DNA from: Gluconobacter thailandicus F149-1 = NBRC 100600
Lineage (GTDB): Bacteria; Pseudomonadota; Alphaproteobacteria; Acetobacterales; Acetobacteraceae
Reading direction: 5' to 3'
Assembly: GCF_000964465.1 (NCBI RefSeq)
Contig: NZ_BANH01000005.1
Location: 1-64,000 of the forward strand
DNA length: 64,000 nt
In this document: piece by piece, positions 1-64,000 of the stretch
Layout: every line of letters begins with the position of its first letter
How positions within the stretch are numbered: the first letter of the stretch is position 1
The notes under the pieces: model-generated
What the model was told of the DNA's origin: nothing
The model's input: only the letters and a program-made list of their open reading frames with translations
Database searches by the model: none
Program-made: the position numbers and the translations under genes

Positions 1-200
1 CCAAGAAGGCCCCGCCGCGTCGGTGAACGGGCTTATAAGACCACTCCCCAACACTGTCAAACAATCATCATATCAAAGTTATCCACAGAAAATAAGGCGG
101 GAAACCAGGGGAAAATGAAGAAATCCACCTTTTCCACCCTTTTATCTCCCTGAAAAAACTTCCTTTTTCTGCGTTTTTTCTTAAAAATCTCTGTCCACAC
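1..200. other. AT-rich non-coding stretch with DnaA-box-like words
   Basis: I see no convincing gene here. A perfect consensus DnaA box, TTATCCACA, lies at 79-87. Related TCCAC words follow at about 122-129, 130-138 and 191-199, all in the same orientation. The stretch from about 140 to 190 is rich in A/T runs, as in an unwinding element. This could be an origin-like or DnaA-controlled region. It could also simply be the 3' flank of the phosphodiesterase gene that ends at 201. The left window edge hides what lies upstream. Confidence 0.35.
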
Positions 201-1016
201 TCAGAAATCCGGCCAGTTAGGCGCCAGATGCCCCCCCATTCTCAGGGGAGCGACCTTTGTCGCCAATCCGGTGGCGTCATTTGTTTCCACCAACAACCCA
301 CACACCGTCGCCTCCCCTTCCGCTGGCTGCGGGCGCTCTCCGGGAATTTTCCTGACCAGCTTGTGGAGAGCTGCTTCCTTTCCCATCCCGATCACGCTGT
401 CGTAGTCACCGCACATTCCGGCATCCGTCTGATATGCCGTACCCTTTGGCAGAATACGGTGGTCCGCCGTTGGAACATGTGTGTGCGTCCCAACCACAAG
501 AGACACCCGACCATCAAAGTACTGACCGAAGCCCATTTTCTCGCTGGTGGCTTCTGCATGGATATCAATGATGATCGCATTCACGGTCATACCGAGCCGA
601 TGTCGCGAGAGGAGTTCACTCACAACGCGAAACGGGTCATCCAGCGGGTCCATGAAGATACGCCCCATCACATTGATGACGAGCGCACGACGTCCGCGCT
701 CTAGATCAATAATATAACTCCCCTGCCCCGGCGTACCGGCGGGATAGTTAATAGGCCGAACAATGTTGGGCATCTGATTGATATGCCCGATCATGTCCCG
801 CCGATCCCAGGCATGGTTTCCTAGTGTAATGACATCCACCCCAGCAGATATGAGACTTCTGGCAATATCGGGGGACAGACCATAACCGTGTGAAGCGTTC
901 TCACCATTCACGACCACAAGATCCAGAGCCAGCTTTTTGCGCCACTCTGGCAAATTGCGGGTAATCGCTTCACGTCCGCTACGACCTACAACGTCACCCA
1001 AAAACAGAAGTCTCAA
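201..1016 (-). CDS. YmdB-family metallophosphoesterase (predicted 2',3'-cAMP phosphodiesterase)
   Basis: This 271-residue protein belongs to the YmdB family of calcineurin-like dimetal phosphoesterases; characterised members hydrolyse 2',3'-cyclic AMP. The metal-ligand motifs are in family order: GDVVGRSGR near residues 7-15, NGEN near 38, GNHAWD near 66, DIHAEATSEK near 150, and GTHTHVPTADHRIL near 175. Length is typical of the family. The start codon lies 3 bases past the stop of the cyclo-ligase gene, so the two are probably co-transcribed behind the 6S RNA. Family assignment is firm. The in vivo substrate is inferred. Confidence 0.93.
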   Translation of the reverse strand: MRLLFLGDVVGRSGREAITRNLPEWRKKLALDLVVVNGENASHGYGLSPDIARSLISAGVDVITLGNHAWDRRDMIGHINQMPNIVRPINYPAGTPGQGSYIIDLERGRRALVINVMGRIFMDPLDDPFRVVSELLSRHRLGMTVNAIIIDIHAEATSEKMGFGQYFDGRVSLVVGTHTHVPTADHRILPKGTAYQTDAGMCGDYDSVIGMGKEAALHKLVRKIPGERPQPAEGEATVCGLLVETNDATGLATKVAPLRMGGHLAPNWPDF

Positions 1017-1019
1017 CAG

Positions 1020-1601
1020 TCAGCCTTTCGAGTTATGGAAACCTGTCTCAATCGTCTCTTTTTCAGTGACGATAACAGACAGTGGAATATCGTATGGTCC
1101 CGCTGGAAGGGCTTCCATTTCCTGCGTGGAAAACCCGTAGCCAATTGCAGGCACCTTCAACTGAGCAAGAGTACGGTCGTAGTAACCGCCCCCATAGCCC
1201 AGACGGTAACCCGCTCGGTCAAATGCCAGAAATGGAACCAGAACAAGGTCAGGAATGACCACCGGACCGTCTGGATAAGACGTACCAAAACGGCCCTCAC
1301 ACATAGGAACACCCTCTTTCCATTCCCGAAAGATGAGCGGATTTCCTTTGGGGGTCGTTTCCGGAAGCCCTATACGGCGGCCAGCTTCCACCAACTGGAA
1401 ACAGAGCGGCCGTAAGTCAATTTCTCCGGGAAGCGGCCAGACAGCCCCAATAACAGAAGCACTATGAGCTTCTATGACGTTACGCAGACGAAGCAGAAGC
1501 GCAGCTTCTGTGTCTCGAGCCGTGGCATCCCTCCGTTCGGTCATCTGCCGGCGGAGTTCTTTTTTCTGGAGATCGAGAGAAGAAATCTGTGGAGCCGCCA
1601 A
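1020..1601 (-). CDS. 5-formyltetrahydrofolate cyclo-ligase
   Basis: This 193-residue protein converts 5-formyl-THF to 5,10-methenyl-THF using ATP, a folate salvage step. It shows the family's basic N-terminal helix (KKELRRQMTERRD) and the C-terminal glycine-rich motif GYGGGYYDRTL, followed by the usual GYGFSTQE segment. The longest frame opens with a TTG codon at 1601; the first ATG lies 19 codons inside and would cut the conserved N-terminal helix, so TTG is preferred. The gene follows zapA and the 6S RNA, the standard proteobacterial order (ssrS-ygfA), and precedes the YmdB gene by 3 bases. It may be expressed from the 6S transcript by read-through. Confidence 0.92.
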   Translation of the reverse strand: MAAPQISSLDLQKKELRRQMTERRDATARDTEAALLLRLRNVIEAHSASVIGAVWPLPGEIDLRPLCFQLVEAGRRIGLPETTPKGNPLIFREWKEGVPMCEGRFGTSYPDGPVVIPDLVLVPFLAFDRAGYRLGYGGGYYDRTLAQLKVPAIGYGFSTQEMEALPAGPYDIPLSVIVTEKETIETGFHNSKG

Positions 1602-1614
1602 AGCCGTTGGTCTT

Positions 1615-1770
1615 TTCAGCCCTCCTAGACCTGCAAGTGCAGGTGGGCACCGGTTAACGTGACCAGGGCCACGACAGAGCCAGTTCCCGTAGGAATGCTT
1701 ATCGGCCCGGGGGTTGATTTGCCTGACGCACCAGGCAGCTCCGAACTACATATTAGACAGTGCAGGGAGA
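1615..1770 (-). ncRNA. ssrS: 6S RNA
   Basis: The 190-base gap between zapA and the cyclo-ligase gene holds a sequence that folds like 6S RNA, the RNA that binds sigma70 RNA polymerase holoenzyme. On the minus strand the ends can pair (CCTGCA near 1762-1767 with TGCAGG near 1632-1637, plus CTCC with GGAG outside). The apical part has the typical form GGGCCGATAAGCATTCC, a loop, then GGGAACTGGCTC. Genomic position directly upstream of the cyclo-ligase is the hallmark location of ssrS in proteobacteria. The exact ends are estimated. Confidence 0.8.
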
Positions 1771-1791
1771 TATTCAACGACAATCGCAAAA

Positions 1792-2136
1792 TCACTCAGA
1801 CGTTTCGAGTGCACCCGCCAGTTCTTCCGCGCGCTGCGCCAGTTGAGCCAGACGCTCCTGTCGAGCTTCCGCTATGCGAAGTGCTGCCTTCGCTTCTTCC
1901 ACCGTAGCAAGCATATCATCCGGAAGAGGGCGGCGTTTGAGTTCAAAAATCTCATCTGCCATGAGCAGCGCAGCCATCATGAGAGTCTTGGATTCACTGG
2001 CAGCGCCGCCCAGCGTGCGGGCCCGTTGCAACCAGCTCTCGACCTGCCGTGCCATCGCGTAAAGGTGATGCTCTTCGCCGTCCTGACAGCCGACACTGTA
2101 CACATATCCGTTCAAACGGATGGAGACCTGCGCCAT
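1792..2136 (-). CDS. zapA: Cell division protein ZapA
   Basis: This 114-residue protein is a ZapA-family FtsZ-ring stabiliser that acts at midcell in the cytoplasm. The N-terminal part (VSIRLNGYVYSVGCQDGEE, then a helix with VESW and the LMMAALLMADEIFEL core) matches the family's globular head. Residues about 65-110 form a charged coiled coil (EEAKAALRIAEARQERL). It starts 3 bases after the upstream coiled-coil gene, so they form an operon. The 6S RNA follows. Confidence 0.9.
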   Translation of the reverse strand: MAQVSIRLNGYVYSVGCQDGEEHHLYAMARQVESWLQRARTLGGAASESKTLMMAALLMADEIFELKRRPLPDDMLATVEEAKAALRIAEARQERLAQLAQRAEELAGALETSE

Positions 2137-2139
2137 GGG

Positions 2140-2409
2140 TTATTCGCCTTTCCGTTCGAGAATACCGCGGATACGAACACAGAGCGCATCAATATTTGCA
2201 GCAATTTCAGGAAGATCGGGGGCAGAACGCGCTTCACGTTCACGCTCTTCCCGGGCACGGGCCTGCTGTTCCATCGCACTGGCAATCCGCACCATTGCTT
2301 CCTCAAGACGATCAATAGTCTTATCGTCCTGCAGATATCCTGCCTGCTCGCTCAAAATGCGTTCTTCCCGTTCCTGCCATGACGTGCCGATGAAATGACC
2401 GACACACAT
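2140..2409 (-). CDS. Small coiled-coil protein upstream of zapA
   Basis: This 89-residue protein has no recognised enzyme motif. Residues about 30-65 are strongly helical and charged (DRLEEAMVRIASAMEQQ, then an Arg/Glu-rich run), suggesting a coiled coil. Small coiled-coil proteins of this kind often precede zapA in alphaproteobacteria, and the 3-base spacing to zapA supports an operon. A role in division is inferred from context only. The true start could lie a few codons inside the frame. Confidence 0.6.
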   Translation of the reverse strand: MCVGHFIGTSWQEREERILSEQAGYLQDDKTIDRLEEAMVRIASAMEQQARAREEREREARSAPDLPEIAANIDALCVRIRGILERKGE

Positions 2410-2434
2410 CCTACTGGACTGTCTCTTCAGGAAA

Positions 2435-2456
2435 GACCTGAACCCCTCATCAGGTC
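2435..2456. repeat. Short inverted repeat in a divergent promoter region
   Basis: Arms GACCTGA and TCAGGTC are perfect and separated by 8 bases. The repeat lies between the divergent coiled-coil/zapA unit and the plus-strand gene at 2512. It could be an operator or an mRNA hairpin. No thiamine riboswitch signature was seen nearby, although a ThiE-like gene follows. Confidence 0.35.
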
Positions 2457-2511
2457 AAGCACCTCTCAGCCTTTGACGAAGCCGGTCTTCGTCATTTCCC
2501 GTCAGGCTGAC

Positions 2512-2802
2512 ATGACAAACCTGAAGACACGCCATCCCCTCCCGTTCCTTGCCATGTCACCGATGGGGGCGGGAAACAGTTTCGGCGTCCCCTGGTGGCT
2601 ACAGGTTGTCGAGGAAGAGCGCTCAGCATCCATTCTTGATTGCGGGGCCTCTGCGGCCCTGGCCCGCCTTGCACTTCTGGCTGGAATCGGATGGGTCGTA
2701 TGCAGGGCATCGCCCGGGCAATTGAAAGCCTTGTATTCGGACGAACTCCATCGAGAGCGAATTCTCACGGAGGTGCCACAAATCACCCCTTGGCCCCGCT
2801 AG
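2512..2802 (+). CDS. Hypothetical protein preceding the ThiE-like gene
   Basis: I do not recognise this 96-residue protein. It contains a Pro/Trp-bearing N-terminal part (MGAGNSFGVPWWLQVVEEE) and a central Ala/Leu-rich segment (ASAALARLALLAGIGWVVC) that could be a buried helix or a short membrane segment. The frame is open back to 2395, but that start would overlap the divergent gene at 2409, so the ATG at 2512 is preferred. The next gene starts 32 bases downstream in the same direction, so the two are likely co-transcribed. Composition looks coding. Confidence 0.5.
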   Translation: MTNLKTRHPLPFLAMSPMGAGNSFGVPWWLQVVEEERSASILDCGASAALARLALLAGIGWVVCRASPGQLKALYSDELHRERILTEVPQITPWPR

Positions 2803-2834
2803 CCTGAACCTCCTGAATCTGCGACACTCACTCC

Positions 2835-3413
2835 ATGATACCCTGCGACTTTTACCCCGTTCTTCCAGCCAATTTTGATGCGACCGTACTTTTTGACACT
2901 CTGCCTGCGCTTCTGGCGCATTCAGAAGTCACGGCCCTGCGCCTTCCGGCAACGCACACACTGGATAAACCGCAGTTTTCCAGACTGTTGGCGCTCCTGC
3001 ATGACAACGATGTCGCCTTGATGCTTGATGTGCCGGACGGGGTTTCCACTCTTTCCGCCGATCTTCTGAAAGTAGCGGACGGGTTGCATGCCCCTTCAGC
3101 AGACAGCCTGCCGCCCCTCCGCAAACTGGCTGGTGACAACATTCAAATCGGATGTCTCTGCCAGAGCCGCGATGAAGCCATGCTGGCTGGTGAACGAGGC
3201 GCTGACTACATTGCTTTTGCTGTAGAGCACACAGACATGATCCGGTGGTGGACGTCTGTCATGGAGTTGCCTGCCGTAGCGGAGAATGTTCAGACAGTGG
3301 AGGAAGCTGCCACTGCAACCGCAGCTTCTGCAGACTTCCTTGCGATACCACTTAAACTCGACGGAACTGACGAGACGCTGATCTCCAGCCTCCTCGCCAG
3401 ACTCCAGGGCTGA
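2835..3413 (+). CDS. ThiE/TenI-like TIM-barrel protein, active-site residues altered
   Basis: This 192-residue protein has the outline of a thiamine-phosphate synthase-like TIM barrel: an early beta-strand/helix with LRLPATHTLDKPQF, a strand DVALMLDV, then ADGLHAPSAD, a segment with IGCLCQSRDEAMLAGERGADYIAF, and a short C-terminal helix. In ThiE the corresponding motifs bind the pyrimidine diphosphate (typically LHxGQxD and ADYIxxGPxxxT). Here they read LHAPSAD and ADYIAFAVEHTD, so the phosphate-binding and metal-binding residues look degenerate. It may be a TenI-like regulator or a divergent family member rather than an active synthase. Confidence 0.65.
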   Translation: MIPCDFYPVLPANFDATVLFDTLPALLAHSEVTALRLPATHTLDKPQFSRLLALLHDNDVALMLDVPDGVSTLSADLLKVADGLHAPSADSLPPLRKLAGDNIQIGCLCQSRDEAMLAGERGADYIAFAVEHTDMIRWWTSVMELPAVAENVQTVEEAATATAASADFLAIPLKLDGTDETLISSLLARLQG

Positions 3414-3420
3414 TCGAGCC

Positions 3421-3448
3421 TCCCTGTTTCTTCAGCGGGAAACAGGGA
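3421..3448. terminator. Inverted repeat between convergent genes
   Basis: Perfect 10-base arms TCCCTGTTTC and GAAACAGGGA surround a loop of 8 bases between the ThiE-like gene and the 3' end of the fasciclin gene, which it overlaps. No U-run follows on either strand. It may act as a Rho-independent-like stop or as a transcript-end stabiliser for the convergent pair. Confidence 0.45.
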
Positions 3449-4163
3449 TCAGGGCATCCTGCGTGAAGTACAGAACGCCGTTTGATTGCGGGAAAGAGTG
3501 ACCCCAAAGACGCGTTGTCTGACCCGCAGGATTATTCAGCAGAATTGCACCCGTCTGCGGTTCGACGTGAACGCTCAGGATATCTCCATACAGCGTCTTC
3601 AGACCAATCCCCTGCCCGTGACGCCGAGCAATGGTCTTGCGAATGGTCTTTTCATCCCAGTGACCTGAAACAATCGTATATCCCAGAATATGGGTCAGTT
3701 GCCCGCGCATCGCAGGCGCCATCAGGCCGCCTGGCCAGCGGCTGGAGAGCTTTTCCATCGCTTCGTTGGGAATGGCGAATACCGTGATGGGCCCCGGTCC
3801 CGTAATCCACGGCACAAGCCCGACCGCCCGAAGAGCAGCCATATAGTTTGCAAGCTCGATAGAAGCGCCGATGTTTTCATCCAAAGGACGATCATCATAG
3901 GATGGCGTAGCTGGCCGCTGATAGGCAACTGGCGTACTGGGTTCATTGTTTTTGGGCTCGACAAACGCTTTGGCCACGGCGTCAGGTATGTAGGACATGG
4001 ACGTTTTGGCAGGCGTCTCGAAGCTGTCCTGATAATTGTGCGACCAGTCCGTTCCGTGACAGCCTGCCAGAGCAAGCCCCAGAAAAAGACTTCCCCCCAG
4101 CTTCAGACCCGAAGCCCTGGACTTGCCACTGAGGATAGAAGGAAATCCGAATCGCACCTGCAT
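3432..4163 (-). CDS. Fasciclin (FAS1)-domain lipoprotein
   Basis: A 243-residue envelope lipoprotein. Residues 20-35 form a lipoprotein signal (LKLGGSLFLGLALAGC, Cys35 the acylation site). After a Pro-rich linker, residues about 98-243 form a FAS1 domain: ALRAVGLVPWITGPGPITVFAIPNEAMEKL is the usual first half and the HILGYTIVSGHWDE and LLNNPAGQ segments the second. FAS1 domains mediate adhesion or envelope contacts; the function here is not known. The frame is open 28 codons upstream, but the ATG at 4163 gives a proper signal peptide and avoids overlap with the upstream lipoprotein gene. Both genes probably form one operon. Confidence 0.82.
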   Translation of the reverse strand: MQVRFGFPSILSGKSRASGLKLGGSLFLGLALAGCHGTDWSHNYQDSFETPAKTSMSYIPDAVAKAFVEPKNNEPSTPVAYQRPATPSYDDRPLDENIGASIELANYMAALRAVGLVPWITGPGPITVFAIPNEAMEKLSSRWPGGLMAPAMRGQLTHILGYTIVSGHWDEKTIRKTIARRHGQGIGLKTLYGDILSVHVEPQTGAILLNNPAGQTTRLWGHSFPQSNGVLYFTQDALIPVSR

Positions 4164-4219
4164 GTCTTGGTCACACCGTCTTACTGAAGATGATGTGACC
4201 ATAGACCAGGAAAATGATT

Positions 4220-4630
4220 TCAGCACCCGTCCCCGCGCATGGTCCATCCTACGACGTGACCAGTGACGAGTTCAAAAGTCGTCTGGCAGGTGGTGTTGTA
4301 ATAGGTGGAGGGGAAACCGCCGCCCCAGCCACCACCCCAACCGCCGGGTCCGCCCCAGCCGCCACCCCAGCCACCCCAGCCAGGTCCACCCCAGCCGCCA
4401 CCCCAGCCCCAGCCGCCGCCGCCCGAATACTGGGTTTCGTTCTCGATATAGGCGAGAAAGGAGTGACCTTCGGTTTGGTAGCTTCTGCTCGGCACGCCAA
4501 ACTGACGAACGACATCGACTTCGGATTTTCCGACCATGCCGTCGAGAACCTGACGCTGCTGGAGGGTAGGCACCTCACAGGCAGACAGAGCCAGAAGTGC
4601 GACGACGGAAAGCAGTTTTGCCTTTTTCAT
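4220..4630 (-). CDS. Gly/Trp-rich lipoprotein with a BamE/SmpA-like frame
   Basis: A 136-residue lipoprotein: MKKAKLLSVVALLALSAC, with Cys18 as the lipid-attachment site. Residues 31-64 (GMVGKSEVDVVRQFGVPSRS, then FLAYIENE) and the C-terminal CQTTFELVTGHVVGW resemble the two halves of the BamE/SmpA fold (GMT..V...LG.P; then a strand with a V..G.V turn). Between them, residues 70-105 are almost only Gly and Trp with a few Pro, a low-complexity insert made of GGWGG-type repeats. Two Cys (115, 136) remain in the C-terminal part. The BamE-like reading is my inference. The ATG at 4630 is chosen because it opens the signal peptide. Confidence 0.72.
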   Translation of the reverse strand: MKKAKLLSVVALLALSACEVPTLQQRQVLDGMVGKSEVDVVRQFGVPSRSYQTEGHSFLAYIENETQYSGGGGWGWGGGWGGPGWGGWGGGWGGPGGWGGGWGGGFPSTYYNTTCQTTFELVTGHVVGWTMRGDGC

Positions 4631-4728
4631 TTTCTTTGTCCCCGGCTGGATGCGCAGCGCAGATATAATCTTCAGCACGATGTTTTAACCCGTTTGGCAT
4701 AAGAAACGGATTAAAACTCCTGCAAGTT

Positions 4729-5733
4729 TCAAAACGACTGACCCAACCACAAAATGTCACGGATTTTCGGCGCTCCTGTTGCCAGCAGAACCAGACGATC
4801 AAATCCCAGTGCGATACCGGAGCATGATGGCATATCTGGCAAGGCAGTCAAAAAAGCTTTATCAAGCGGCCAGTCCTGATCCGGGGAAAACTCCAGACGT
4901 CGTTGACGATCTGCCTCAAAACGCTGGCGCTGCTCGACAGGGTCCGTCAGTTCTTCGAACGCATTCGCCAGTTCGATGCCGCCAATATAGAGTTCAAACC
5001 GGAGCGCCGCACGCTTATCGGCGGGGTCACGTTTGGCCAGTGCTGCCTGTTCCGCTGGCCAGTGCGTGAGGAAAGTCGGCCGCTCACGCCCGATCACTGG
5101 CTCGATACGCTCAAGAAGCAGGCGGAAAAACAGGTCTTCCCAGCTTTCCCCGTCCCGCAGACTGACTTTCGCCTGACGGGCAAGCGCTTCGGCATCCCCC
5201 GCCGTTTCAAGCAGATCAGCTCTAACGTAACGCGCAAAAGCATCCTGCATCGTCAGGCGCTCAAAAGGCTCCGTCACCGGAATTAGAACACCATCACGAT
5301 AAACCTGATCCGGCAGAAGCGCGCGTACAAAGTCTTCGGTTTCGTCCATCAATGCATCAAGATCAGCGCCAGGCGCATACCATTCCAGCATCGTAAATTC
5401 GGGTACATGCGTGGCACTCATCTCTCCATTTCGCCAAACGCGCGCGAGTTGGAAGATGGGCAGACCAGTCGCTGCGATGATCCGCTTCATGGCAAATTCG
5501 GGACTGGTATGCAGGAAACGCACCTCACGCGAGCCATCCGCATGTTCCAGTTCAGTCCGAAAACACCGCAGATGAACTTCTTCGCCAGGCACAGGCACCG
5601 CGTAAGGTGTGTCGACGTCCAGATATCCCCGATCATCGAAGAATTTCCGTGTGGCCTGCACCATCTGGGCCCGACGACGCAGGAGCGGCAGACGTTCGGC
5701 AATCCTGTCCGGATCGGAAGAAGAATGGGTCAT
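4729..5733 (-). CDS. epmA: EF-P beta-lysine ligase EpmA (GenX/PoxA/YjeA)
   Basis: A 334-residue protein that resembles the catalytic core of class II lysyl-tRNA synthetase without the anticodon-binding domain, which is the EpmA hallmark. EpmA attaches (R)-beta-lysine to the conserved lysine of EF-P. Visible motifs: YLDVDTPYAVPVPGEE near the N-terminus, FLHTSPEFAMKRI, the motif 2 region FQLARVWRNGEM then HVPEFTMLEWY, and motif 3 GIALGFDRLVLLATG near the C-terminus. The open frame extends far upstream to 6216, but that part overlaps the divergent epmB gene, so the ATG at 5733 is right. epmB is divergent 51 bases away and efp is 1.7 kb downstream. Confidence 0.94.
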   Translation of the reverse strand: MTHSSSDPDRIAERLPLLRRRAQMVQATRKFFDDRGYLDVDTPYAVPVPGEEVHLRCFRTELEHADGSREVRFLHTSPEFAMKRIIAATGLPIFQLARVWRNGEMSATHVPEFTMLEWYAPGADLDALMDETEDFVRALLPDQVYRDGVLIPVTEPFERLTMQDAFARYVRADLLETAGDAEALARQAKVSLRDGESWEDLFFRLLLERIEPVIGRERPTFLTHWPAEQAALAKRDPADKRAALRFELYIGGIELANAFEELTDPVEQRQRFEADRQRRLEFSPDQDWPLDKAFLTALPDMPSCSGIALGFDRLVLLATGAPKIRDILWLGQSF

Positions 5734-5784
5734 CGGAGCGAGTTCCTGTTGCAACACACGGCCAGCCAGCGTTAGAGCCACCAC

Positions 5785-6831
5785 ATGCACGATACGGTCA
5801 AGACCTCTCCGAAGCGGCGCGTCCTGCGTACGCCGTCCGATCTGATTCAGGCCGGCCTCGTCCCGGAAGCCGAACGCAGCACGCTGGATGCTGTCGCCAG
5901 CCAGTTTGCAACGGCGATCCCGCCTGCGTTTCAGGCCCTGATTGAAAGGCCGGATGATCCGATCGGCAGGCAGGTCATCCCGAATGAACGCGAACTCTCC
6001 ACACAGCCCTACGAAACCCTGGATCCGATCGGAGACGATGCGCTTTCTCCAATCAAGGGAATCGTGCACCGTTATGAAGATCGTGCGCTTCTCAAGCCCC
6101 TTCTGATCTGCCCCCTGTATTGCCGTTTCTGCTTCCGGCGGGAGCATGTCGGCCCGGATGGTGGATTGCTGAGTGATACCGAACTTGAGCAGGCCCTGGA
6201 CTGGGTCAGAACCCATCCCGCCATCCGCGAAATCATTCTGACAGGCGGTGACCCGTTAATGCTGGCTCCCAGACGGCTGAAACATATCGTTCAGTCACTG
6301 TCAGCTATCCCGCATATCGAGACGATCCGCATCCATTCCCGCGTCCCGGTAGCCGATCCAGCCCGGATTACGCCCGAACTTCTGGATGCCATGGAAACGG
6401 ACCGGGCCATGTGGGTCGTCGCCCACATCAATCACGCCCGGGAGATGACGACCGAAGCACGTACTGCCATTCGGTCCATTCTTGCACGTGCGATACCCGT
6501 CCTGTCCCAGTCCGTTCTGCTGCGCGGCGTGAATGATACGGAAGAGTCTCTTGAAGCCCTGCTCCGGGCGTTGGTGACGGCACGGGTCAAACCCTATTAT
6601 CTGCATCATCTGGATGCAGCCCCCGGTACCAGCCATTTCCACGTCCCCGTTGAGGAAGGACGAGCCCTGCTTGCCCGTCTGCGTGGACGGGTTACCGGCC
6701 TTGCCTGGCCGACTTATGTCCTCGACATTCCGGGCGGCAAAGGAAAAGTGCCTCTCGGGCCAGACTATCTGATGACGGGGGAAGATGGAAAAGTCCGCTC
6801 TCCAAAGGGCGAGATCTCCTCCTTTACATAA
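5785..6831 (+). CDS. epmB: EF-P lysine 2,3-aminomutase EpmB
   Basis: A 348-residue radical-SAM aminomutase that makes (R)-beta-lysine from L-lysine for EF-P modification. The [4Fe-4S] cluster motif CPLYCRFC has Cys109, Cys113 and Cys116. Other family features are the YEDRALLKP strand before it, LTGGDPLM, RIHSRVPVADPARIT, QSVLLRGVND and the C-terminal YYLHHLDAAPGTSHFHVP segment that binds PLP and substrate. Length fits the short EpmB type, lacking the extensions of clostridial lysine 2,3-aminomutase. It is divergent from epmA with a shared 51-base promoter region. Confidence 0.94.
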   Translation: MHDTVKTSPKRRVLRTPSDLIQAGLVPEAERSTLDAVASQFATAIPPAFQALIERPDDPIGRQVIPNERELSTQPYETLDPIGDDALSPIKGIVHRYEDRALLKPLLICPLYCRFCFRREHVGPDGGLLSDTELEQALDWVRTHPAIREIILTGGDPLMLAPRRLKHIVQSLSAIPHIETIRIHSRVPVADPARITPELLDAMETDRAMWVVAHINHAREMTTEARTAIRSILARAIPVLSQSVLLRGVNDTEESLEALLRALVTARVKPYYLHHLDAAPGTSHFHVPVEEGRALLARLRGRVTGLAWPTYVLDIPGGKGKVPLGPDYLMTGEDGKVRSPKGEISSFT

Positions 6832-6841
6832 GGCAGGTGAA

Positions 6842-6868
6842 ACCGGACGGCGCAAACTCCCGTCCGGT
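6842..6868. terminator. Likely bidirectional terminator
   Basis: Perfect 9-base arms ACCGGACGG and CCGTCCGGT flank a 9-base loop between the convergent epmB and carboxymuconolactone-decarboxylase-like genes. The plus strand continues with an A-run followed by TTTT, so it is not a textbook U-tract. Position between convergent genes supports termination. Confidence 0.55.
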
Positions 6869-6880
6869 CAGAAAAAATTT

Positions 6881-7195
6881 TCAGCCTTCGGTCTTTGGAA
6901 ACAGGTGTGTGGCGTGCGTAACAGCCCCACCCGCACGGATTGCTGCAGCCACGAGGGCGATTTCCGCCAGTTGGGCATCCGTCGCACCGGCATCCCGTGC
7001 AGCTTTGCCATGCAGCTCAATACAGTAAGGACATTGTGTCGTCAGGGCGACAGCCACAGCCGCGAGCTGTTTGGTCAAGGCGCTGACAGCCCCGTCTTCG
7101 AAAGCCGCACGGTCAAACTTCCAGAACGCGTCCATGCCTTCGCTGGCATTGGCTTCCAGATGCGGAATGCGGGAAAGATTCTTCATGTCGTACAT
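6881..7195 (-). CDS. Carboxymuconolactone decarboxylase/AhpD-like protein
   Basis: A 104-residue protein of the AhpD-like CMD superfamily. It carries the redox motif CPYCIELH (Cys-x-x-Cys plus a downstream His), typical of small alkylhydroperoxidase-type members that act in peroxide or thiol chemistry. The ATG at 7195 has a good ribosome-binding site (GGAGG about 9 bases upstream) and fits the family length, so the longer open frame to 7369 is not used. It converges on epmB and is divergent from efp. The physiological partner is unknown. Confidence 0.85.
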   Translation of the reverse strand: MYDMKNLSRIPHLEANASEGMDAFWKFDRAAFEDGAVSALTKQLAAVAVALTTQCPYCIELHGKAARDAGATDAQLAEIALVAAAIRAGGAVTHATHLFPKTEG

Positions 7196-7410
7196 AGAGG
7201 GAGCCTCCAGTTGCATGCCCCGCCTGCACGACAGGGTCTGACGAGTACCATGAACGCGTCCGGTGCATGCCCCAAGAGGGCGGTACTTCACACTTTCCTG
7301 AGCCATTCCGGTCAATGAAGCCGCCTTGCGCCTTGCCGACCTCCCCCCTGCGGCGCTAGAAGCCCACAAGACGTGATAAAAAACCCACCATTGCAGGGTC
7401 AGGACACACC

Positions 7411-7977
7411 ATGAAGCAACAAGCCAACCTTATCCGCGCTGGCCAGGTCATCGAGCATGGCGGCCGCCGCTGGACGGTTCTCAAGCAGCAGATCATCACC
7501 CCGGGTAAGGGTGGCGCTTTCATTCAGGTTGAAATGCGCGACCTGAACACCGGCAACAAGACCAACGAGCGCTGGAGAACGGCTGACAGCGTCGAGCGTC
7601 TGATGACGGAAGACAAGGACTACACCTACTCCTACATGGACGGTGAAAATGTTGTCCTGATGGATCCGGTGACCTTCGAGCAGCTGATTCTGCCCCAGGA
7701 CATCTTCGGTGACCAGTTCGCTTTCCTTCAGGACAACATGGCCCTGAACGTGAAGCTGGTTGAAGGCGACCCGGTTGGTGTTGAACTGCCGCCGCACGTC
7801 ACGCTCGAAATCACGGAAGCCGATCCGGTCGTGAAGGGCCAGACGGCCTCTTCTTCCTACAAGCCGGCTGTCCTGTCCAACGGCGTCAAGACGATGGTTC
7901 CTCCTTTCATTGAAGCTGGCGAGCGCATCGTTGTCCGTACGGATGATGCGTCCTACGTCGAGCGCGCCAAGGACTGA
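7411..7977 (+). CDS. efp: Translation elongation factor P
   Basis: A 188-residue EF-P, which relieves ribosome stalling at polyproline stretches. All three domains are present: a KOW-like N-terminal domain with the modification loop TPGKGGAF (Lys33, equivalent to Lys34 of E. coli), and two OB domains ending in the signature VVRTDDASYVERAKD. The lysine in the loop is the acceptor for beta-lysylation, matching the presence of epmA and epmB nearby. suhB starts 2 bases after its stop, so the two are co-transcribed. Confidence 0.97.
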   Translation: MKQQANLIRAGQVIEHGGRRWTVLKQQIITPGKGGAFIQVEMRDLNTGNKTNERWRTADSVERLMTEDKDYTYSYMDGENVVLMDPVTFEQLILPQDIFGDQFAFLQDNMALNVKLVEGDPVGVELPPHVTLEITEADPVVKGQTASSSYKPAVLSNGVKTMVPPFIEAGERIVVRTDDASYVERAKD

Positions 7978-7979
7978 TC

Positions 7980-8807
7980 ATGCGTCTTTCCCCGCACATG
8001 GCCGTCATGCAGAACGCAGCGCAGAAGGCAGCACGCCGCCTGCTCCGCGATTTTGCAGAGGTCGAGCAGCTTCAGGTCAGCATCAAGGGTCCGGGAGATT
8101 TCGTTTCCCAGGCCGACCTGCGTGCAGAAACCATCATCCGCGAAGAACTCGCCCGCGCACGTCCAGGCTATGCCTTCCTCATGGAAGAAACAGGCGCTTC
8201 GGGCGGGGATAACTGGACGTGGCGCTGGATCGTCGATCCGCTGGATGGCACGACGAACTTCCTGCACGGCATTCCGCACTGGGCCATTTCCATTGGTCTC
8301 CAGCGTCGCCTGCCGGACGGTAGCGTCGAACTGGTTTGTGGTCTGGTCTACAACCCGGCTGCCAATGAGATGTTCTGGGCCGAAAAGGGCATCGGCGCCT
8401 TCGTAAACGAACGCCGCCTCCGCGTCTCCGCACGCCGGAACATGCAGGAAGCCGTATTCGCCACGGGTATTCCGTTCGCCAAGGTTCCGGGCAGCCAGCG
8501 TATGCCGTTCGCCCGCGTTCTCGGCGCCCTCATGCCGCAGGTTGCAGGAATCCGTCGCTTCGGCGCGGCTGCCCTTGATCTCGCATGGGTCGCCGCTGGC
8601 CGTTACGAAGGCTACTGGGAATTCGGCATCAAGCCGTGGGACTGTGCTGCTGGCCTGCTGATCGTGCGTGAAGCCGGTGGCCATGCCACCGATCCGGACG
8701 GCAAGGAACTTCATGACCTTGATGACGACGTCAACGTTGTCGCTGGAAATGCCCAGTTGCATGGCACATTGCGCGCCATCGTCCACGAAGCTCTGAACCG
8801 GGAGTAA
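7980..8807 (+). CDS. suhB: Inositol-1-monophosphatase family protein (SuhB-like)
   Basis: A 275-residue Mg-dependent phosphatase of the inositol monophosphatase family. Motifs: an EE pair in LMEETGASGG near residue 65, WIVDPLDGTTNFLHGIPHW (metal-binding DPLDGT) near 85, and the C-terminal WDCAAGLLIVREAGG. In other bacteria SuhB also takes part in rRNA antitermination; whether it does so here cannot be told. It starts 2 bases downstream of efp, a common alphaproteobacterial arrangement. Confidence 0.92.
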   Translation: MRLSPHMAVMQNAAQKAARRLLRDFAEVEQLQVSIKGPGDFVSQADLRAETIIREELARARPGYAFLMEETGASGGDNWTWRWIVDPLDGTTNFLHGIPHWAISIGLQRRLPDGSVELVCGLVYNPAANEMFWAEKGIGAFVNERRLRVSARRNMQEAVFATGIPFAKVPGSQRMPFARVLGALMPQVAGIRRFGAAALDLAWVAAGRYEGYWEFGIKPWDCAAGLLIVREAGGHATDPDGKELHDLDDDVNVVAGNAQLHGTLRAIVHEALNRE

Positions 8808-8817
8808 CCGGAAGTCA

Positions 8818-8837
8818 CTCCCGCCCCATTGCGGGAG
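8818..8837 (+). terminator. Hairpin after suhB without a clear U-tract
   Basis: Arms CTCCCGC and GCGGGAG with a 6-base loop follow the suhB stop by about 10 bases. The next bases are GATGG rather than a T-run. It may be a weak terminator or a 3'-end stabiliser that separates suhB from the OmpA-like gene. Confidence 0.4.
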
Positions 8838-8866
8838 GATGGAACGCTCGGTTAGGATCAGGCCAT

Positions 8867-9613
8867 ATGTACAGGCCGATCCTAACCTCCCTCTCAGTGG
8901 CGGCCGCTCTGGCCTGCCTTCAGCCCTCCGGGGCACATGCTCAGGTCTCCAGCAATCTGGATGATCTGCCTCAGGGCAAACCGGCCTCTGTTGCAAAACC
9001 GGCCACCCCGTCCCGTCCCGCTCATCATGCAGCGACGGCTCCCCAGACATCCAAAACGTCTGCCTCGAAAGCACCTGCCTCTCCTGTAAAGGCATCTGCT
9101 CCCGCAAAGGCAACCGTACCCGCCGTGCCAGCCGCTCCCCCGCCGCCGGTTGTGCTACCGCCTCCGTTCGTTCCCATTCAGACGCACGCCCCCGTGCCCC
9201 CCGCCGACATCAAGCCGGTTGCGGATGCGAAGACCCGCACGGAAATACTTGAAGGTGGCGGAATGCGCATTCTGTTTGCACCGGAAAGTTCTGACCTGAA
9301 CGATGACAGTCTGAAATCCGTCGTGGCCTACGCAAACACCCTCAGGGACCAGCCCGAGAAACGTATCATCCTGACAGGATATGCGACGCTGCCAGGTGAT
9401 GACATTTCGATGCCGCGTCGCATTTCTCTTGCACGCGCGCTGGCAATACGCTCCATTTTCATCAACGCAGGCGTTGCAACCACACGTCTCTATCCGCGCG
9501 CCATGGGACGTCCTGACAAGAATGACACCAGCCCGGCCGACCGTCTGGATATCGTAACCGAGAGCAATCCCCAGCCTTCCGAATCCGCAACCCCGGCAAG
9601 CGGCACGCCATAA
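8867..9613 (+). CDS. Periplasmic OmpA-family peptidoglycan-binding protein
   Basis: A 248-residue exported protein. The first 26 residues form a Sec signal peptide ending AHA. Residues about 30-115 are a Pro/Ala/Lys/Ser-rich low-complexity linker that could span the periplasm. Residues about 125-235 form an OmpA-like domain (GGGMRILFAPESSDLND, then TGYATLPGDDISMPRRISLARALAIRS and RLDIVTES). There is no outer-membrane barrel. It is followed in the same direction by the MotA-like and MotB-like genes (17-base gap), so it probably belongs to the same envelope machine. Confidence 0.82.
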   Translation: MYRPILTSLSVAAALACLQPSGAHAQVSSNLDDLPQGKPASVAKPATPSRPAHHAATAPQTSKTSASKAPASPVKASAPAKATVPAVPAAPPPPVVLPPPFVPIQTHAPVPPADIKPVADAKTRTEILEGGGMRILFAPESSDLNDDSLKSVVAYANTLRDQPEKRIILTGYATLPGDDISMPRRISLARALAIRSIFINAGVATTRLYPRAMGRPDKNDTSPADRLDIVTESNPQPSESATPASGTP

Positions 9614-9630
9614 GCCAGGAAAGACCCGCC

Positions 9631-10779
9631 GTGACCCGTCCCACCACATTCCTTCTGCGTATGGGTATCTTCCTTATTGCCGTTGCACTTCTTGCAGCGT
9701 CGATGGCGAAGACCCTCCTGAATGCCTTCAATGCCAATCCGAAGCTGGATGCCGTCATTCTGGGCGTTCTAATCCTCGGCATTATCTGGAATCTGAGAGT
9801 CGTTCAGCGGCTCATGCCTGAAGTCCAGTGGGTAGAACTGCTCCGCCAGCCCCGGACGGGTCTGGGCACACCCAATCCGCCGAAACTGCTTGCACCAATG
9901 GCAAGCATGTTAGCCGCCCGCAGCCGGACGGATCGGCTGACGCTCTCCACCCAAACGACGCAGGCCATGCTCGACAGTCTGTCGTCCCGTCTGGATGAGA
10001 GTCGCGAAATCTCGCGCTACATGACGCAGCTGCTAATTTTCCTTGGCCTTCTGGGAACGTTCTACGGCCTGCTGCTGACGGTCAGTTCCATCGCCTCTGT
10101 CATCGGTGGCATGTCAGCGGGCAATGGTGATCTGGATGCGATGTTCAACCAGCTCAAGACCGGTCTGGCTGGCCCACTCGCAGGCATGTCTACAGCGTTC
10201 TCGGGCTCCATGTTCGGCCTTGCCGGCGCACTGGTTCTCGGCTTTCTGGATCTGACCGCCGGTCAGGCACAGACACGGTTCTTCAATGAACTTGAAGAGT
10301 GGCTCGCCGGTCTGACGCGTGTTAGCGGCGGCACAAGCATCGACAGCGATGGCGCGCCAATTCCGGCTTATGTTCAGGCACTCCTTGAGCAAACCGCCGA
10401 AAATCTGGAAACACTTCAGAATGCCGTCTCCCGCAGTGAAGAAGGCCGCGTCCGTGAAGTACAGCTTCTGGACAGCTTGCAGGAACGTCTTCGTGGCATG
10501 ACCGAACTGCTGAAAGCCAATCAGCAGATCATGGCTCGGACGGCGGAAACAAATGCTGCCCTCGTGCCGCTCCTGCGTCAGATGGGTGAAGAGGGTCAGC
10601 CAGGCTCGCAGGGCACGCCATTGCTGCGCATTGAAAGCCATCTCTCCCGCCTCGTGGAAGAACTGCATCAGGGTCGTGCCCAGACCATTGGCGAAATCCG
10701 CAACGATTTGCGGGTTCTGGCGCGGACAATCGCGGCAGCCTCAGGCAACACGACCGGCACTTCCAGCAGGCAGGACTGA
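9631..10779 (+). CDS. MotA/TolQ/ExbB-type proton-channel protein
   Basis: A 382-residue inner-membrane protein with a GTG start. Predicted membrane segments lie near residues 5-30, 38-55, 130-157 and 182-208. The last two (LLIFLGLLGTFYGLLLTVSS and MSTAFSGSMFGLAGALVLGFLDL) carry the conserved Gly/Thr/Ser pattern of the MotA/TolQ/ExbB channel. The C-terminal 160 residues are helical and charged, probably cytoplasmic coiled coil. No flagellar genes are near, so a general envelope role paired with the following MotB-like protein is more likely than motility. Confidence 0.85.
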   Translation: MTRPTTFLLRMGIFLIAVALLAASMAKTLLNAFNANPKLDAVILGVLILGIIWNLRVVQRLMPEVQWVELLRQPRTGLGTPNPPKLLAPMASMLAARSRTDRLTLSTQTTQAMLDSLSSRLDESREISRYMTQLLIFLGLLGTFYGLLLTVSSIASVIGGMSAGNGDLDAMFNQLKTGLAGPLAGMSTAFSGSMFGLAGALVLGFLDLTAGQAQTRFFNELEEWLAGLTRVSGGTSIDSDGAPIPAYVQALLEQTAENLETLQNAVSRSEEGRVREVQLLDSLQERLRGMTELLKANQQIMARTAETNAALVPLLRQMGEEGQPGSQGTPLLRIESHLSRLVEELHQGRAQTIGEIRNDLRVLARTIAAASGNTTGTSSRQD

Positions 10780-10782
10780 CCC

Positions 10783-11784
10783 ATGGCCCGGCGCAGACGC
10801 GGACCCAACAACGCCCTGGATGCCTGGCCCGGCTATGTGGACGCCCTGTCCACGTTGCTGATGGTCGTAACATTCGTTCTTCTGGTTTTTGTTGTGGGGC
10901 AGCAGTTCCTGTCCGTCTCCCTGATGCGGCGCGAACACACACTGGATGCCCTGCAAAAGCAATTGGCCGAACTGTCGCACATGCTCTCCATGACGGAGGA
11001 CAAGAACAAGTCCCTGAATGCGACTGTCGCCAGTCTGGCCAATGACAAACAGAAAAACGAAGACCAGCTTAAGGCCCTCGCGGGCCAGATGGCTCTGCTG
11101 AACGGTCAGCTTCAGTCCAAGGATCAGGCACTGGCATCAGCCGACAGCGCCAGTCAGCAGCAGAATACCAAGATCTCGGATCTTCAGGCGCAGATTGAAG
11201 AACTGACGCGCCAGCTCCAGGCCATCAGCAATGCCCTGGATATCGAAAAGAAGAACGAGACCGCGAAAGACACTCAGATACAGGATCTGGGCAACAAGCT
11301 GAACATTGCCCTCGCTGACAAGGTCAACCAGCTCAAACGCTATCGTTCGGAATTCTTTGGCCGTCTGCGGGATATCCTGAAGAACCAGAAAGGCGTGAAT
11401 GTTGTCGGAGACCGTTTTGTCTTCCAGTCAGAAATTCTTTTCCCTCAGGGAAGCGCCGATCTGACCGCAGAAGGCAAAAAAGAAATCACAACGCTAGCCA
11501 AAACCTTCAAGCAGGTTTCTTCAACTATTCCGGCAGATATTCCATGGATTCTGCGCATTGACGGACATGCTGACAAACAGCCGATCCACAGTGCTTTTCC
11601 GAGCAACTGGGAACTGTCGTCCGAGCGTGCCATTACGGTCGTGAAGCTCCTGGTCTCGGAAGGGATCGACCCCCGCCATCTGGCTGCTACCGGCTTTGCT
11701 GACTACCAGCCGCTTGACGCGGCCAACACTCCAGCGGCATACGCCCGCAACCGCAGGATCGAGTTCCGTCTGACGGATCGCTGA
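10783..11784 (+). CDS. MotB-like stator protein with OmpA domain
   Basis: A 333-residue protein: a short basic N-terminus, one membrane segment (residues about 20-42) that begins YVDALSTLLM with Asp20 at the position of the proton-binding Asp of MotB, a long coiled coil of about residues 48-175, and a C-terminal OmpA-like domain of about residues 205-333 (ILFPQGSADLTAEGKK, RIDGHADKQPI, AYARNRRIEF). It starts 3 bases after the MotA-like gene. With it and the upstream OmpA protein it should form a proton-driven inner-membrane complex anchored to peptidoglycan. Confidence 0.87.
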   Translation: MARRRRGPNNALDAWPGYVDALSTLLMVVTFVLLVFVVGQQFLSVSLMRREHTLDALQKQLAELSHMLSMTEDKNKSLNATVASLANDKQKNEDQLKALAGQMALLNGQLQSKDQALASADSASQQQNTKISDLQAQIEELTRQLQAISNALDIEKKNETAKDTQIQDLGNKLNIALADKVNQLKRYRSEFFGRLRDILKNQKGVNVVGDRFVFQSEILFPQGSADLTAEGKKEITTLAKTFKQVSSTIPADIPWILRIDGHADKQPIHSAFPSNWELSSERAITVVKLLVSEGIDPRHLAATGFADYQPLDAANTPAAYARNRRIEFRLTDR

Positions 11785-11793
11785 TCCCTTTTG

Positions 11794-11817
11794 ACCTGCC
11801 TTTGGAAAAAGGCAGGT
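11794..11817 (+). terminator. Terminator after the MotB-like gene
   Basis: Perfect 10-base stem ACCTGCCTTT/AAAGGCAGGT with a GGAA loop, followed by TTTCCCC. It sits 10 bases after the MotB-like stop codon and before lepA. The stem is strong and the U-run short. Confidence 0.65.
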
Positions 11818-11868
11818 TTCCCCGCAGGTCTGCTGACATTCCTGCCAGAATCCCGTATGTAACCTGCC

Positions 11869-13671
11869 ATGACCGACACCCCGCTCTCCCTCATCCGCAA
11901 TTTCTCGATCATCGCGCATATCGACCACGGCAAGTCCACGCTTGCTGACCGGCTGATTCAGGCCTGTGGCGCGCTTACCGAGCGCGAGATGAAAGCTCAG
12001 GTCCTCGATTCGATGGAGCTGGAGCAGGAACGCGGCATCACCATCAAGGCGCAGACCGTGCGCCTCACCTACCCGGCCAAGGACGGCAAGGTTTACACGC
12101 TGAACCTCATGGATACTCCGGGCCATGTTGACTTCGCCTATGAAGTCAGTCGCTCGCTGGCAGCCTGTGAAGGCTCCTTGCTGGTCGTAGATGCTTCGCA
12201 AGGTGTGGAAGCGCAGACGCTGGCCAACGTTTATCAGGCTATCGATGCCAACCACGAAATCGTTCCCGTCCTGAACAAGATCGACCTTCCAGCCGCAGAG
12301 CCGGAACGCGTCCGGGCACAGATTGAAGAAGTCATCGGTATTCCTGCCGACGATGCCGTGGAAATCAGTGCCAAGACGGGCATCAATATCGAAGGCGTGC
12401 TGGAAGCTCTGGTCGAGCGCCTTCCGGCTCCGAAGGGTGACCGCGATGCGCCCCTTCAGGCCCTGCTGGTCGATAGCTGGTATGACCCGTATCTCGGCGT
12501 CATTATCCTGATCCGTGTCATGAATGGCACCGTCAAACGTGGTGATCGTATCCGCATGATGCAGGCCGGATCGACCTATCACGTCGATCAGGTCGGTGTG
12601 TTCCTGCCGCGCATGACGAACGTGGACGAACTTGGCCCAGGCGAAATGGGCTTCATCAATGCTGCAATCAAAACCGTGGCGGACGTTGCCGTCGGCGATA
12701 CCATCACCCTTGATCGCAAGCCTGCAGAAAAGACCCTTCCGGGCTTCAAGCCCTCCATCCCGGTTGTGTGGTGTGGCCTCTTCCCGATTGACGCGGACGA
12801 TTTTGAGAAGCTGCGTGATAGCTTGGGCAAGCTGCGCCTGAATGACGCCTCGTTCCACTTCGAGGCAGAAAGTTCTGCGGCTCTTGGTTTCGGATTCCGT
12901 TGCGGGTTCCTTGGACTGCTACATCTGGAAATCATTCAGGAGCGTCTGTCCCGCGAGTTCAATCTGGATCTGATCGCCACCGCGCCGTCCGTCGTTTATC
13001 GCATGACGCTGACGAACGGAACGAAGGAAGAGCTTCACAACCCGGCCGACATGCCGGACCCAGCCCTGATCGAAACCATTGAAGAGCCTTGGATCAAGGC
13101 CACGATCATGGTGCAGGACGAATATCTGGGCTCCGTACTCACGCTCTGTTCGGAACGTCGCGGTATTCAGGTTGATCTCACCTATGTCGGCAATCGTGCC
13201 ATGGCCGTCTATCGCCTGCCGCTCAACGAAGTGGTGTTCGACTTCTACGATCGTCTGAAGTCCCTCACCCGCGGTTATGCGTCATTTGATTATCAGGTCG
13301 ATGGATACGAAGAGAGCGATCTCGTCCGTATTTCCATCCTGGTGAACCATGAACCGGTCGATGCACTGGCATTTGTGGCGCATCGTACGGTTGCCGAGAC
13401 GCGTGGTCGGGCAATCTGTGGCAAACTCAAGGATCTGATTCCAAAGCAGCTCTTCAAGATCGCCATTCAGGCTGCCATTGGCTCCAAGGTCATTGCGCGT
13501 GAAACCATCGGTGCGCTGTCCAAGGACGTGACTGCGAAGTGCTACGGCGGCGATATCTCCCGTAAGCGCAAACTGCTGGACAAGCAAAAAGAAGGCAAGA
13601 AACGGATGCGACAGTTTGGTAAAGTCGAAATTCCACAAAGCGCTTTCCTTGCCGCACTTAAAATGGATTGA
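11869..13671 (+). CDS. lepA: Elongation factor 4 (LepA)
   Basis: A 600-residue ribosome-associated GTPase. G-motifs are intact: AHIDHGKST (residues 16-24), DTPGHVDF near 81-88 and NKIDLP near 135. The EF-G-like domains and the LepA-specific C-terminal domain ([21 protein letters not shown] ending, quoted only in part) are complete. Length is standard. A 9-base gap leads to the glycosyltransferase gene. The large antisense open frame across it is a shadow. Confidence 0.97.
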
Positions 13672-13680
13672 TCCTGCCTT

Positions 13681-15075
13681 ATGTTAAAAACAGCCGCTGT
13701 TCTGTTCGTCCATAACGAGGTCGACAACATTGGCTGGTGGATCAGTCATCACAGAGCGATTGGTTTTTCGACACTGATCATCTGTGATGACTACTCTACG
13801 GATGGCACATGGACTGTTCTTTCCAGTGCAGCATCTTTTCATGACATTCGTCTTCATCGTTCAAATGCTGATTTTCCCGATCGCCTGGCACGCCAGACCG
13901 CGTTTCAGGAAGAGGTCTTCAGTGAAGGTAAAAGCGAATTCGACTGGATGATGATTCTGGCTGCAGACGAATATCTGCATCTTGAAGCTGACATATCTCT
14001 CGAACACTTCCTCTCATCCATCCCAGAGGATGTGCAGCCGGTTCACTGGTGTCTCTTTGGATCAAATGGACACGAAGTACCGTCTCCATTTGCGCCGACA
14101 CAGATTTTCACTCGGCACGCGACACTGGAAACTGCAGATCACCATGTGACCCGAGCCCTGGTTCGGCCAGATCGACATAACGGACAAATCCCGGACCCAT
14201 TCTCCCGACTGGCTCACGCGCCGGACTGGTCTCGCGCCAGAATCCTGCACTACGCGGCTGGAGATCGGCACAGTTTTCTGAAACGTCAATCGAGTACGAC
14301 ACCGGAAGAGGCTTGGTCTCATTTCAATCGTAATGATGTGCTCGACACATCGGCCCATCGCTGGGTACGGCAGACGCGTCAGTTTGCGGCCTCTATTGTC
14401 CAGGCGAGCCTGACAGATCTTTACTGGCAACTCCGTCAGGTCGTAATCCGTAACGATGAAGAGCTACTCGCGAAGCTGGGACTGAGTCCTTCAGTTCTCT
14501 TTGAGGATCAGGATTTTTCTTTTCCGGAATTCACGTTCTATGCTTTTGGGCAAGATGCGCAACTGGCTCTGGATCTGGAGACTGAAGATCTTGTAACAGT
14601 CGAGACCACCGCGCTCGATACAGCACGTTACGTCCGCTTGCTCCTCATGGTCGAAACCAGCGCGCCAGCCCCTTACCCCGCCTACCTTTTAACAGAGCGC
14701 CTCTGTTCAGTATCCTGCCTGAACATAGAGCATTCCCCGTGTCTTCTGCCTACTGTCCCGCTGCAACTGGCCCCTGAAGAGCGCCTTGTTCGGTCTCCGC
14801 TGACGGGTCAGAAAGTTGCCCTTCAGACACCCGGCGACGCGCTGCTCAAGCAGGAGCCCTCCACCGAACTGTCCAGGCGCGCTACCGCATTGCGGGTCCT
14901 TTGTCAGGACGGCCATTCTCTGGTCGCACTTCTGCGGGGAATCGAAAAACTACCCACCCCAGATGCCGCGGCCCTGGGCTGTGCTATTGCGATGCTCCCC
15001 TATGCAGAAGCCAGCCGGCTGGCTAAAGCCTTTCCGGGCCTTGTTCCACTCAATGTTCGCCCCGTCAGCCCCTGA
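13681..15075 (+). CDS. Glycosyltransferase family 2-like protein
   Basis: A 464-residue protein. The N-terminal 130 residues match a GT-A fold of the Glyco_tranf_2_4 type: AAVLFVHNEVDNIGWWISHH, ICDDYSTDGTW, then DWMMILAADEYLHLE, where Asp-Glu takes the place of the metal-binding DxD motif. The middle and C-terminal parts do not match a domain I recognise. There is no signal peptide. Substrate is unknown; decoration of surface polysaccharide is plausible. Its 3' end overlaps the convergent heme oxygenase gene by 11 bases. Confidence 0.75.
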   Translation: MLKTAAVLFVHNEVDNIGWWISHHRAIGFSTLIICDDYSTDGTWTVLSSAASFHDIRLHRSNADFPDRLARQTAFQEEVFSEGKSEFDWMMILAADEYLHLEADISLEHFLSSIPEDVQPVHWCLFGSNGHEVPSPFAPTQIFTRHATLETADHHVTRALVRPDRHNGQIPDPFSRLAHAPDWSRARILHYAAGDRHSFLKRQSSTTPEEAWSHFNRNDVLDTSAHRWVRQTRQFAASIVQASLTDLYWQLRQVVIRNDEELLAKLGLSPSVLFEDQDFSFPEFTFYAFGQDAQLALDLETEDLVTVETTALDTARYVRLLLMVETSAPAPYPAYLLTERLCSVSCLNIEHSPCLLPTVPLQLAPEERLVRSPLTGQKVALQTPGDALLKQEPSTELSRRATALRVLCQDGHSLVALLRGIEKLPTPDAAALGCAIAMLPYAEASRLAKAFPGLVPLNVRPVSP

Positions 15076-15592
15076 CAGCAGCTCTGCGGAAAAGATCAAA
15101 CGTTGAGCTAACACCGTCCATGACTGACTGACGGTAAATTCGGTCAGCATTCCCCAGGCGGTCTCTCAGAATTTGAAGGAAGGCTGGCCATCCGCCTTTT
15201 TCGTGACCTGCGGAAAGATAGGTACGAGGCAGCCCTTCCCCCACTTGGGCAGAAAGCATTTTACCCCCCAGTCGGGATCCTTCCAGAACATACAGAGCAC
15301 CCAACGTGGCCCCGGCTCCTGAGGGTGGCTGCCAATCCAACTGCTCCGGAAGAGCATGTCCCAACTCGGTCAGATCACGCTGAAGATACACTGTACGCTC
15401 TTGCCAGTGCGGCAGATCAGGCGCGCCTTTCAGCCAGCGTTCAACCTGAGGTAAAACGCGCCCATGGGCCTGAAGAAACGCTCCATAGGACGTCGCATCT
15501 GACAGGGTGAACCCGGAATAGGCCTGATCAACCTGTTCATGGATGGTACGGCTGACGTTACGCAGTGCTGTCAAAGGGTCGTCTTCACGCAT
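15065..15592 (-). CDS. Biliverdin-producing heme oxygenase-like protein
   Basis: A 175-residue helical protein of the bacterial heme-oxygenase family. His18 in RTIHEQVDQAY is the candidate proximal heme ligand and EGSRLGGKML near residue 105 is the distal helix with the Gly pair. Such enzymes split heme to biliverdin, CO and iron, for iron recovery or for bacteriophytochrome chromophore. No phytochrome gene is beside it. The ATG at 15592 fits the family length; the open frame extends 15 codons further. Confidence 0.82.
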   Translation of the reverse strand: MREDDPLTALRNVSRTIHEQVDQAYSGFTLSDATSYGAFLQAHGRVLPQVERWLKGAPDLPHWQERTVYLQRDLTELGHALPEQLDWQPPSGAGATLGALYVLEGSRLGGKMLSAQVGEGLPRTYLSAGHEKGGWPAFLQILRDRLGNADRIYRQSVMDGVSSTFDLFRRAAVRG

Positions 15593-15702
15593 TTTCCGCA
15601 CTCTTCTGTCCTGCGAGCGAAACTGGCCCGGCTGCAAATCGTATTCATACCAATGCAGTCATATTTCCAATCCTGCCAGACTTTTCATGATGTGGAATTT
15701 CA

Positions 15703-17817
15703 ATGGTGAGCGAAACCTCTTCATCCCCCCGATCGGCTGATCCCCGTCGGCATCCCGTCCTCAAAGTGATCGGTGGCCTCTTTGGGGCACTGGCCGTGGG
15801 CATCATCGTCCTGGTGATGATCTGGCAGTGGGACTGGTTTGTACCGCTCATCAATCGCAAAGCCTCTGCGGCGCTTCATCGACCGGTCAGCATTGCTCAC
15901 CTTCATGTCTCGCCAGGTCTCAGAACCAGCGTCACAGTTGATGATCTGAAAATTTCCCAACCTGAGGGGTTTGAAAAAGAAAGCGCAGATTTCGCGTCTG
16001 CAAAATTCCTGACAGTCAAGGTAGATGTCTGGCGCTATCTGACCGGACGTGGGCTTTTCATTCCAGTCATCCGCATGGATACACCAAAGGGCGACATCGT
16101 TTCCCGGATAAACGGCCAGAACAACTATACATTCGGCGATACGGCTGAAAAGAAAGAGACTTCCTCCTCATCGAATACGACAGCACTCCCAGACATCGGC
16201 GAAATCGATATTCAGAATGCCGATGTCCGACTGGCCCTCGCACAGTTAAAAACGGACATGCATGTTCTGGTCCACACAACGCCGCCACAGAACGGCACGA
16301 AGGGTAACGTTGTTGTTGATCTGAAAGGTCGTTATGCCCAGGCACCGATCAACGGCCATATCGTTGGCGGAGCCCTGCTATCCCTGACAAAGCCTGCAGA
16401 ACCGTACCCCATTGATGGCCGCATCGAGAATGGTCCGACTTATGTCACCCTGAAAGGGACGGTTGACGATCCGATGCATTTCAAGGGGACGAAACTGGCC
16501 CTCCATTTCGCGGGCCCGGACATGTCATTGCTTTATGGACTGACCGGCGTCCCTATTCCCCACACACCCGCCTATAGCATCACCGGTAATCTCGGTTATT
16601 CCGAGAACGCCATCCGCTTCCAGAAATTTGAAGGCAAGATGGGGTCCTCGGATATCGGGGGGGATATCAACGTCAATCCACACCTCAAGCCGCCCTTCGT
16701 CGAGGCGGCTCTGCATTCCCACTCGGTTGATCTGGCTGATCTGGGAGGCTTCATCGGCGCCAAGACCGGCGAAGCGAAAAAGACAGCTCCACCCAGCCGT
16801 AGCGTTCTGCCTGACCAGAAAATCAATGTTCCCAAGCTGAATGCCGTCAATGCGCATGTCACCTACCATGGCGATCATATCCGCAACAAAGACTGGCCTC
16901 TGGACAACATCGACACTGAATTTGAAGTCAGGGACGGTGCCATTGATCTGAAACATCTGGCCTTCGCGACAGGCTCCGGAAAAATCAGTGCGACGGCAAC
17001 GCTACAACCAACTAAAAACGAACAGTTCCGAACGAAATTCCGTCTGGACGTGTCTCGTCTGCCCCTCTCCCGAATCATGAAAGCCACGGATACTTTCAAG
17101 GGTGAAGGAACAATCGGCGGTCATGTTACGCTCACGTCGACCGGCAACTCTGTCGCCTCTCTGGTTGCCAATGGCGATGGCGGCACCACGCTGGTGCTGG
17201 ATCGCGGTGGCGATGTAACGGCGCTTCTGCCTGATCTGCTGGGGCTCAAACTCGGTTCCGCCGTTCTTTCAGCACTGGGAATTCCAGACCGCTCCAAACT
17301 GGAATGCCTCGTGGCGGATATGCCGCTGGACAACGGTATTCTGAAAACGAAGTCCCTGCTGCTTCAGACTGAAACAACCCGTACGACCGGAACAGGCACG
17401 GTTAACTTCCATAATGACACGCTTGATTATGCTGTCACCACACGCGCCACCCACCCACAGATCCTGTCCCTGCCCGGCGCGGTTCATATTTTCGGTCCTC
17501 TTAACGGTCCCAATATTTTGCCTGGCGCAGAAATGATCGGTCGCGTTGCTGCTTCGGTAGGGCTTGGTGTCCTGTTTCCACCTGCAGCCCTGATCCCAAC
17601 GATTCAGCTCGGTGTTGGCGAAGGCTCCGCATGTGAGCGCGCGGTTCAGGAAGCCAATACAAATCCGGCCGCAGGGATTGCACCCGGCAGTACGACAGGC
17701 GCAGGGGCCAGCAGCGTACCTCATCCTGAAAAACAGGGCGCGGCAGGGAAGCCAGCAAAACACCTGACACCTGCACAAGTCCACAAAGCATGGGCACAAA
17801 AATCGAAGCCGAAATGA
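15703..17817 (+). CDS. AsmA-family envelope protein
   Basis: A 704-residue protein with one N-terminal membrane anchor (residues about 22-47, VIGGLFGALAVGIIVLVMIW) and a long periplasmic part rich in beta-strands. The N-terminal AsmA region (INRKASAALHRPVSIAHLHVSPGLRTSVTVDDLKI, quoted in part) and C-terminal AsmA/TamB-like region (GGHVTLTSTGNSVASL, GTVNFHNDTLDYAV, LNGPNILPG) are clear. The C-terminus is Pro/Ala/Lys-rich. AsmA-like proteins are thought to move phospholipids across the periplasm or support outer-membrane assembly. It stands alone. Confidence 0.85.
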   Translation: MVSETSSSPRSADPRRHPVLKVIGGLFGALAVGIIVLVMIWQWDWFVPLINRKASAALHRPVSIAHLHVSPGLRTSVTVDDLKISQPEGFEKESADFASAKFLTVKVDVWRYLTGRGLFIPVIRMDTPKGDIVSRINGQNNYTFGDTAEKKETSSSSNTTALPDIGEIDIQNADVRLALAQLKTDMHVLVHTTPPQNGTKGNVVVDLKGRYAQAPINGHIVGGALLSLTKPAEPYPIDGRIENGPTYVTLKGTVDDPMHFKGTKLALHFAGPDMSLLYGLTGVPIPHTPAYSITGNLGYSENAIRFQKFEGKMGSSDIGGDINVNPHLKPPFVEAALHSHSVDLADLGGFIGAKTGEAKKTAPPSRSVLPDQKINVPKLNAVNAHVTYHGDHIRNKDWPLDNIDTEFEVRDGAIDLKHLAFATGSGKISATATLQPTKNEQFRTKFRLDVSRLPLSRIMKATDTFKGEGTIGGHVTLTSTGNSVASLVANGDGGTTLVLDRGGDVTALLPDLLGLKLGSAVLSALGIPDRSKLECLVADMPLDNGILKTKSLLLQTETTRTTGTGTVNFHNDTLDYAVTTRATHPQILSLPGAVHIFGPLNGPNILPGAEMIGRVAASVGLGVLFPPAALIPTIQLGVGEGSACERAVQEANTNPAAGIAPGSTTGAGASSVPHPEKQGAAGKPAKHLTPAQVHKAWAQKSKPK

Positions 17818-17900
17818 AAAAACATCAAGGCCCCATGGCGGAATGAACTTTTTTCACTATAGCTGAGCACAATGTTCGTTCCCGCCGGAGTGCCTGATCG

Positions 17901-19232
17901 TTGCTGTCCACACTCGACCGCTGGTTTCATATTTCCGCCCGCGGCTCCACCATACCCCGTGAGATCATCGCTGGCCTGACGGTCTTCGGGGCCATGGCCT
18001 ATATCGTCGCCGTCAATCCTTCCATCCTGTCTGAGGCAGGACTGGACCGGCATGATATGGTCATGACCACCATTGCTGGAGCAGTCGCAGGCACCCTGCT
18101 GATGGCGCTCTGGGCGAGATTGCCCATTGCGCTTGCTCCGGCCATGAGCAGCAACGTGCTGTTTGCGCAGGTTGTGGTTCAGCAAGCTCATGTAAACCCT
18201 CGCACTGCATTTACTGTCGTCCTGTTCAGTGGCCTGTGCTTCACGGCCCTTTCGCTTAGTCAGATCAGACAGCGCATCATTCGTGGTTTTCCGCCCTCAA
18301 TCGTGCTGGGTATTCAGGTCGCGCTCGGCGCATTCATCGCCCGTATCGGCCTGACGACCGGCGGTATTGCTGTACCTACTGCGCAGGGACTTACCTTTGG
18401 ATCACTAAGCGACCCATCAGTCCTGCTCAGTCTGGCGGGCGTCCTTCTCTGTGCCGTTCTGGTCGTACTACGTGTTCCAGCCGGACTGCTTCTGGCGATT
18501 TCAACCCTGACGGTTGCAGGGCTCTTCATCCATACGGACAAGGGCGCCATCACAACCCTGCCTGCCCATGCTTTAGACTGGCCGCATTATCCCACCAATC
18601 TCTTCCTGCCTTTCGATTTTGCAGGTTTCTTTTCCCATCTCGGCCTACTCATTCCGATCACACTTTACTTCCTGATCAGCGACTTCTTCGATGCGACTGC
18701 CACAATGATGAGTGTGGCTCATCGCGCAGGGCTGGATGGCACACCGGAAAAACCAGCGCTGGATCACCGGGCTTTTGCCTCTGATGGTGCCGCAAGTATC
18801 ATTGGTGCCAGCCTTGGGACCTGTACGGTCTCGGCATATGTGGAAAGTCTGGCGGGCGTCGAAGCCGGTGGCCGTACAGGCCTGAGTGCGCTAGTTGTGG
18901 CGCTGCTGTTTGCTGTGTCGTCAGTTTTCTGGCCATTAATCACTGCCATTCCGGCAATCGCAACAGCACCCGTTCTGGTGCTGGTCGGACTGAACATGCT
19001 CGGAAGTCTGCATCGCGTGGCAGACAATCCGTCTGACGCCATTCCTCCCCTGACGATGCTGCTCATCGCAGGCGTGACAGGCAACTTCATGCTCAGCCTG
19101 TCCTGCGGCCTACTCCTTTATACCGGGCTGGCTCTCGTACTTCGCGACTTCAAACGTCTGACGCCGATCGTTCTTGGTCTTGATGTTGCATTTCTTTTCT
19201 ACATGGTTCTCCAAAGCCATATGGGCGGATAA
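17901..19232 (+). CDS. NCS2-family purine permease (AzgA-like)
   Basis: A 443-residue integral membrane protein with about 12-14 predicted helices. Family motifs: REIIAGLTVFGAMAYIVAVNPSILSEAG at the N-terminus (quoted as the AzgA/PbuG signature), and GTCTVSAYVESLAGVEAGGRTGLSALV in the second half. It should import adenine, guanine or hypoxanthine with protons. The frame opens with TTG at 17901, preceded by GGAG at a suitable distance; no earlier ATG exists in frame. Confidence 0.9.
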   Translation: MLSTLDRWFHISARGSTIPREIIAGLTVFGAMAYIVAVNPSILSEAGLDRHDMVMTTIAGAVAGTLLMALWARLPIALAPAMSSNVLFAQVVVQQAHVNPRTAFTVVLFSGLCFTALSLSQIRQRIIRGFPPSIVLGIQVALGAFIARIGLTTGGIAVPTAQGLTFGSLSDPSVLLSLAGVLLCAVLVVLRVPAGLLLAISTLTVAGLFIHTDKGAITTLPAHALDWPHYPTNLFLPFDFAGFFSHLGLLIPITLYFLISDFFDATATMMSVAHRAGLDGTPEKPALDHRAFASDGAASIIGASLGTCTVSAYVESLAGVEAGGRTGLSALVVALLFAVSSVFWPLITAIPAIATAPVLVLVGLNMLGSLHRVADNPSDAIPPLTMLLIAGVTGNFMLSLSCGLLLYTGLALVLRDFKRLTPIVLGLDVAFLFYMVLQSHMGG

Positions 19233-19282
19233 GACTTTTTACGTTCCCAATTTAAGCCTTTTTTAAGAAGGGCTGGCCCAAC

Positions 19283-20065
19283 ATGCACAGCATGAGTGCC
19301 AGCCCCCATATTTTTATCGCGACACCCTGCTTCGGCGGATCTGTCACGCAATCCTACATGCAATCCATTATCGGCTGCATGGCGGAAGCTGCTTCCCAAA
19401 ATATCCGCCTGACGCTGTCTACGCTGGGAAGTGATGCACTAATCACCAGAGCCAGAAATACGCTCCTGCACCAGTTCATGACCATGACGGATGCGAGCCA
19501 CCTGCTCTTTGTTGACAGCGACATCGGTTTTTCATTTTCAGATATTCAAGCCCTCCTTAACGCTGACAAGCCAGTTATCGGAGGAGCCTACCCACTCAAA
19601 TCCCATTACTGGGACAAGAACACAGAGCGCTTTCTCGCGTCTGGTGAACCACCGGAAACCGCAAGCCTCCGTTATGTTGGAGATTGTGCGGCTCTTTATA
19701 GTGAGAGTACGCGACCGCATGTTGCGCAGGTCTCATATGTCGGAACAGGATTCCTATTGCTGACACGCGCGACCATTCAACGCATGGTGAACGCTTACCC
19801 GGACAGTCGCTATCAACGGATTGATGCTCAACAGAGCGGAGACATACCTGCAATTTCCGCTGAACAAACGGACGCGTTTGCACTGTTCGACTGCATGATT
19901 GACCCAGAGACACGAACCTATCTGTCAGAAGACTACGCCTTCTGCCGCAGGTGGATCAATATAGGTGGAACAGTCTGGCTGCATCGTGGCCTGGCGCTCT
20001 CCCATACTGGACCTGCGACCTTTTGTGGAAATCCTGCAAACCGTATATTGCCGCTTGTTAAATAA
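19283..20065 (+). CDS. GT-A glycosyltransferase-like protein
   Basis: A 260-residue protein with a glycosyltransferase-like N-terminal half: HIFIATPCFGGSVTQSYM, then LITRARNTLLHQFM, then LLFVDSDIGFS with a DxD motif at Asp78-Ser79-Asp80, and VIGGAYPLKSHYWD. The C-terminal half has EDYAFCRRW, a pattern seen in several such enzymes. Acceptor and donor are unknown. It lies next to a holin/endolysin-like pair, and similar genes occur in phage and polysaccharide loci, so it may be part of the same accessory patch. Start could be the first or second Met. Confidence 0.65.
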   Translation: MHSMSASPHIFIATPCFGGSVTQSYMQSIIGCMAEAASQNIRLTLSTLGSDALITRARNTLLHQFMTMTDASHLLFVDSDIGFSFSDIQALLNADKPVIGGAYPLKSHYWDKNTERFLASGEPPETASLRYVGDCAALYSESTRPHVAQVSYVGTGFLLLTRATIQRMVNAYPDSRYQRIDAQQSGDIPAISAEQTDAFALFDCMIDPETRTYLSEDYAFCRRWINIGGTVWLHRGLALSHTGPATFCGNPANRILPLVK

Positions 20066-20198
20066 TTATGGAAATCAATTGAAATAAATCTCTTATTAAG
20101 GGCTTGCGCCACTATTCTGTCATAATAAGGCGGTTTAAGATAAGGTCTGCGGTGTCGGGAGCGTGATGCATACAGGTCCCCGGCATCGCTCACCTCAT

Positions 20199-20678
20199 CT
20201 ATGCCTGCAGCGCTTTCTTGAAAAAGATGACATTCGCTGCAGGATCGGCTGCCCCCAGAACCGTATTGTAATGCACCTTGTGATAACGGCTCAGGACATA
20301 CGGGTCACTCGCACCCGGTAAGGCCTCTTTCACCCGATAAAACCGAATGCGGGCCATCGCACAGGCATAACGCAGATTTGTCACCATCTGCGCGCTCCGT
20401 GGCAGATCCGGGGCCAGCATATCCTCCAGAAGACCACCAAGACGCTTTCCCACTGGAAAACGCAGAAAATTGTTCCAGCAGTCATCGTGCGTTGCGGGTT
20501 CCATCTGCCAGAGTCCCAGGGCTGGGCCTCCGCCAACCTGTTTCAGATATGTGCCCCGACTTTCCGCGAGCGCAGTTCCAGTCAGCAGATTAACCGCGAC
20601 ATCTCCTCCGAGTCCCAAGGCTCCCAGAGTTGGTTCAACCACAAGATGCTTGAGCTGTCCGACATCAAGTCCGTTCAT
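20199..20678 (-). CDS. Phage endolysin/transglycosylase-like protein
   Basis: A 159-residue protein with lysozyme-like features: ALAESRGTYLKQV (candidate catalytic Glu in AES) and ALGLWQMEPATHDDCW, the Gly-Leu-Trp-Gln-Met pattern common to phage transglycosylase-like lysins. No signal peptide is present, so export would need a holin, and the gene directly upstream looks like one. An in-frame TTG at 20693 would overlap the upstream stop. The ATG at 20678 has GAGG about 9 bases before it and is preferred. Confidence 0.6.
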   Translation of the reverse strand: MNGLDVGQLKHLVVEPTLGALGLGGDVAVNLLTGTALAESRGTYLKQVGGGPALGLWQMEPATHDDCWNNFLRFPVGKRLGGLLEDMLAPDLPRSAQMVTNLRYACAMARIRFYRVKEALPGASDPYVLSRYHKVHYNTVLGAADPAANVIFFKKALQA

Positions 20679-20689
20679 AGCCGGCGTCC

Positions 20690-21034
20690 TCAATGTGTGC
20701 TCAGGGAGAGAGCGAAATGCACCATCCCTGTGCCAAGAATGGACGTCGCCAGCGTTACAAGAGCCGTCAGAACCGCTCTCCCACCGATCAGACGGTCCAG
20801 CTTTCCATTCACAATCCTGTTACCGTCATCCATCTTGGTCTCAAGAGACTTCATCTGGTCTCGAAGAGAACTGATTTCCTGACGCATTTCCGTGCGGAGC
20901 TGTTCATAGCGGTCTGAAAGCCCCCCAGCCACAGTTTCCAACCGCAGAACTCGATCTTCCAGAACCCGCAGCGTGTAAGCACGACGCTCATTTCCTTCAG
21001 AAGCCGAGGGGCTCTCGCAGATCTGCTTTTCCAT
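20690..21034 (-). CDS. Holin/XhlA-like protein with coiled coil and one membrane segment
   Basis: A 114-residue protein. Residues about 20-82 form a coiled coil (VLEDRVLRLETVAGG, RQEISSLRDQMKSLETKM) and residues 87-109 one membrane segment (AVLTALVTLATSILGTGMV). This layout resembles XhlA-type haemolysin/holin accessory proteins of phages. The ATG at 21034 is preceded by a GGGGG ribosome-binding site. The lysin-like gene follows immediately. No capsid or tail genes are visible. Confidence 0.6.
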   Translation of the reverse strand: MEKQICESPSASEGNERRAYTLRVLEDRVLRLETVAGGLSDRYEQLRTEMRQEISSLRDQMKSLETKMDDGNRIVNGKLDRLIGGRAVLTALVTLATSILGTGMVHFALSLSTH

Positions 21035-21043
21035 ACATCCCCC

Positions 21044-21075
21044 AAAAACAAAAAAAGCGCCCCGAAGGACGCTTT
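21044..21075 (-). terminator. Rho-independent terminator in the leader of the holin-like gene
   Basis: On the minus strand the sequence reads AAAGCGTCC, TTCG loop, GGGCGCTTT and then a T-run. It ends only about 10 bases before the holin-like start codon, so it stands inside the gene's leader. It would stop transcription unless relieved, or it ends a transcript coming from upstream. Confidence 0.75.
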
Positions 21076-21171
21076 GTGGCATTGAGCCATAAATATAGAA
21101 AAACACTCACATTTCAGCAATGGAAAATCGATCCCTTGGCCCGAGGTCAATCGCGAGGCATAACAGACGTC

Positions 21172-21426
21172 ATGACATTACCTCCGACGGAGACCCTGCT
21201 GGACCTGCGCGGTCTCGCCTGCCCCATGCCTGTTCTCAAGGCAAACCGTGCGCTCCGCGATATGGCGCCCGGTGCTCGCCTTCGCATTCTGGCAACGGAT
21301 CGCGCCTCAGTGGCAGATTTTCAGTCCTATTGCCGCGAAACAGGACATGCCCTCGTCGCGTTCACGGAGACTGCAGGTGTGCTGTCCTTCGTCATCCGCA
21401 GGCGTGCAGAAACGCAACCCTCCTGA
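21172..21426 (+). CDS. tusA: TusA-family sulfurtransferase
   Basis: An 84-residue TusA/SirA-like protein. It carries the family signature DLRGLACPMPVLKAN with the persulfide-carrying Cys in CPMP. TusA proteins relay sulfur for tRNA thiolation or molybdenum cofactor synthesis. The ATG at 21172 begins the conserved fold; the longer frame to 21076 overlaps the upstream terminator. Confidence 0.9.
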   Translation: MTLPPTETLLDLRGLACPMPVLKANRALRDMAPGARLRILATDRASVADFQSYCRETGHALVAFTETAGVLSFVIRRRAETQPS

Positions 21427-21523
21427 GGAAACTCCCCCGTTCCCACGCACAGGGCTGGCAAAAGCTGTCATCTGGCTGTAATCCCTCGCTACCTTGTTTC
21501 CAAAGCATGTCTTGAGGCTTTCC

Positions 21524-21775
21524 ATGCCCGAACCCATTGATGCCATGTCTTTCGAAGATGCTCTCTCCGAGCTGGAGCGCATCGTCCGTGGCCTAGAGGG
21601 CGGACAGATGAAGCTTGAAGACGCCATTTCTGCCTATGAACGTGGTGCTGCCCTGCGCAGACACTGCGATGCAAAGCTGGGAGAGGCTGAAATGCGTGTG
21701 CGTGCCATCGTGCAGAACGATGACGGCAGCACAGGCACTGAGCCTCTTGCCGATACCGGAGAGACCGGCCGATGA
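21524..21775 (+). CDS. xseB: Exodeoxyribonuclease VII small subunit
   Basis: An 83-residue XseB with the full signature MSFEDALSELERIVRGLEGGQMKLEDAI (quoted in part), followed by the second helix with YERGAALRRHCDAKL. With XseA it degrades single-stranded DNA. Its stop overlaps the start of ispA (ATGA), the standard xseB-ispA-dxs order. Two in-frame Met choices exist; 21524 matches the family. Confidence 0.95.
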   Translation: MPEPIDAMSFEDALSELERIVRGLEGGQMKLEDAISAYERGAALRRHCDAKLGEAEMRVRAIVQNDDGSTGTEPLADTGETGR

Positions 21776-22677
21776 GTGCCACCACCACGTCCACCTCCCT
21801 CAAGGAGGCTCTCGCTCACGCCTGCACGGACATTGAAGCGACAATTGACGCTCTGCTCCCCATGGTGCCGGGTGACGAATCTGTTCTTCTGGAAGCCATG
21901 CGTTATGCCTCCCTCGGCGGCGGCAAGCGTCTGCGCGGCTTCCTGGCCGTAGAAGTTGCGTCACTGTTCGGAGCTAACCGTCAGGCCGCCCTGCGCGTTG
22001 CGGCGTCCGTCGAGATGCTGCACGCCTACTCACTGGTTCACGACGATCTCCCGTCCATGGACGACGACGATCTGCGCCGTGGACAGCCGTCGACGCACCG
22101 CCAGTTTGACGAAGCCATCGCCATTCTCGCAGGTGATGCCCTCCAGACCCGCGCGTTCGAAATCCTTGTCGAACCTGAAACCAGCCCCGATGCCACTGTC
22201 CGCGCCAATCTGGCCTTAGCCCTGGCGCGCGCGTCAGGCGCGGCAGGCATGGTCGGCGGTCAGGTCGTGGATATTCGCGGTGAAGGCCGTGCGTTGCCAC
22301 TGAACGATGTCCGCCGCCTTCACGCGCTGAAGACCGGAGCGTTGATCCGCTATGCTGCCGAATCTGGCGCCATTCTGGCTGGCGTGACCGATGAACGCCG
22401 TGATGCCATCGTGGCTTACGGCCGCGATCTCGGGACCGCCTTTCAGGTGGCCGATGATGTTCTGGACATGACCGCAAGTGCCGAAGAACTCGGCAAGACT
22501 GCTGGCAAGGATGAAGCCAGCGGCAAATCAACCTATGTCTCCCTGCTTGGCATTGACGGAGCCCGCGCCGAGGCCCGCCGCCTGAGCGATCAGGCCCGGG
22601 AGGCCCTTTCATCTTTCGGCGCACAGGCCGCAGCCCTCAGGGCCCTTGCAGACTACGTCGTCGAGCGCAGGAACTGA
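21772..22677 (+). CDS. ispA: Farnesyl diphosphate synthase
   Basis: A 301-residue short-chain polyprenyl synthase. It has the first Asp-rich motif [10 protein letters not shown] near residue 86-95 and the second DDVLD near 228, together with GGGKRLRG near 43-50. It makes farnesyl-PP from IPP and DMAPP for ubiquinone, hopanoid and undecaprenyl-phosphate synthesis. Coupled to xseB by a 4-base overlap and followed by dxs after 4 bases. Confidence 0.95.
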
Positions 22678-22681
22678 TTCC

Positions 22682-24664
22682 ATGAGCAACCCGTCTTCCA
22701 CGATCCCTACCTACGGCCGCTATCCGGTTCTGGACCGCGTCACCCTGCCGTCAGACATGCGGAATCTTTCTGTCGATCAGCTCAAGCAGCTCGCCGACGA
22801 ACTGCGCTCCGAGACGGTTGACGCCGTTTCCACCACTGGCGGCCATCTTGGTGCGTCTCTTGGTGTCGTCGAACTGACCGTTGCGCTGCACGCTGTGTTC
22901 AACACGCCTGATGACCGTATCATCTGGGACGTTGGCCATCAGGCCTACCCACATAAGATTCTGACAGGCCGTCGGGATCGCATCCGCACCCTGCGCCAGC
23001 CGGAAGGTCTGTCCGGCTTTACCCGCCGCGCGGAAAGCGAATACGACCCGTTCGGTGCAGCGCACTCATCCACGTCCATTTCCGCCGGTCTCGGCATGGC
23101 CGTGGCGCATCACCTGCGCGCGGAAGAAGATCCAAGCTACCACGAGCGCAACGTGATTGCGGTTATCGGTGACGGCTCTATCTCCGCTGGTATGGCTTAC
23201 GAGGCCATGAACAACGCTGCCGTTGCGGGTCCCGGGGCAAACCGTCTGATCGTGGTGCTGAACGACAACGAAATGTCGATTGCCCCCCCAGTTGGTTCGA
23301 TGTCGAACTACCTGTCCCGCCTGATGTCGTCGCGCCAGTTCTTTGGTCTGCGGGATCTGGCTGGCAAGGTCGCAAAGCGCCTGCCAGGCAAGATCGAACG
23401 TACAGCCAAGCGCGCCGAGGAATATGCCCGCGGCATGATTACCGGCGGCACGCTGTTTGAAGAACTTGGCTTCTATTACGTCGGCCCGGTCGATGGCCAC
23501 GATATGACGCAGCTTGTTCCCATCCTGCGCAACCTGCGTGATGCAGACGATCAGGGTCCGATCCTGCTCCACATCATTACGGAAAAGGGGCGCGGCTATA
23601 AGCCTGCCGAAGCCGCTGGCGACAAATACCATGCTGTCAGCAAGTTCAACGTCGTCACGGGGGAGCAGAAGAAGGCTCCCGCCGGTCCGCCGAGCTATAC
23701 ATCCGTTTTCAGCCGCGAACTTCTCCGTCGCGCCAAGACGGACGACAAGCTGATCACGGTCACTGCCGCGATGCCCTCCGGCACAGGCCTGACAGCTTTC
23801 GCCAAGGCCTATCCGGATCGCTTCTTTGACGTCGGGATTGCCGAACAGCATGCCGTCACTTTTGCAGCCGGTATCGCTTCAGAAGGTCTGCGTCCGTTCT
23901 GCGCGATCTACTCGACCTTCCTGCAGCGTGCCTATGATCAGGTCGTGCATGACGTCGCCCTGCAGAACCTGCCCGTTCGCTTCGCGATTGACCGCGCTGG
24001 TCTCGTAGGTGCTGACGGTGCAACCCATGCCGGGTCGTTCGACCTGAACTATCTGTGCTGCCTGCCGAACATGGTCGTCATGGCGCCGTCCGATGAAATC
24101 GAACTGCTTCATGCCACAGCCACAGCCTGTGAATACGATGCTGGCCCGATCGCCTTCCGCTATCCACGCGGCAGCGGCATTGGTCTGGATCTGCCGGAAG
24201 AGGGTGAAGTTCAGGAAATCGGCAAGGGCCGAGTTGTTCGCGAATCCCGTCAGGTTCCTGGAACGCGTTCTGGCGTGGCCATCCTGTCTCTCGGCACCCG
24301 TCTGCATGAATCCCTGCGTGCAGCGGACCAGCTTGCAGCACAGGGCATTTCCGTCACCGTCGCAGACGCACGTTTCGCAAAGCCGATCGACACCAAGCTG
24401 GTTGATGATCTGGTTGCGCAGCACGAAGTGCTCATCACACTGGAAGAAGGCGCAATCGGCGGCTTCAGCAGCCTGGTCGTTCAGCACCTCGCTGAAACGG
24501 GTAAGCTGGACACGGTGAAGTTCCGTCCGATGGCACTCCCTGACAAGTACATCGACCACAACAACCCCGACGTTCAGTATGACGAAGCTGGCCTGACGGC
24601 TCCGCACATTGTCCGGACTGCCGCCGCAGCACTGGGCGTTGAAGTCGCTCAGCAGTCAGCCTGA
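22682..24664 (+). CDS. dxs: 1-deoxy-D-xylulose-5-phosphate synthase
   Basis: A 660-residue TPP enzyme that condenses pyruvate and glyceraldehyde-3-phosphate, the entry step of the MEP isoprenoid pathway. The TPP-binding [17 protein letters not shown] near residue 160, [13 protein letters not shown], and the transketolase [15 protein letters not shown] near 385 are intact. Length is typical. It sits directly after ispA, so the operon supplies isoprenoid precursors and chain elongation. Confidence 0.96.
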
Positions 24665-24667
24665 GTT

Positions 24668-25423
24668 ATGGCCAAACGCCGCGCAGACCAGCTTCTCGTT
24701 GATCGAGGGCTGGTCGAAAGCCGAACACGCGCCCAGTCCCTCATCATGGCAGGTCTTGCCTATACGGGGGACCGGCGCATCGCCAAGGCTGGAGACCAGC
24801 TTCCGGAAGATGCTCCCCTGTCCCTTAAAGGGCAGGATCATCCCTGGGTCTCGCGCGGTGGCCTGAAACTCATTCATGGTATCGAGCATTTCGGGCTGGA
24901 CCCGAAAGGTCGTATTGCTATCGACGTCGGCGCCTCTACGGGCGGCTTTACAGACGTTCTGCTAACTCATGGTGCCAGCAAGGTTTACGCTGTTGATGTG
25001 GGCCATGGGCAGTTGGCCTGGAAAATCCGCTCTGACGAGCGCGTTGTTGTCATGGAAAAGACGAATGCCCGTGCTCTGACGGCAGAACAAATTCCCGAAC
25101 CGGCTGGCATTGTCGTCTGTGATGCAAGCTTCATCGGCCTCAAAACAGTTCTTCCCGCTGCTCTGGCTCTTACAACGCCTGACGCATGGGCCATTGCGCT
25201 GATCAAGCCTCAGTTCGAAGCAGGTCGCGGAGAAGTGGGTGCCAAAGGTGTGGTGCGAGATCCGGCTGTGCATGATCGCGTCTGCGGAGAAATCCGGGAC
25301 TGGTTTGCCTCACTTCCCGGCTGGGAAGTCCTTGGAATCGAGGCCAGCCCGATCACCGGCCCTGAAGGCAACCGGGAGTTTCTGATTGCAGCCCGCCGCA
25401 CGGAAACGCCAGTCGCCGCCTGA
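24668..25423 (+). CDS. tlyA: TlyA-type rRNA 2'-O-methyltransferase
   Basis: A 251-residue protein with an N-terminal S4 RNA-binding domain (RADQLLVDRGLVESRTRAQ) and an FtsJ-like SAM-methyltransferase domain (DVGASTGGFTDVLLTHG, VVCDASFIGL, IALIKPQFEAG). TlyA enzymes methylate ribose in 16S and/or 23S rRNA. It is 3 bases from dxs, completing the xseB-ispA-dxs-tlyA operon. The 3' end overlaps the convergent TetR gene by 71 bases. Confidence 0.92.
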   Translation: MAKRRADQLLVDRGLVESRTRAQSLIMAGLAYTGDRRIAKAGDQLPEDAPLSLKGQDHPWVSRGGLKLIHGIEHFGLDPKGRIAIDVGASTGGFTDVLLTHGASKVYAVDVGHGQLAWKIRSDERVVVMEKTNARALTAEQIPEPAGIVVCDASFIGLKTVLPAALALTTPDAWAIALIKPQFEAGRGEVGAKGVVRDPAVHDRVCGEIRDWFASLPGWEVLGIEASPITGPEGNREFLIAARRTETPVAA

Positions 25424-25958
25424 ATGATTGCATCCGGCGCAGGAAAATTCCTGCGTCAGACTGCGCATGCGCCAGAACCAGAGCGCCCTGAATCCCACTG
25501 ACAATCTCTTCTGCAAGATCATTAGCTTCCTCCTGCGGCTTTCCCGATTTATGAGCCGCTGAGGCCAGAGCGATCTGCCAGTCGGAAAAATACGCCCGTA
25601 TCTGTGTCCCGAACGGTGTCTCCTCATCCAATGCCATAAGCCCCATCAGGCAAATTTTCTGACCTGACTGGAAATACTGTTCCGTACTCCGAAACATACG
25701 CTCAATTCCTGCCCACGGGTCTTCAGTCTCTTTAAGTGGCACAAAGATTTCTGCCTCGAACCAGCGTTGGATATGAGCCAGAACTTCGGCAGCCATCTGC
25801 TCTTTTCCATGCGGGAAAAAGTTATAAAGACTCCCCTTTCCCAGTCCGGTTGCCGCTGTCAAACGACTAAGAGAAGCTCTCTCATATCCGTGACGCCGGA
25901 ATACCTCAGCAATGGCCTGAAGAACTGGATCACGGCCCCGGCGCGAAGAAGTCGTCAC
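25353..25958 (-). CDS. TetR-family transcriptional regulator
   Basis: A 201-residue repressor with an N-terminal helix-turn-helix: [20 protein letters not shown] then [23 protein letters not shown]. The C-terminal domain resembles the YxaF/AcnR-like TetR_C group ([13 protein letters not shown]). It overlaps the upstream DUF1348 gene by 4 bases, so both are one transcript, and a near-perfect palindrome upstream of that gene is the probable operator. The 3' end overlaps tlyA tail to tail. The inducer is unknown. Confidence 0.88.
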
Positions 25959-26422
25959 AAACCCATCTCACTCAGCCCCGGATGAGAATCAGGCCGCACA
26001 GGCCATTCCCAACGGAACAAACGCTCTGATTCTACAATCCGGACGTCATTGATACTGGCATGCCGTTCAGCCATCAGCCCGGCATCATTGAAACCCCAGT
26101 TTTCGTTTCCATGGGAACGCCACCACTGGCCACCGTGATCGCGCCATTCATAAACGAACCGCACAGCAATCCTGTTTCCATCAAACGCCCAAAGCTCCTT
26201 AATCAGCCGGTACTCGAGTTCCCGTTCCCACTTCCGGACGAGAAATGCCGTAATGTCCGCCCGCCCTGCGAGAAATTCATCCCGATTTCGCCAACAGCTG
26301 TCCTGGGTGTAGGCCAAAGCTACGTGCTCCGGGCACTGACCATTCCATGCATCTTCCGCAGCACGAACTTTCTGAATGGCCGCTTCACGCGTGAACGGCG
26401 GCAGGGGTGGTCTGATGTTCAT
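25955..26422 (-). CDS. DUF1348 (SnoaL/NTF2-like) protein
   Basis: A 155-residue protein of the DUF1348 family, which adopts an NTF2-like cone fold. The typical N-terminus [23 protein letters not shown] and conserved [32 protein letters not shown] and GNENWGF are present. The family's function is not established. It is the first gene of a two-gene unit with the TetR regulator that probably controls it. Confidence 0.88.
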
Positions 26423-26455
26423 GATGAAATTTCCTGACTAAAAAGATAAGCTCAA

Positions 26456-26475
26456 TTTGTACTGATCGGTACAAA
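26456..26475. promoter_or_regulatory. Probable TetR-type operator
   Basis: TTTGTAC, six bases, GTACAAA: perfect 7-base arms around a centre that is itself GATC, so that 18 of the 20 positions are symmetric. It lies about 34 bases upstream of the DUF1348 start and 75 bases before rlmN. Position and symmetry fit autoregulation by the TetR protein in the DUF1348-tetR unit. Confidence 0.75.
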
Positions 26476-26549
26476 GAGTCCATCCTGTTGGATCAAGACT
26501 CACTTTCCTTTGGAAATCCGCGCTCTCTCCGTGCTATGGGTCCGCCGCC

Positions 26550-27761
26550 ATGACCGTCCTGACACACCCAGATACCCGCCCGCGCATCAACTCCGTCGCC
26601 TCTGACGACCTGAACGAGGCTGAGCGGGAGCGTATCCGCGCAAAATCCGCCCTCTTCGCGCCGCCAGAAGCACGGCTGGAAGATGGCCGCCGGGATCTCG
26701 TCGGCATGTCGCGTGAGGAACTTGCCACCCTGATGACCGAAATTGGCGAAAAGCCATTCCGGGCAAAGCAGATCTGGCACTGGATCTACCACCAGGGCGC
26801 GACCGACTTTTCGAAGATGAGCACCATCGCCAAGCCTCTTCAGGCCAAGCTGGCAGAACACTTCATCGTCGGACGCCCCACGACCACGACGGAACAGACA
26901 TCCGTTGATGCAACTCGCAAATTCCTTTTCCGCTTCCGTGACGGACAGGAAGCCGAGACGGTTTATATCCCGGACCGCAAGGAAGACCGTGGCGCGGTTT
27001 GCATTTCCTCGCAGGTAGGCTGCACCCTCTCCTGCACGTTCTGCCATACCGGCACACAGAAGCTTGTTCGCAATCTGGGACCGGCTGAAATCGTTGGCCA
27101 GTTCATGGCGGCACGAGACAGCTACAAGGAATGGCCAAGCCCGAGCGCAGACATGCCGCGCTTCCTGTCGACCATTGTTCTGATGGGCATGGGTGAGCCG
27201 CTCTACAACTATGACAACGTGGCCAAGGCCATGCGCATCATCATGGATGGTGAAGGCATTGCCCTCTCGCGCCGTCGTATCACACTGTCCACATCCGGTG
27301 TCGTCCCGATGATGGACCGCTGCGGCGATGAACTCGGCATCAATCTGGCCATTTCCCTGCATGCCGTCACAAACGAGCTGCGCGATCAGATCGTCCCGCT
27401 GAACCGCAAGTATCCGATCGAGGAATTGATGGCGGCGTGCAGGCGCTATCCCGCAGCCTCAAACTCCCGTCGCATCACGTTCGAATACATCATGCTCCGC
27501 GGCGTCAATGACAGCGAAGCGGATGCCCGCGAACTGGTGCGTCTGATCAAGGACATGCCTGCCAAGGTCAACCTGATCCCGTTCAACCCATGGCCCGGTT
27601 CAGACTTCAAACCGTCCACACGAGAGCAACTCGCGAAGTTTGCAAAAATCGTGATGGATGCGGGCTTTGCCTCCCCGATCCGCACACCGCGCGGTCAGGA
27701 CATTCTTGCCGCCTGCGGGCAGCTCAAGACCGAAAGCGAGCGTCAGCGCAAAACCGTCTGA
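26550..27761 (+). CDS. rlmN: Dual-specificity RNA methyltransferase RlmN
   Basis: A 403-residue radical-SAM enzyme that methylates C2 of A2503 in 23S rRNA and of A37 in some tRNAs. The cluster motif CTLSCTFC gives Cys158, Cys162 and Cys165, followed by HTGTQ. The N-terminal FRAKQIWHWIYHQGATDF and the conserved IVLMGMGEPLYNYDNV are intact, and the C-terminal Cys near AACGQLK is the likely second catalytic cysteine. The first Met is used. Confidence 0.95.
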   Translation: MTVLTHPDTRPRINSVASDDLNEAERERIRAKSALFAPPEARLEDGRRDLVGMSREELATLMTEIGEKPFRAKQIWHWIYHQGATDFSKMSTIAKPLQAKLAEHFIVGRPTTTTEQTSVDATRKFLFRFRDGQEAETVYIPDRKEDRGAVCISSQVGCTLSCTFCHTGTQKLVRNLGPAEIVGQFMAARDSYKEWPSPSADMPRFLSTIVLMGMGEPLYNYDNVAKAMRIIMDGEGIALSRRRITLSTSGVVPMMDRCGDELGINLAISLHAVTNELRDQIVPLNRKYPIEELMAACRRYPAASNSRRITFEYIMLRGVNDSEADARELVRLIKDMPAKVNLIPFNPWPGSDFKPSTREQLAKFAKIVMDAGFASPIRTPRGQDILAACGQLKTESERQRKTV

Positions 27762-27833
27762 CGCCCGGTTTCCCTCACGAACGCGGGATGCTAGAAACGC
27801 CTTCCGAACGAAAACCATAAGGACCACGCAGTT

Positions 27834-29066
27834 ATGAGCGCCCATCAGGACGTCAAGAAAGTCGTTCTCGCCTATTCCGGCGGGCTGGACACTTCGGTCA
27901 TCCTCCGATGGCTCCAGAAGACCTATAACTGCGAGGTCGTGACCTTTACGGCTGACCTTGGCCAGGGCGAAGAGCTGGAGCCGGCCCGCAAGAAGGCCGA
28001 GATGTTCGGCGTGAAGGAAATCTTCGTCGAGGATCTGCGCGAGACCTTCGTCAAGGATTACGTCTTCCCGATGTTCCGTGCGAACACGGTTTACGAAGGC
28101 CAGTACCTCCTCGGCACATCCATCGCCCGTCCGCTGATCGCAAAGCGCCAGATCGAAATCGCCGAAGCTGTGGGTGCGGATGCCGTTGCCCACGGCGCAA
28201 CCGGCAAGGGTAACGATCAGGTCCGTTTCGAGCTTGGCTATTATGCCCTGAAGCCGGACGTGAAGGTCATTTCTCCATGGCGCGAATGGGAACTGACCTC
28301 CCGGACGAAGCTGCTTGAGTTTGCAGAAGAAAACCAGATCCCCGTCACGAAGGACAAGCGCGGCGAAGCCCCGTTCTCCGTCGATGCCAACCTTCTGCAC
28401 TCCTCGTCTGAAGGCAAGCTGCTCGAAGATCCGGCTGTCGCACCTGACGAAATCGTCTTCCAGCGCACCATTTCCCCGGAAGCTGCGCCGGACAAGGCTA
28501 CGGAAATCAGCATCGACTTCGTGAACGGTGACCCGGTTGCCATCAATGGCGTTGCCATGAGCCCGGCAACGCTGCTGACGCGCCTGAACGAGCTGGGCCG
28601 TGAAAACGGCATTGGCCGTCTGGATATCGTGGAAAACCGCTTTGTGGGCATGAAGTCCCGCGGCATCTATGAAACGCCGGGTGGCACGATCCTGCTGGCC
28701 GCTCATCGTTCCATCGAGAGCATCACGCTGGACCGCGAAGCAGCCCACCTCAAGGACAGCATCATGCCGCGCTATGCGGAGCTGATCTATAACGGTTTCT
28801 GGTTCTCGCCAGAGCGCCGGATGCTTCAGGCCCTGATCGATGCCAGCCAACATTCCGTCAACGGTCGTGTGCGCATGAAACTCTACAAGGGTAACGTCGT
28901 TTGCGTCGGTCGCGAGAGCCCGAACAGCCTGTACGATACCCGCGTTGTGACATTCGAGGACGACGAAGGCGCGTATAATCAGCAGGATGCGCAGGGCTTT
29001 ATCAAGCTTAACGCACTGCGTCTGCGTCTGGGCGGCCAGATTGGCCGTCGCGGCGGCGCACTCTGA
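27834..29066 (+). CDS. argG: Argininosuccinate synthase
   Basis: A 410-residue enzyme of arginine synthesis that joins citrulline and aspartate using ATP. The ATP-pyrophosphatase loop [12 protein letters not shown] is near residue 14 and the citrulline/aspartate-binding [14 protein letters not shown] near 122. The protein is complete. The long minus-strand frame across it is a shadow. Confidence 0.97.
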
Positions 29067-29089
29067 TCCATAACCAGTTGCGGGGGACC

Positions 29090-29578
29090 ATGACCAGCCT
29101 GTTTCGCCTTACATCAACCCTGACCCTGTGCGGCGCACTCCTTGCAGGATGCGCCGGACACAAGGAAGACGCGCCGGAACTGACGCCTGAGCAGTTCATG
29201 GCGAAGGTTCAGGCGGAACCAGGCGTCAAGACCCTCCCCGACGGGCTGTCCTACAAGGTCCTGAAAAGTGGACCGAAGGACGGCGAAAGCCCCCATCGCG
29301 GGTCGACCATTATGGTGATCTATGAAGGTCGCCTGCCAGATGGTGGCATTTTCGACAGCTCCGACCAGCACGGTAACGGTGCTTATATGGAGATGCCACT
29401 TGATGGTCTGGTCGATGGCTGGCTTGAAGCCCTGCCCATGATGCATGTCGGGGATGAGTGGATGCTCTACCTTCCCGCCAAGCTGGGTTACGGCAAGCGC
29501 TCCATGGGTATCATTCCGCCGAACAGCCCGCTGATCTTCAAGATCCAGCTTCTGGGCGTCAATAACGGGCAGCAGTAA
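29090..29578 (+). CDS. FKBP-type peptidyl-prolyl isomerase lipoprotein
   Basis: A 162-residue lipoprotein: signal CGALLAGC with the acylated Cys near residue 21, then one FKBP domain (VYEGRLPDGGIFDSS-type strand, WLEALPMMHVGDEWMLYLPAKLGYG, IPPNSPLIFKIQLLGV). It should fold or chaperone proteins in the periplasm. The ATG at 29090 has GGGGG 7 bases upstream; a TTG four codons earlier is less likely. Confidence 0.88.
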   Translation: MTSLFRLTSTLTLCGALLAGCAGHKEDAPELTPEQFMAKVQAEPGVKTLPDGLSYKVLKSGPKDGESPHRGSTIMVIYEGRLPDGGIFDSSDQHGNGAYMEMPLDGLVDGWLEALPMMHVGDEWMLYLPAKLGYGKRSMGIIPPNSPLIFKIQLLGVNNGQQ

Positions 29579-29591
29579 AAACTGCCCTCTA

Positions 29592-29623
29592 CTTCCAGAA
29601 AAGCCTCAGGGCTTTTCTGGAAG
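29592..29623. terminator. Strong inverted repeat between convergent FKBP and tdk genes
   Basis: A perfect 14-base stem (CTTCCAGAAAAGCC with its complement) has a 4-base loop. It overlaps the last codons of tdk. Only short T-runs lie in the stem itself. It probably ends both transcripts. Confidence 0.6.
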
Positions 29624-30148
29624 ACACCAGTGCTCATTGCACCGCGCTTCATAAAGCTCCTGGTCTCCTGTCTCGAGAAGACGTCCTGTCTCGTGTGTCT
29701 TGGCCGTCCAGCGTGCCGGGCCGTTGCAGGTATGACACCGGGCTTCAAGATAAATGATATCGTCGGCAAACTGCATCAGCTTTGACACGATTTCGAACGG
29801 CTGCTGCCGGTAATCGCTATCCAGCCCACCGACAGTCACGGTCGCCCCCCGCAGCTTCGCGGCCTGCAATTCCGTAACGATGTCGCCCTCATAGTGTGGC
29901 GCGACCATGAAGTGCACTTCGTCCAGCACAATATGATCGTAGTTGTCTGCATGAACAGGCCACTGCCGCACGGACTGGGCTGCAAAATGGGAACCGTCGC
30001 GGCTCACAAGCTCTGCACCATCCCGCGTATCGAATCCCGGTTTCAGTGTCAGAACACGCCCATGCGCGGCCGCAGCCTTGATCAGATGCGAGGATTTCCC
30101 TGCAAACATTGGCCCCACATATAGTACCAGACGTCCCTTGCCGCTCAT
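29606..30148 (-). CDS. tdk: Thymidine kinase (type II)
   Basis: A 180-residue thymidine kinase for pyrimidine salvage. The P-loop GPMFAGKSSHLI is at residues about 12-23, the lasso/Walker B region reads VLDEVHFM, and the zinc site is formed by CHTC near residue 138 and the later CNEHWC. All key residues are present. It stands alone, converging on the FKBP gene. Confidence 0.93.
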   Translation of the reverse strand: MSGKGRLVLYVGPMFAGKSSHLIKAAAAHGRVLTLKPGFDTRDGAELVSRDGSHFAAQSVRQWPVHADNYDHIVLDEVHFMVAPHYEGDIVTELQAAKLRGATVTVGGLDSDYRQQPFEIVSKLMQFADDIIYLEARCHTCNGPARWTAKTHETGRLLETGDQELYEARCNEHWCLPEKP

Positions 30149-30244
30149 GCTTTCTCCTTCCGATAGCGCCCATGAGCCCTATCGGGACGGATTTGCCAAG
30201 ACCCGCCCTTGCTGAATGCAGTCTGAAAGTGCAACAAACAGTTC

Positions 30245-30730
30245 GTGATCAGATTAGACCCAGCAATACGGCTTCCCCTGTTTATCGCCATTTTCCTGGC
30301 GATAGTGTTCGTTGTCGGTCATGCATGGGAAAATCGTGAACAGGCACCCCGCGAGTATTCGAATGAATGCAGCATCTGCCATCATGGCGGCCATGGGCAG
30401 GCCCGGGCCGTTGCTCCGATCTTTGGTCGGGTTGGTCATATCGCCCTGACACCGGAAGGCCACCGCTATATCATTCATGTGCTGTTGAATGGCCTTGATG
30501 GGCCAATTACGGCAGGCGGGGCGTCCTACAACAGTTCCATGCCGTCATTCCACCGCCTTCCAGACGATGAAATCGCACGAATCCTGACATTTGTAGGCAG
30601 TCAGGAAATGCCAGCCGGCGGTCCGACTTTTACAGCCGCAGAAATCGCTGAAGAGCGTAAACACCCGCTTTCTCCGATGGAGGTTCTGCTTGAACGCCAG
30701 AAACTGGAACAGCAGACGCCTCTTCCATGA
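30245..30730 (+). CDS. Membrane-anchored mono-heme cytochrome c
   Basis: A 161-residue protein with a GTG start, an N-terminal membrane segment (residues about 9-26) that probably remains as an anchor, and a class I cytochrome c domain with heme motif CSICHH near residue 42. SMPSFHRLPDD near 98 would supply the axial Met. The next gene encodes a paralogue; stop and start overlap by 4 bases. It likely carries electrons in the periplasm, but the partner is unknown. Confidence 0.83.
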   Translation: MIRLDPAIRLPLFIAIFLAIVFVVGHAWENREQAPREYSNECSICHHGGHGQARAVAPIFGRVGHIALTPEGHRYIIHVLLNGLDGPITAGGASYNSSMPSFHRLPDDEIARILTFVGSQEMPAGGPTFTAAEIAEERKHPLSPMEVLLERQKLEQQTPLP

Positions 30731-31176
30731 AACGGATCGTTCTTCCTCTCTGCCTCGCTCTGACCTCTTGTGGAAAAAAACCAGCCGGACAAGCTGTGTA
30801 CGGCCCCCACTGCGGGATCTGCCATCATGGTGGCGGTGGAATGCCGGGCGAAACGCCGCCCCTCGTAGGCCGGGTCGACGTCATTGCGCAGACGCCGGAA
30901 GGCCGCCATTATCTTGCGTCCGTGCTTCTGAATGGCCTACGCGGCAGCTTCACGACGCAAGGGTATGGCTATAACTACTCCATGCCTGCGTATCGTGACC
31001 GTCTCACTGACCAGCAGATTTCAGATACTCTCAACTGGCTGATCGCCCGCGGTCAGATCAAACCCGCTCCCGTTATCACACCTGCTGAAATTGCCCGTGC
31101 CCGTACGACGCCAGGCGATCCGGCAACAAGTTACCAGGAACGAAAGCTCCTGGAGCAGAAGCACCCGCTTCCGTGA
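30727..31176 (+). CDS. Mono-heme cytochrome c lipoprotein
   Basis: A 149-residue paralogue of the previous gene. The N-terminus is a lipoprotein signal (IVLPLCLALTSC, Cys near residue 15), the heme motif is CGICHH near residue 29, and YSMPAYRDRLTD near 84 supplies the axial Met. Shared words between both proteins include CHHGG, GRV, TPEG, VLLNGL and the ending KHPL or TPLP, so they arose by tandem duplication. One is membrane-anchored and the other lipid-anchored. Confidence 0.83.
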   Translation: MKRIVLPLCLALTSCGKKPAGQAVYGPHCGICHHGGGGMPGETPPLVGRVDVIAQTPEGRHYLASVLLNGLRGSFTTQGYGYNYSMPAYRDRLTDQQISDTLNWLIARGQIKPAPVITPAEIARARTTPGDPATSYQERKLLEQKHPLP

Positions 31177-31215
31177 AAGCACGATCCTTTCCCAAAGCTG
31201 AAGACTGAGTTCATC

Positions 31216-32205
31216 ATGCAGCGTGTATTTTCCGGCATTCAGCCGACCGGTATTCCTCATCTGGGTAACTACCTGGGCGCCATCCGTAACTGGGCCGCCA
31301 TGCAGGCGGACCATGACTGCGTCTTCTGCCTGGTGGACATGCATTCCCTCACGATGCCCTGGACACCAGAAGACCTGCGCAAGCAGACCCTCGGCTCCGC
31401 AGCGTGCCTTCTGGCAACAGGCATTGAGCCAACGCGCCTGTACAATCAGTCTGCCGTCAGCGCTCATGCCCGCCTCGGCTGGATCTTCAATTGCGTCTCC
31501 CGCCTCGGCTGGCTGAACCGCATGACCCAGTTCAAGGACAAGGCTGGCAAGAACCGGGAAAACCATTCCGCTGGTTTGTATGTCTATCCGAACCTGATGG
31601 CTGCGGACATTCTGGCGTTCCACGCGACCCGCGTTCCGGTCGGCGATGACCAGAAGCAGCACATCGAGCTGGCCAATGACATTGCCCAGAAGTTCAACCA
31701 TGACATGGGCACGGACTTCTTCCCGCAGATCGAGGCGTTCATTCCACCGGCTGCTGCCCGCGTCATGAGCCTGCGTGACGGCACGAAAAAAATGTCCAAG
31801 TCGGACCCGTCCGAACAGAGCCGCATTGTCCTGACGGATACGCCAGACGAAATCGCTCTGAAGATTCGCCGTGCCAAAACAGATTCCGACGTTCTGCCAA
31901 GTGAAGTCGAAGGGCTTGGAGATCGCGCGGAGGCCCGCAATCTGGTGGCAATCTATGCGGCCATGTCAGGCGAAACGATGTCTGACGTTCTGGCGCGTTT
32001 TGGCGGTCAGGGCTTCGGGCCGTTCAAGAGCGCTCTGGCAGACCTGCTGGTGGAAAAGATCGGCCCGGTGGCAACCGAGACAGCGCGCCTGATGCAGAAT
32101 GAAGACCATATCATCTCCGTCCTGCGGGCAGGTGCCGATCGCGCCCGCGAAATTTCGGAACCGATTGTTCAGGAAGCCGAACGCCTGGTCGGCTTCATTC
32201 GTTAA
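31216..32205 (+). CDS. trpS: Tryptophanyl-tRNA synthetase
   Basis: A 329-residue class I aminoacyl-tRNA synthetase. The HIGH-like motif is TGIPHLGNY near residues 9-17 and the KMSKS loop is KKMSKSDPSEQSR near 195. Length and domain order are standard. It has its own promoter region of about 40 bases after the cytochrome pair, with no visible trp-type leader. Confidence 0.96.
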   Translation: MQRVFSGIQPTGIPHLGNYLGAIRNWAAMQADHDCVFCLVDMHSLTMPWTPEDLRKQTLGSAACLLATGIEPTRLYNQSAVSAHARLGWIFNCVSRLGWLNRMTQFKDKAGKNRENHSAGLYVYPNLMAADILAFHATRVPVGDDQKQHIELANDIAQKFNHDMGTDFFPQIEAFIPPAAARVMSLRDGTKKMSKSDPSEQSRIVLTDTPDEIALKIRRAKTDSDVLPSEVEGLGDRAEARNLVAIYAAMSGETMSDVLARFGGQGFGPFKSALADLLVEKIGPVATETARLMQNEDHIISVLRAGADRAREISEPIVQEAERLVGFIR

Positions 32206-32213
32206 ACGGCCTC

Positions 32214-33458
32214 TTATCTGGGTGAGCGGGAAACCGGCTCATCCAGAAGATCCATGATTTCGGACGCCGCCGCATCCGCTGGCGTCCCCACTGGCGGAGA
32301 GAGCTTTTCAAGCACCTCTGCAAACGCGATACGCTGCTTGCCAGCCGCAGCAGGATCGTCCAGCAGTTTGCCAATCGTTGCCGCGAGCTTTTCAGGAGTG
32401 CAGTTTTCCTGAAGCATTTCAGGAACCACTTCCCGCCCGGCCAGCAAGTTGACCATGGCGACATACGGTACCTTGATCATGCGACGCGCCATCATCGCCG
32501 TCACAGGATTTACGCGATACGTGACCACCATGGGAACATTCCCCATAGCCAGTTCAAGCGTCGACGTGCCTGATTTCGTCAGTGCGCCCTGAGCTGCCGC
32601 GAACGCATCATGCTTGTCATGAATGTCGGTCACGATATGCGGCTGTATCGGCCACTTGCGGATCAGGTTTCGCACTGTTGGGGCAATGACAGGCGCAACT
32701 GGAATAACCGGGCAGATATCGGGGTGCGTTTTCCGAAGAATATCGAGCATCTTGCGGAATACCGGTAGCAGTTTCGGAACCTCGGAACGCCGGCTTCCCG
32801 GCATCAGGATCAAAACAGGAGCGGCTTCCGGAATGTTATGCCGCATCCGGAAACGGGCAGCATTTCCTTGCCTTACCCCGGACTGAAGAACCGGATGCCC
32901 GACAAAACGCGCTTCCAGTCCCCGTTGGGCAAACCATTCCGGCTCGAAAGGCAGAAGACACAGGAGACGGTCCCAAAGGCCCGGAAATTCCTTTACGCGC
33001 TTCTCGCGCCAGGCCCAGACCTGGGGCGCAACATAATGAACGCGCTTGATGCCGGAATTTTCGATCTTCTGAAGTAACCGGAGCGTAAAGCCCGGACTGT
33101 CGATCGTCACAACAAGATCAGGCTTACGAAGCTCGATATCCTGCACAGCTTCAAGAAGACGCTGCCGAAGATGCTTCACCTTGGGCAGAACTTCCACAAG
33201 GCCCATAACGGCCAGATCGCTCATCGGGAACAGACTGTGCAGCCCGAGAGCTTCCATACGGCCCCCCCCAACCCCGGCAAACACCAGGGTAGGGTCCTGC
33301 GCATGTAATGCCAGCATGAGACGTGCACCAATCACGTCTCCGCTCGCCTCTCCCGCCAGAATCCAGATCACACGTCCATGCTGGGGAACAGAAGCCCCCG
33401 GTTGGAAGGTCCTGTTCATCGACTGATCGCCTGATCCGGAGTCTGCAAGAGAATTCAT
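32214..33458 (-). CDS. lpxB: Lipid-A-disaccharide synthase
   Basis: A 414-residue GT19 enzyme that joins UDP-diacylglucosamine and lipid X in lipid A synthesis. Visible motifs: ILAGEASGDVIGARL near the N-terminus, GVGGGRMEALGL, IDSPGFTLRLLQ, QVWAWREKRVKEF and LMPGSRRSEV near residue 210. Its start overlaps the pheT stop (ATGA). An internal Met at codon 14 is an alternative start. Confidence 0.95.
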   Translation of the reverse strand: MNSLADSGSGDQSMNRTFQPGASVPQHGRVIWILAGEASGDVIGARLMLALHAQDPTLVFAGVGGGRMEALGLHSLFPMSDLAVMGLVEVLPKVKHLRQRLLEAVQDIELRKPDLVVTIDSPGFTLRLLQKIENSGIKRVHYVAPQVWAWREKRVKEFPGLWDRLLCLLPFEPEWFAQRGLEARFVGHPVLQSGVRQGNAARFRMRHNIPEAAPVLILMPGSRRSEVPKLLPVFRKMLDILRKTHPDICPVIPVAPVIAPTVRNLIRKWPIQPHIVTDIHDKHDAFAAAQGALTKSGTSTLELAMGNVPMVVTYRVNPVTAMMARRMIKVPYVAMVNLLAGREVVPEMLQENCTPEKLAATIGKLLDDPAAAGKQRIAFAEVLEKLSPPVGTPADAAASEIMDLLDEPVSRSPR

Positions 33459-35923
33459 CGACGCAGCGTGGCCCCTGTTGCCTTGAGAACTGCACCTTCC
33501 ACCGATTTGGAGAGCGCTTCAAGGCCAGCATCCGTCAGACTTTCGGTCTGGGGTTGCAGAACCACTTCCACACCGAGCGAACGATACCCTTCTGGCAGGC
33601 TCCCGCCTTCGAACACATCGAAGAGGCGAACATCCTGAATCAGGTTCCGGTCCGCCATGCGAACAGCCTTCAGAACACCCTGAGCTTCGACATCCGGCCC
33701 GGCAAGGAACGCGAAATCCCGGCGGACAGGCTGAAGAGCCGAAAGAACCGGTGCGGCCTTCTTCTTGGCTTTCGGCTGCGGAATACGATCCAGATACAGC
33801 TCAAAAGCTACGACCGCACCACTCAGACCAAGCGCACGCGCCACGCGGGGATGCAACTCACCAAATGTACCCAGAACCAGCTTAGGTCCCTGGCGCACCT
33901 GCCCCGAACGGCCCGGATGGTAAAACCCCGGTGCATCTGCGGTCACAGACAGCGATGCCTCTGGCACACCAAGCGCCATCAGGGCAGCCGTCAGATCAGC
34001 CTTGGCATCCCACAGGGTTGCTTCCTGAGCTGCACGGCCCGGCTCACGCGCCGTCAGGCCGCCACGCAGACCGGAAAGGCGCAGATGCTGCCCCTCAAAG
34101 TCGAAGCACGGACCAATCTCGAACAGAGCCCCCTCTCCTGAGAGACCCAGACCACGGGCAAGGTTTCTGCTCAGAGCCCGTGCCAGATTAACGAGCGGCG
34201 TTGGGCGTAACTGATCCAGATCGGTTGCGATCGGGTTCAGAAGACGCTGCGTTTCCGGCACATCGCCAAAAAGAACCGCATCTTCATTGGCAACGAACGA
34301 AAAGCCCACCGTTTCCATCATGCCGCGTGCCGCGCAAATCCGGCGAAGGAGCGCCGCCCGCGCCTGAAGAGGCGTTACGGCAGGAGCCGGGATCATGGCC
34401 GTTTGTGGAAGCGCTACAGGGGGAACCGCGTCCAGCCCATGCAGACGAAGCACTTCTTCTACCAGGTCACATTCCGCTTCCATGCGAGCAACGCTGGCTG
34501 CGGCCTTGGCGGCAACGCCTTCGTCCAGTGTTGCGGCCTGAGCCAGCACCTGACCGGAAGCAACGTCATTCCGCCAGGACGGGACTGCGAATGTCGCGCT
34601 CTCGTCGTCACGTTCGACAACTTCGAAGCCGAGATGCTCAAGTGAACGAACAGCCTCATCCGCCGGAATCTGCACGCCACCCAGCGTTTCCAGACGCTCG
34701 AAACGGAGCGTAGCCGTACGCTTCCAGTTCGGCGCCTCACCAGCTTCCGTGATTTCACTCGGCTCACCGCCGCACAGGTCACGGATCATGATGGTCGCTG
34801 CTTCGAGACCACCCCGCACCAGTGCCGGGTCAATGCCACGCTCGAAGCGCTGACGCGCATCAGTGTGGATCGCCAGACGGCGGCCCGTCAGGGCAATACG
34901 AACCGCGTCGAACAATGCGGATTCAACAAACACGTCCGTCGTGTTCTCATCCACACCGCTCTGCTGACCACCCATGATGCCTGCGAGAGACTGCACACCG
35001 GCGTCATCAACGATCACCATATCGTCCGTGCCAAGGACGTATTCGTTACCATCCAGCGCCGTGAACGTCTCGCGTGCGGCATGCGTGACGGTCAGCGTGT
35101 TTCCGGAAAGCTTTGCAACATCAAAGACATGCAGTGGACGACCAAGGTCGAACGTGAGGTAATTCGTGACGTCAACCAGTCTGGAAATCGGCTTGAGACC
35201 CACGGCCTTCAGGCGACGCTGGAGCCAGTCCGGGCTGGGACTATTCTTCACACCGCGAATGACGCGCCCCACGATATACGGGCAGTCCGGATGAGCCGTC
35301 TTCCAACTGATTGATGGTTCGAAATCACCCTCGACAGCTTCTGTCAGCCAAGGCTTGAGATGACCGATACCTGCCGCGGCAAGATCACGCGCAATACCGC
35401 GAATGCTCAGCGCATCGCCACGGTTTGGCGTAATCGCAATCTCAATGACCGGGTCATCAAGCTCCGCATAAGTCGCATAAGCCTCACCGATCGGAGCCGT
35501 TTCAGGCAGTTCGGCAATACCGTCGCTTTCCTCACCAAGACCGAGTTCGCGCAGGGAGCACAGCATGCCGCCGCTTTCCTCGCCGCGGATCTTGCCCTTC
35601 TTGATGGTGATATCCAGCCCCGGAACATATGTGCCCGGAGGTGCAAAAATTACATGGAGGCCAGCGCGTGCATTTGGTGCACCGCACACGACCTGCAAAT
35701 CTTCATAGCCTGCACCAGCGGCCACGCGGCAAAGCTGAAGGCGGTCTGCATCCGGATGGCGATGCGCTTCCAGAATTTTGGCCGTCCGGAAGCCTGCAAG
35801 CTTCTCGGCCGGATTCTCAACGCTCTCCACTTCAAGACCAATGCCGTTCAGACGGGCACAGATCTCTTCGGAAGAAGCTGTAAAATCAAGGTGTTCACGC
35901 AGCCATGAGAGAGAGAACTTCAT
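33455..35923 (-). CDS. pheT: Phenylalanyl-tRNA synthetase beta subunit
   Basis: An 822-residue beta subunit of the alpha2-beta2 enzyme. N-terminal SLSWLREHLDF, the tRNA-binding domain (DADRLQLCRVAAGAG), B3/B4 editing domain, B5 motif and C-terminal FDX-ACB domain (PVRRDFAFL ... LTDAGLEAL) are present. It lies 1 base after pheS, and lpxB follows with overlap, an uncommon neighbour. Confidence 0.96.
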   Translation of the reverse strand: MKFSLSWLREHLDFTASSEEICARLNGIGLEVESVENPAEKLAGFRTAKILEAHRHPDADRLQLCRVAAGAGYEDLQVVCGAPNARAGLHVIFAPPGTYVPGLDITIKKGKIRGEESGGMLCSLRELGLGEESDGIAELPETAPIGEAYATYAELDDPVIEIAITPNRGDALSIRGIARDLAAAGIGHLKPWLTEAVEGDFEPSISWKTAHPDCPYIVGRVIRGVKNSPSPDWLQRRLKAVGLKPISRLVDVTNYLTFDLGRPLHVFDVAKLSGNTLTVTHAARETFTALDGNEYVLGTDDMVIVDDAGVQSLAGIMGGQQSGVDENTTDVFVESALFDAVRIALTGRRLAIHTDARQRFERGIDPALVRGGLEAATIMIRDLCGGEPSEITEAGEAPNWKRTATLRFERLETLGGVQIPADEAVRSLEHLGFEVVERDDESATFAVPSWRNDVASGQVLAQAATLDEGVAAKAAASVARMEAECDLVEEVLRLHGLDAVPPVALPQTAMIPAPAVTPLQARAALLRRICAARGMMETVGFSFVANEDAVLFGDVPETQRLLNPIATDLDQLRPTPLVNLARALSRNLARGLGLSGEGALFEIGPCFDFEGQHLRLSGLRGGLTAREPGRAAQEATLWDAKADLTAALMALGVPEASLSVTADAPGFYHPGRSGQVRQGPKLVLGTFGELHPRVARALGLSGAVVAFELYLDRIPQPKAKKKAAPVLSALQPVRRDFAFLAGPDVEAQGVLKAVRMADRNLIQDVRLFDVFEGGSLPEGYRSLGVEVVLQPQTESLTDAGLEALSKSVEGAVLKATGATLRR

Positions 35924-35924
35924 G

Positions 35925-37004
35925 TCACACGCCCTCCGTCAGCGTGGCGGGAGAGAAAGCTGAAAAGCCATAGTGACGCAGCCAGCGCAGGTCGCTCTCA
36001 TAGAAGGAGCGAAGATCTGGAATACCGTTCTTGAGCATGGCCAGACGCTCGACGCCCATGCCGAAGGCAAAACCCTGCCACACGGCCGGATCGAGGCCGC
36101 AATTGGCCAGCACGCGTGGATGGACCATGCCTGACCCCAGAACTTCCAGCCAGTCAGACCCGCCGCCAATCTCACCCGTCGCCTTGGACCAGCCGATATC
36201 CACTTCCATGGAGGGCTCGGTAAAGGGGAAATAAGACGCACGGAAACGCACCGGCAGATTGGGCTTGTCAAAATAGACGCGCAGGAACTCGATCAGGCAG
36301 CCTTTCAGGTGCCCAAGAGTAATGTTGCGATCAATGACCAGACCTTCGCACTGATGGAACATTGGCGAATGGGTCGCATCATGATCCGCACGATAGGTAC
36401 GGCCAGGAGCGATAATGCGGATAGGCGGCTTCTGGCCCAGCATCGTCCGGATCTGAACGCCGGAGGTCTGCGTTCTCAGAACACGTGGTTCATTGCTGCC
36501 TGACTTGGGGGGCAGATAAAACGTGTCGTGCTCAGTGCGAGCAGGATGGTGATCCGGTGTGTTGAGGGCAGAAAAATTGTGCCACTGGCTCTCGACATCC
36601 GGTCCTTCAGCAACCGAAAAGCCCATGGCACCAAAAATGGCCGTCATTTCTTCGATGGTACGGCTGATGGGATGGATTGCACCGGTCGCAACGGACGGCG
36701 CGGGCATTGTCACATCCACCCGTTCGGACTTCAGGCGCGCTTCAAGAGCCTGTTCCTCGATCTCACGACCGCGTTCCTCAATAGCTCTGGTCAACTCATC
36801 CCGAAGGCGGTTCAGAGCCTGCCCGCGCAGTTTGCGCTCTTCCGGGTCAAGTTTGCCAAGCTGCTTGAGCAGCCCGGTCAGGGCACCAGACTTCCCCAGC
36901 GTTCCAACGCGAATGGCATCCCATTGCGCGCGATCCTGAGCAGCGCCCAGCGCAGCAAGAGTGTCATTCTTCAGCGTGTCGAGATCGTCAGCCATACCGC
37001 CCAT
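35925..37004 (-). CDS. pheS: Phenylalanyl-tRNA synthetase alpha subunit
   Basis: A 359-residue class II synthetase catalytic subunit. The coiled-coil N-terminus is followed by HPISRTIEEMTAIF, GFSVAEGPDVESQWHNF, APGRTYRADHDATHSPMFHQCEG (quoted in part) and the motif 3 GFAFGMGVERLAMLKNGIPDLR. The first ATG (37004) and one three codons later (36995) are both possible. A strong terminator-like hairpin stands between rplT and this gene. Confidence 0.96.
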   Translation of the reverse strand: MGGMADDLDTLKNDTLAALGAAQDRAQWDAIRVGTLGKSGALTGLLKQLGKLDPEERKLRGQALNRLRDELTRAIEERGREIEEQALEARLKSERVDVTMPAPSVATGAIHPISRTIEEMTAIFGAMGFSVAEGPDVESQWHNFSALNTPDHHPARTEHDTFYLPPKSGSNEPRVLRTQTSGVQIRTMLGQKPPIRIIAPGRTYRADHDATHSPMFHQCEGLVIDRNITLGHLKGCLIEFLRVYFDKPNLPVRFRASYFPFTEPSMEVDIGWSKATGEIGGGSDWLEVLGSGMVHPRVLANCGLDPAVWQGFAFGMGVERLAMLKNGIPDLRSFYESDLRWLRHYGFSAFSPATLTEGV

Positions 37005-37020
37005 CGCTTACAGTACAAAT

Positions 37021-37054
37021 ACAAAACGGGCCGCCCTGATAACAGGACGGCCCG
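37021..37054 (-). terminator. Terminator or attenuator between rplT and pheST
   Basis: On the minus strand, CGGGCCGTCCTG, loop TTAT, CAGGGCGGCCCG forms a 12-pair stem with one G-U pair, followed by TTTTGT. It ends about 17 bases before the pheS start. A second hairpin (CCCCAC/GTGGGG) precedes it. It either ends the rpmI-rplT transcript or attenuates pheST. I found no Phe-rich leader peptide. Confidence 0.75.
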
Positions 37055-37096
37055 CCAGTCACCAGCCCCCACAAGTGGGGATCAGGTCTGAAAAGC

Positions 37097-37456
37097 TCAG
37101 GCTGCGAGAGCGGCCTGTGCCTTCTTGACGATTTCTGCGAATGCAGCTGCGTCGTCGAAAGCAATGGCAGCAAGGACCTTACGGTCGATCTCGATGCCAG
37201 CCTTGTCCAGGCCATTGATGAACTTGCTGTACGTCAGACCGTGCTCACGGACGGCAGCGTTGATACGCTGGATCCACAGGGCGCGGAAATCACGCTTCTT
37301 GTTGCGACGGTCGCGATACGCATAGCGCAGCGCCTTCTCAACGCGCTCCAGAGCAATACGGTAGTTCGTAGACGAACGGCCGCGGTAACCCTTGGCGAGG
37401 TCGAGAACTTTCTTGTGACGGGCGTGCGTCGTTACGCCCCGCTTAACACGTGCCAT
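37097..37456 (-). CDS. rplT: 50S ribosomal protein L20
   Basis: A 119-residue L20 with the characteristic very basic N-terminus ([21 protein letters not shown]) and the helical C-terminal domain ([19 protein letters not shown]). It follows rpmI after 14 bases. Confidence 0.98.
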
Positions 37457-37470
37457 GTTACCTTATCTCC

Positions 37471-37671
37471 TTAGAGCCCGTAGGGCGCCCACTGCTTGAT
37501 GGTCTTAGCGTCCATATCCGTCATGGTCTGAGGACCACGGTTGGTGCGCTTCATCTTCTGCGGACGGTTGATAAGGCCGTGGCGCTTGTTGCCTGGGCCG
37601 CATGTCACCTTACCGGTCGCGGTGATCTTGAACCGCTTCTTGACCGACGACTTGGTCTTCATCTTGGGCAT
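37471..37671 (-). CDS. rpmI: 50S ribosomal protein L35
   Basis: A 66-residue L35: [20 protein letters not shown], followed by the conserved RPQKMKR. The ATG at 37671 is the standard start; the longer frame is spurious. infC, usually the first gene of this operon, is not upstream here: the divergent glucose dehydrogenase is. Confidence 0.97.
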
Positions 37672-37976
37672 TTCGGTCTCCCTCGCCGTAAACGATTGGC
37701 CCCACACGAAGCGGGGCACTGCACGGCCGGGCATGCCACTTATGGCCCGGACGCGTACACGGAGCGGCTGCCTTATCCCATCCGAATGATTCCGCCAAGG
37801 AATTTATTTTCTTTAGCGCACAAGCAAAAGAAAGCTCTTTCTTCAAGTCACGTCAGTGTGATTTCACTCACAGTGACGTGAGCAAAATGAACCTTCTGAC
37901 ATCTTGCTTCTTAATGCGCTTCTATGTGTTTGTCCGAAGGTCAAGTGCTGCACCAAATAACAGCTCTAGGAACATC
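37672..37976. other. Divergent regulatory region between rpmI and glucose dehydrogenase
   Basis: This 305-base gap separates rpmI (minus) from gcd (plus) and must hold both promoters. The clearest element is the palindrome listed separately at 37849-37880. The rpmI side carries an A/T-rich run near 37800-37812 and could hold the autoregulatory L20 leader structure, though I cannot demonstrate it. The gcd start is preceded by CTAGGA as ribosome-binding site. Confidence 0.6.
37849..37880. promoter_or_regulatory. 32-base imperfect palindrome upstream of gcd
   Basis: CACGTCAGTGTGA, six bases, TCACAGTGACGTG: 13-base arms with one mismatched pair. No U-run follows, so this looks more like a protein-binding site than a terminator. 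It lies 97 bases before the gcd start and 178 before rpmI, so it could serve either promoter. Confidence 0.6.
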
Positions 37977-40397
37977 ATGAGCATTCCATCCCGGCCAGGG
38001 CTTTGGGCCCTGATTACGGCCGCGGTTTTCGCGCTTTGCGGTGCGATCCTTACCGTGGGCGGTGCCTGGGCCGTCTCTGTTGGCGGCCCTCTCTATTACC
38101 TTCTGCTGGGCATAGCGCTCCTCGCTACTGCCTTCCTTTCCTGGCGTCGCAACCAGGCGGCCCTGTGGCTCTTCGCTGCCGTGATCTTTGCGACAGTCGT
38201 GTGGGAGCTCTCCCTGGTCGGGCTCGACCTCTGGAGCCTCGTCCCCCGCTCTGACATCGTGATCATCCTCGGCATCTGGCTGCTGATTCCGTTCGTGTCC
38301 CGCCAGATCGGTGGCACGCGCGCTTCTGTGATGCCGCTTGCGGGCTCTGTGGGCCTCGCTGTGCTGGTTCTTGCAGCCGCTCTCTTCACGGACCCGCACG
38401 ACATCAGCGGCAACCTGCCGGCACAGCTGACCAACGCTGCCCCTGCCGATCCGGACAATGTTCCTGACAGCGAATGGCACGCCTATGGTCGTACGCAGGC
38501 CGGTGATCGCTGGTCTCCGCTGAAGCAGATCGATTCGACCAACGTTCAGAACCTCAAGGTGGCATGGCATATCCACACCAAGGATCTGATGGGCCCGAAT
38601 GATCCAGGCGAAGCCACCAACGAAGTCACGCCAATCGAATTCGACAACACCCTATACCTGTGCTCACTGCACCAGAAACTGTTCGCAGTTGATGGCGCGA
38701 CCGGCCATGTAAAGTGGACGTTCGATCCGCACCTTCAGGTTAATCCGGGCTTCCAGCACCTGACCTGCCGTGGCGTAAGCTTCCATCAGACCCCCGCTGA
38801 CGCGACTGACAGTGACGGCAACCCTGCTCCGACAGATTGCGCCAAGCGCATCATTCTGCCGGTCAACGATGGTCGCCTTGTCGAAGTCGATGCAGAAACC
38901 GGGCAGAAGTGCTCTGGCTTTGGCAACGATGGCGAACTGGACCTGCGTCAGCCGAACCAGCCTTATGTCACGCCAGGCATGTATGAGCCGACGTCTCCGC
39001 CGGTCATCACGGACAAGCTGATCATTGCCAACAGCGCCATCACCGATAACGGCTCCATCAAGCAGGCTTCGGGCGCAACACAGGCGTTTGACGTTTACAC
39101 CGGCAAGCGCGTGTGGGTGTTTGACGCGTCCAACCCGGACCCGAACCAGATGCCAGACCCGGATCATCCGGTCTTCCATCCGAACTCTCCGAACTCCTGG
39201 ATCGTGTCGTCTTACGACAAGAATCTGAACCTCGTTTACATCCCGATGGGCGTTGGTACGCCGGATCAGTGGGGCGGTTACCGCACCAAGGAATCCGAGC
39301 GCTATGCTCCGGGCGTCATCGCGCTAAACGCAGAGACGGGTAAGCTGGCCTGGTACTACCAGACCGTTCATCACGATCTGTGGGACATGGACGCCCCGTC
39401 CCAGCCAAGCCTCGTAGACGTCACCCAGAAGGACGGCTCCATCCTTCCGACGATCTACATCCCGACCAAGACGGGCGATATCTTTGTCCTCGACCGCCGT
39501 ACGGGCAAGGAAGTCGTCGCAGCTCCTGAAACGCCTGTTCCAGGCGGCGCAGCTCCGGGCGATCACACCAGCCCGACGCAGCCAATGTCGCAGCTGAGCC
39601 TCCGTCCGAAGAATCCGCTCTCCGATTCCGACATCTGGGGTGGCACGATCTTTGATCAGATGTTCTGCAGCATCTACTTCCACTCCCTACGCTACGAAGG
39701 TCCGTTCACGCCGCCGTCCCTCAAGGGTACGCTGGTGTTCCCGGGCGATCTGGGCATGTTCGAGTGGGGTGGTCTGTCGGTTGACCCGCAGCGTCAGGTG
39801 GCATTCGCCAACCCGATCTCCCTGCCATTCGTTTCCCGTCTGGTTCCTCGTGGCCCGGGCAATCCGCTTTGGCCGGAAGGCGATGCAAAGGGTACAGGTG
39901 GCGAGACCGGCCTGCAGCACAACTACGGCATCCCGTATGCTGTTGACCTGCATCCATTCATGGACCCGGTCCTGCTGCCACTTGGTATCAAGATGCCTTG
40001 CCGTACGCCGCCCTGGGGCTATGTGGCCGGTATCGACCTGCGCACCAACAAGGTGGTCTGGCAGCATCGTAACGGTACGCTCCGTGACTCCATGCACGGC
40101 AGCTCCCTGCCCATCCCGCTGCCTCCGATCAAGATCGGCGTCCCGAGCCTCGGCGGCCCGCTCTCCACGGCTGGCAACCTCGGCTTCCTGACGGGCACGA
40201 TGGATTACTACATCCGCGCCTACGACCTGACGACGGGCAAGACCCTGTGGCAGGACCGTCTGCCGGCAGGGGCACAGGCCACGCCGATGACCTATGCCGT
40301 CAATGGCAAGCAGTTCGTGGTCACCTATGCCGGTGGTCATAACTCCTTCCCGACCGTCATGGGTGACGATCTGATTGCTTACTCGCTGGGCAACTGA
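37977..40397 (+). CDS. gcd: Membrane-bound PQQ-dependent glucose dehydrogenase
   Basis: An 806-residue quinoprotein that oxidises glucose to gluconolactone at the periplasmic face and reduces ubiquinone. Residues about 8-140 hold five membrane helices; the rest is an eight-bladed PQQ propeller with SEWHAYGRTQAGDRWSPL, FDVYTGKRVWVFDAS, TVHHDLWDMD, WGGTIFDQMFCSIYF and the C-terminal WQDRLPAGAQATPMTYA. I recall the G. oxydans enzyme as very similar over its whole length, starting MSxxSRPGLWALITAAVFAL, so the ATG at 37977 is chosen although the frame is open 33 codons earlier. It is the key enzyme of incomplete glucose oxidation in acetic acid bacteria. Confidence 0.97.
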   Translation: MSIPSRPGLWALITAAVFALCGAILTVGGAWAVSVGGPLYYLLLGIALLATAFLSWRRNQAALWLFAAVIFATVVWELSLVGLDLWSLVPRSDIVIILGIWLLIPFVSRQIGGTRASVMPLAGSVGLAVLVLAAALFTDPHDISGNLPAQLTNAAPADPDNVPDSEWHAYGRTQAGDRWSPLKQIDSTNVQNLKVAWHIHTKDLMGPNDPGEATNEVTPIEFDNTLYLCSLHQKLFAVDGATGHVKWTFDPHLQVNPGFQHLTCRGVSFHQTPADATDSDGNPAPTDCAKRIILPVNDGRLVEVDAETGQKCSGFGNDGELDLRQPNQPYVTPGMYEPTSPPVITDKLIIANSAITDNGSIKQASGATQAFDVYTGKRVWVFDASNPDPNQMPDPDHPVFHPNSPNSWIVSSYDKNLNLVYIPMGVGTPDQWGGYRTKESERYAPGVIALNAETGKLAWYYQTVHHDLWDMDAPSQPSLVDVTQKDGSILPTIYIPTKTGDIFVLDRRTGKEVVAAPETPVPGGAAPGDHTSPTQPMSQLSLRPKNPLSDSDIWGGTIFDQMFCSIYFHSLRYEGPFTPPSLKGTLVFPGDLGMFEWGGLSVDPQRQVAFANPISLPFVSRLVPRGPGNPLWPEGDAKGTGGETGLQHNYGIPYAVDLHPFMDPVLLPLGIKMPCRTPPWGYVAGIDLRTNKVVWQHRNGTLRDSMHGSSLPIPLPPIKIGVPSLGGPLSTAGNLGFLTGTMDYYIRAYDLTTGKTLWQDRLPAGAQATPMTYAVNGKQFVVTYAGGHNSFPTVMGDDLIAYSLGN

Positions 40398-40421
40398 TTC
40401 ACTTTTGACGTCCGACTACGG

Positions 40422-40448
40422 AAAAGGGCACCTGCGGGTGCCCTTTTT
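40422..40448 (+). terminator. Terminator after glucose dehydrogenase
   Basis: AAAAGGGCACC, loop, GGTGCCCTTTTTT on the plus strand, 24 bases after the gcd stop. This is a textbook Rho-independent terminator with a U-run. Confidence 0.9.
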
Positions 40449-40525
40449 TGTTGAAACGGCTTTACAGGACTCATCGGCAACATAAAGTTACTTTTAAAGT
40501 CCACCCGAAGCCTTCTGGAGCCCGC

Positions 40526-41179
40526 ATGATCCGCCGGATATTTCCCCTTCTGCTCGGTAGCCTGATGTTCACCGGCACCGCCTGTGCCGAAGACGATCCG
40601 CCAGCCCTCACCGTCATGCAGGATCCACATCACACGGTGTCAGCCATCTACCCTCCGGCCGAACAGGAAAATCGCCAGAGCGGGACTGCAACGGTCCATT
40701 GCGCCATTACCCCCGCAGGCGCCGCAAAGGATTGCCAGATTCTTTTTGCGACTGCGCCCGATTTTGCTCTGGCAGCCCAGGAGGCCGCGCTAGGGTCGCG
40801 GTTCCTTCCTCAATATGCCGGAACAAAGCCGCAGGAAGCCTTTTGGGACCATACATATACATTCAAGACTGATCCCAACCTGACCCATCCCATACTGGAC
40901 AGGGCACACTCGCTCCCTCCGCGTTATCCGGAATTTGCCAATGATCAGGGCGTGTCAGGTGACGTCACAGTAAACTGCGATATCGACCCTATCGGGGTTG
41001 CCCATAACTGTATGGCGTCAGGCAACAGCCCTGATCTTCTGAAGACAGCAACCCTCGCCTATTTCAGCCTGGCAAGATATTTCCCCGCCATGGACAATGG
41101 GAGACCTGTCGCAGGTCATTACCGCGGACATGCCAACTGGGATATCGTCCATCCGGAAGACCAGCAGGGCTTCCGCTAA
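40526..41179 (+). CDS. Periplasmic protein with two TonB-C-like domains
   Basis: A 217-residue protein with a signal peptide ending TACA near residue 21. Two repeats each resemble the TonB C-terminal domain: YPPAEQENRQSGTATVHCAITPAGAAKDCQI and YPEFANDQGVSGDVTVNCDIDPIGVAHNCM (quoted in part), with two Cys in each. There is no TonB membrane anchor or Pro-rich linker. It may bind a periplasmic or outer-membrane partner; its role is unknown. GGAG precedes the ATG at 40526. Confidence 0.65.
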   Translation: MIRRIFPLLLGSLMFTGTACAEDDPPALTVMQDPHHTVSAIYPPAEQENRQSGTATVHCAITPAGAAKDCQILFATAPDFALAAQEAALGSRFLPQYAGTKPQEAFWDHTYTFKTDPNLTHPILDRAHSLPPRYPEFANDQGVSGDVTVNCDIDPIGVAHNCMASGNSPDLLKTATLAYFSLARYFPAMDNGRPVAGHYRGHANWDIVHPEDQQGFR

Positions 41180-41266
41180 ACTCTGGATTACTGAGCAGAA
41201 ACGCAATAATTTGTATTTCCGAAACTCATCCCTTCAGGATGGGCCATTTCAGATGGATGCTTAATC

Positions 41267-41476
41267 ATGATGATCCGTAACCTCGCCTTTGCCGCACTCG
41301 CAGTTATCGCTTTTGGCGGCCAGCTTGCTCACGCCAAGTCCCAGCCCTGCCGCGATGCCAAAGGCAAGTTTACCAAGTGCGAAGCTCCGAAGAAGCCCAA
41401 GCCCTGCCGAGACGCGAAGGGCAAGTTCACCAAGTGTGAAACCCCTGCCCCTCAGGCTGCTCAGCCCGCCAACTGA
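41267..41476 (+). CDS. Small exported protein with two Cys-containing repeats
   Basis: A 69-residue protein. Residues 1-23 form a signal peptide (LAFAALAVIAFGGQLAHA). Two tandem copies of PCRDAKGKFTKCE (residues 27-39 and 46-58) follow, each with two Cys, separated by a Lys/Pro linker, and an Ala/Gln/Pro tail. The repeats could each form a disulfide hairpin or bind metal. I recognise no functional family. A terminator follows 7 bases after the stop. Confidence 0.75.
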   Translation: MMIRNLAFAALAVIAFGGQLAHAKSQPCRDAKGKFTKCEAPKKPKPCRDAKGKFTKCETPAPQAAQPAN

Positions 41477-41482
41477 GCATAA

Positions 41483-41520
41483 AAAAAGCCCCTGCCAGCA
41501 GAAATTGGCAGGGGCTTTTT
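41483..41520. terminator. Bidirectional terminator
   Basis: AAAAAGCCCCTGCCA, 8-base loop, TGGCAGGGGCTTTTT: 15-base arms with A-run and T-run on both sides. It sits between the small repeat protein (plus) and sufE (minus). Confidence 0.9.
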
Positions 41521-41538
41521 CATATTCCGGCGGAAAAA

Positions 41539-41973
41539 TCAGGCCGCAGCGCGCTTGAGAATAGCCTGCGCCATGGCCTCGACCCCATTCCCACGATTGG
41601 TGGACAGAGCCTTGACCAGGCCCATATCGTGCAGAAAAACCGGGCTCGTCTGAAGAATTTCCTCGCGGGGACGTCCCGAATAAACCCGTAGCAGCAACGC
41701 TACGAGCCCCTGCACAATCGCAGCATCCGAAGCCCCGGCAAAAAAGAGCCGGCCATCACGGTCCTCAGCTTCAAGCCAGACCTGGCTCTGACACCCTGGA
41801 ACACGATGGGCATCATCCTGCCATTCCGTCGGGAGAACAGGCAGCTTGCGTCCCATCTCGATGATGTACTGATACCGCTCCATCCAGTCGTCAAACATCG
41901 CCAGTTCGGCTTCGATTTCCTCAATGGCGGCGGCGGCAGTTTCCTCTTGCGGCGCAAGAAAGGCATCACTCAC
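41539..41973 (-). CDS. sufE: SufE-family cysteine desulfuration protein
   Basis: A 144-residue SufE-like sulfur acceptor for the cysteine desulfurase SufS. Conserved DDWMERYQYIIEMGRKLP and VPGCQSQVWL, whose Cys carries the persulfide, are present, followed by the GLVALLLRVYSG helix. It starts 13 bases after hslU ends, so it may be a distal gene of the hslVU unit. Confidence 0.92.
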   Translation of the reverse strand: MSDAFLAPQEETAAAAIEEIEAELAMFDDWMERYQYIIEMGRKLPVLPTEWQDDAHRVPGCQSQVWLEAEDRDGRLFFAGASDAAIVQGLVALLLRVYSGRPREEILQTSPVFLHDMGLVKALSTNRGNGVEAMAQAILKRAAA

Positions 41974-41986
41974 AAATCAGTCTCCG

Positions 41987-43309
41987 TTACAGGATAAAGC
42001 GGCTCAGATCACCCTTGCGGGCAAGTGGCGCCACCCTGTCACGAACATCCTCTGCCGTCACCCTCACGGTCTCGCCTTTGCGCTCGGAAGCCGCAAAAGA
42101 CACGTCCTCCAGCAATTTCTCAAGAACGGTTGCCAGACGACGCGCACCAATATTCTCGACACGCTCGTTAATGTCCGCAGCGAGCTCCGCCAAGGCATCC
42201 ACAGCGTCATCAGAAAATTCGAGCGTCACACCTTCCGTCCCCAGAAGACTGACATACTGCTTGAGAAGCGAGTGTTCCGGCTCCAGCAGAATGCGCTTCA
42301 GATCGTCCCGGTTCAGTCCCGACAGTTCCACGCGGATGGGAAGACGCCCCTGCAACTCCGGCAGCAGATCCGAAGGCTTGGCGATATGGAACGCACCGGA
42401 GGCGATGAAGAGGATATGATCCGTCTTCACAGCCCCGTACTTCGTGCTGACCGTCGTGCCCTCAATCAAAGGCAACAGATCGCGCTGAACCCCCTCGCGA
42501 GAGACGTCCCCGCTCCGTGTTCCGTGCTCAGACGTCGCGCAGACCTTGTCGATTTCATCCAGGAACACGATGCCATGGTTCTGGGTATGCGCCACGGCTT
42601 CGCGGGTCAGGGACTCATCATCCAGCAGCTTGTCAGCTTCCTCACGGATCAACTGCTCACGTGCCGCTGACACCTTCAGCTTCTTGCGTGAAGGCATGCG
42701 GTTCATGAAGCCTTTCATCATGTCATTGAAGCTGATGACCTGTCCCGGCTGCATACCCGGAATATCACCACCTTCCTTGGCACCACCGGCCTGTGGATCA
42801 GGAGCAATCTGGATTTCAATTTCCTTGTCTTCCAGTGCCCCATCCCGCAGCATCTGACGGAACTTGACCTTTGTATCGGCCGTGGCGCCTTCCCCGACAA
42901 GCGCATCAACCAGACGGTTTTCAGCCGCAGCCCGCGCTTTTTCCTGCACATCCTTGCGGCGGCTCTCGCGCAGCATGTTCAGCGAGACTTCGACAAGATC
43001 ACGGATGATGCTGTCCACATCACGGCCCACGTATCCCACTTCCGTGAACTTGGTGGCTTCGACCTTGAGGAACGGCGACTGTGCCAGCTTCGCCAGACGG
43101 CGGGCAATTTCCGTTTTACCGCACCCTGTCGGACCGATCATCAGGATGTTCTTGGGAACAACCTCATCCCGCAGGCCGTCCGGGAGCTGGGACCGGCGCC
43201 AACGGTTCCGCATGGCAATCGCTACAGCGCGCTTGGCATCAGACTGACCAACAATAAAACGATCAAGTTCGGAGACGATTTCGCGGGGTGCAAAATTTGG
43301 TACGGCCAT
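41987..43309 (-). CDS. hslU: ATP-dependent protease ATPase subunit HslU
   Basis: A 440-residue AAA+ unfoldase. The Walker [16 protein letters not shown] is near residue 60, Walker B is [11 protein letters not shown] near 250, and the C-terminal sensor [18 protein letters not shown] is intact with the LSRFIL tail that docks into HslV. The ATG at 43309 overlaps neither neighbour and fits the family. Confidence 0.96.
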
Positions 43310-43310
43310 G

Positions 43311-43889
43311 TCAGGAAGCCTCCCCGCCGAGTGTTTCAAGCGTCACGGAATAGTTTGTGTAGACGCAGATATCGCCAGCAATCTTCATGGCCCGGCGCGC
43401 GATTTCCTCTGCGCTCAGACCTTCAACAGTCATCAAGGCCCGAGCAGCCGACAGGGCGTAGTTACCACCAGAACCAATGGCGACGATGCCATCTTCCGGC
43501 TCCAGTACATCGCCATTCCCCGTCAGGGTAAAAGAGCGCTCCGCATCTGCGACGGCCATCATGGCTTCCAGGCGGCGCAGATAGCGGTCCGTGCGCCAGT
43601 CCTTCGCCAGTTCGACGCAGGCACGCTCAAGCTGGCCCGGATAACGCTCGAGCTTTGCCTCAAGCCTTTCCAGCAGCGTAAAGGCATCAGCGGTCGCGCC
43701 TGCAAAACCCGCAAGGATTTTACCATGCGGACCAATACGCCGAACCTTGCGCGCATTGCCTTTGATAACGGTCGCTCCAAGAGAGACCTGCCCGTCCCCC
43801 GCCATGGCAACCTGCCCATCGCGGCGGACACAGAGAATGGTCGTGCCATGCCAGCCGACCGGATCGTGGGGAGTAGTTTGGTAAGACAT
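43311..43889 (-). CDS. hslV: ATP-dependent protease subunit HslV
   Basis: A 192-residue proteasome-like peptidase. After processing, the catalytic N-terminal Thr is Thr16 or so in [12 protein letters not shown]. The [14 protein letters not shown] core is intact. hslU follows after 1 base. Initiation at 43889 gives the short propeptide typical of alphaproteobacteria. Confidence 0.96.
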
Positions 43890-43944
43890 CACACGAAAAG
43901 ATGGGGTGCGTCCGCCTGCTGACAAGAGGGACGCGGCGTGCAGG

Positions 43945-45861
43945 CTAATTCGTCTCAGCCTGCATCAACCGCTGTATGGCAGTTTGCAGGCTTTTATGGG
44001 TGAACGGCTTGGAGAGCGGTTCGTCTTCCCCCTGTTCGGGCAATGCATCCGTGTGACCACTGATGAACAGAACCTTCAGACCCGGCACCATCTCCTTCAG
44101 CGCTGCCGCACAGGCAGGACCATCATGATCAGGCATCCGCATATCGATCACCGCCAGATCGAATGGACCCTTTTTTTCCACAGCAGCCAACGCATCCGCC
44201 AGACACGATACAGCCGTGACGTCATGGCCATCGTGACGCAGAAAACCAGCCGTCACCATCCGAACAGGAGCCTCATCATCAATGACGAGAACCCGCAAAT
44301 GCATCTGCCTGTTCTCATCTGCCTGGTGCTCAGTCAGCGTATCTTCCCTGACCACCGGAAGAATCAATGTCATGCACGTCCCCTTCCCGAGCGTGCTGTC
44401 CACAACGATTTCCCCATAACTCCGGCTCAGAAACCCGTAGACGCTCGACAGACCCAGACCCGTGCCACGCCCGACATCCTTCGTGGTGAAGAACGGATCG
44501 AAAATCCGCTTCATCACCTCTGGAGACATCCCCTCGCCTTCATCAATCACATCAATCGCAACAGCCCGCTCCGGACAGCACTCGGGAGGCAGCGTATCGA
44601 ACTTCTGTCCCACCAGACGTGCTGACACCCTCACGGTCCCGCCATGGGTCATCGCATCCCGGGCATTCACACACAGATTGAGAAGCGCCATCTCGAGTTG
44701 ATCCTGATCGGACCAGACTGCTGGAAAATCGGGAGAAAGCTCTTCAAGCGACAGCACACAGGTGATGCTTTTCTCCCCGCTCCGACGCTTGAGACTTTGC
44801 ACAAGGAGGGCCTCAAGCCCCGGCAAGAGTTCCTGCAGCCGAACAGGTGCCAGCCTCGCCTCACGAGGACGCCCAAACTGCAACAGCCTGCGCGTCAGAA
44901 CGGCTCCTCGCTGCGCAGACTCCATGGCATTTTTCACAAGTGCGCCGGACGTCTCATCCAGTTCCACCATATCTTCGAGCAGTTCCAGAGAACCGGAAAT
45001 CGCTGCGAGAAGGTTGTTGAAGTCGTGCGCAATCCCGCCAGCTAACGTCCCAAGAGACTGAAGTTTGTCTGCCTGCCGAAGCCTGCTCTCCATCAGGACA
45101 CGCCGGGTGACATCCCGGTCCATACTGACCTGCCAGCGTTCAGCGGAAGGAACATTTTGCGGCCACGCCAGAGCGAGCCGCGTCAGTTCATGCCAGCGTT
45201 GTGTGGTGCCCTCATTTCCGTCGGGTACAGTCTCCGCAATCAGTCGCTCTTCCTGCCCGCTCTGCCGGACCGCTTCGCGCATCTGGCGAACTTCACCCCG
45301 CAGAGTCTCAGGAAAATGCGTTAGCTCGTCTCCGGCATTCTCAACGGTTTCATCAAGAATATTGCTCCGAATGCATCGCCCCTGCGCATCGGAAAAAACC
45401 AGACCGATCGGCAACGCTTCCATAAGACCGCGCAGCAGGGCCTGCTCCGTCTGTAAGGCGCGCTGGGCCATACAGTGCTGGGTCACTTCCCCCACGAGGG
45501 ATCGTAGCGCATCTGAATCCCAAGGTTTGTGCACGTAAGCCTGCACCTGCCCGAGATTCAGCGCCGAGACCACCGCATCCAGGTCCGCATATCCCGTTAG
45601 AAGAATACTGCGTGCGTCAGAAAACTCCCGCGCCCGCATCAGCAGTTGGTCACCCGTCAGGCCAGGCATCCGCTGATCGGAAATAATGGTCGCGACATCC
45701 GGATGCGCACGCAGAAGATCAAGCGCCCTGAACGGATCCGTCGTGGCGAGGATCTCGTACTGGTCCTCCAGCAAATCCTCCAGTGCAACAAGGATTTCCT
45801 CCTCATCGTCCACCAGCAGGATCCGGGGACGGCTCGGCCCCTTGGCACTCCACACACTCAT
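43945..45861 (-). CDS. Hybrid histidine kinase with receiver domains at both ends
   Basis: A 638-residue cytoplasmic protein without membrane segments. Domain order: receiver (residues 12-127, phosphoacceptor Asp62, KPW at 112-114), a PAS-like region (about 135-255), dimerisation domain with [10 protein letters not shown] (His279), ATPase domain with [16 protein letters not shown] and [12 protein letters not shown], and a C-terminal receiver (about 521-638, Asp573). It overlaps the upstream kinase gene by 4 bases, so both are made together. No DNA-binding output domain or regulator gene is adjacent. Confidence 0.88.
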
Positions 45862-47678
45862 ACGGGACGACCAGTCGCAACCGGCCCCTCTTCTGTCATT
45901 GTCACGGGCAGGCTGAGCCGGAAACAGGCTCCAATTCCTCGGCCATCCGGCAGATTGGCATCCGTGATCTCGATGGTTCCGTCATGGGCCTCCATGACGC
46001 TGTAAGCAATCGCCAGCCCCAGTCCGGTGCCGGTTCCAACAGGCTTGGTCGTAAAAAACGGATCAAAGACGCGGTTTCTCAATTCAACGGGCAAACCCGG
46101 CCCATCATCGCTGATGGTCATGTCATACCGGCCGTTCTCGAGCCGAGACGTAATGACAATCCGCCCCTCCACAGGGCCTCCTTCCGGAGACATATCCGCC
46201 AGCGCATCGGCAGCATTGGATATGATGTTCATAACGACCTGATTCAGGAATGCAGGCTGACAGACCAGATGCGCCGGCGCCTGAAGATCCTTCTCAATAA
46301 TGATATCTGGCCCCAGCTTGTGCCCCAGTAATGCCAGTGCAGTATCCAGCGCCCCGGGAACGTCGACCGTCTGGAACGAACTTTCATCCAGTCGCGAGAA
46401 CCGTCTGAGACTCAAGACGAGGTTCTGGATACGCTGAAGTCCGAGCTTCATGGACTCCAGACGCGAAATTCCCTTCTGCATGAGAGGCGCACCCTCTTCA
46501 GGGCCACCCATCGTCTGAAGGCGTTTCAGAGTTCGCTCAACCGTATCTGCATGAGCAATCGTAAATGCCAGCGGATTGTTGATCTCATGGGCGATACCCG
46601 CCACCAGCTCACCCAGAGACGCCATCTTCGCGGTCTGGACGAGTTTGGACTGTGCCTGAATGAGCTGCTCATTCGTCCGGGCCAGTTCCATGTTGGCCTG
46701 CGCCAGTGCCTCAGCCATTTCAGCCTTGGCTCTCGCCGCTTCAAGTGTCAGGGCATTCTGCTGACGTTCAATTTCCTGCTGACGAAATTCATCCTGCGCC
46801 ATACGTCGCTGGGCGAGTGTTCTGATCCGCATCGCCAGCGCTTCAATGGCGATATCACTGGGCACCAGATCATCAATGCCAGCTTCAAAGAACTCACCGG
46901 AAGACTGCCGTCTGAAGCGCGACGCCTCCACAATCCCTAACGTCCGGAACGGGATACCGCCAGCCTCAAGCACCGCCTGCCGACGTGCATCCAGAAGTCT
47001 GCAGAATTTCAGATCTTCTTCGCCACTTCCCAGCTCCAGAACCAGACAGTCAGGCCCATCCGCACCACGCAGCCAGCCGCCTTCGATCAGATCATCAGAA
47101 CGCTCGATGGATGTCACCGTATGGCCATCGCGCCAGAGCAGTTCGCCTAGTGTGGTTTCAGGGGCATCATCGGGAATGTCCTCGTCTTCATCTTCATCCC
47201 GAGGGGAATTGACGATAACGATTCTGGCCCGACGCAGGCGGGATGCCTCGTCTACCTGAAGAAGCTCCGGCCCCTCTCGCAGAAGTGCGCGCATTCGCAG
47301 CACCAGAAGATCCGGATGAGCAGATTTGGAAATATAGGCGTCTGCGCCGCTTTCCAGGCCTTCGCGCTCAACCCCCGGAGACGCGTCCTCCGTCAGCATC
47401 AGAATGGGAATGGTCCGGGTCAATGCATCCAGCCGCAGACGCCGCGCAAGCTGGCCGCCTGTCATGCCCGGCAGCTCTGAACAGACCACCACAAGATCGG
47501 GCATCAGGTCTTCGACCATGCCCAGCGCGGCCTCGCCACTCCCCAGACATGTGACGGCAAAACCTTCTTTCAGCAGAACACGCCAGATCCTCTGGGCATG
47601 CGTGTCGTCCGGCTCCACGAGAAGAACACGTGCCGTCTCCGTCGCTCCAGACGGATTTCTGAGGTCAGAAGGTAGCAT
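45858..47678 (-). CDS. Histidine kinase with degenerate N-terminal receiver
   Basis: A 606-residue cytoplasmic protein. Residues about 15-135 are a receiver fold (ARVLLVEPDD ... LPGMTGGQL ... YISKSAHPD) in which Cys takes the place of the phosphoacceptor Asp (VVVCSELPG). A second, poorly conserved receiver-like segment spans about 150-290. A coiled coil leads to GIAHEINNPLAF (catalytic His) and an ATPase domain with NIISNAADAL, DDGPGLP and GTGTGLGLAIAYSV. The kinase core looks active. It is the first gene of a two-kinase operon. Confidence 0.87.
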   Translation of the reverse strand: MLPSDLRNPSGATETARVLLVEPDDTHAQRIWRVLLKEGFAVTCLGSGEAALGMVEDLMPDLVVVCSELPGMTGGQLARRLRLDALTRTIPILMLTEDASPGVEREGLESGADAYISKSAHPDLLVLRMRALLREGPELLQVDEASRLRRARIVIVNSPRDEDEDEDIPDDAPETTLGELLWRDGHTVTSIERSDDLIEGGWLRGADGPDCLVLELGSGEEDLKFCRLLDARRQAVLEAGGIPFRTLGIVEASRFRRQSSGEFFEAGIDDLVPSDIAIEALAMRIRTLAQRRMAQDEFRQQEIERQQNALTLEAARAKAEMAEALAQANMELARTNEQLIQAQSKLVQTAKMASLGELVAGIAHEINNPLAFTIAHADTVERTLKRLQTMGGPEEGAPLMQKGISRLESMKLGLQRIQNLVLSLRRFSRLDESSFQTVDVPGALDTALALLGHKLGPDIIIEKDLQAPAHLVCQPAFLNQVVMNIISNAADALADMSPEGGPVEGRIVITSRLENGRYDMTISDDGPGLPVELRNRVFDPFFTTKPVGTGTGLGLAIAYSVMEAHDGTIEITDANLPDGRGIGACFRLSLPVTMTEEGPVATGRPV

Positions 47679-47795
47679 GACGGTGACGGAATGTTTGCAT
47701 TGACGGCCTCTTGCAGCTAGTCCGAAGCTGATGTTCGTCCGATTTCCAAGGGGCGAAGACTAACTCCCGTTACCGGACCAGTGGAAGCCGTATCT

Positions 47796-48206
47796 ATGGA
47801 CATTCAGCCCTCCTGCAACATTACGGACCGCCTGCTCAACACCCGTAGCGGGGAAAGTGCCCCTCTTTCAACCGGGGCCCTGATCCGGACTGGCATCTGG
47901 TCCGTCTGCTATTTCATGTTCTATTTCGCCCAGCAGGTGGCCGAACTTCTGGCTCCGCTGCTGCTGATCCTGGGTCTGGGCTGGTACATCCTGCCGCATA
48001 TCGTCAGCGCCATCACGACAAGTGCAGCCAGCGCCGACCCGCAGGCGAAGGACATCATGAATCATGTCGCCGGTACGCTGCCAACGCATCTTCAGATCGG
48101 CAGCCACCTGCTGACGCCCGGTTCGCTGATGTTCGACGGCTTTCTGCTCATGGGTCTCGCCGCTATCGGTGCCACGCTGTCCGCACTGGCTGCCCGCAAC
48201 ATGTGA
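47796..48206 (+). CDS. Small membrane protein
   Basis: A 136-residue protein with two or three hydrophobic segments (about 36-75 as one long stretch containing PLLLILGLGWYILPHIV, and about 113-134). I recognise no family. It is divergent from the kinase operon and convergent with the zinc-ribbon gene (6-base gap). The ATG at 47796 has GGAAG upstream; a GTG five codons before is less likely. Confidence 0.6.
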   Translation: MDIQPSCNITDRLLNTRSGESAPLSTGALIRTGIWSVCYFMFYFAQQVAELLAPLLLILGLGWYILPHIVSAITTSAASADPQAKDIMNHVAGTLPTHLQIGSHLLTPGSLMFDGFLLMGLAAIGATLSALAARNM

Positions 48207-48212
48207 GAAAGG

Positions 48213-48689
48213 TCAGGGGGAAACAAAATGGCCGACACCTGGCCACAGATGGCTCACTTCCCCCGCTTTCCAGTGCCATACGGCAACGGCACCACACCCG
48301 ACCATGACAAGGCTGACGCCCCATGCAGCCAACCAGCTTCCCGTGCTTCCAATCATGTGACGAACCGGCGCTTCTGATGCAGCGACCGGTCCAACCGGTG
48401 CACGGGAATGCAGGACGGACTGACGACGCTCAATTTCCCTTGCTGCCAGACTGCACACACCTGCTGACTGTTGCTTCAGAGGTCCTGCGCCAGGTTCAGT
48501 TCCTTCATCCGGCTCTGCGAGAGAGGCCACAGCATCCTCCACACCATGCCCTTCCTCATCAGGCATGGCGGCTGAAGCCTCCGCATCCCAGCTTTCCCCA
48601 CAATTTGCGCAGCGCAACCGGCGCGCATGGTCCAAAAGTGCCTGAGGCACTTCAAAAACCGCATGACAGTGGGGACATTCAAGACGCAT
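48213..48689 (-). CDS. MJ0042-type zinc-ribbon membrane protein
   Basis: A 158-residue protein. The N-terminal zinc ribbon (CPHCHAVFEVP ... LRCANCGESW) has four Cys of the MJ0042 type. The middle is acidic and disordered, and a membrane segment lies near residues 120-143 (LAAWGVSLVMVGCGAVAVW). Such proteins often stand beside ftsE in alphaproteobacteria, as here, divergent with about 120 bases between. Role unknown. Confidence 0.75.
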   Translation of the reverse strand: MRLECPHCHAVFEVPQALLDHARRLRCANCGESWDAEASAAMPDEEGHGVEDAVASLAEPDEGTEPGAGPLKQQSAGVCSLAAREIERRQSVLHSRAPVGPVAASEAPVRHMIGSTGSWLAAWGVSLVMVGCGAVAVWHWKAGEVSHLWPGVGHFVSP

Positions 48690-48811
48690 CACAGTATCCT
48701 TCAAAAATCAGGCCACACCGACATCAGCCTGATCTGAACTGGCTTGCCCATATGAAGGGGTTACCGTTAATAAATGGTTAATGTGCCTGCAATACCTCTG
48801 AGCGCCCATTC

Positions 48812-49483
48812 ATGATCCGCCTTCGAGATGTGTCTCTGAAACCCGCTGGCGTTGGGCAACCCGTTCTGCACGGCATGACCCTGAGCATTCCACAGGGAGA
48901 GTTCCGCTGGCTGCTGGGACCATCGGGGGCAGGCAAATCCAGCCTTCTTCGCCTTCTGACACTCGGAGCACGCCCGGCGTCCGGCCAGATGGACATTCTC
49001 GGGACATCCGTAACAGGAGCAAGCCGGGGCGCATTGCGGAATCTGAGAAGACGCATCGGATTTGTGCCGCAGGACTACCGCCTGATTGGTGAATGGACCG
49101 TCTTTGACAATGTCGCCCTTCCGTTGCGCTTAAGGGGCCGATCTGAGCGCGAGATCCGGCAGGAGGTTTTCTCCGTTCTGGAGTGGCTGGACGTTGCCGC
49201 TTATGCTCATTCCCGCCCCACCATCCTGTCAGGTGGAGAGCAACAGCGCGTTGCGATCGCCCGCGCCCTGATCGGGCGCCCTGACATACTTCTGGCGGAT
49301 GAACCCACAAACGCTCTTGAAGAGTCTCAGGCCAGACGCCTGCTCTCCACATTCCAGGAACTGATTGATCTCGGTACAACCGTGATCGTCGCAACACATA
49401 ACGAATCTCTGGTGCGGGAAGCCCCCGCGCAGTCGATCATGCTCCGCGACGGCACCCTTGATCCGCAGGCTGTCGCCCCTTGA
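48812..49483 (+). CDS. ftsE: Cell division ATP-binding protein FtsE
   Basis: A 223-residue ABC ATPase. Walker [10 protein letters not shown] near residue 37-45, the signature [15 protein letters not shown] near 137, Walker [10 protein letters not shown] near 160 are intact. With FtsX it controls peptidoglycan hydrolases at the septum. The stop overlaps ftsX (4 bases). Confidence 0.94.
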
Positions 49484-50379
49484 GCCGCCGCGTCTCCCCC
49501 GGCCTGCGCTCCGGCAGCCTACCGCTTCTTGTTGCTCTCATGACCCTTCTGGCCGGCCTGGCCCTCGCAGGTCTGAGCGGTATTCAATCCCTGGCCGCAG
49601 GCTGGTCACAGGCCGCGCGCAGTGCTGCAACCATCGAAATTCCGACGGACATCCCGAATGCGCCTGACCGGACGGACGCCCTTGTCCATGCCCTGAAAGC
49701 ACTAGACGGGGTAACGAACATCCAGAAACTCTCGACAGACAAGGTTCAGGATCTTCTCGCCCCCTGGCTGGGACAGCCTGTTGGATCTCACAAAGGATTA
49801 CCCGGACTGTCGTTGCCCCAGGTCCTGATCGTGGCCCACGCCCCCGGAACCGACCTCACCGCAACAGTCCACGACGCACTTCCAGAAGCCATCGTTCAGG
49901 AAGACCTTCAATGGGGGCAGAGACTCGAGCGCCTTGGCACCAGTCTCACGGGCTGCGCATGGCTGGCCGTGATTCTGATCGCAGCCATTGTCATCCTTTC
50001 CATTGGCATTACGGTGCGCCGTTCTGTAGCGGCTCAGAAACGGGCCGTGGACATCGTTCATTCACTTGGTGCGGCAGACCTCACAATCTCAAGCCACATT
50101 GCAGGACGCGCCGCACTCCTCAGCTTTCTCGGAGGTATCGCGGGACTGATTCTTCTCACTCCGCTGACAACTTCCCTCGCAACGACGCTTTCCCCTTTCG
50201 CACACCAGTCGGCACTCCCGGCAACCTTTCCAACCACGCTTGATGGATGGTGGACGACCCTGAGCATCCTGCCGTCCTCCCTTTTGAAGGAACTCGGAGC
50301 ACTTCCCCTCATCGCCGCCTGTCTCGGATGGCTCACGGCCCAGGGCGTGGTCCTCGTCTGGCTGAGACGGCTGCCGTGA
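49480..50379 (+). CDS. ftsX: Cell division protein FtsX
   Basis: A 299-residue membrane partner of FtsE with four predicted helices: one near the N-terminus (LLVALMTLLAGLALAGLSG), then an extracellular domain, and three in the C-terminal half including AWLAVILIAAIVILSIGITV. Start codon is TTG at 49480 by overlap with ftsE. The next gene starts inside its stop. Confidence 0.92.
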   Translation: MSRRVSPGLRSGSLPLLVALMTLLAGLALAGLSGIQSLAAGWSQAARSAATIEIPTDIPNAPDRTDALVHALKALDGVTNIQKLSTDKVQDLLAPWLGQPVGSHKGLPGLSLPQVLIVAHAPGTDLTATVHDALPEAIVQEDLQWGQRLERLGTSLTGCAWLAVILIAAIVILSIGITVRRSVAAQKRAVDIVHSLGAADLTISSHIAGRAALLSFLGGIAGLILLTPLTTSLATTLSPFAHQSALPATFPTTLDGWWTTLSILPSSLLKELGALPLIAACLGWLTAQGVVLVWLRRLP

Positions 50380-50969
50380 GAGCCATTTTTTCCGTTCTGT
50401 TGCTGGTCGCTCTTCTGTGGACACTCGGGCTGGCGTGGTTCATCCATGATTCCCGTCAGCCTCCGCATGTTGCGACTGTCTGCGACGGGATTGTGACCCT
50501 GACAGGCGGCCAATCACGGATCGAAACCTCCATAACCCTCCTCAACGGAGGCTACGGACAACTCCTGCTCATTTCCGGAGTGGGTCCGCACGTCACCCTT
50601 GATCAACTGATGAAGCTGCAGAAACAGTCCCTGTCACAGGATATGGAAGCCAGAATCACACTGGGGCGTCGGGCTGTCAGCACGATCGGAAATGCCTACG
50701 AAATCACAACATGGGCCCGGGATCACAAGCTTCACAGTCTGCTTGTCGTAACAGCCGGCTATCATATCCGACGCGCCATCGTGGAACTGCATCGTACAGC
50801 TCCGGAACTGGACCTTGTTCCTTACCCTGTCCTGCCGCCCGCTCTTGAGGCACCTTTAACGCGCCAGACGCTTCACCTTCTGGTTCGGGAATATCTCAAA
50901 CTTCTTGGAGCCGAACTCGGCAACCTTACGGGGCTACCAGACGGAAATGCCGGCCTGACCGCGCACTGA
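50376..50969 (+). CDS. YdcF/SanA-like DUF218 envelope protein
   Basis: A 197-residue protein with an N-terminal membrane segment (AIFSVLLLVALLWTLGLAWF) and a DUF218 domain: DGIVTLTGGQSRIETS, LLLISGVG, TIGNAYEITTWARDH and LLVVTAGYHIRRAIVEL. The GTG at 50376 overlaps the ftsX stop as GTGA and is the best start. DUF218 proteins such as ElyC and SanA act in envelope polymer metabolism. It belongs to the ftsEX operon. Confidence 0.85.
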   Translation: MRAIFSVLLLVALLWTLGLAWFIHDSRQPPHVATVCDGIVTLTGGQSRIETSITLLNGGYGQLLLISGVGPHVTLDQLMKLQKQSLSQDMEARITLGRRAVSTIGNAYEITTWARDHKLHSLLVVTAGYHIRRAIVELHRTAPELDLVPYPVLPPALEAPLTRQTLHLLVREYLKLLGAELGNLTGLPDGNAGLTAH

Positions 50970-51013
50970 CGCCTCTTGTCTAATGCGCCATTTTCTGGTG
51001 AGCACACAGCATC

Positions 51014-51751
51014 ATGAGCATATTCCGCGGCCTGCTGTTCAATCTGTACTTTCTGATCCTTACCCTGATCATGGGTCTGGGCGCTCTGCCGATCCGTTTG
51101 CTCGGACGGAAGGATCTGGCTCTAAGCTACGCCAAGCTCTGGTCCCGGGCCGTTCTGGTCGGCTTCTCACGCCTCTGCTCCGTCCGCATTGAAATCAGCG
51201 GGCAGGACAATATTCCCGCAGGCCCGAGCCTCATCGCATCGCAGCATCAATCCTTCTTCGATGGATTTGTCTGGATGAATCTGGTTCCTCTGCCGACCTA
51301 CATCATCAAGCACGAACTTACGAAAATTCCGCTGGTTGGCCCCATGCTCGTCCTTGCGGGCATGATCCCGGTCAGGCGCAGCGATGGCTCCAAAGCCCTC
51401 CGCACCATGATGAAGGACAGTGCAGACGCCCACGCGGCAAACCGACAGATTGTCATCTTCCCTGAAGGGACAAGAACCCTGCCGGGTGAGCGCCATCCCA
51501 TTCAGCCCGGCATCATCGCTCTTGCCCGGCAGGCCAATGTGCCGGTCGTCCCGGTCGCAACCAATTCCGGCCTCTTCTGGGACCGCTCTCCCTGGCACAA
51601 ACAACCGGGAGTCCTGAAGGTCGTCATCGGCAAGCCACTCCCTGCAACACAAGGACGCGGCGCCTTCACTGCAGCGCTGGAAGAAGCGTGGGACGAACTG
51701 TGCGCAACTCATGCATTACCGCGCGATCCTGTGGATAACTCTGTGGAGTGA
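51014..51751 (+). CDS. plsC: 1-acyl-sn-glycerol-3-phosphate acyltransferase
   Basis: A 245-residue membrane-associated acyltransferase that makes phosphatidic acid. The HX4D motif is HQSFFDG near residue 76, the KHELTKIP block follows, and FPEGTRTLPGE near 155 is motif III. One N-terminal hydrophobic segment anchors it. It lies 44 bases after the YdcF-like gene and is probably the operon's last gene. Confidence 0.93.
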   Translation: MSIFRGLLFNLYFLILTLIMGLGALPIRLLGRKDLALSYAKLWSRAVLVGFSRLCSVRIEISGQDNIPAGPSLIASQHQSFFDGFVWMNLVPLPTYIIKHELTKIPLVGPMLVLAGMIPVRRSDGSKALRTMMKDSADAHAANRQIVIFPEGTRTLPGERHPIQPGIIALARQANVPVVPVATNSGLFWDRSPWHKQPGVLKVVIGKPLPATQGRGAFTAALEEAWDELCATHALPRDPVDNSVE

Positions 51752-51845
51752 GAAACGCTTCAGCTCATCTTGAGAGTTGATGATATTTCACACTTGGGCA
51801 CCGCAGGAATTACGCAGAAACCCTTCAGTTTCCAACACCAGTATA

Positions 51846-51879
51846 AAAAGCCCGTTTTCCTGCGGTTTTCCGGGCTTTT
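51846..51879. terminator. Likely bidirectional terminator after plsC
   Basis: AAAAGCCCG, a 16-base loop, CGGGCTTTT, with T-rich sequence on the outside. It lies in the 272-base gap between plsC and the DUF2125 gene. I see nothing else clear in that gap. Confidence 0.65.
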
Positions 51880-52023
51880 CGACAGGCTTACCTCTGCCTT
51901 TTTTCTGTCACACTGATAGAAAGCTCTTTCGCCCGGCAGCAATTTTTCCCTCACTGCCGTTTTGGGGATAAAATAGAGCCGTCAGAAACCAGATTTATAT
52001 CCGCCCTCACAAAGACAGGCTCA

Positions 52024-53100
52024 GTGACCTTTTCTCTCAATACTGTCCGTTACCTTAAGACGGGACTTGTGATGGCCGGTATCGTCACAGGCCTCCTGTT
52101 TGTGGACACCCTGCTGTGGTGGCGTACAACCCATACGATCGAGACAGGAATCGAAGCCCGTCGCGCAGAACTTCAGGCCGCCGGATGGGCCACGACGGTT
52201 GAACAGATCACTCATGGTGGCTGGCCATTCGGCGCATGGGTCACACTGGCCTTCCCACACCTGCGTCATGACCGCTCTATTTCGGCTCCGTTTGAAGCTG
52301 GCTGGAGCGGAAAAGCCCTTCGCGTGGGGGGCTCATGGCTGGAACTGATACGAACAGGCTTTCCGGTATTTCTGCCTGGGCCCCACGCAGCACGTTTCAT
52401 CTCCCAAACCGTCCAAATGACGATTCTGTCTCAGAATCTGCATCTGCGTTTTTCCACAGACCACGAAACAACGTTCAAAGCCCCCTCTGCCCAGATCGCT
52501 CTGACAACACCCTCTCTGGATCAGTCAATTTCGGTCACAGAATTCTCCGGACGCCTGTTCACAGCCCCTGACGCCCCTCACGATGCAACACGCCTAGGCC
52601 TCGAACTGTCTGCCCGAACACTGCGTTCGCCAGCACTCGATCCACTCAAGCTCGCTTTACGAGACGCCCGGCTCGTAGCAGCCCTGACATCCTCGACCCG
52701 AAAAGATGTAACACCCTTCTTTTCACTGGAGGGATATGACCGGCTGCTGCTCCAGACAGCGGCTGTCTCATTCGGCCCAGATCATCATGCCAGTCGCCTG
52801 TCCTCCTCTGGAATGCTCGAATTGCCAGCCTTCACCGGCCACCTCACCTTTAGCCTGCTCAACTGGCATGATGCGGCAGAACAGCTTCTGAACACGACGT
52901 CCGTCCGAACCTCGCTGGCACCAGATCTGCAGGCCATCCTTGAACGTGTCCTGCACGCAGAGCCTTCGCCCGCGCTACGCAATGACCTGCCGCTAGTCTT
53001 TGATGTTCCGGTCATTCAGGGGCAATTCCCATTGTCTCTGGACGCGTTTCTGCAAAATATTTCCACACACAAAATTGACGGATCACATTCGCGAGAGTAG
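52024..53100 (+). CDS. DUF2125 protein
   Basis: A 358-residue protein with an N-terminal membrane segment (about 12-32) and a predicted periplasmic beta-rich part. GWATTVEQITHGGWPFGAWVTLAFPHL resembles the DUF2125 N-terminus (quoted in part). The family is found mainly in alphaproteobacteria and has no known function. It starts with GTG at 52024, with AGG upstream. Confidence 0.75.
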   Translation: MTFSLNTVRYLKTGLVMAGIVTGLLFVDTLLWWRTTHTIETGIEARRAELQAAGWATTVEQITHGGWPFGAWVTLAFPHLRHDRSISAPFEAGWSGKALRVGGSWLELIRTGFPVFLPGPHAARFISQTVQMTILSQNLHLRFSTDHETTFKAPSAQIALTTPSLDQSISVTEFSGRLFTAPDAPHDATRLGLELSARTLRSPALDPLKLALRDARLVAALTSSTRKDVTPFFSLEGYDRLLLQTAAVSFGPDHHASRLSSSGMLELPAFTGHLTFSLLNWHDAAEQLLNTTSVRTSLAPDLQAILERVLHAEPSPALRNDLPLVFDVPVIQGQFPLSLDAFLQNISTHKIDGSHSRE

Positions 53101-53115
53101 ACGCGGGGACATGTC

Positions 53116-53129
53116 TTGATCTTTGTCAA
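53116..53129. promoter_or_regulatory. FNR/ANR-type box upstream of the bd oxidase operon
   Basis: TTGAT, four bases, GTCAA: one mismatch from the consensus TTGAT-N4-ATCAA. It lies 183 bases before the cioA start in a 211-base gap with no gene. Control of bd oxidases by FNR-type oxygen sensors is well known; direct binding here is inferred. Confidence 0.6.
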
Positions 53130-53311
53130 AATCGTGGCCTTCGCGAAAACTTTCGTTGTGCTGCGGCTTTCAGAGCTCAGGTCCGGGTCATGTGTGCGGT
53201 GCGGCGCGCGTGATCTTCGCTCTTTTCCTGACTTCTAAGGCGTGAACGTAGCTGACGGGTCCTTCCGGACTGGTTCTGCGGTCCGTCGTCCAAGCAGAAG
53301 GCACAATCGCA

Positions 53312-54736
53312 ATGTTCGGCCTGTCGGCTTTATTTCTCGCGCGATTCCAGTTCGCGTTTACAGTCGGGTTTCACATCGTGTTTCCCGCATTCTCGATCGG
53401 GCTCGCTGCCTATCTTGCGGTTCTTGAAGGCCTCTGGCTCAAGACCGGACGCAGCGCCTACCTGGACCTCTTCAAATACTGGCTGAAAATCTTCTCCGTC
53501 GTGTTCGCGATGGGTGTGGTGTCTGGCCTGGTCATGTCCTACGAGTTTGGAACCAACTGGTCCCAGTTCTCGCAGAAGGCTGGCCCCATCCTTGGCCCGA
53601 TGCTGGCCTACGAAGTGATGACGGCCTTCTTCCTTGAAGCCGGCTTCCTCGGCGTCATGATGTTTGGCCTCAACCGCGTAGGCAAAGGGCTGCACTTTGG
53701 CGCAACCTGCATGGTCTCGATCGGTACGCTGATCTCCATGACGTGGATTCTCGCCTCCAACTCCTGGATGCAGACGCCTCAGGGCTACATCATCGATGAA
53801 GCCACGGGCCGCTTCCTGCCGGGCAACTGGTGGCAGATCATCTTCAACCCGTCCTTCCCGTTCCGCCTCGTGCACATGGGACTGGCAGCCTTCCTGTCCG
53901 TCGCGTTCATCGTAGCTGGCGTCGCTGGCTGGCATCTGCTGAAGGCCCGTCGTGAAGGCCGTCAGGCATCCGAACAGGTTCGTCTGATGTTCTCCATGGC
54001 AATGTGGATGGCTGCGATCGTTGCTCCGGTTCAGTTCCTGGCGGGTGACACGCAGGGTCTGAACACGCTGGAATACCAGCCTGCCAAGATCGCTGCCATG
54101 GAAGGTGACTGGGACTCTGAAGGCCGCGCGCCGGAAATCCTGTTCGGTATTCCGGACATGGAAAACGAGACGACGCACTACAAGGTCCAGATCCCGCTTC
54201 TCGGTTCCCTGATCCTGACGCACAGCCTTGATGGCAAGGTGCCGGGCCTGAAGGACTACCCGAAGGATCTGCGCCCGTACTCGCCGCTGCTGTTCTTCTC
54301 CTTCCGCATCATGATTGCGCTTGGCTCGCTCATGGTTCTGGTCGGCCTGTGGTCTCTCTTCCTGCGCTGGAAGGGCAGCCTGTACGACAATGCAATGCTG
54401 CATCGTGTCGCACTCTGGATGTCTCCGGCTGGCTTCGTCGCTCTGCTCTGCGGCTGGATCACGACCGAGGTGGGCCGTCAGCCCTTCACGGTTTATGGTC
54501 TGCTCAAGACGTCTGACAGCGTGTCCCAGATCGCCCTGCCGAGCATGGCAACGTCCATGATTGCATTCGTGATCGTGTACTTCATTGTCTTTGCAGGCGG
54601 CATCACGATCCTGCTGCGCAGCTTTGCCCAGGAACCGCATCCGGGTGAAGAAGGTCCGTCCGAGCACGAACCGCAGATGTCTGCCGGGACAACGCAGGTT
54701 TCCCATCACCCTCACAATGCTGGTCTGGCGGAGTAA
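53312..54736 (+). CDS. cioA: Cyanide-insensitive bd-type quinol oxidase subunit I
   Basis: A 474-residue CydA-family subunit that oxidises quinol and reduces O2 without pumping protons. Nine or so membrane helices; RFQFAFTVGFHIVFPAFSIG near the N-terminus holds the first heme-ligand His, and GWITTEVGRQPF marks the end of the Q-loop region. The Q-loop is short, as in CIO enzymes, and length (474) fits. The DUF2474 gene downstream supports the CIO class. In acetic acid bacteria this enzyme bypasses the bo3 oxidase and helps growth at low pH. Confidence 0.93.
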   Translation: MFGLSALFLARFQFAFTVGFHIVFPAFSIGLAAYLAVLEGLWLKTGRSAYLDLFKYWLKIFSVVFAMGVVSGLVMSYEFGTNWSQFSQKAGPILGPMLAYEVMTAFFLEAGFLGVMMFGLNRVGKGLHFGATCMVSIGTLISMTWILASNSWMQTPQGYIIDEATGRFLPGNWWQIIFNPSFPFRLVHMGLAAFLSVAFIVAGVAGWHLLKARREGRQASEQVRLMFSMAMWMAAIVAPVQFLAGDTQGLNTLEYQPAKIAAMEGDWDSEGRAPEILFGIPDMENETTHYKVQIPLLGSLILTHSLDGKVPGLKDYPKDLRPYSPLLFFSFRIMIALGSLMVLVGLWSLFLRWKGSLYDNAMLHRVALWMSPAGFVALLCGWITTEVGRQPFTVYGLLKTSDSVSQIALPSMATSMIAFVIVYFIVFAGGITILLRSFAQEPHPGEEGPSEHEPQMSAGTTQVSHHPHNAGLAE

Positions 54737-54742
54737 GCGATC

Positions 54743-55768
54743 ATGACCGAAACCGCCGCTTTCTGGCTTCCCGTGGTCTGGGCCGTTCTCGCGGCCTCTG
54801 CCATCTTCCTTTACGTCATCCTTGACGGCTTTGACCTCGGCATCGGTGTCCTGTTCCTCAAGGAACGGGATCACGATCACCGCAACGTCATGGTCAACAC
54901 GGTCGCTCCTGTCTGGGACGGCAATGAAACCTGGATGATCTTTGGCGGCGCCGCCCTCTATGGCGTCTTTCCGGTCGCGTATGGCACCATCCTGCCAGCG
55001 CTTTACCTGCCAATCCTGTTCATGCTGCTGGCTCTCATTCTTCGCGGTGTCTCTTTTGAGTTCCGTTTCAAGATGAAGTCCCCCCGGTCCCAGTTCTTCT
55101 GGGATGCGTCCTTCTGCGGCGGCTCCATTGTCGCAGCCTTCATGCAGGGCGTTATCCTTGGCACGCTTGTTCAGGGCATCCCCGTCCAGAACAACGTGTT
55201 CGTTGGAACGTCGCTAGACTGGGTCACGCCGTTTGCCCTGTTCTGTGGCGCCGCAGTGACCATCGGCTACGCGCTTCTGGGCTCCACATGGCTGATCTGG
55301 CGTTGCGAAGGCGAACTGCAGGATACGATGCGTCGCGTCTCTTATGCGCTTGCTGGCCTGATGCTGCTGGCGATCGTCGCCGTCTCCGCATGGACGCCGC
55401 AGCTTCACACGACCTACATGCAGCATTGGCTTGAATGGCCGCAGCTTGCTCTGGTCCTGCCGGTTCCGGTTGCTGTCGTTGCTGTCGCTGGTGCGCTCTT
55501 CCTGGGCCTGCGTAACCGTAAGTCCCACCTGTTGCCGTTCATCGCGACACTGGGTCTGTTCTTCCTGTGCTTCTCCGGACTGGGGATCAATGTCTGGCCG
55601 TATATCGTGCCGCCGACAATCACCATCTGGCAGGCCTCTTCCCCGCCGAGCAGTCAGGCTTTCGTCCTGTTCGGTGCCATGTTCCTGCTGCCGGTCATCC
55701 TCGGATACACGATCTATTCCTATTATGTGTTCCGCGGAAAAGTGACGGCAGAGCATCACTACCACTGA
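54743..55768 (+). CDS. cioB: Cyanide-insensitive bd-type quinol oxidase subunit II
   Basis: A 341-residue CydB-family subunit, eight membrane helices. The N-terminal ILDGFDLGIGVLFL and WDGNETWMIFGGAALYGVFP are family signatures, and the C-terminal PVILGYTIYSYYVFRGKV is standard. It starts 6 bases after cioA. Confidence 0.94.
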   Translation: MTETAAFWLPVVWAVLAASAIFLYVILDGFDLGIGVLFLKERDHDHRNVMVNTVAPVWDGNETWMIFGGAALYGVFPVAYGTILPALYLPILFMLLALILRGVSFEFRFKMKSPRSQFFWDASFCGGSIVAAFMQGVILGTLVQGIPVQNNVFVGTSLDWVTPFALFCGAAVTIGYALLGSTWLIWRCEGELQDTMRRVSYALAGLMLLAIVAVSAWTPQLHTTYMQHWLEWPQLALVLPVPVAVVAVAGALFLGLRNRKSHLLPFIATLGLFFLCFSGLGINVWPYIVPPTITIWQASSPPSSQAFVLFGAMFLLPVILGYTIYSYYVFRGKVTAEHHYH

Positions 55769-55787
55769 TTTTCCGGGAGTTCGGACC

Positions 55788-55943
55788 ATGAGAATCGAGT
55801 ACGGAAAACCCGATCAGAAAACTGGCCCCGTTGCGTGGATGAAACGGGTCGGGTGGTTCGTTCTTTTCTGGGCCAGCGGCGTTCTCGTCGTTGGCGTGGG
55901 AGCCGAACTCCTCAAGAAAATCATTTTCGGCGGTCATCACTGA
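55788..55943 (+). CDS. DUF2474 small subunit of the bd oxidase
   Basis: A 51-residue protein, MRIEYGKPDQ at its start and one membrane helix (about residues 20-41) with FVLFWASGVLVVGVGAE, ending KKIIFGGHH. This short single-span pattern just downstream of cioB is the DUF2474 family, functionally like CydX of E. coli. It is too small for a usual open-frame cutoff. GGGAG lies 12 bases before the ATG. Confidence 0.85.
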   Translation: MRIEYGKPDQKTGPVAWMKRVGWFVLFWASGVLVVGVGAELLKKIIFGGHH

Positions 55944-55958
55944 CCTACCCCGGAACAA

Positions 55959-55990
55959 AAAACCCCGCCTTACAAGGGCGGGGTTTTTTG
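55959..55990 (+). terminator. Terminator of the bd oxidase operon
   Basis: AACCCCGCC, loop TTACAA, GGGCGGGGTTTTTTG: a strong GC stem with U-run 18 bases after the DUF2474 stop. The A-run on the left lets it also end the minus-strand gloB transcript. Confidence 0.9.
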
Positions 55991-55996
55991 TTGCCT

Positions 55997-56713
55997 TCAG
56001 AAGGTATCTTTCTGAAGGCGCAATTCTGAAAAGCGAGCGACATCTGATGCTCTCAGAAACGGGTTCGTTGCCCGCTCGGTGCCAAGAGAGACTGGCAAAG
56101 TCGGGCGCCCTGCTTCCAGAAGCGTTTCGACTTCAGCAGCCCGGGCCTTGAGGGCTGGGTTGTCCGGCTCAACATGCAACGCGAAGGCGATGTTGGAGCG
56201 GGTATATTCGTGCCCTGCACAAACCAGCGTATCATCTGGAAGGACATCATAACGATGCAGACTCCGGAACAGCTCCTCTGCCGTCCCTTCGAGCAGACGC
56301 CCACATCCCGCGCTGAACAAAACATCCCCGCAGAAAAGCGCGGGCACTTCCGGGACAACATAGGACAGATGCCCCACAGCGTGGCCCGGCGTCAGCAGAA
56401 CCTCTACGGCCACGTCACCAATAAAAAACGTGTCTCCATCTTCAAGGCCACGATCCAGTCGAGGCAGCCATTCCGGCTTCTGGGATGGGCCGAACACCTT
56501 CGCCCCGTAGCGTTCCCGCAAAGCATTCACCCCGCCCGTATGATCCGCGTGATGATGGGTCAGAAGGATCAGATCCAGTCGACCTTCACCCAGAAGGTCG
56601 ATCACCGGCCCTGCCCCACCAGGGTCCACGACAGCGCGCGACCCATCACCGGCCGTCAGAAGCCAGACATAATTATCTGACAGAACCGGGATAGCTTGAA
56701 TATCGAGTGACAT
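55997..56713 (-). CDS. gloB: Hydroxyacylglutathione hydrolase (glyoxalase II)
   Basis: A 238-residue metallo-beta-lactamase-fold enzyme that frees lactate and glutathione from S-lactoylglutathione. The metal motif THHHADHTGGV near residue 51, the GHAVGHLSY His and the CAGHEY segment near 166 are present. Length is standard. It is divergent from a methyltransferase gene, a common alphaproteobacterial pair. Confidence 0.94.
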   Translation of the reverse strand: MSLDIQAIPVLSDNYVWLLTAGDGSRAVVDPGGAGPVIDLLGEGRLDLILLTHHHADHTGGVNALRERYGAKVFGPSQKPEWLPRLDRGLEDGDTFFIGDVAVEVLLTPGHAVGHLSYVVPEVPALFCGDVLFSAGCGRLLEGTAEELFRSLHRYDVLPDDTLVCAGHEYTRSNIAFALHVEPDNPALKARAAEVETLLEAGRPTLPVSLGTERATNPFLRASDVARFSELRLQKDTF

Positions 56714-56745
56714 GACGGTTCCCCTGAACTTCGCTTGCTGATTAG

Positions 56746-57471
56746 ATGCATATCATGCTGACGCGCCTGACACGTTCCCGTTCCGAAGATGCCGCGGCCT
56801 TTTACGAAAGCCGGACAGGAGTGCGTACCGCCGCGCTCCTGAACCGGCGACTGCAGGCCATATTGCCAGATCTCCGGGCACGTCGCCTGCTCGGCATAGG
56901 CTATCCCGGCCCCTATCTTCCCGCCAATGCGGGCTATGCGGTTTCGGGGCGCCTCCAGCATCCACAGACCCAGCGACCTTTTCCTCAGACACTTCAGGAT
57001 TGCCTCGTTGATAGTGGGCGCCTGCCTTTCGATGACCTGTCGATGGACACGGTCCTGGCCGTCCATGGGCTCGAATTTACCCGCTCGGCTCCGGATTTTC
57101 TGCGTGCCATCTGGAAAGTCATGACCGATGACGGGCAACTGATCCTTATTGTCCCGAACCGCTCCGGCTACTGGGCCCATACGGACGCAACGCCCTTCGG
57201 TCACGGTACCCCTTTCAGTACGGCGCAACTCACCCGTCTGCTGGAACAGGGGCTGTTCTGCATTGAGCAGCACACAGGCGCTCTCATGGCACCCCCTGCG
57301 CTTCTTTCCAGAATTTCGGGCACCCTTCCCGAGCGCGTGGGAAAAATAACGCATTATCCCTGTGCGGGCGTGCATATCGTCGTCGCGCGCAAGAATGTCT
57401 ATGCCGGACTACCACTTATGGAAGAAAAGGCCCGTACAGCCGTTCCCAGACAGCTTGCGGAACCTGCCTGA
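56746..57471 (+). CDS. SAM-dependent methyltransferase (type 11-like)
   Basis: A 241-residue protein with a class I methyltransferase core: LLGIGYPGPYLP at motif I, DTVLAVHGLEFTRS at motif III/IV and a basic C-terminus. Substrate is not known. It usually sits beside gloB in alphaproteobacteria. Confidence 0.8.
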   Translation: MHIMLTRLTRSRSEDAAAFYESRTGVRTAALLNRRLQAILPDLRARRLLGIGYPGPYLPANAGYAVSGRLQHPQTQRPFPQTLQDCLVDSGRLPFDDLSMDTVLAVHGLEFTRSAPDFLRAIWKVMTDDGQLILIVPNRSGYWAHTDATPFGHGTPFSTAQLTRLLEQGLFCIEQHTGALMAPPALLSRISGTLPERVGKITHYPCAGVHIVVARKNVYAGLPLMEEKARTAVPRQLAEPA

Positions 57472-57532
57472 AAAACGCCTTCTTTGTGGCGAATTCTTGA
57501 CCCTAGCTTTCTGTGCCGTAAGAGTGCGTCCC

Positions 57533-58210
57533 ATGTCGTTGATCCAGTCCTTCAAGCTCGTCCTGTCGCCGCCGCATCGCGCCGCGACTCCCTTCCTCGC
57601 CGCCGGCGCCCTCGTCGGGCTCATCGGTCGGGCGACGCCGTGGCGCTTTACGCGTCTTCTCGGCAAGGCAGGCATCGCGTTCTCCGCGTTCTGCCTGTAC
57701 TTCTTCCGTGACCCGAAGCGCACACCGCCGCCGGGTGCAAACCTGGTTCTGGCTTCAGCCGATGGCCGTGTTACAGGCGTGTCTCTGGTTTCGCCACCAC
57801 CGGCTCTGGAAATGGGCACCACACCAGTCTGGCGCGTCTCGACGTTCCTGTCCGTCCTGGATGTCCACATCAACCGGATGCCAGTCGCCGGGCAGGTCAC
57901 GAAGATTGCCTATCATGCAGGCAAGTTCCTGAATGCCAGCCTCGACAAGGCGTCCGAACATAACGAGCGCAACGAAATCCGCCTGACGCTTCCGGACGGC
58001 CGCAATATCGGCGTCGTGCAGATCGCAGGCCTGATTGCCCGCCGTATTCTCTGCTTCGTGGAAGAAGGCGATCATCTGGAAGCTGGCGAGCGTTTCGGCC
58101 TGATCCGCTTTGGCTCTCGCACTGACGTATATCTGCCGCCTGGTGTTGAGCCGATCGTTGTTGAAGGGCAGACCATGATCGGGGGCGAAACCGTCCTGGC
58201 GAAACTCTGA
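57533..58210 (+). CDS. psd: Phosphatidylserine decarboxylase proenzyme (short type)
   Basis: A 225-residue pyruvoyl enzyme that makes phosphatidylethanolamine. The self-cleavage site is Gly194-Ser195 in LIRFGSRTDVY, and VHINRMPVAGQV near residue 111 with EHNERNE near 142 are family signatures. The short length is typical of the alphaproteobacterial class. The ATG at 57533 begins the conserved N-terminus; the frame is open 57 codons earlier. pssA follows after 14 bases. Confidence 0.93.
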   Translation: MSLIQSFKLVLSPPHRAATPFLAAGALVGLIGRATPWRFTRLLGKAGIAFSAFCLYFFRDPKRTPPPGANLVLASADGRVTGVSLVSPPPALEMGTTPVWRVSTFLSVLDVHINRMPVAGQVTKIAYHAGKFLNASLDKASEHNERNEIRLTLPDGRNIGVVQIAGLIARRILCFVEEGDHLEAGERFGLIRFGSRTDVYLPPGVEPIVVEGQTMIGGETVLAKL

Positions 58211-58224
58211 GCCAGACCGCGCCC

Positions 58225-59106
58225 ATGACCATTCCCGAGACGGCTGAACTCAACCGTCCAGCCCGACGCCGTCGTATTCGCCGCAGACTGCGCCGTATGG
58301 GACGTACTCCCCGCACCCGCGTGCGGGGACCGTCTTTCAACCGGCTGATCCCCAACATCCTGACCATGCTTGGCCTCTGCGCTGGCCTGAGCGGGATGCG
58401 CTTTGCACTGGAACACCAGTTCGCCCACGCGGCAGTCGCTCTTCTCATCGCGGCCTGTATCGACGGGCTTGACGGACGGATTGCACGCCTCCTGCGCGGA
58501 ACCACACGGTTTGGCGCAGAATTCGACAGTCTGTCTGACTTCGTGTGCTTTGGCGTTGCGCCGTCTTTTGTGCTGCTGATGTGGTGCCTTGAAGATGCCG
58601 GACGTTATGCCTTCGTGCCGTGCATCATGTTCACAGTCTGCATGGCGCTGCGTCTGGCGCGCTTTAATGCGAGCCTCGATGACGATGACAAGCCGGACTA
58701 TTCCGCGAACTTCTTCACAGGTGTTCCCGCTCCGGCAGGAGCAGGCATCGTGCTCTTTCCAGTCTTTCTGGGACTGGAAGCGGACCGTATGCATGCCGAT
58801 GGTCTTGCTGCCCTCGCCCGTGAGCCGATTGTTTCCGCCATCTGCCTTATCCTGACAGCACTTCTGCTGGTTTCCACATTACCAGTCTGGTCCTTCAAGA
58901 ACTTCAAGGTTCCAGCCCGCTACGTGCTTCCGCTGATGCTGGGAACCGGCCTTTACGCCGCTGTTCTCGTTGCTGACCCGTGGGGAGCCCTTGCTGCGGC
59001 TGGTCTGTTCTATGTCGCCATTCTGCCGTTTTCCCGCCGGTCCTATCACCGGTTAAGAAAAGCAGCCGAGGACATGTCCGAGACGGTTGAAGAAGAAACC
59101 GCCTGA
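58225..59106 (+). CDS. pssA: CDP-diacylglycerol-serine O-phosphatidyltransferase
   Basis: A 293-residue membrane enzyme that forms phosphatidylserine, the substrate of Psd. The CDP-alcohol phosphotransferase motif DGLDGRIARLLRG then FGAEFDSLSD is near residue 85. A basic N-terminal segment of about 35 residues precedes the helices. psd and pssA form one operon. Confidence 0.94.
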   Translation: MTIPETAELNRPARRRRIRRRLRRMGRTPRTRVRGPSFNRLIPNILTMLGLCAGLSGMRFALEHQFAHAAVALLIAACIDGLDGRIARLLRGTTRFGAEFDSLSDFVCFGVAPSFVLLMWCLEDAGRYAFVPCIMFTVCMALRLARFNASLDDDDKPDYSANFFTGVPAPAGAGIVLFPVFLGLEADRMHADGLAALAREPIVSAICLILTALLLVSTLPVWSFKNFKVPARYVLPLMLGTGLYAAVLVADPWGALAAAGLFYVAILPFSRRSYHRLRKAAEDMSETVEEETA

Positions 59107-59111
59107 AACAG

Positions 59112-59142
59112 AAAAAGCCGCCGGAGACCCCGGCGGCTTTTT
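59112..59142 (+). terminator. Terminator after pssA
   Basis: AAAAAGCCGCCGG, loop AGACC, CCGGCGGCTTTTT then more T: a strong 13-pair stem with U-run 5 bases after the pssA stop. Confidence 0.92.
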
Positions 59143-59187
59143 TTTAATCTATAAGGCCGAAGACACTCTCCGGCCTTCAAAACACTC

Positions 59188-60123
59188 TTATTCCGTTACA
59201 TCCCAGAGCCATGCCGCGCCGCGAACGCCAGAGCTGTCACCGTGCAGGTTCTTCACGATCGGCGTCGTGCAGACAGGCGTAATGACGTGCTTGCTCAACA
59301 GGGGCGGAACGCGATCATAGAGCGACGCAAGGTTCGAAATGCCGCCCCCCACAACAATAACGTCCGGGTCAAGAAAGTTGATCGCCAGCGAACATGCACG
59401 AGCAAAGCGTTCCATGTAACGATTAAGCGCTGCAATCGCAGCCTGATCCCCGTTCGCAGCCGCATCTTCAATGCCCGCAGTGTTCCGGTTGCCGTCGCCT
59501 TTCCAGTCCGCAGCAAGCGCTGGACCCGACAGATAGCGCTCCATGCACCCTTTGTTGCCACAGAAGCACGGGCGCGGCTCGCCATCTTCCGGCAGAGGCC
59601 AGGGAAGCGGAAGGTGACCCCACTCACCTGCAATGTGATGCCGCCCCTCAATGACCCGACCATTGTTCACAATGCCCGCACCCATGCCAGTTCCGACAAT
59701 GATACCGAACACTGTCTGAGCACCCTTCGCAGCCCCGTCTGCCGCTTCTGAAAGTGCAAAGCAGTTTGCATCATTCTCGGTGCGGACCGGGCGGGCCAGA
59801 GCGGATTCCAGATCCATGCCGAAAGGCTGGTCATTCAGCCACGTGGCATTGGCATTCTTGATCAGACCCGTTTCCGGAGAAATGGACCCGGGAATACCGA
59901 TCCCCAGCGTGGACGTACTCTGACCGGCAGACACGCGGTGACTTGGAACAGCCCCCAGACGATGGTCCACGCTCGTTACGAGATCACGGATTGCAAGAAT
60001 AGCTTCCGGATAGACACCCGGATTAGGAATGCGCTCACGCAGGACAAGCTCGCCCTGGCGATTGAGAACTGCGATCTCGATCTTCGTTCCACCGAGATCG
60101 ATACCAAGGCGATAATCAGCCAT
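59188..60123 (-). CDS. ROK-family sugar kinase
   Basis: A 311-residue sugar kinase. N-terminal DLGGTKIEIAVL binds ATP, TENDANCFALSEAADGAAKG has the catalytic Asp, and the ROK zinc site is GHLPLPWP then CFCGNKGCMERYLSG. The substrate is probably fructose, mannose or N-acetylglucosamine/glucose; sequence alone does not settle it. The ATG at 60123 begins the fold. Confidence 0.9.
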   Translation of the reverse strand: MADYRLGIDLGGTKIEIAVLNRQGELVLRERIPNPGVYPEAILAIRDLVTSVDHRLGAVPSHRVSAGQSTSTLGIGIPGSISPETGLIKNANATWLNDQPFGMDLESALARPVRTENDANCFALSEAADGAAKGAQTVFGIIVGTGMGAGIVNNGRVIEGRHHIAGEWGHLPLPWPLPEDGEPRPCFCGNKGCMERYLSGPALAADWKGDGNRNTAGIEDAAANGDQAAIAALNRYMERFARACSLAINFLDPDVIVVGGGISNLASLYDRVPPLLSKHVITPVCTTPIVKNLHGDSSGVRGAAWLWDVTE

Positions 60124-60296
60124 TTCATGCCCTGTACTGTTTTGATGGCTCCCGACACGGGTAGCCAGACACGGATTAACGCACTGTATGCGCCAGTCTG
60201 CTTGAACGGGAAAGCCTCTGCGGGCAAGTCGTCCCATCACAAAAAAACAATGTTTCTGTTTTTAGCGACATGACCGGACACAAAAGCCGGACGTTT

Positions 60297-60782
60297 TCAG
60301 CGTCCAGCCAACCGCTGCATACCTGAAAGAATATCCTGCGCAGACGGCGGACAGCCGGGAATGGTCTTGCGAACCTGCGTCAGGGCCTTGAGGCCTCCAA
60401 GCGTGGCGTATCCAGCCCCGAACAGGCCACCATCGATCGCACAGGCCCCAACGGCGACCAGGCTTTTCCCCGGCGGCATGGCTTTCCAGACGCGATCAAG
60501 CATCTGCACGCAGGCGCGACTCATGGCACCCGTCACCAGCAACCAGTCCGCATCCGCCGGATCGGCCACACGTCTGAAACCATATCGCTCAAGGGCAAAC
60601 GCCGAGCCGCACAGGCTCTCGACTTCCATGGCACACCCTTCGCAGCCACCAGTCTCAAGCACATACAGGCTGATCATCCCGGTTCGGGCGGGTGCATCAT
60701 TTTCCGGAGAGACCCTCCAGCGCGAGGCATCAATGAACGCATGCAGCACACTCAGCGGGCCGGTCTTCTGAAACACGCTCAC
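60297..60782 (-). CDS. Hydrogenase-4/complex I-like small subunit (HyfI/NuoB-like)
   Basis: A 161-residue protein with the [4Fe-4S] N2-type cysteines: Cys47 and Cys50 in GGCEGCAMEV, Cys114 in GACAIDGG and Cys144 in PGCPPSAQD. Its start overlaps the large-subunit stop (ATGA). Electron transfer to its partner is expected, but the partner lacks the metal site of true hydrogenases. It is the last gene of the operon. Confidence 0.85.
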   Translation of the reverse strand: MSVFQKTGPLSVLHAFIDASRWRVSPENDAPARTGMISLYVLETGGCEGCAMEVESLCGSAFALERYGFRRVADPADADWLLVTGAMSRACVQMLDRVWKAMPPGKSLVAVGACAIDGGLFGAGYATLGGLKALTQVRKTIPGCPPSAQDILSGMQRLAGR

Positions 60783-62218
60783 ATCGCCACTCCTGATGGG
60801 GACAGGGCCAGAGAGCGCAGAGCGGCAGGCAGTCGCTCTGGCGTTTCACCTTGCAGCACAGCAGGCAGAACCGACAATAACGACACCGAGGGATCACGAG
60901 CCTGAACGGCATCAATCTTCCCATTCCTGAGGCGCACCCAGTACCAGATATCTCCGCGGGCTCCCTCCGCAACGCCGATGCCTTCCTGCGTGGCCTCAGG
61001 CGCAGGCTCGTCATCATCCATACCGATGCTGCCGAGAATACGCTGGATCAGAGCCAGGGAGTCGCGGATCTCGGTCAGGCGCAATGCATCTCTCGCCGCG
61101 CCATCACCTTCACTTGATCCTGTCGAGCGCAGGGCATCCAGTCGCATTCCGGCTTCCCTCCGACGCACGTCCAGACTGCGCCCCGAGGCTCTGCCCACCA
61201 GCCCACCAACCGCAAACTCCCGCGCCTGCGCCGGAGACAGAACAGCAAGGCCCTTCAGTCGCGGGGCAAAAACGGATTGCAGCTCCCGCAACTGGGCCAT
61301 GCGTGGCTGCATCGCACTCACAACCGCCTGCGCCAGCGGAACGATCTCCAGACCCACGCGAAAACCATCACATCGCACCAGATCTGTCAGTCGCCGGGAA
61401 ATGCCCTGTTCAGCACAGGCGGAAGCAATCGCCTCACGTGCATGCTCGCAATGTGTGGCCAAAAGCCCTGCATCCACAGATCTGGCTGTGCGGGCCATGT
61501 CAAACAGGTGAACAGACATCCGCTCGATTTCCAGCAGGATCATCCAGCAGTCCCGCACGCCCGGACCCGGCTGCAAACCGCGGGCCTGAGCCACAGCCCG
61601 GCAGAACGCAAGCGGATGCGCCACAAACCCTCCGGCGGTCATCCGGGACACCAGAGGCAGGGATTCCTCAGGTGTCAGACCGATCATCCGGTGCAGTACA
61701 CCGCGATGCGCCAACCCGGCATTCACGGAGACCCCCTGAACTTTTCCGCGGACAACATCAAAAGACAGTTCCAGCGGCCCCGTCAGACCCGACTTTTCGG
61801 CAGGGAGAACTGTACGCCCGGCAACAGGACGAGCCGCCTGCCCACCCGGTCCAGGGCGGGAAGATAACGGCCATGTTGCCTCCCACACCCCTTCATCCAG
61901 TGCAGGCTGACCATCCCCGGAGGCGCTCATCGCCTCGACGCCCCACAGATCATAGGCCACCCGCTCGCCCCATTCCGCAGCCGGGAAGCGCGATGACGGC
62001 GCAAGATAACGGCGCTCCTCCATTGTGGTGCTGGCTATGAGTGGACAATCACCTTCAAGCAGCAGAACATAAACGCGGTGTTCATCCGCCCAGCAGGACA
62101 GAAGCGACAATGTCGCCCCCGGCGCTGCCAGCATGGCTTCCCACTGTTCCGCGTCCAGAGAATAATGAGACAGCGCGACGCGCTCACCACCCCGGATAAT
62201 CCTTCCCATCTCGCTCAT
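60779..62218 (-). CDS. Hydrogenase-4 large-subunit-like protein without [NiFe] cysteines (HyfG/NuoCD-like)
   Basis: A 479-residue fusion of a NuoC-like N-terminal part (ERVAYDLWGVEA near residues 85-96) and a NuoD/HyfG-like part (GLAHRGVLHRMIGLTPEES near 168). In real hydrogenases the second half carries RxCGxC near its start and DPCxxC at its end. Here the first site reads RMTAGGF (Arg192-Phe198) and the last DPSVSLL (Asp442 onward), so all four metal ligands are gone. The ATG at 62218 overlaps the upstream stop. This matches energy-converting-hydrogenase-related (Ehr) proteins. Confidence 0.85.
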   Translation of the reverse strand: MSEMGRIIRGGERVALSHYSLDAEQWEAMLAAPGATLSLLSCWADEHRVYVLLLEGDCPLIASTTMEERRYLAPSSRFPAAEWGERVAYDLWGVEAMSASGDGQPALDEGVWEATWPLSSRPGPGGQAARPVAGRTVLPAEKSGLTGPLELSFDVVRGKVQGVSVNAGLAHRGVLHRMIGLTPEESLPLVSRMTAGGFVAHPLAFCRAVAQARGLQPGPGVRDCWMILLEIERMSVHLFDMARTARSVDAGLLATHCEHAREAIASACAEQGISRRLTDLVRCDGFRVGLEIVPLAQAVVSAMQPRMAQLRELQSVFAPRLKGLAVLSPAQAREFAVGGLVGRASGRSLDVRRREAGMRLDALRSTGSSEGDGAARDALRLTEIRDSLALIQRILGSIGMDDDEPAPEATQEGIGVAEGARGDIWYWVRLRNGKIDAVQARDPSVSLLSVLPAVLQGETPERLPAALRSLALSPSGVAM

Positions 62219-63306
62219 GGATGCCACCCCGGTGTTGGATGCCAGGCCAGCAGCAGAGGCCCGCACAGCCCGACCACGAGAAGAGCAGCCTCAACCACCG
62301 GGACCATACCGGCTTTCAATGCCAGACCAGACGGCATCAACCCCGCAAAACGAACGTGCCTTAATCCCGGCAACAGGCACACAATCATCAGCGCAAGAAG
62401 GAGCGGCTCGAGAGAGCGTCCAATCGCGAGAAGCGCACAGAAAACCGGCCAAGGCGCCATCCCATCGGCGACACTCCGGTAATGGTCAGCATTTCCTTCC
62501 CGTTCCAGCACAGCCAGACCAAGCGACGTAATGAGCAGAAGGACAATTGCACTGCCTTCCCCAACCGCTGCGGCAATCGCTCCAAGAGCCGCCAGAACTG
62601 GCAGGAACTGCCCTCGCCCTTTCGACTGCACTGCCATCTTCATGATGAGCGTCCCGAAGCCCGCAACCAGAACCAGCAAATGCACAAGCGCATGATTATC
62701 AAGCCGCAGCATCAGAAGGATCGCGGCAAAGCGCAGACCCGTATCCAGCAGAGCAGCCTCCGGCTCCGGAACGGGCGACGGGCCCAGTCCAGCCATCATG
62801 CAAAGTCCAACTGTCAGCAGAACAGGCCCAAGCGGAGACTGCTCCATGGAAAGCAACGACGCCCCCAGAACACCCAGAATTACCCCCCCAAGCCGGGACC
62901 TGGCCATGTCCCAGACAATCGCCGCTTTCTGTGCCCCGCGGCCTTCCCGCCACGCCAGCAGAACAGTCCCCGCCCCACACAGTACCGTCACGGCGAAAGC
63001 AGAATGGACATTCAGCGCCATGAGCGCACAGCCTGTCACCAGAAAGGGCAGGATGCGGCCAGTTCTATCCCTTGCGGGAGGCAGCAGCAGCGGCATGACG
63101 GCTACGGCACAGGAGCAGGCAGCTGCCAGCGCATCGGCCCCTGGCATCAACCAGACAGCAATCGGCGTCATGATCGCCCCTGCAATGGCAAATGTCAGGC
63201 TACTGGCTGGCTGACGGTTTGCGGGCGTGAGCATGAGGAGGAAGGCCGCCAGAAGCGGCCAGACCGTGACGGCAAACAATGTCCCGACCGGAGCAAGCGG
63301 ATGCAT
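62215..63306 (-). CDS. Short HyfF/NuoL-N-like ion-channel subunit
   Basis: A 363-residue membrane protein with roughly ten hydrophobic segments, shorter than the 480-530 residues usual for HyfF or NuoN. The segment LDNHALVHLLVLVAGFGTL resembles the conserved HAxxKALLF helix of NuoL/N, with His in the Lys place. It is rather divergent, so the assignment rests on operon position as well. Start and stop overlap both neighbours by 4 bases. Confidence 0.65.
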   Translation of the reverse strand: MHPLAPVGTLFAVTVWPLLAAFLLMLTPANRQPASSLTFAIAGAIMTPIAVWLMPGADALAAACSCAVAVMPLLLPPARDRTGRILPFLVTGCALMALNVHSAFAVTVLCGAGTVLLAWREGRGAQKAAIVWDMARSRLGGVILGVLGASLLSMEQSPLGPVLLTVGLCMMAGLGPSPVPEPEAALLDTGLRFAAILLMLRLDNHALVHLLVLVAGFGTLIMKMAVQSKGRGQFLPVLAALGAIAAAVGEGSAIVLLLITSLGLAVLEREGNADHYRSVADGMAPWPVFCALLAIGRSLEPLLLALMIVCLLPGLRHVRFAGLMPSGLALKAGMVPVVEAALLVVGLCGPLLLAWHPTPGWHP

Positions 63307-63827
63307 CAGTTTTCCTCCACGCGGCGCCAGGCCAGACGCGGCAGTAACGTCACGCCCAGCGCACCCAGCACGCCCCAAAGCGCAACAGCCGCTGCAAACA
63401 ACGGCCAGGATTGCAGGATACACGCCATGACGATCAGACCGTCAGCCGCCACCAGAAGGCCCGTAAACTGCACAAGAGACGGCCCGAACGCCGCGCCACA
63501 AAGCCCGATCAGAACAACACCGGCCCCGAGAACGGGCGCGAGCCCCAGACTTGCGCCGGACAGGCCCAGCGCCAGCAACAGCAGAAGAGCACCAACCACA
63601 GGCAATACAGCGCCCCGATCTGGCGCATGGGGCGCAAAACGTCGCAGCCAGATCCAGGCACCGATATTCAGCCCGACCAACGTAACCGACGTCAGCAACG
63701 CCAGCAGGCCACCACACACAGTCGCTCCGGCAAACGCACAGACCAAACCATAAAACGGTAATCCCCGCCCATCCCGGCCCAGACCCGCCAGTGCCAGAAG
63801 GAGCAGAACGCCAAACCCGACAATCAT
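63306..63827 (-). CDS. HyfE-like membrane subunit
   Basis: A 173-residue protein with about six membrane segments, opening MIVGFGVLLLLALAGLG and containing ADGLIVMACILQSWPLF near the C-terminus. Size and order between the channel-like gene and the partial gene fit HyfE, the NuoK-like component. Sequence conservation with known HyfE is weak. The overlap with both neighbours is 4 bases. Confidence 0.6.
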   Translation of the reverse strand: MIVGFGVLLLLALAGLGRDGRGLPFYGLVCAFAGATVCGGLLALLTSVTLVGLNIGAWIWLRRFAPHAPDRGAVLPVVGALLLLLALGLSGASLGLAPVLGAGVVLIGLCGAAFGPSLVQFTGLLVAADGLIVMACILQSWPLFAAAVALWGVLGALGVTLLPRLAWRRVEEN

Positions 63828-64000
63828 GTCGCGAACCTCCCGGCCAGCGCCAGAAGAAGCGCCACGCCCGCAAACAGTGCCGTCAGCCGTTCGCTGCGCT
63901 CCTGTGCGGTCAGTCTCAATGTCACAAGCACCATCACCACGAGCAGGATACGCGCCAGAAGCGCCGCCAGCCCCACGAACCATCCGGAAAGGCCCGCCTC
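63824..64000 (-). CDS. Partial membrane subunit, NuoH/HyfC-like C-terminus
   Basis: The 3' part of a gene whose start lies beyond the window. The visible 58 residues contain a helix (AALLARILLVVMVLVTLRL), a basic-acidic break (TAQERSERLT) and a final helix (ALFAGVALLLALAGRF). This resembles the C-terminal end of HyfC/NuoH proteins. Its stop overlaps the next start as ATGA. Confidence 0.55.
   Translation of the reverse strand, partial: EAGLSGWFVGLAALLARILLVVMVLVTLRLTAQERSERLTALFAGVALLLALAGRFAT

Follow-up and report, generated by a model that had tools for sequence, protein, structure and literature searches.

A conserved six-gene relative of complex I in Gluconobacter without the [NiFe] site and most known proton-path residues

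A six-gene operon of Gluconobacter thailandicus F149-1 = NBRC 100600 encodes, by its sequence, a six-subunit relative of complex I (B, C, E, F, G and I) belonging to the Hyq/Ehr branch. The reading we prefer, with a probability of about 0.45, is that of a membrane-anchored Fe-S oxidoreductase derived from the Hyq type, which would pass electrons without pumping ions and would thus be non-electrogenic. The genes are strongly conserved despite the loss of metal and proton residues, and the complex therefore probably does a job so far undescribed. Relatives of complex I are usually read as an ion pump plus a redox site. Here, a natural series leads from canonical loci of the Hyq type to a conserved variant with seemingly neither, and it reaches cultivable bacteria, the Gluconobacter, in which 25 of 26 genomes are without recognisable complex I antiporters. 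The series offers a system for asking what purpose the body of complex I serves in the absence of both pumping and H2 production. It also carries a warning, in that such genes should not be named formate hydrogenlyase or hydrogenase-4.

The operon and its large subunit

The window is the whole stretch of DNA analysed, 64,000 nucleotides of contig NZ_BANH01000005.1. The operon runs on the minus strand in the order B-C-E-F-G-I and spans window base 60297 to contig base 65937, with B and most of C beyond the window. An earlier note on this DNA had described a tight operon of five genes with 4-base overlaps; the tight packing stands, but there are six genes, and 4-base overlaps occur at four of the five junctions, E and F sharing 1 base (TGATG).

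64681-65937 (outside the window), minus strand: gene B, HyfB-like
63824-64684 (C-terminal part, 63824..64000, in the window), minus strand: gene C, HyfC/HycD/NuoH-like, 286 aa, by HH alignment with HyfC
63306..63827, minus strand: gene E, HyfE-like small membrane subunit, 173 aa (canonical 219), by weak HH alignment and residue table
62215..63306, minus strand: gene F, HyfF-like antiporter-type subunit, 363 aa, by residue table and weak HH alignment with HyfF
60779..62218, minus strand: gene G, large subunit, HyfG/HyqG/NuoCD-like, 479 aa, by Pfam and PDB matches
60297..60782, minus strand: gene I, small subunit, HyfI/HyqI/NuoB-like, 161 aa, GTG start, by Pfam and PDB matches

Gene C aligns with HyfC at an HH probability of 99.9 (E 3.8e-35). 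Gene G matches Pfam Complex1_49kDa (E 2.2e-12), with Nqo4 and FHL subunit 5 among its best PDB matches, and gene I matches Oxidored_q6 (E 2.3e-23), with FHL subunit 7 (7z0s_G, E 4.9e-21) as its top PDB match. An ORF check found no internal stops in G and I of the window.

The large-subunit alignment holds 14 canonical rows, 39 derived rows (40 before the complex I locus L105 was excluded) and 2 rows from E. coli. Gene G is about 19% identical to HyfG and 28% to the canonical rows, and three of its motifs bear on the metal site.

61625..61645, minus strand: RMTAGGF, counterpart of the N-terminal RxCGxC (Cys to Thr, Cys to Gly), by alignment
60875..60895, minus strand: DPSVSLL, the motif of the earlier note, aligned with RAATYANW of HyfG and not the DPCxxC site
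60791..60808, minus strand: ALSPSG at the C-terminus, counterpart of HyfG DPCYSC (DPCxxC; Asp to Ala, Cys to Ser, Cys to Gly), by alignment

RMTAGGF faces RVCGIC of HyfG, as the earlier note had proposed. DPSVSLL, which it had paired with DPCxxC, gives way by alignment to ALSPSG, 29 residues further on. The claimed loss of the [NiFe] site is borne out even after this relocation: the four ligand positions read Thr, Gly, Ser and Gly in Gluconobacter, all four Cys being absent. The alignment likewise supports the description of the complex as a Hyf/Ehr-type relative without that site. None of the 14 canonical or 39 derived large subunits in this alignment has the full [NiFe] cysteine set; that of L110 has a single Cys at one of the four places. 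The quinone ligands of complex I, His224 and Tyr273 in E. coli NuoCD numbering, are Thr and Ala in Gluconobacter; among the 39 derived large subunits none has the Tyr and one has the His. The cavity of the [NiFe]/quinone site is degraded as well, with neither the beta1-beta2 loop nor the canopy Asp conserved in the derived set.

A working hydrogenase with an unknown metal site has been claimed for Azorhizobium Hyq, which passages of PMC3357923 present as an H2:quinone oxidoreductase without CxxC pairs, and whose deletion alters H2 output in A. caulinodans. The gene set found here equals hyqBCEFGI, but we give hydrogenase activity hardly any credence. The fully conserved cysteine trio of HyqG (258, 491 and 497), present in 12 of the 14 canonical rows at each place, is absent from all 39 derived proteins. 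The HyfC E-channel residues are mostly lost in the derived set; according to portions of PMC9474812, such changes in HycD, a protein outside this alignment, cut H2 production by FHL by 98-99%.

Proton-path residues of the membrane subunits

To compare the membrane subunits, we set the 39 derived Acetobacteraceae loci, which form one clade in the tree, against E. coli Hyf and as many as 14 canonical loci of the six-gene Hyq type. Residue counts run over 31 rows for B and 33 for E because B is missing in 8 and E in 6 of the 39 loci; a 731-aa ORF in L064 may be B, and F and E of L066, L108 and L109 were assigned by place. In the canonical sets, E. coli included, each tested proton-path residue of HyfF, HyfB and HyfE is present in all or all but one. 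In alignments whose identity lies below that of gene G, and on which these losses depend, the derived proteins appear to keep E143, K232, H343, H347, K351 and E406 of HyfF in 0 of 39 cases, E142, K221, H228, K252, H344, H348 and E407 of HyfB in 0 of 31 (K352 in 1 of 31), and K68 and E159 of HyfE in 0 of 33 (E178 in 1 of 33). The counterparts of Lys68, Glu159 and Glu178 are all lost in gene E of Gluconobacter. We take the HyfB and HyfF charged residues to be the TM5 Glu, the TM7 and TM8 Lys, the TM10 His/His/Lys and the TM12 Glu, with HyfF Lys232 as the TM7 lysine.

62794..62796, minus strand: Met171 of gene F, facing HyfF Lys232; Met171 chosen over Met170 by HH alignment, codon placed by hand

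Replacement of Lys by Met or Ile in Nqo13 and Nqo12 is described in parts of PMC11496545 as a way to block the proton path, and we infer that the columns mutated there are those altered here.

The proteins have also become shorter. From the canonical mean to Gluconobacter, B goes from 687 to 418 aa (39% less) and F from 497 (as cut here) to 363 aa (27% less), and most derived F proteins have a deletion of the WLPDAH loop. An alignment-free count of lysines in hydrophobic surroundings (hydropathy limit 1.0) gives 2.87 (1-5) per canonical F versus 0.87 (0-4) per derived F, and 3.77 (2-7) versus 0.71 (0-4) for B. The HyfB losses hold also in seven derived loci whose B still matches the canonical profile (E 4e-14 to 6e-43).

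A Pfam search found no match to E and F of the window or to B, C, E and F of G. frateurii; canonical L097 gave matches for B (1.3e-55), F (6.2e-53) and C (2.8e-37), and F of L066 a sub-threshold match to Proton_antipo_M (E 0.0013). HH alignments of derived with canonical proteins are weak for F (E 7e-4, probability 25.6, 229 columns), B (E 6e-3, probability 6.2, 156 columns) and E (E 3e-3, probability 11.3, 52 columns), and from 20 derived loci the canonical profile recovers seven B, one F and one E. Gene order and intermediates provide further grounds for the putative homology of derived F, B and E. AlphaFold models reached a mean pLDDT of 48.6 for F (7 sequences) and 44.7 for G. frateurii B (6 sequences), from alignments that were shallow because the input consisted of window and related-locus sequences only.

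The earlier note had called the complex ion-translocating. Four membrane subunits without nearly all charged proton-path residues, and without Pfam matches, do not support this. Protons could still be moved, in the manner of Ehr or Hyq, through non-canonical residues. None of the four membrane subunits has been lost in Gluconobacter, and all are under constraint there; Asp stands at the HyfB H344 column in 19 of 31 derived B proteins, and HyfC E138 is retained in Gluconobacter and in 12 of the 39 derived loci. As reported in portions of PMC9474812, moreover, H2 production by E. coli FHL does not require several of the antiporter residues of HycC. Translocation is nevertheless improbable: the charged residues of HyfB and HyfF were lost together, and loop loss, shrinkage and the Lys-to-Met change all count against it.

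Selection, the Fe-S cluster and the genomic setting

Each of the 26 genomes of the genus carries one copy of the large-subunit gene, free of internal stops. We estimated dN/dS for 12 chosen pairs (large subunit, small subunit and F) or 6 pairs (E, C and B) and obtained about 0.01-0.27 over all six genes. Omega is 0.03-0.10 for the large subunit in 11 of 12 pairs (0.21 in one), 0.07-0.16 for the small subunit, 0.04-0.12 for F in 11 of 12 pairs (0.27 in one), 0.01-0.05 for E, the most constrained membrane subunit, 0.08-0.20 for C and 0.08-0.21 for B. Flanking controls gave 0.05-0.11 (AKR), 0.04-0.07 (pepA) and 0.00-0.03 (pssA), and B and C evolve somewhat faster; psd, without a value in 4 of 6 pairs, was left out. 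L121-L122 is the outlier pair (0.16-0.27), and dS reaches 2.62 in the pair REF-L006. These ratios support purifying selection in Gluconobacter, which argues against plain decay there. Across Acetobacteraceae, where the earlier note had proposed to look for conservation, relatives keep both the operon and the altered sites.

60351..60644, minus strand: four Fe-S ligand cysteines of gene I, 47, 50, 114 and 144 (codons 60642-60644, 60633-60635, 60441-60443 and 60351-60353), by alignment; codons located by hand, counting from the gene I start

All four of these cysteines, named in the earlier note, are present in the alignment, and gene I carries the Group 4 small-subunit signature CxxC..C..C. The CCCC pattern is shared by 52 of the 57 small subunits aligned, among them E. 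coli HyfI, and 36 of the 39 derived genomes retain the cluster cysteines, including five with the gene outside the fetched operon stretch. The canonical small subunit of L104 reads CCCA, perhaps through an alignment or assembly fault.

In the oxidoreductase that we favour, the membrane subunits would anchor the NuoD-like/NuoB-like pair and act as its scaffold. Electrons would travel between a soluble donor and an acceptor close to the surface of the membrane by way of the one N2-type [4Fe-4S] cluster, that of the small subunit. A donor could reach the cluster directly, because the operon has no HyfH/NuoI-type ferredoxin subunit. It is solely on the conserved cysteines that this electron-transfer step would rest.

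Searches of the fetched loci found no counterparts of HyfA, HyfD or HyfH in the operon, and among 54 loci a HyfH/NuoI-type 2x[4Fe-4S] subunit occurs only in the complex I locus L105. Genome-wide, HyfH matches occur in 6 of the 26 Gluconobacter genomes. One, in this strain, is strong and is taken as NuoI because it lies beside the strain's separate nuo genes; the others are weak and partial (E 4e-5 to 8e-4) and fall within reading frames of 428-449 aa. Proton_antipo_M is matched in this strain alone, and the other 25 genomes presumably have no complex I, since recognisable antiporter subunits are absent. HypD and NiFeSe_Hases are each found in 0 of 26 genomes; the HypD control gave matches in E. 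coli and three others of 14 named genomes. Of the 54 clustered loci, 23 have an aldo/keto reductase upstream. We rejected it as redox partner; the whole gene string looks like plain synteny, a conserved run of apparent housekeeping genes that indicates no partner.

The earlier note had held that a retained Fe-S site argues for a working enzyme. That argument is weakened because genus g100 (G100, G157 and G200; 3 of 3 genomes) has lost three of the four cluster cysteines, without stop codons, yet keeps a constrained large subunit (omega 0.09-0.15; B, C, E, F and I looser, 0.21-0.39). Such a lineage speaks for a pseudoenzyme complex, a membrane scaffold or redox/oxygen sensor without electron-transfer turnover, in which the cluster, where kept, would be structural or sensory. 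Outside the Fe-S ligands nearly every tested catalytic or pumping site is degraded. Of 16 genomes checked, 6 have the small-subunit gene far off or on another contig, and 8 others have it 1-4 kb away. Counter to this, the remaining 36 of 39 derived small subunits keep the cysteines, and the neighbourhood points to no partner. We consider this account possible but rather unlikely. Equally tentative is a history in which the ancestor of one Acetobacteraceae clade abandoned both redox catalysis and ion pumping but retained the six-subunit body, which took on a new role, with one genus shedding even its last cofactor site.

Shrunken proteins, lost functional residues, the looser constraint in g100 and a small-subunit gene detached in several lineages could also mark a decaying relic without function. 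This is very unlikely, as omega is far below 1 for all six genes, one intact large subunit is found in each Gluconobacter genome, and genus g33, with genomes of 1.9-2.0 Mb, has retained the large subunit.

Comparison with known systems

We take COG3261 to be a name in use for this complex, and the mycobacterial Rv0082-Rv0087 cluster presumably comprises relatives. Searches of the open-licence PMC literature yielded no publication about a hydrogenase-like complex from acetic acid bacteria, and the main texts of the G. oxydans B58 knockout-collection papers (PMC8602642, PMC12041372) contain no words beginning 'hydrogenase'.

Respiratory complex I shares NuoB- and NuoCD-like subunits with the Gluconobacter operon, which differs in having no NuoI module and in its Thr and Ala at NuoD His224 and Tyr273. 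The subunits are homologous to those of E. coli hydrogenase-4 and FHL (Hyf, Hyc), and FHL provides the small subunit's top PDB match; unlike these, the operon is without HyfA, HyfD and HyfH, the Ni/Fe Cys, the canopy Asp and most E-channel residues. Ehr, as described in passages of PMC6349859, is similarly a Group 4 relative without Ni/Fe ligands whose reaction is unsolved. Ehr is, however, suspected of moving ions by antiporter-like subunits, and those residues are gone in Gluconobacter.

The closest described relative, absent from the earlier note, appears to be the six-subunit Hyq complex of Azorhizobium. We compared the two through published description and Hyq-type loci, no named Hyq sequence being among the rows; the alphaproteobacterial locus L097 has Cys 258, 490 and 496 of 503 aa, against 258, 491 and 497 of 504 in HyqG as published. 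Gluconobacter differs in its missing HyqG trio, its missing antiporter and most E-channel residues, and its shorter B (39%) and F (27%). In the portions of PMC3357923 and PMC2650096 that describe it, A. caulinodans hyqRBCEFGI has the same six structural genes in the same order, without HyfA, HyfD and HyfH, a HyqG without CxxC pairs and a HyqI with four cysteines.

Operon, metal site and relatives

In Gluconobacter thailandicus NBRC 100600 (genome 3.43 Mb), a contig of 217602 b carries a hydrogenase-4-like operon of six genes, none with an internal stop. The window spans bases 1-64000 of that contig; B and most of C fall beyond it. The earlier note had counted five, each overlapping by 4 bases; four of the junctions do show that overlap, and the E/F junction is 1 base.

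Features of the operon and its surroundings
Gene B (HyfB-like): 65937-64681, minus strand, 418 aa, TTG start assumed
Gene C (HyfC-like): 64684-63824, minus strand, 286 aa
Gene E (HyfE-like): 63827-63306, minus strand, 173 aa
Gene F (HyfF-like): 63306-62215, minus strand, 363 aa
Gene G, large subunit: 62218-60779, minus strand, 479 aa, Pfam Complex1_49kDa
Gene I, small subunit: 60782-60297, minus strand, 161 aa, Pfam Oxidored_q6
Conserved neighbourhood: window 55997-60240 and 6044-8987 of L002 (the locus on the window's own contig), clustered over 54 loci

E and F of the window have no Pfam match, and NCBIfam yields nothing above its cut-offs, the best of the weaker matches being NuoD/FpoD for G and NuoB for I. 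Among solved structures, sequence comparison brings complex I Nqo4, a NuoCD and FHL subunit 5 closest to G, and FHL subunit 7 closest to I. Judged by the large subunit, the nearest named relative is Gluconobacter frateurii NBRC 3264 (94% identity).

Matches to G occur in 269 of 299 Acetobacteraceae genomes (E <= 1e-3), although the weakest may be NuoD, and in 143 of 337 genomes of the class. Among the matches listed outside the family, those with E < 1e-20 share 27-34% identity and most others reach only the NuoD-like part. We compared 53 loci, from 29 family genomes, 10 strongly matching alphaproteobacteria outside the family, eight further family genomes, five of six named Gluconobacter loci and the window's own contig. 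A further locus fetched as an alphaproteobacterial relative, L105, turned out to be complex I and was left out.

These loci are of two kinds. Fourteen are canonical, 10 outside the family and four within (L060, L067, L107, L115), with L103 and L115 truncated at contig ends. Their HyfB and HyfF are full-length, averaging 687 and 497 aa at the boundaries used here with E. coli counted in, and their E-values against the E. coli proteins run from 1e-63 to 5e-114. The other 39, Gluconobacter among them, are derived; all are from Acetobacteraceae, and their membrane subunits are shorter and diverged, such that a canonical profile finds B in seven, F in one and E in one of the 20 derived loci listed. 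In a quick tree of G, with 15 forks unresolved and the placement of two long rows (L064, L065) uncertain, the derived rows lie on one side of a single branch (SH-aLRT 91), so a single origin would be the simplest reading.

Two canonical loci have further features. One belongs to a 0.9 Mb genome outside the family, marked 100% complete; the other, in genome G298, has a long frame nearby.
L103, contig G466:C21: Hyq-like C (truncated at contig end), E, F, G, I
L107, 13844-16654 (oriented coordinates), opposite strand: open frame of 937 aa containing two stretches that resemble HyfA (E 3e-10)

Aligning G with E. coli HyfG, NuoCD and the 53 relatives places T, G, S and G at the four Ni/Fe cysteine positions, which bears out the proposed loss of the metal site. 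The second motif had been misplaced: the counterpart of DPCxxC is the C-terminal ALSPSG, not DPSVSLL. The cysteine set is kept in 0/14 canonical and 0/39 derived proteins (L110 shows one Cys, at one of the four positions). Operon and altered sites do recur across Acetobacteraceae. Gluconobacter has Thr and Ala in place of the NuoD quinone residues His224 and Tyr273; canonical proteins also lack them, having Ile (14/14) and Gly or Ala. In canonical proteins the beta1-beta2 loop is almost invariant (GPVHAGIIEPGHF, 14 proteins), and across the derived set it varies; at the position of the canopy Asp, 14/14 canonical proteins have Asn and 38/39 derived ones Ala or Gly. Among other residues, the HRG His/Gly, the RMTAGG Arg, ExER and DxR are still common to nearly all rows, here including L105, and HyfG or NuoD.

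Loss of the proton path

Proton-path residues kept in canonical loci (E. coli included) and in derived loci
HyfF E143, K232, H347, K351: each 15/15; 0/39
HyfF H343, E406: each 14/15; 0/39
HyfB E142, K221, H228, K252, H344, H348, E407: 13/13; 0/31
HyfB K352: 13/13; 1/31
HyfE K68, E159: 14/14; 0/33
HyfE E178: 14/14; 1/33
HyfC E138: 13/13; 12/39, Gluconobacter among the keepers
HyfC E146: 13/13; 4/39
HyfC E196, D203, E218: each 13/13; 2/39
HyfC E282: 13/13; 1/39

Some derived proteins carry substitute charges (Asp at HyfB H344 in 19/31, Arg at HyfC E282 in 26/39). Even where the canonical profile still recognises a derived B protein (seven cases), the HyfB residues are gone, which makes a simple alignment error less likely. 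Counted without alignment, lysines amid hydrophobic surroundings average 2.87 (1-5) per canonical F versus 0.87 (0-4) per derived F, and 3.77 (2-7) versus 0.71 (0-4) per B, with overlapping ranges. Pfam clearly matches B, F and C of canonical locus L097 (gene E below cut-off) and none of B, C, E and F of G. frateurii; in derived locus L066, B has no match and F a sub-threshold one.

Roles of such residues are described in PMC11496545 and in the FHL structure paper (PMC9474812); our Hyf residues would correspond to the Nqo or Hyc residues. According to the latter paper, changes to E-channel residues of HycD cost FHL 98-99% of its H2 production, whereas several HycC changes brought no significant loss. 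The losses in B and F thus argue against pumping, not turnover, and they undercut the idea of an ion-translocating complex (HyfF E143, K232 and K351 in 0/39).

Constraint, background and the small subunit

The large subunit is single-copy and free of internal stops in 26/26 genomes of the genus, so the decay that disabled orthologues would signal is not seen there. Pairwise NG86 dN/dS, from chosen rather than random pairs and rough where dS > 1, is 0.03-0.10 in 11/12 pairs for the large subunit (0.21 in one), 0.07-0.16 in 12 pairs for the small subunit and 0.04-0.12 in 11/12 pairs for F (0.27 in one). With six pairs each, E gives 0.01-0.05, C 0.08-0.20 and B 0.08-0.21; the values of B and C are higher than those of the control genes, also taken from six pairs each (AKR 0.05-0.11, pepA 0.04-0.07, pssA 0.00-0.03).

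The flanking genes each occur in at least 21-32 of 54 loci, and a ROK-family kinase in at least 8/54, lower bounds because loci differ in reach. We take the upstream neighbours to be pepA, holC and an aldo/keto reductase, and those downstream pssA, psd, a methyltransferase and a gloB-like hydrolase. Close by, at window 54743-55768, lies an ORF clustered in 5 loci that presumably encodes a cytochrome bd/CIO oxidase subunit II.

HypD and NiFeSe_Hases are each found in 0/26 genomes of the genus. Proton_antipo_M is found in 1/26, G. thailandicus NBRC 100600 only, with three matches on contig C189, outside the window.
G000:C189:42864-47139, 48512-48823, 56351-56689: NuoLMN-type genes, with NuoI-like and NuoB-like genes nearby
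To judge by gene content, these are apparently bona fide complex I. That they occur in a single genome agrees with PMC2765452, which credits Gluconacetobacter diazotrophicus, in contrast to G. oxydans, with the full set of complex I genes.

Retention of the Fe-S site had been read as an argument for a working enzyme rather than decay. Cys 47, 50, 114 and 144 are indeed present here; in genus g100, however, the four ligand places read G, C, G, S in 3/3 genomes (L066, L108 and L109 of G157, G100 and G200). The g100 stretches compared are stop-free (omega 0.09-0.15 for G, 0.21-0.39 for the others). These genomes hold only one other small-subunit match, of equal score in all three, probably NuoB of complex I. 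In 16/16 genomes checked the small subunit is present, its gene beside G in 2, about 1-4 kb off in 8, and remote or on a separate contig in the remaining 6 (G022, G149, G192, G085, G037, G046). The g100 loss and the detached genes count against a simple redox reading, and the main rival is a purely structural or sensory role; on the other side stand the four ligands kept in Gluconobacter. In the redox reading, the one we prefer, a soluble donor would pass electrons via an N2-type cluster, the membrane arm would serve as a scaffold and the complex would not pump ions.

Relation to known systems

For the six-gene complex, relationship, residue losses and constraint are shown by sequence. Within the complex I superfamily it belongs, as a new variant, to the Hyq/Ehr branch. 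We found no account of it in the open-licence literature on acetic acid bacteria. The names hydrogenase, Ehr pump and Hyq enzyme were rejected because a tested defining feature of each is absent.

The six-gene set B, C, E, F, G, I is that of Azorhizobium caulinodans hyqBCEFGI, termed an endo-hydrogenase; according to its authors (PMC3357923, PMC2650096), HyqG lacks both CxxC pairs and has three cysteines, at 258, 491 and 497 of 504 aa. Canonical locus L097 has such cysteines at 258, 490 and 496 of 503 aa, and each of the three is present in 12/14 canonical and 0/39 derived proteins. By gene set and by cysteine positions as published, the canonical loci appear to fit Hyq. The derived loci are relatives of that set, yet they are without the HyqG cysteine mark.
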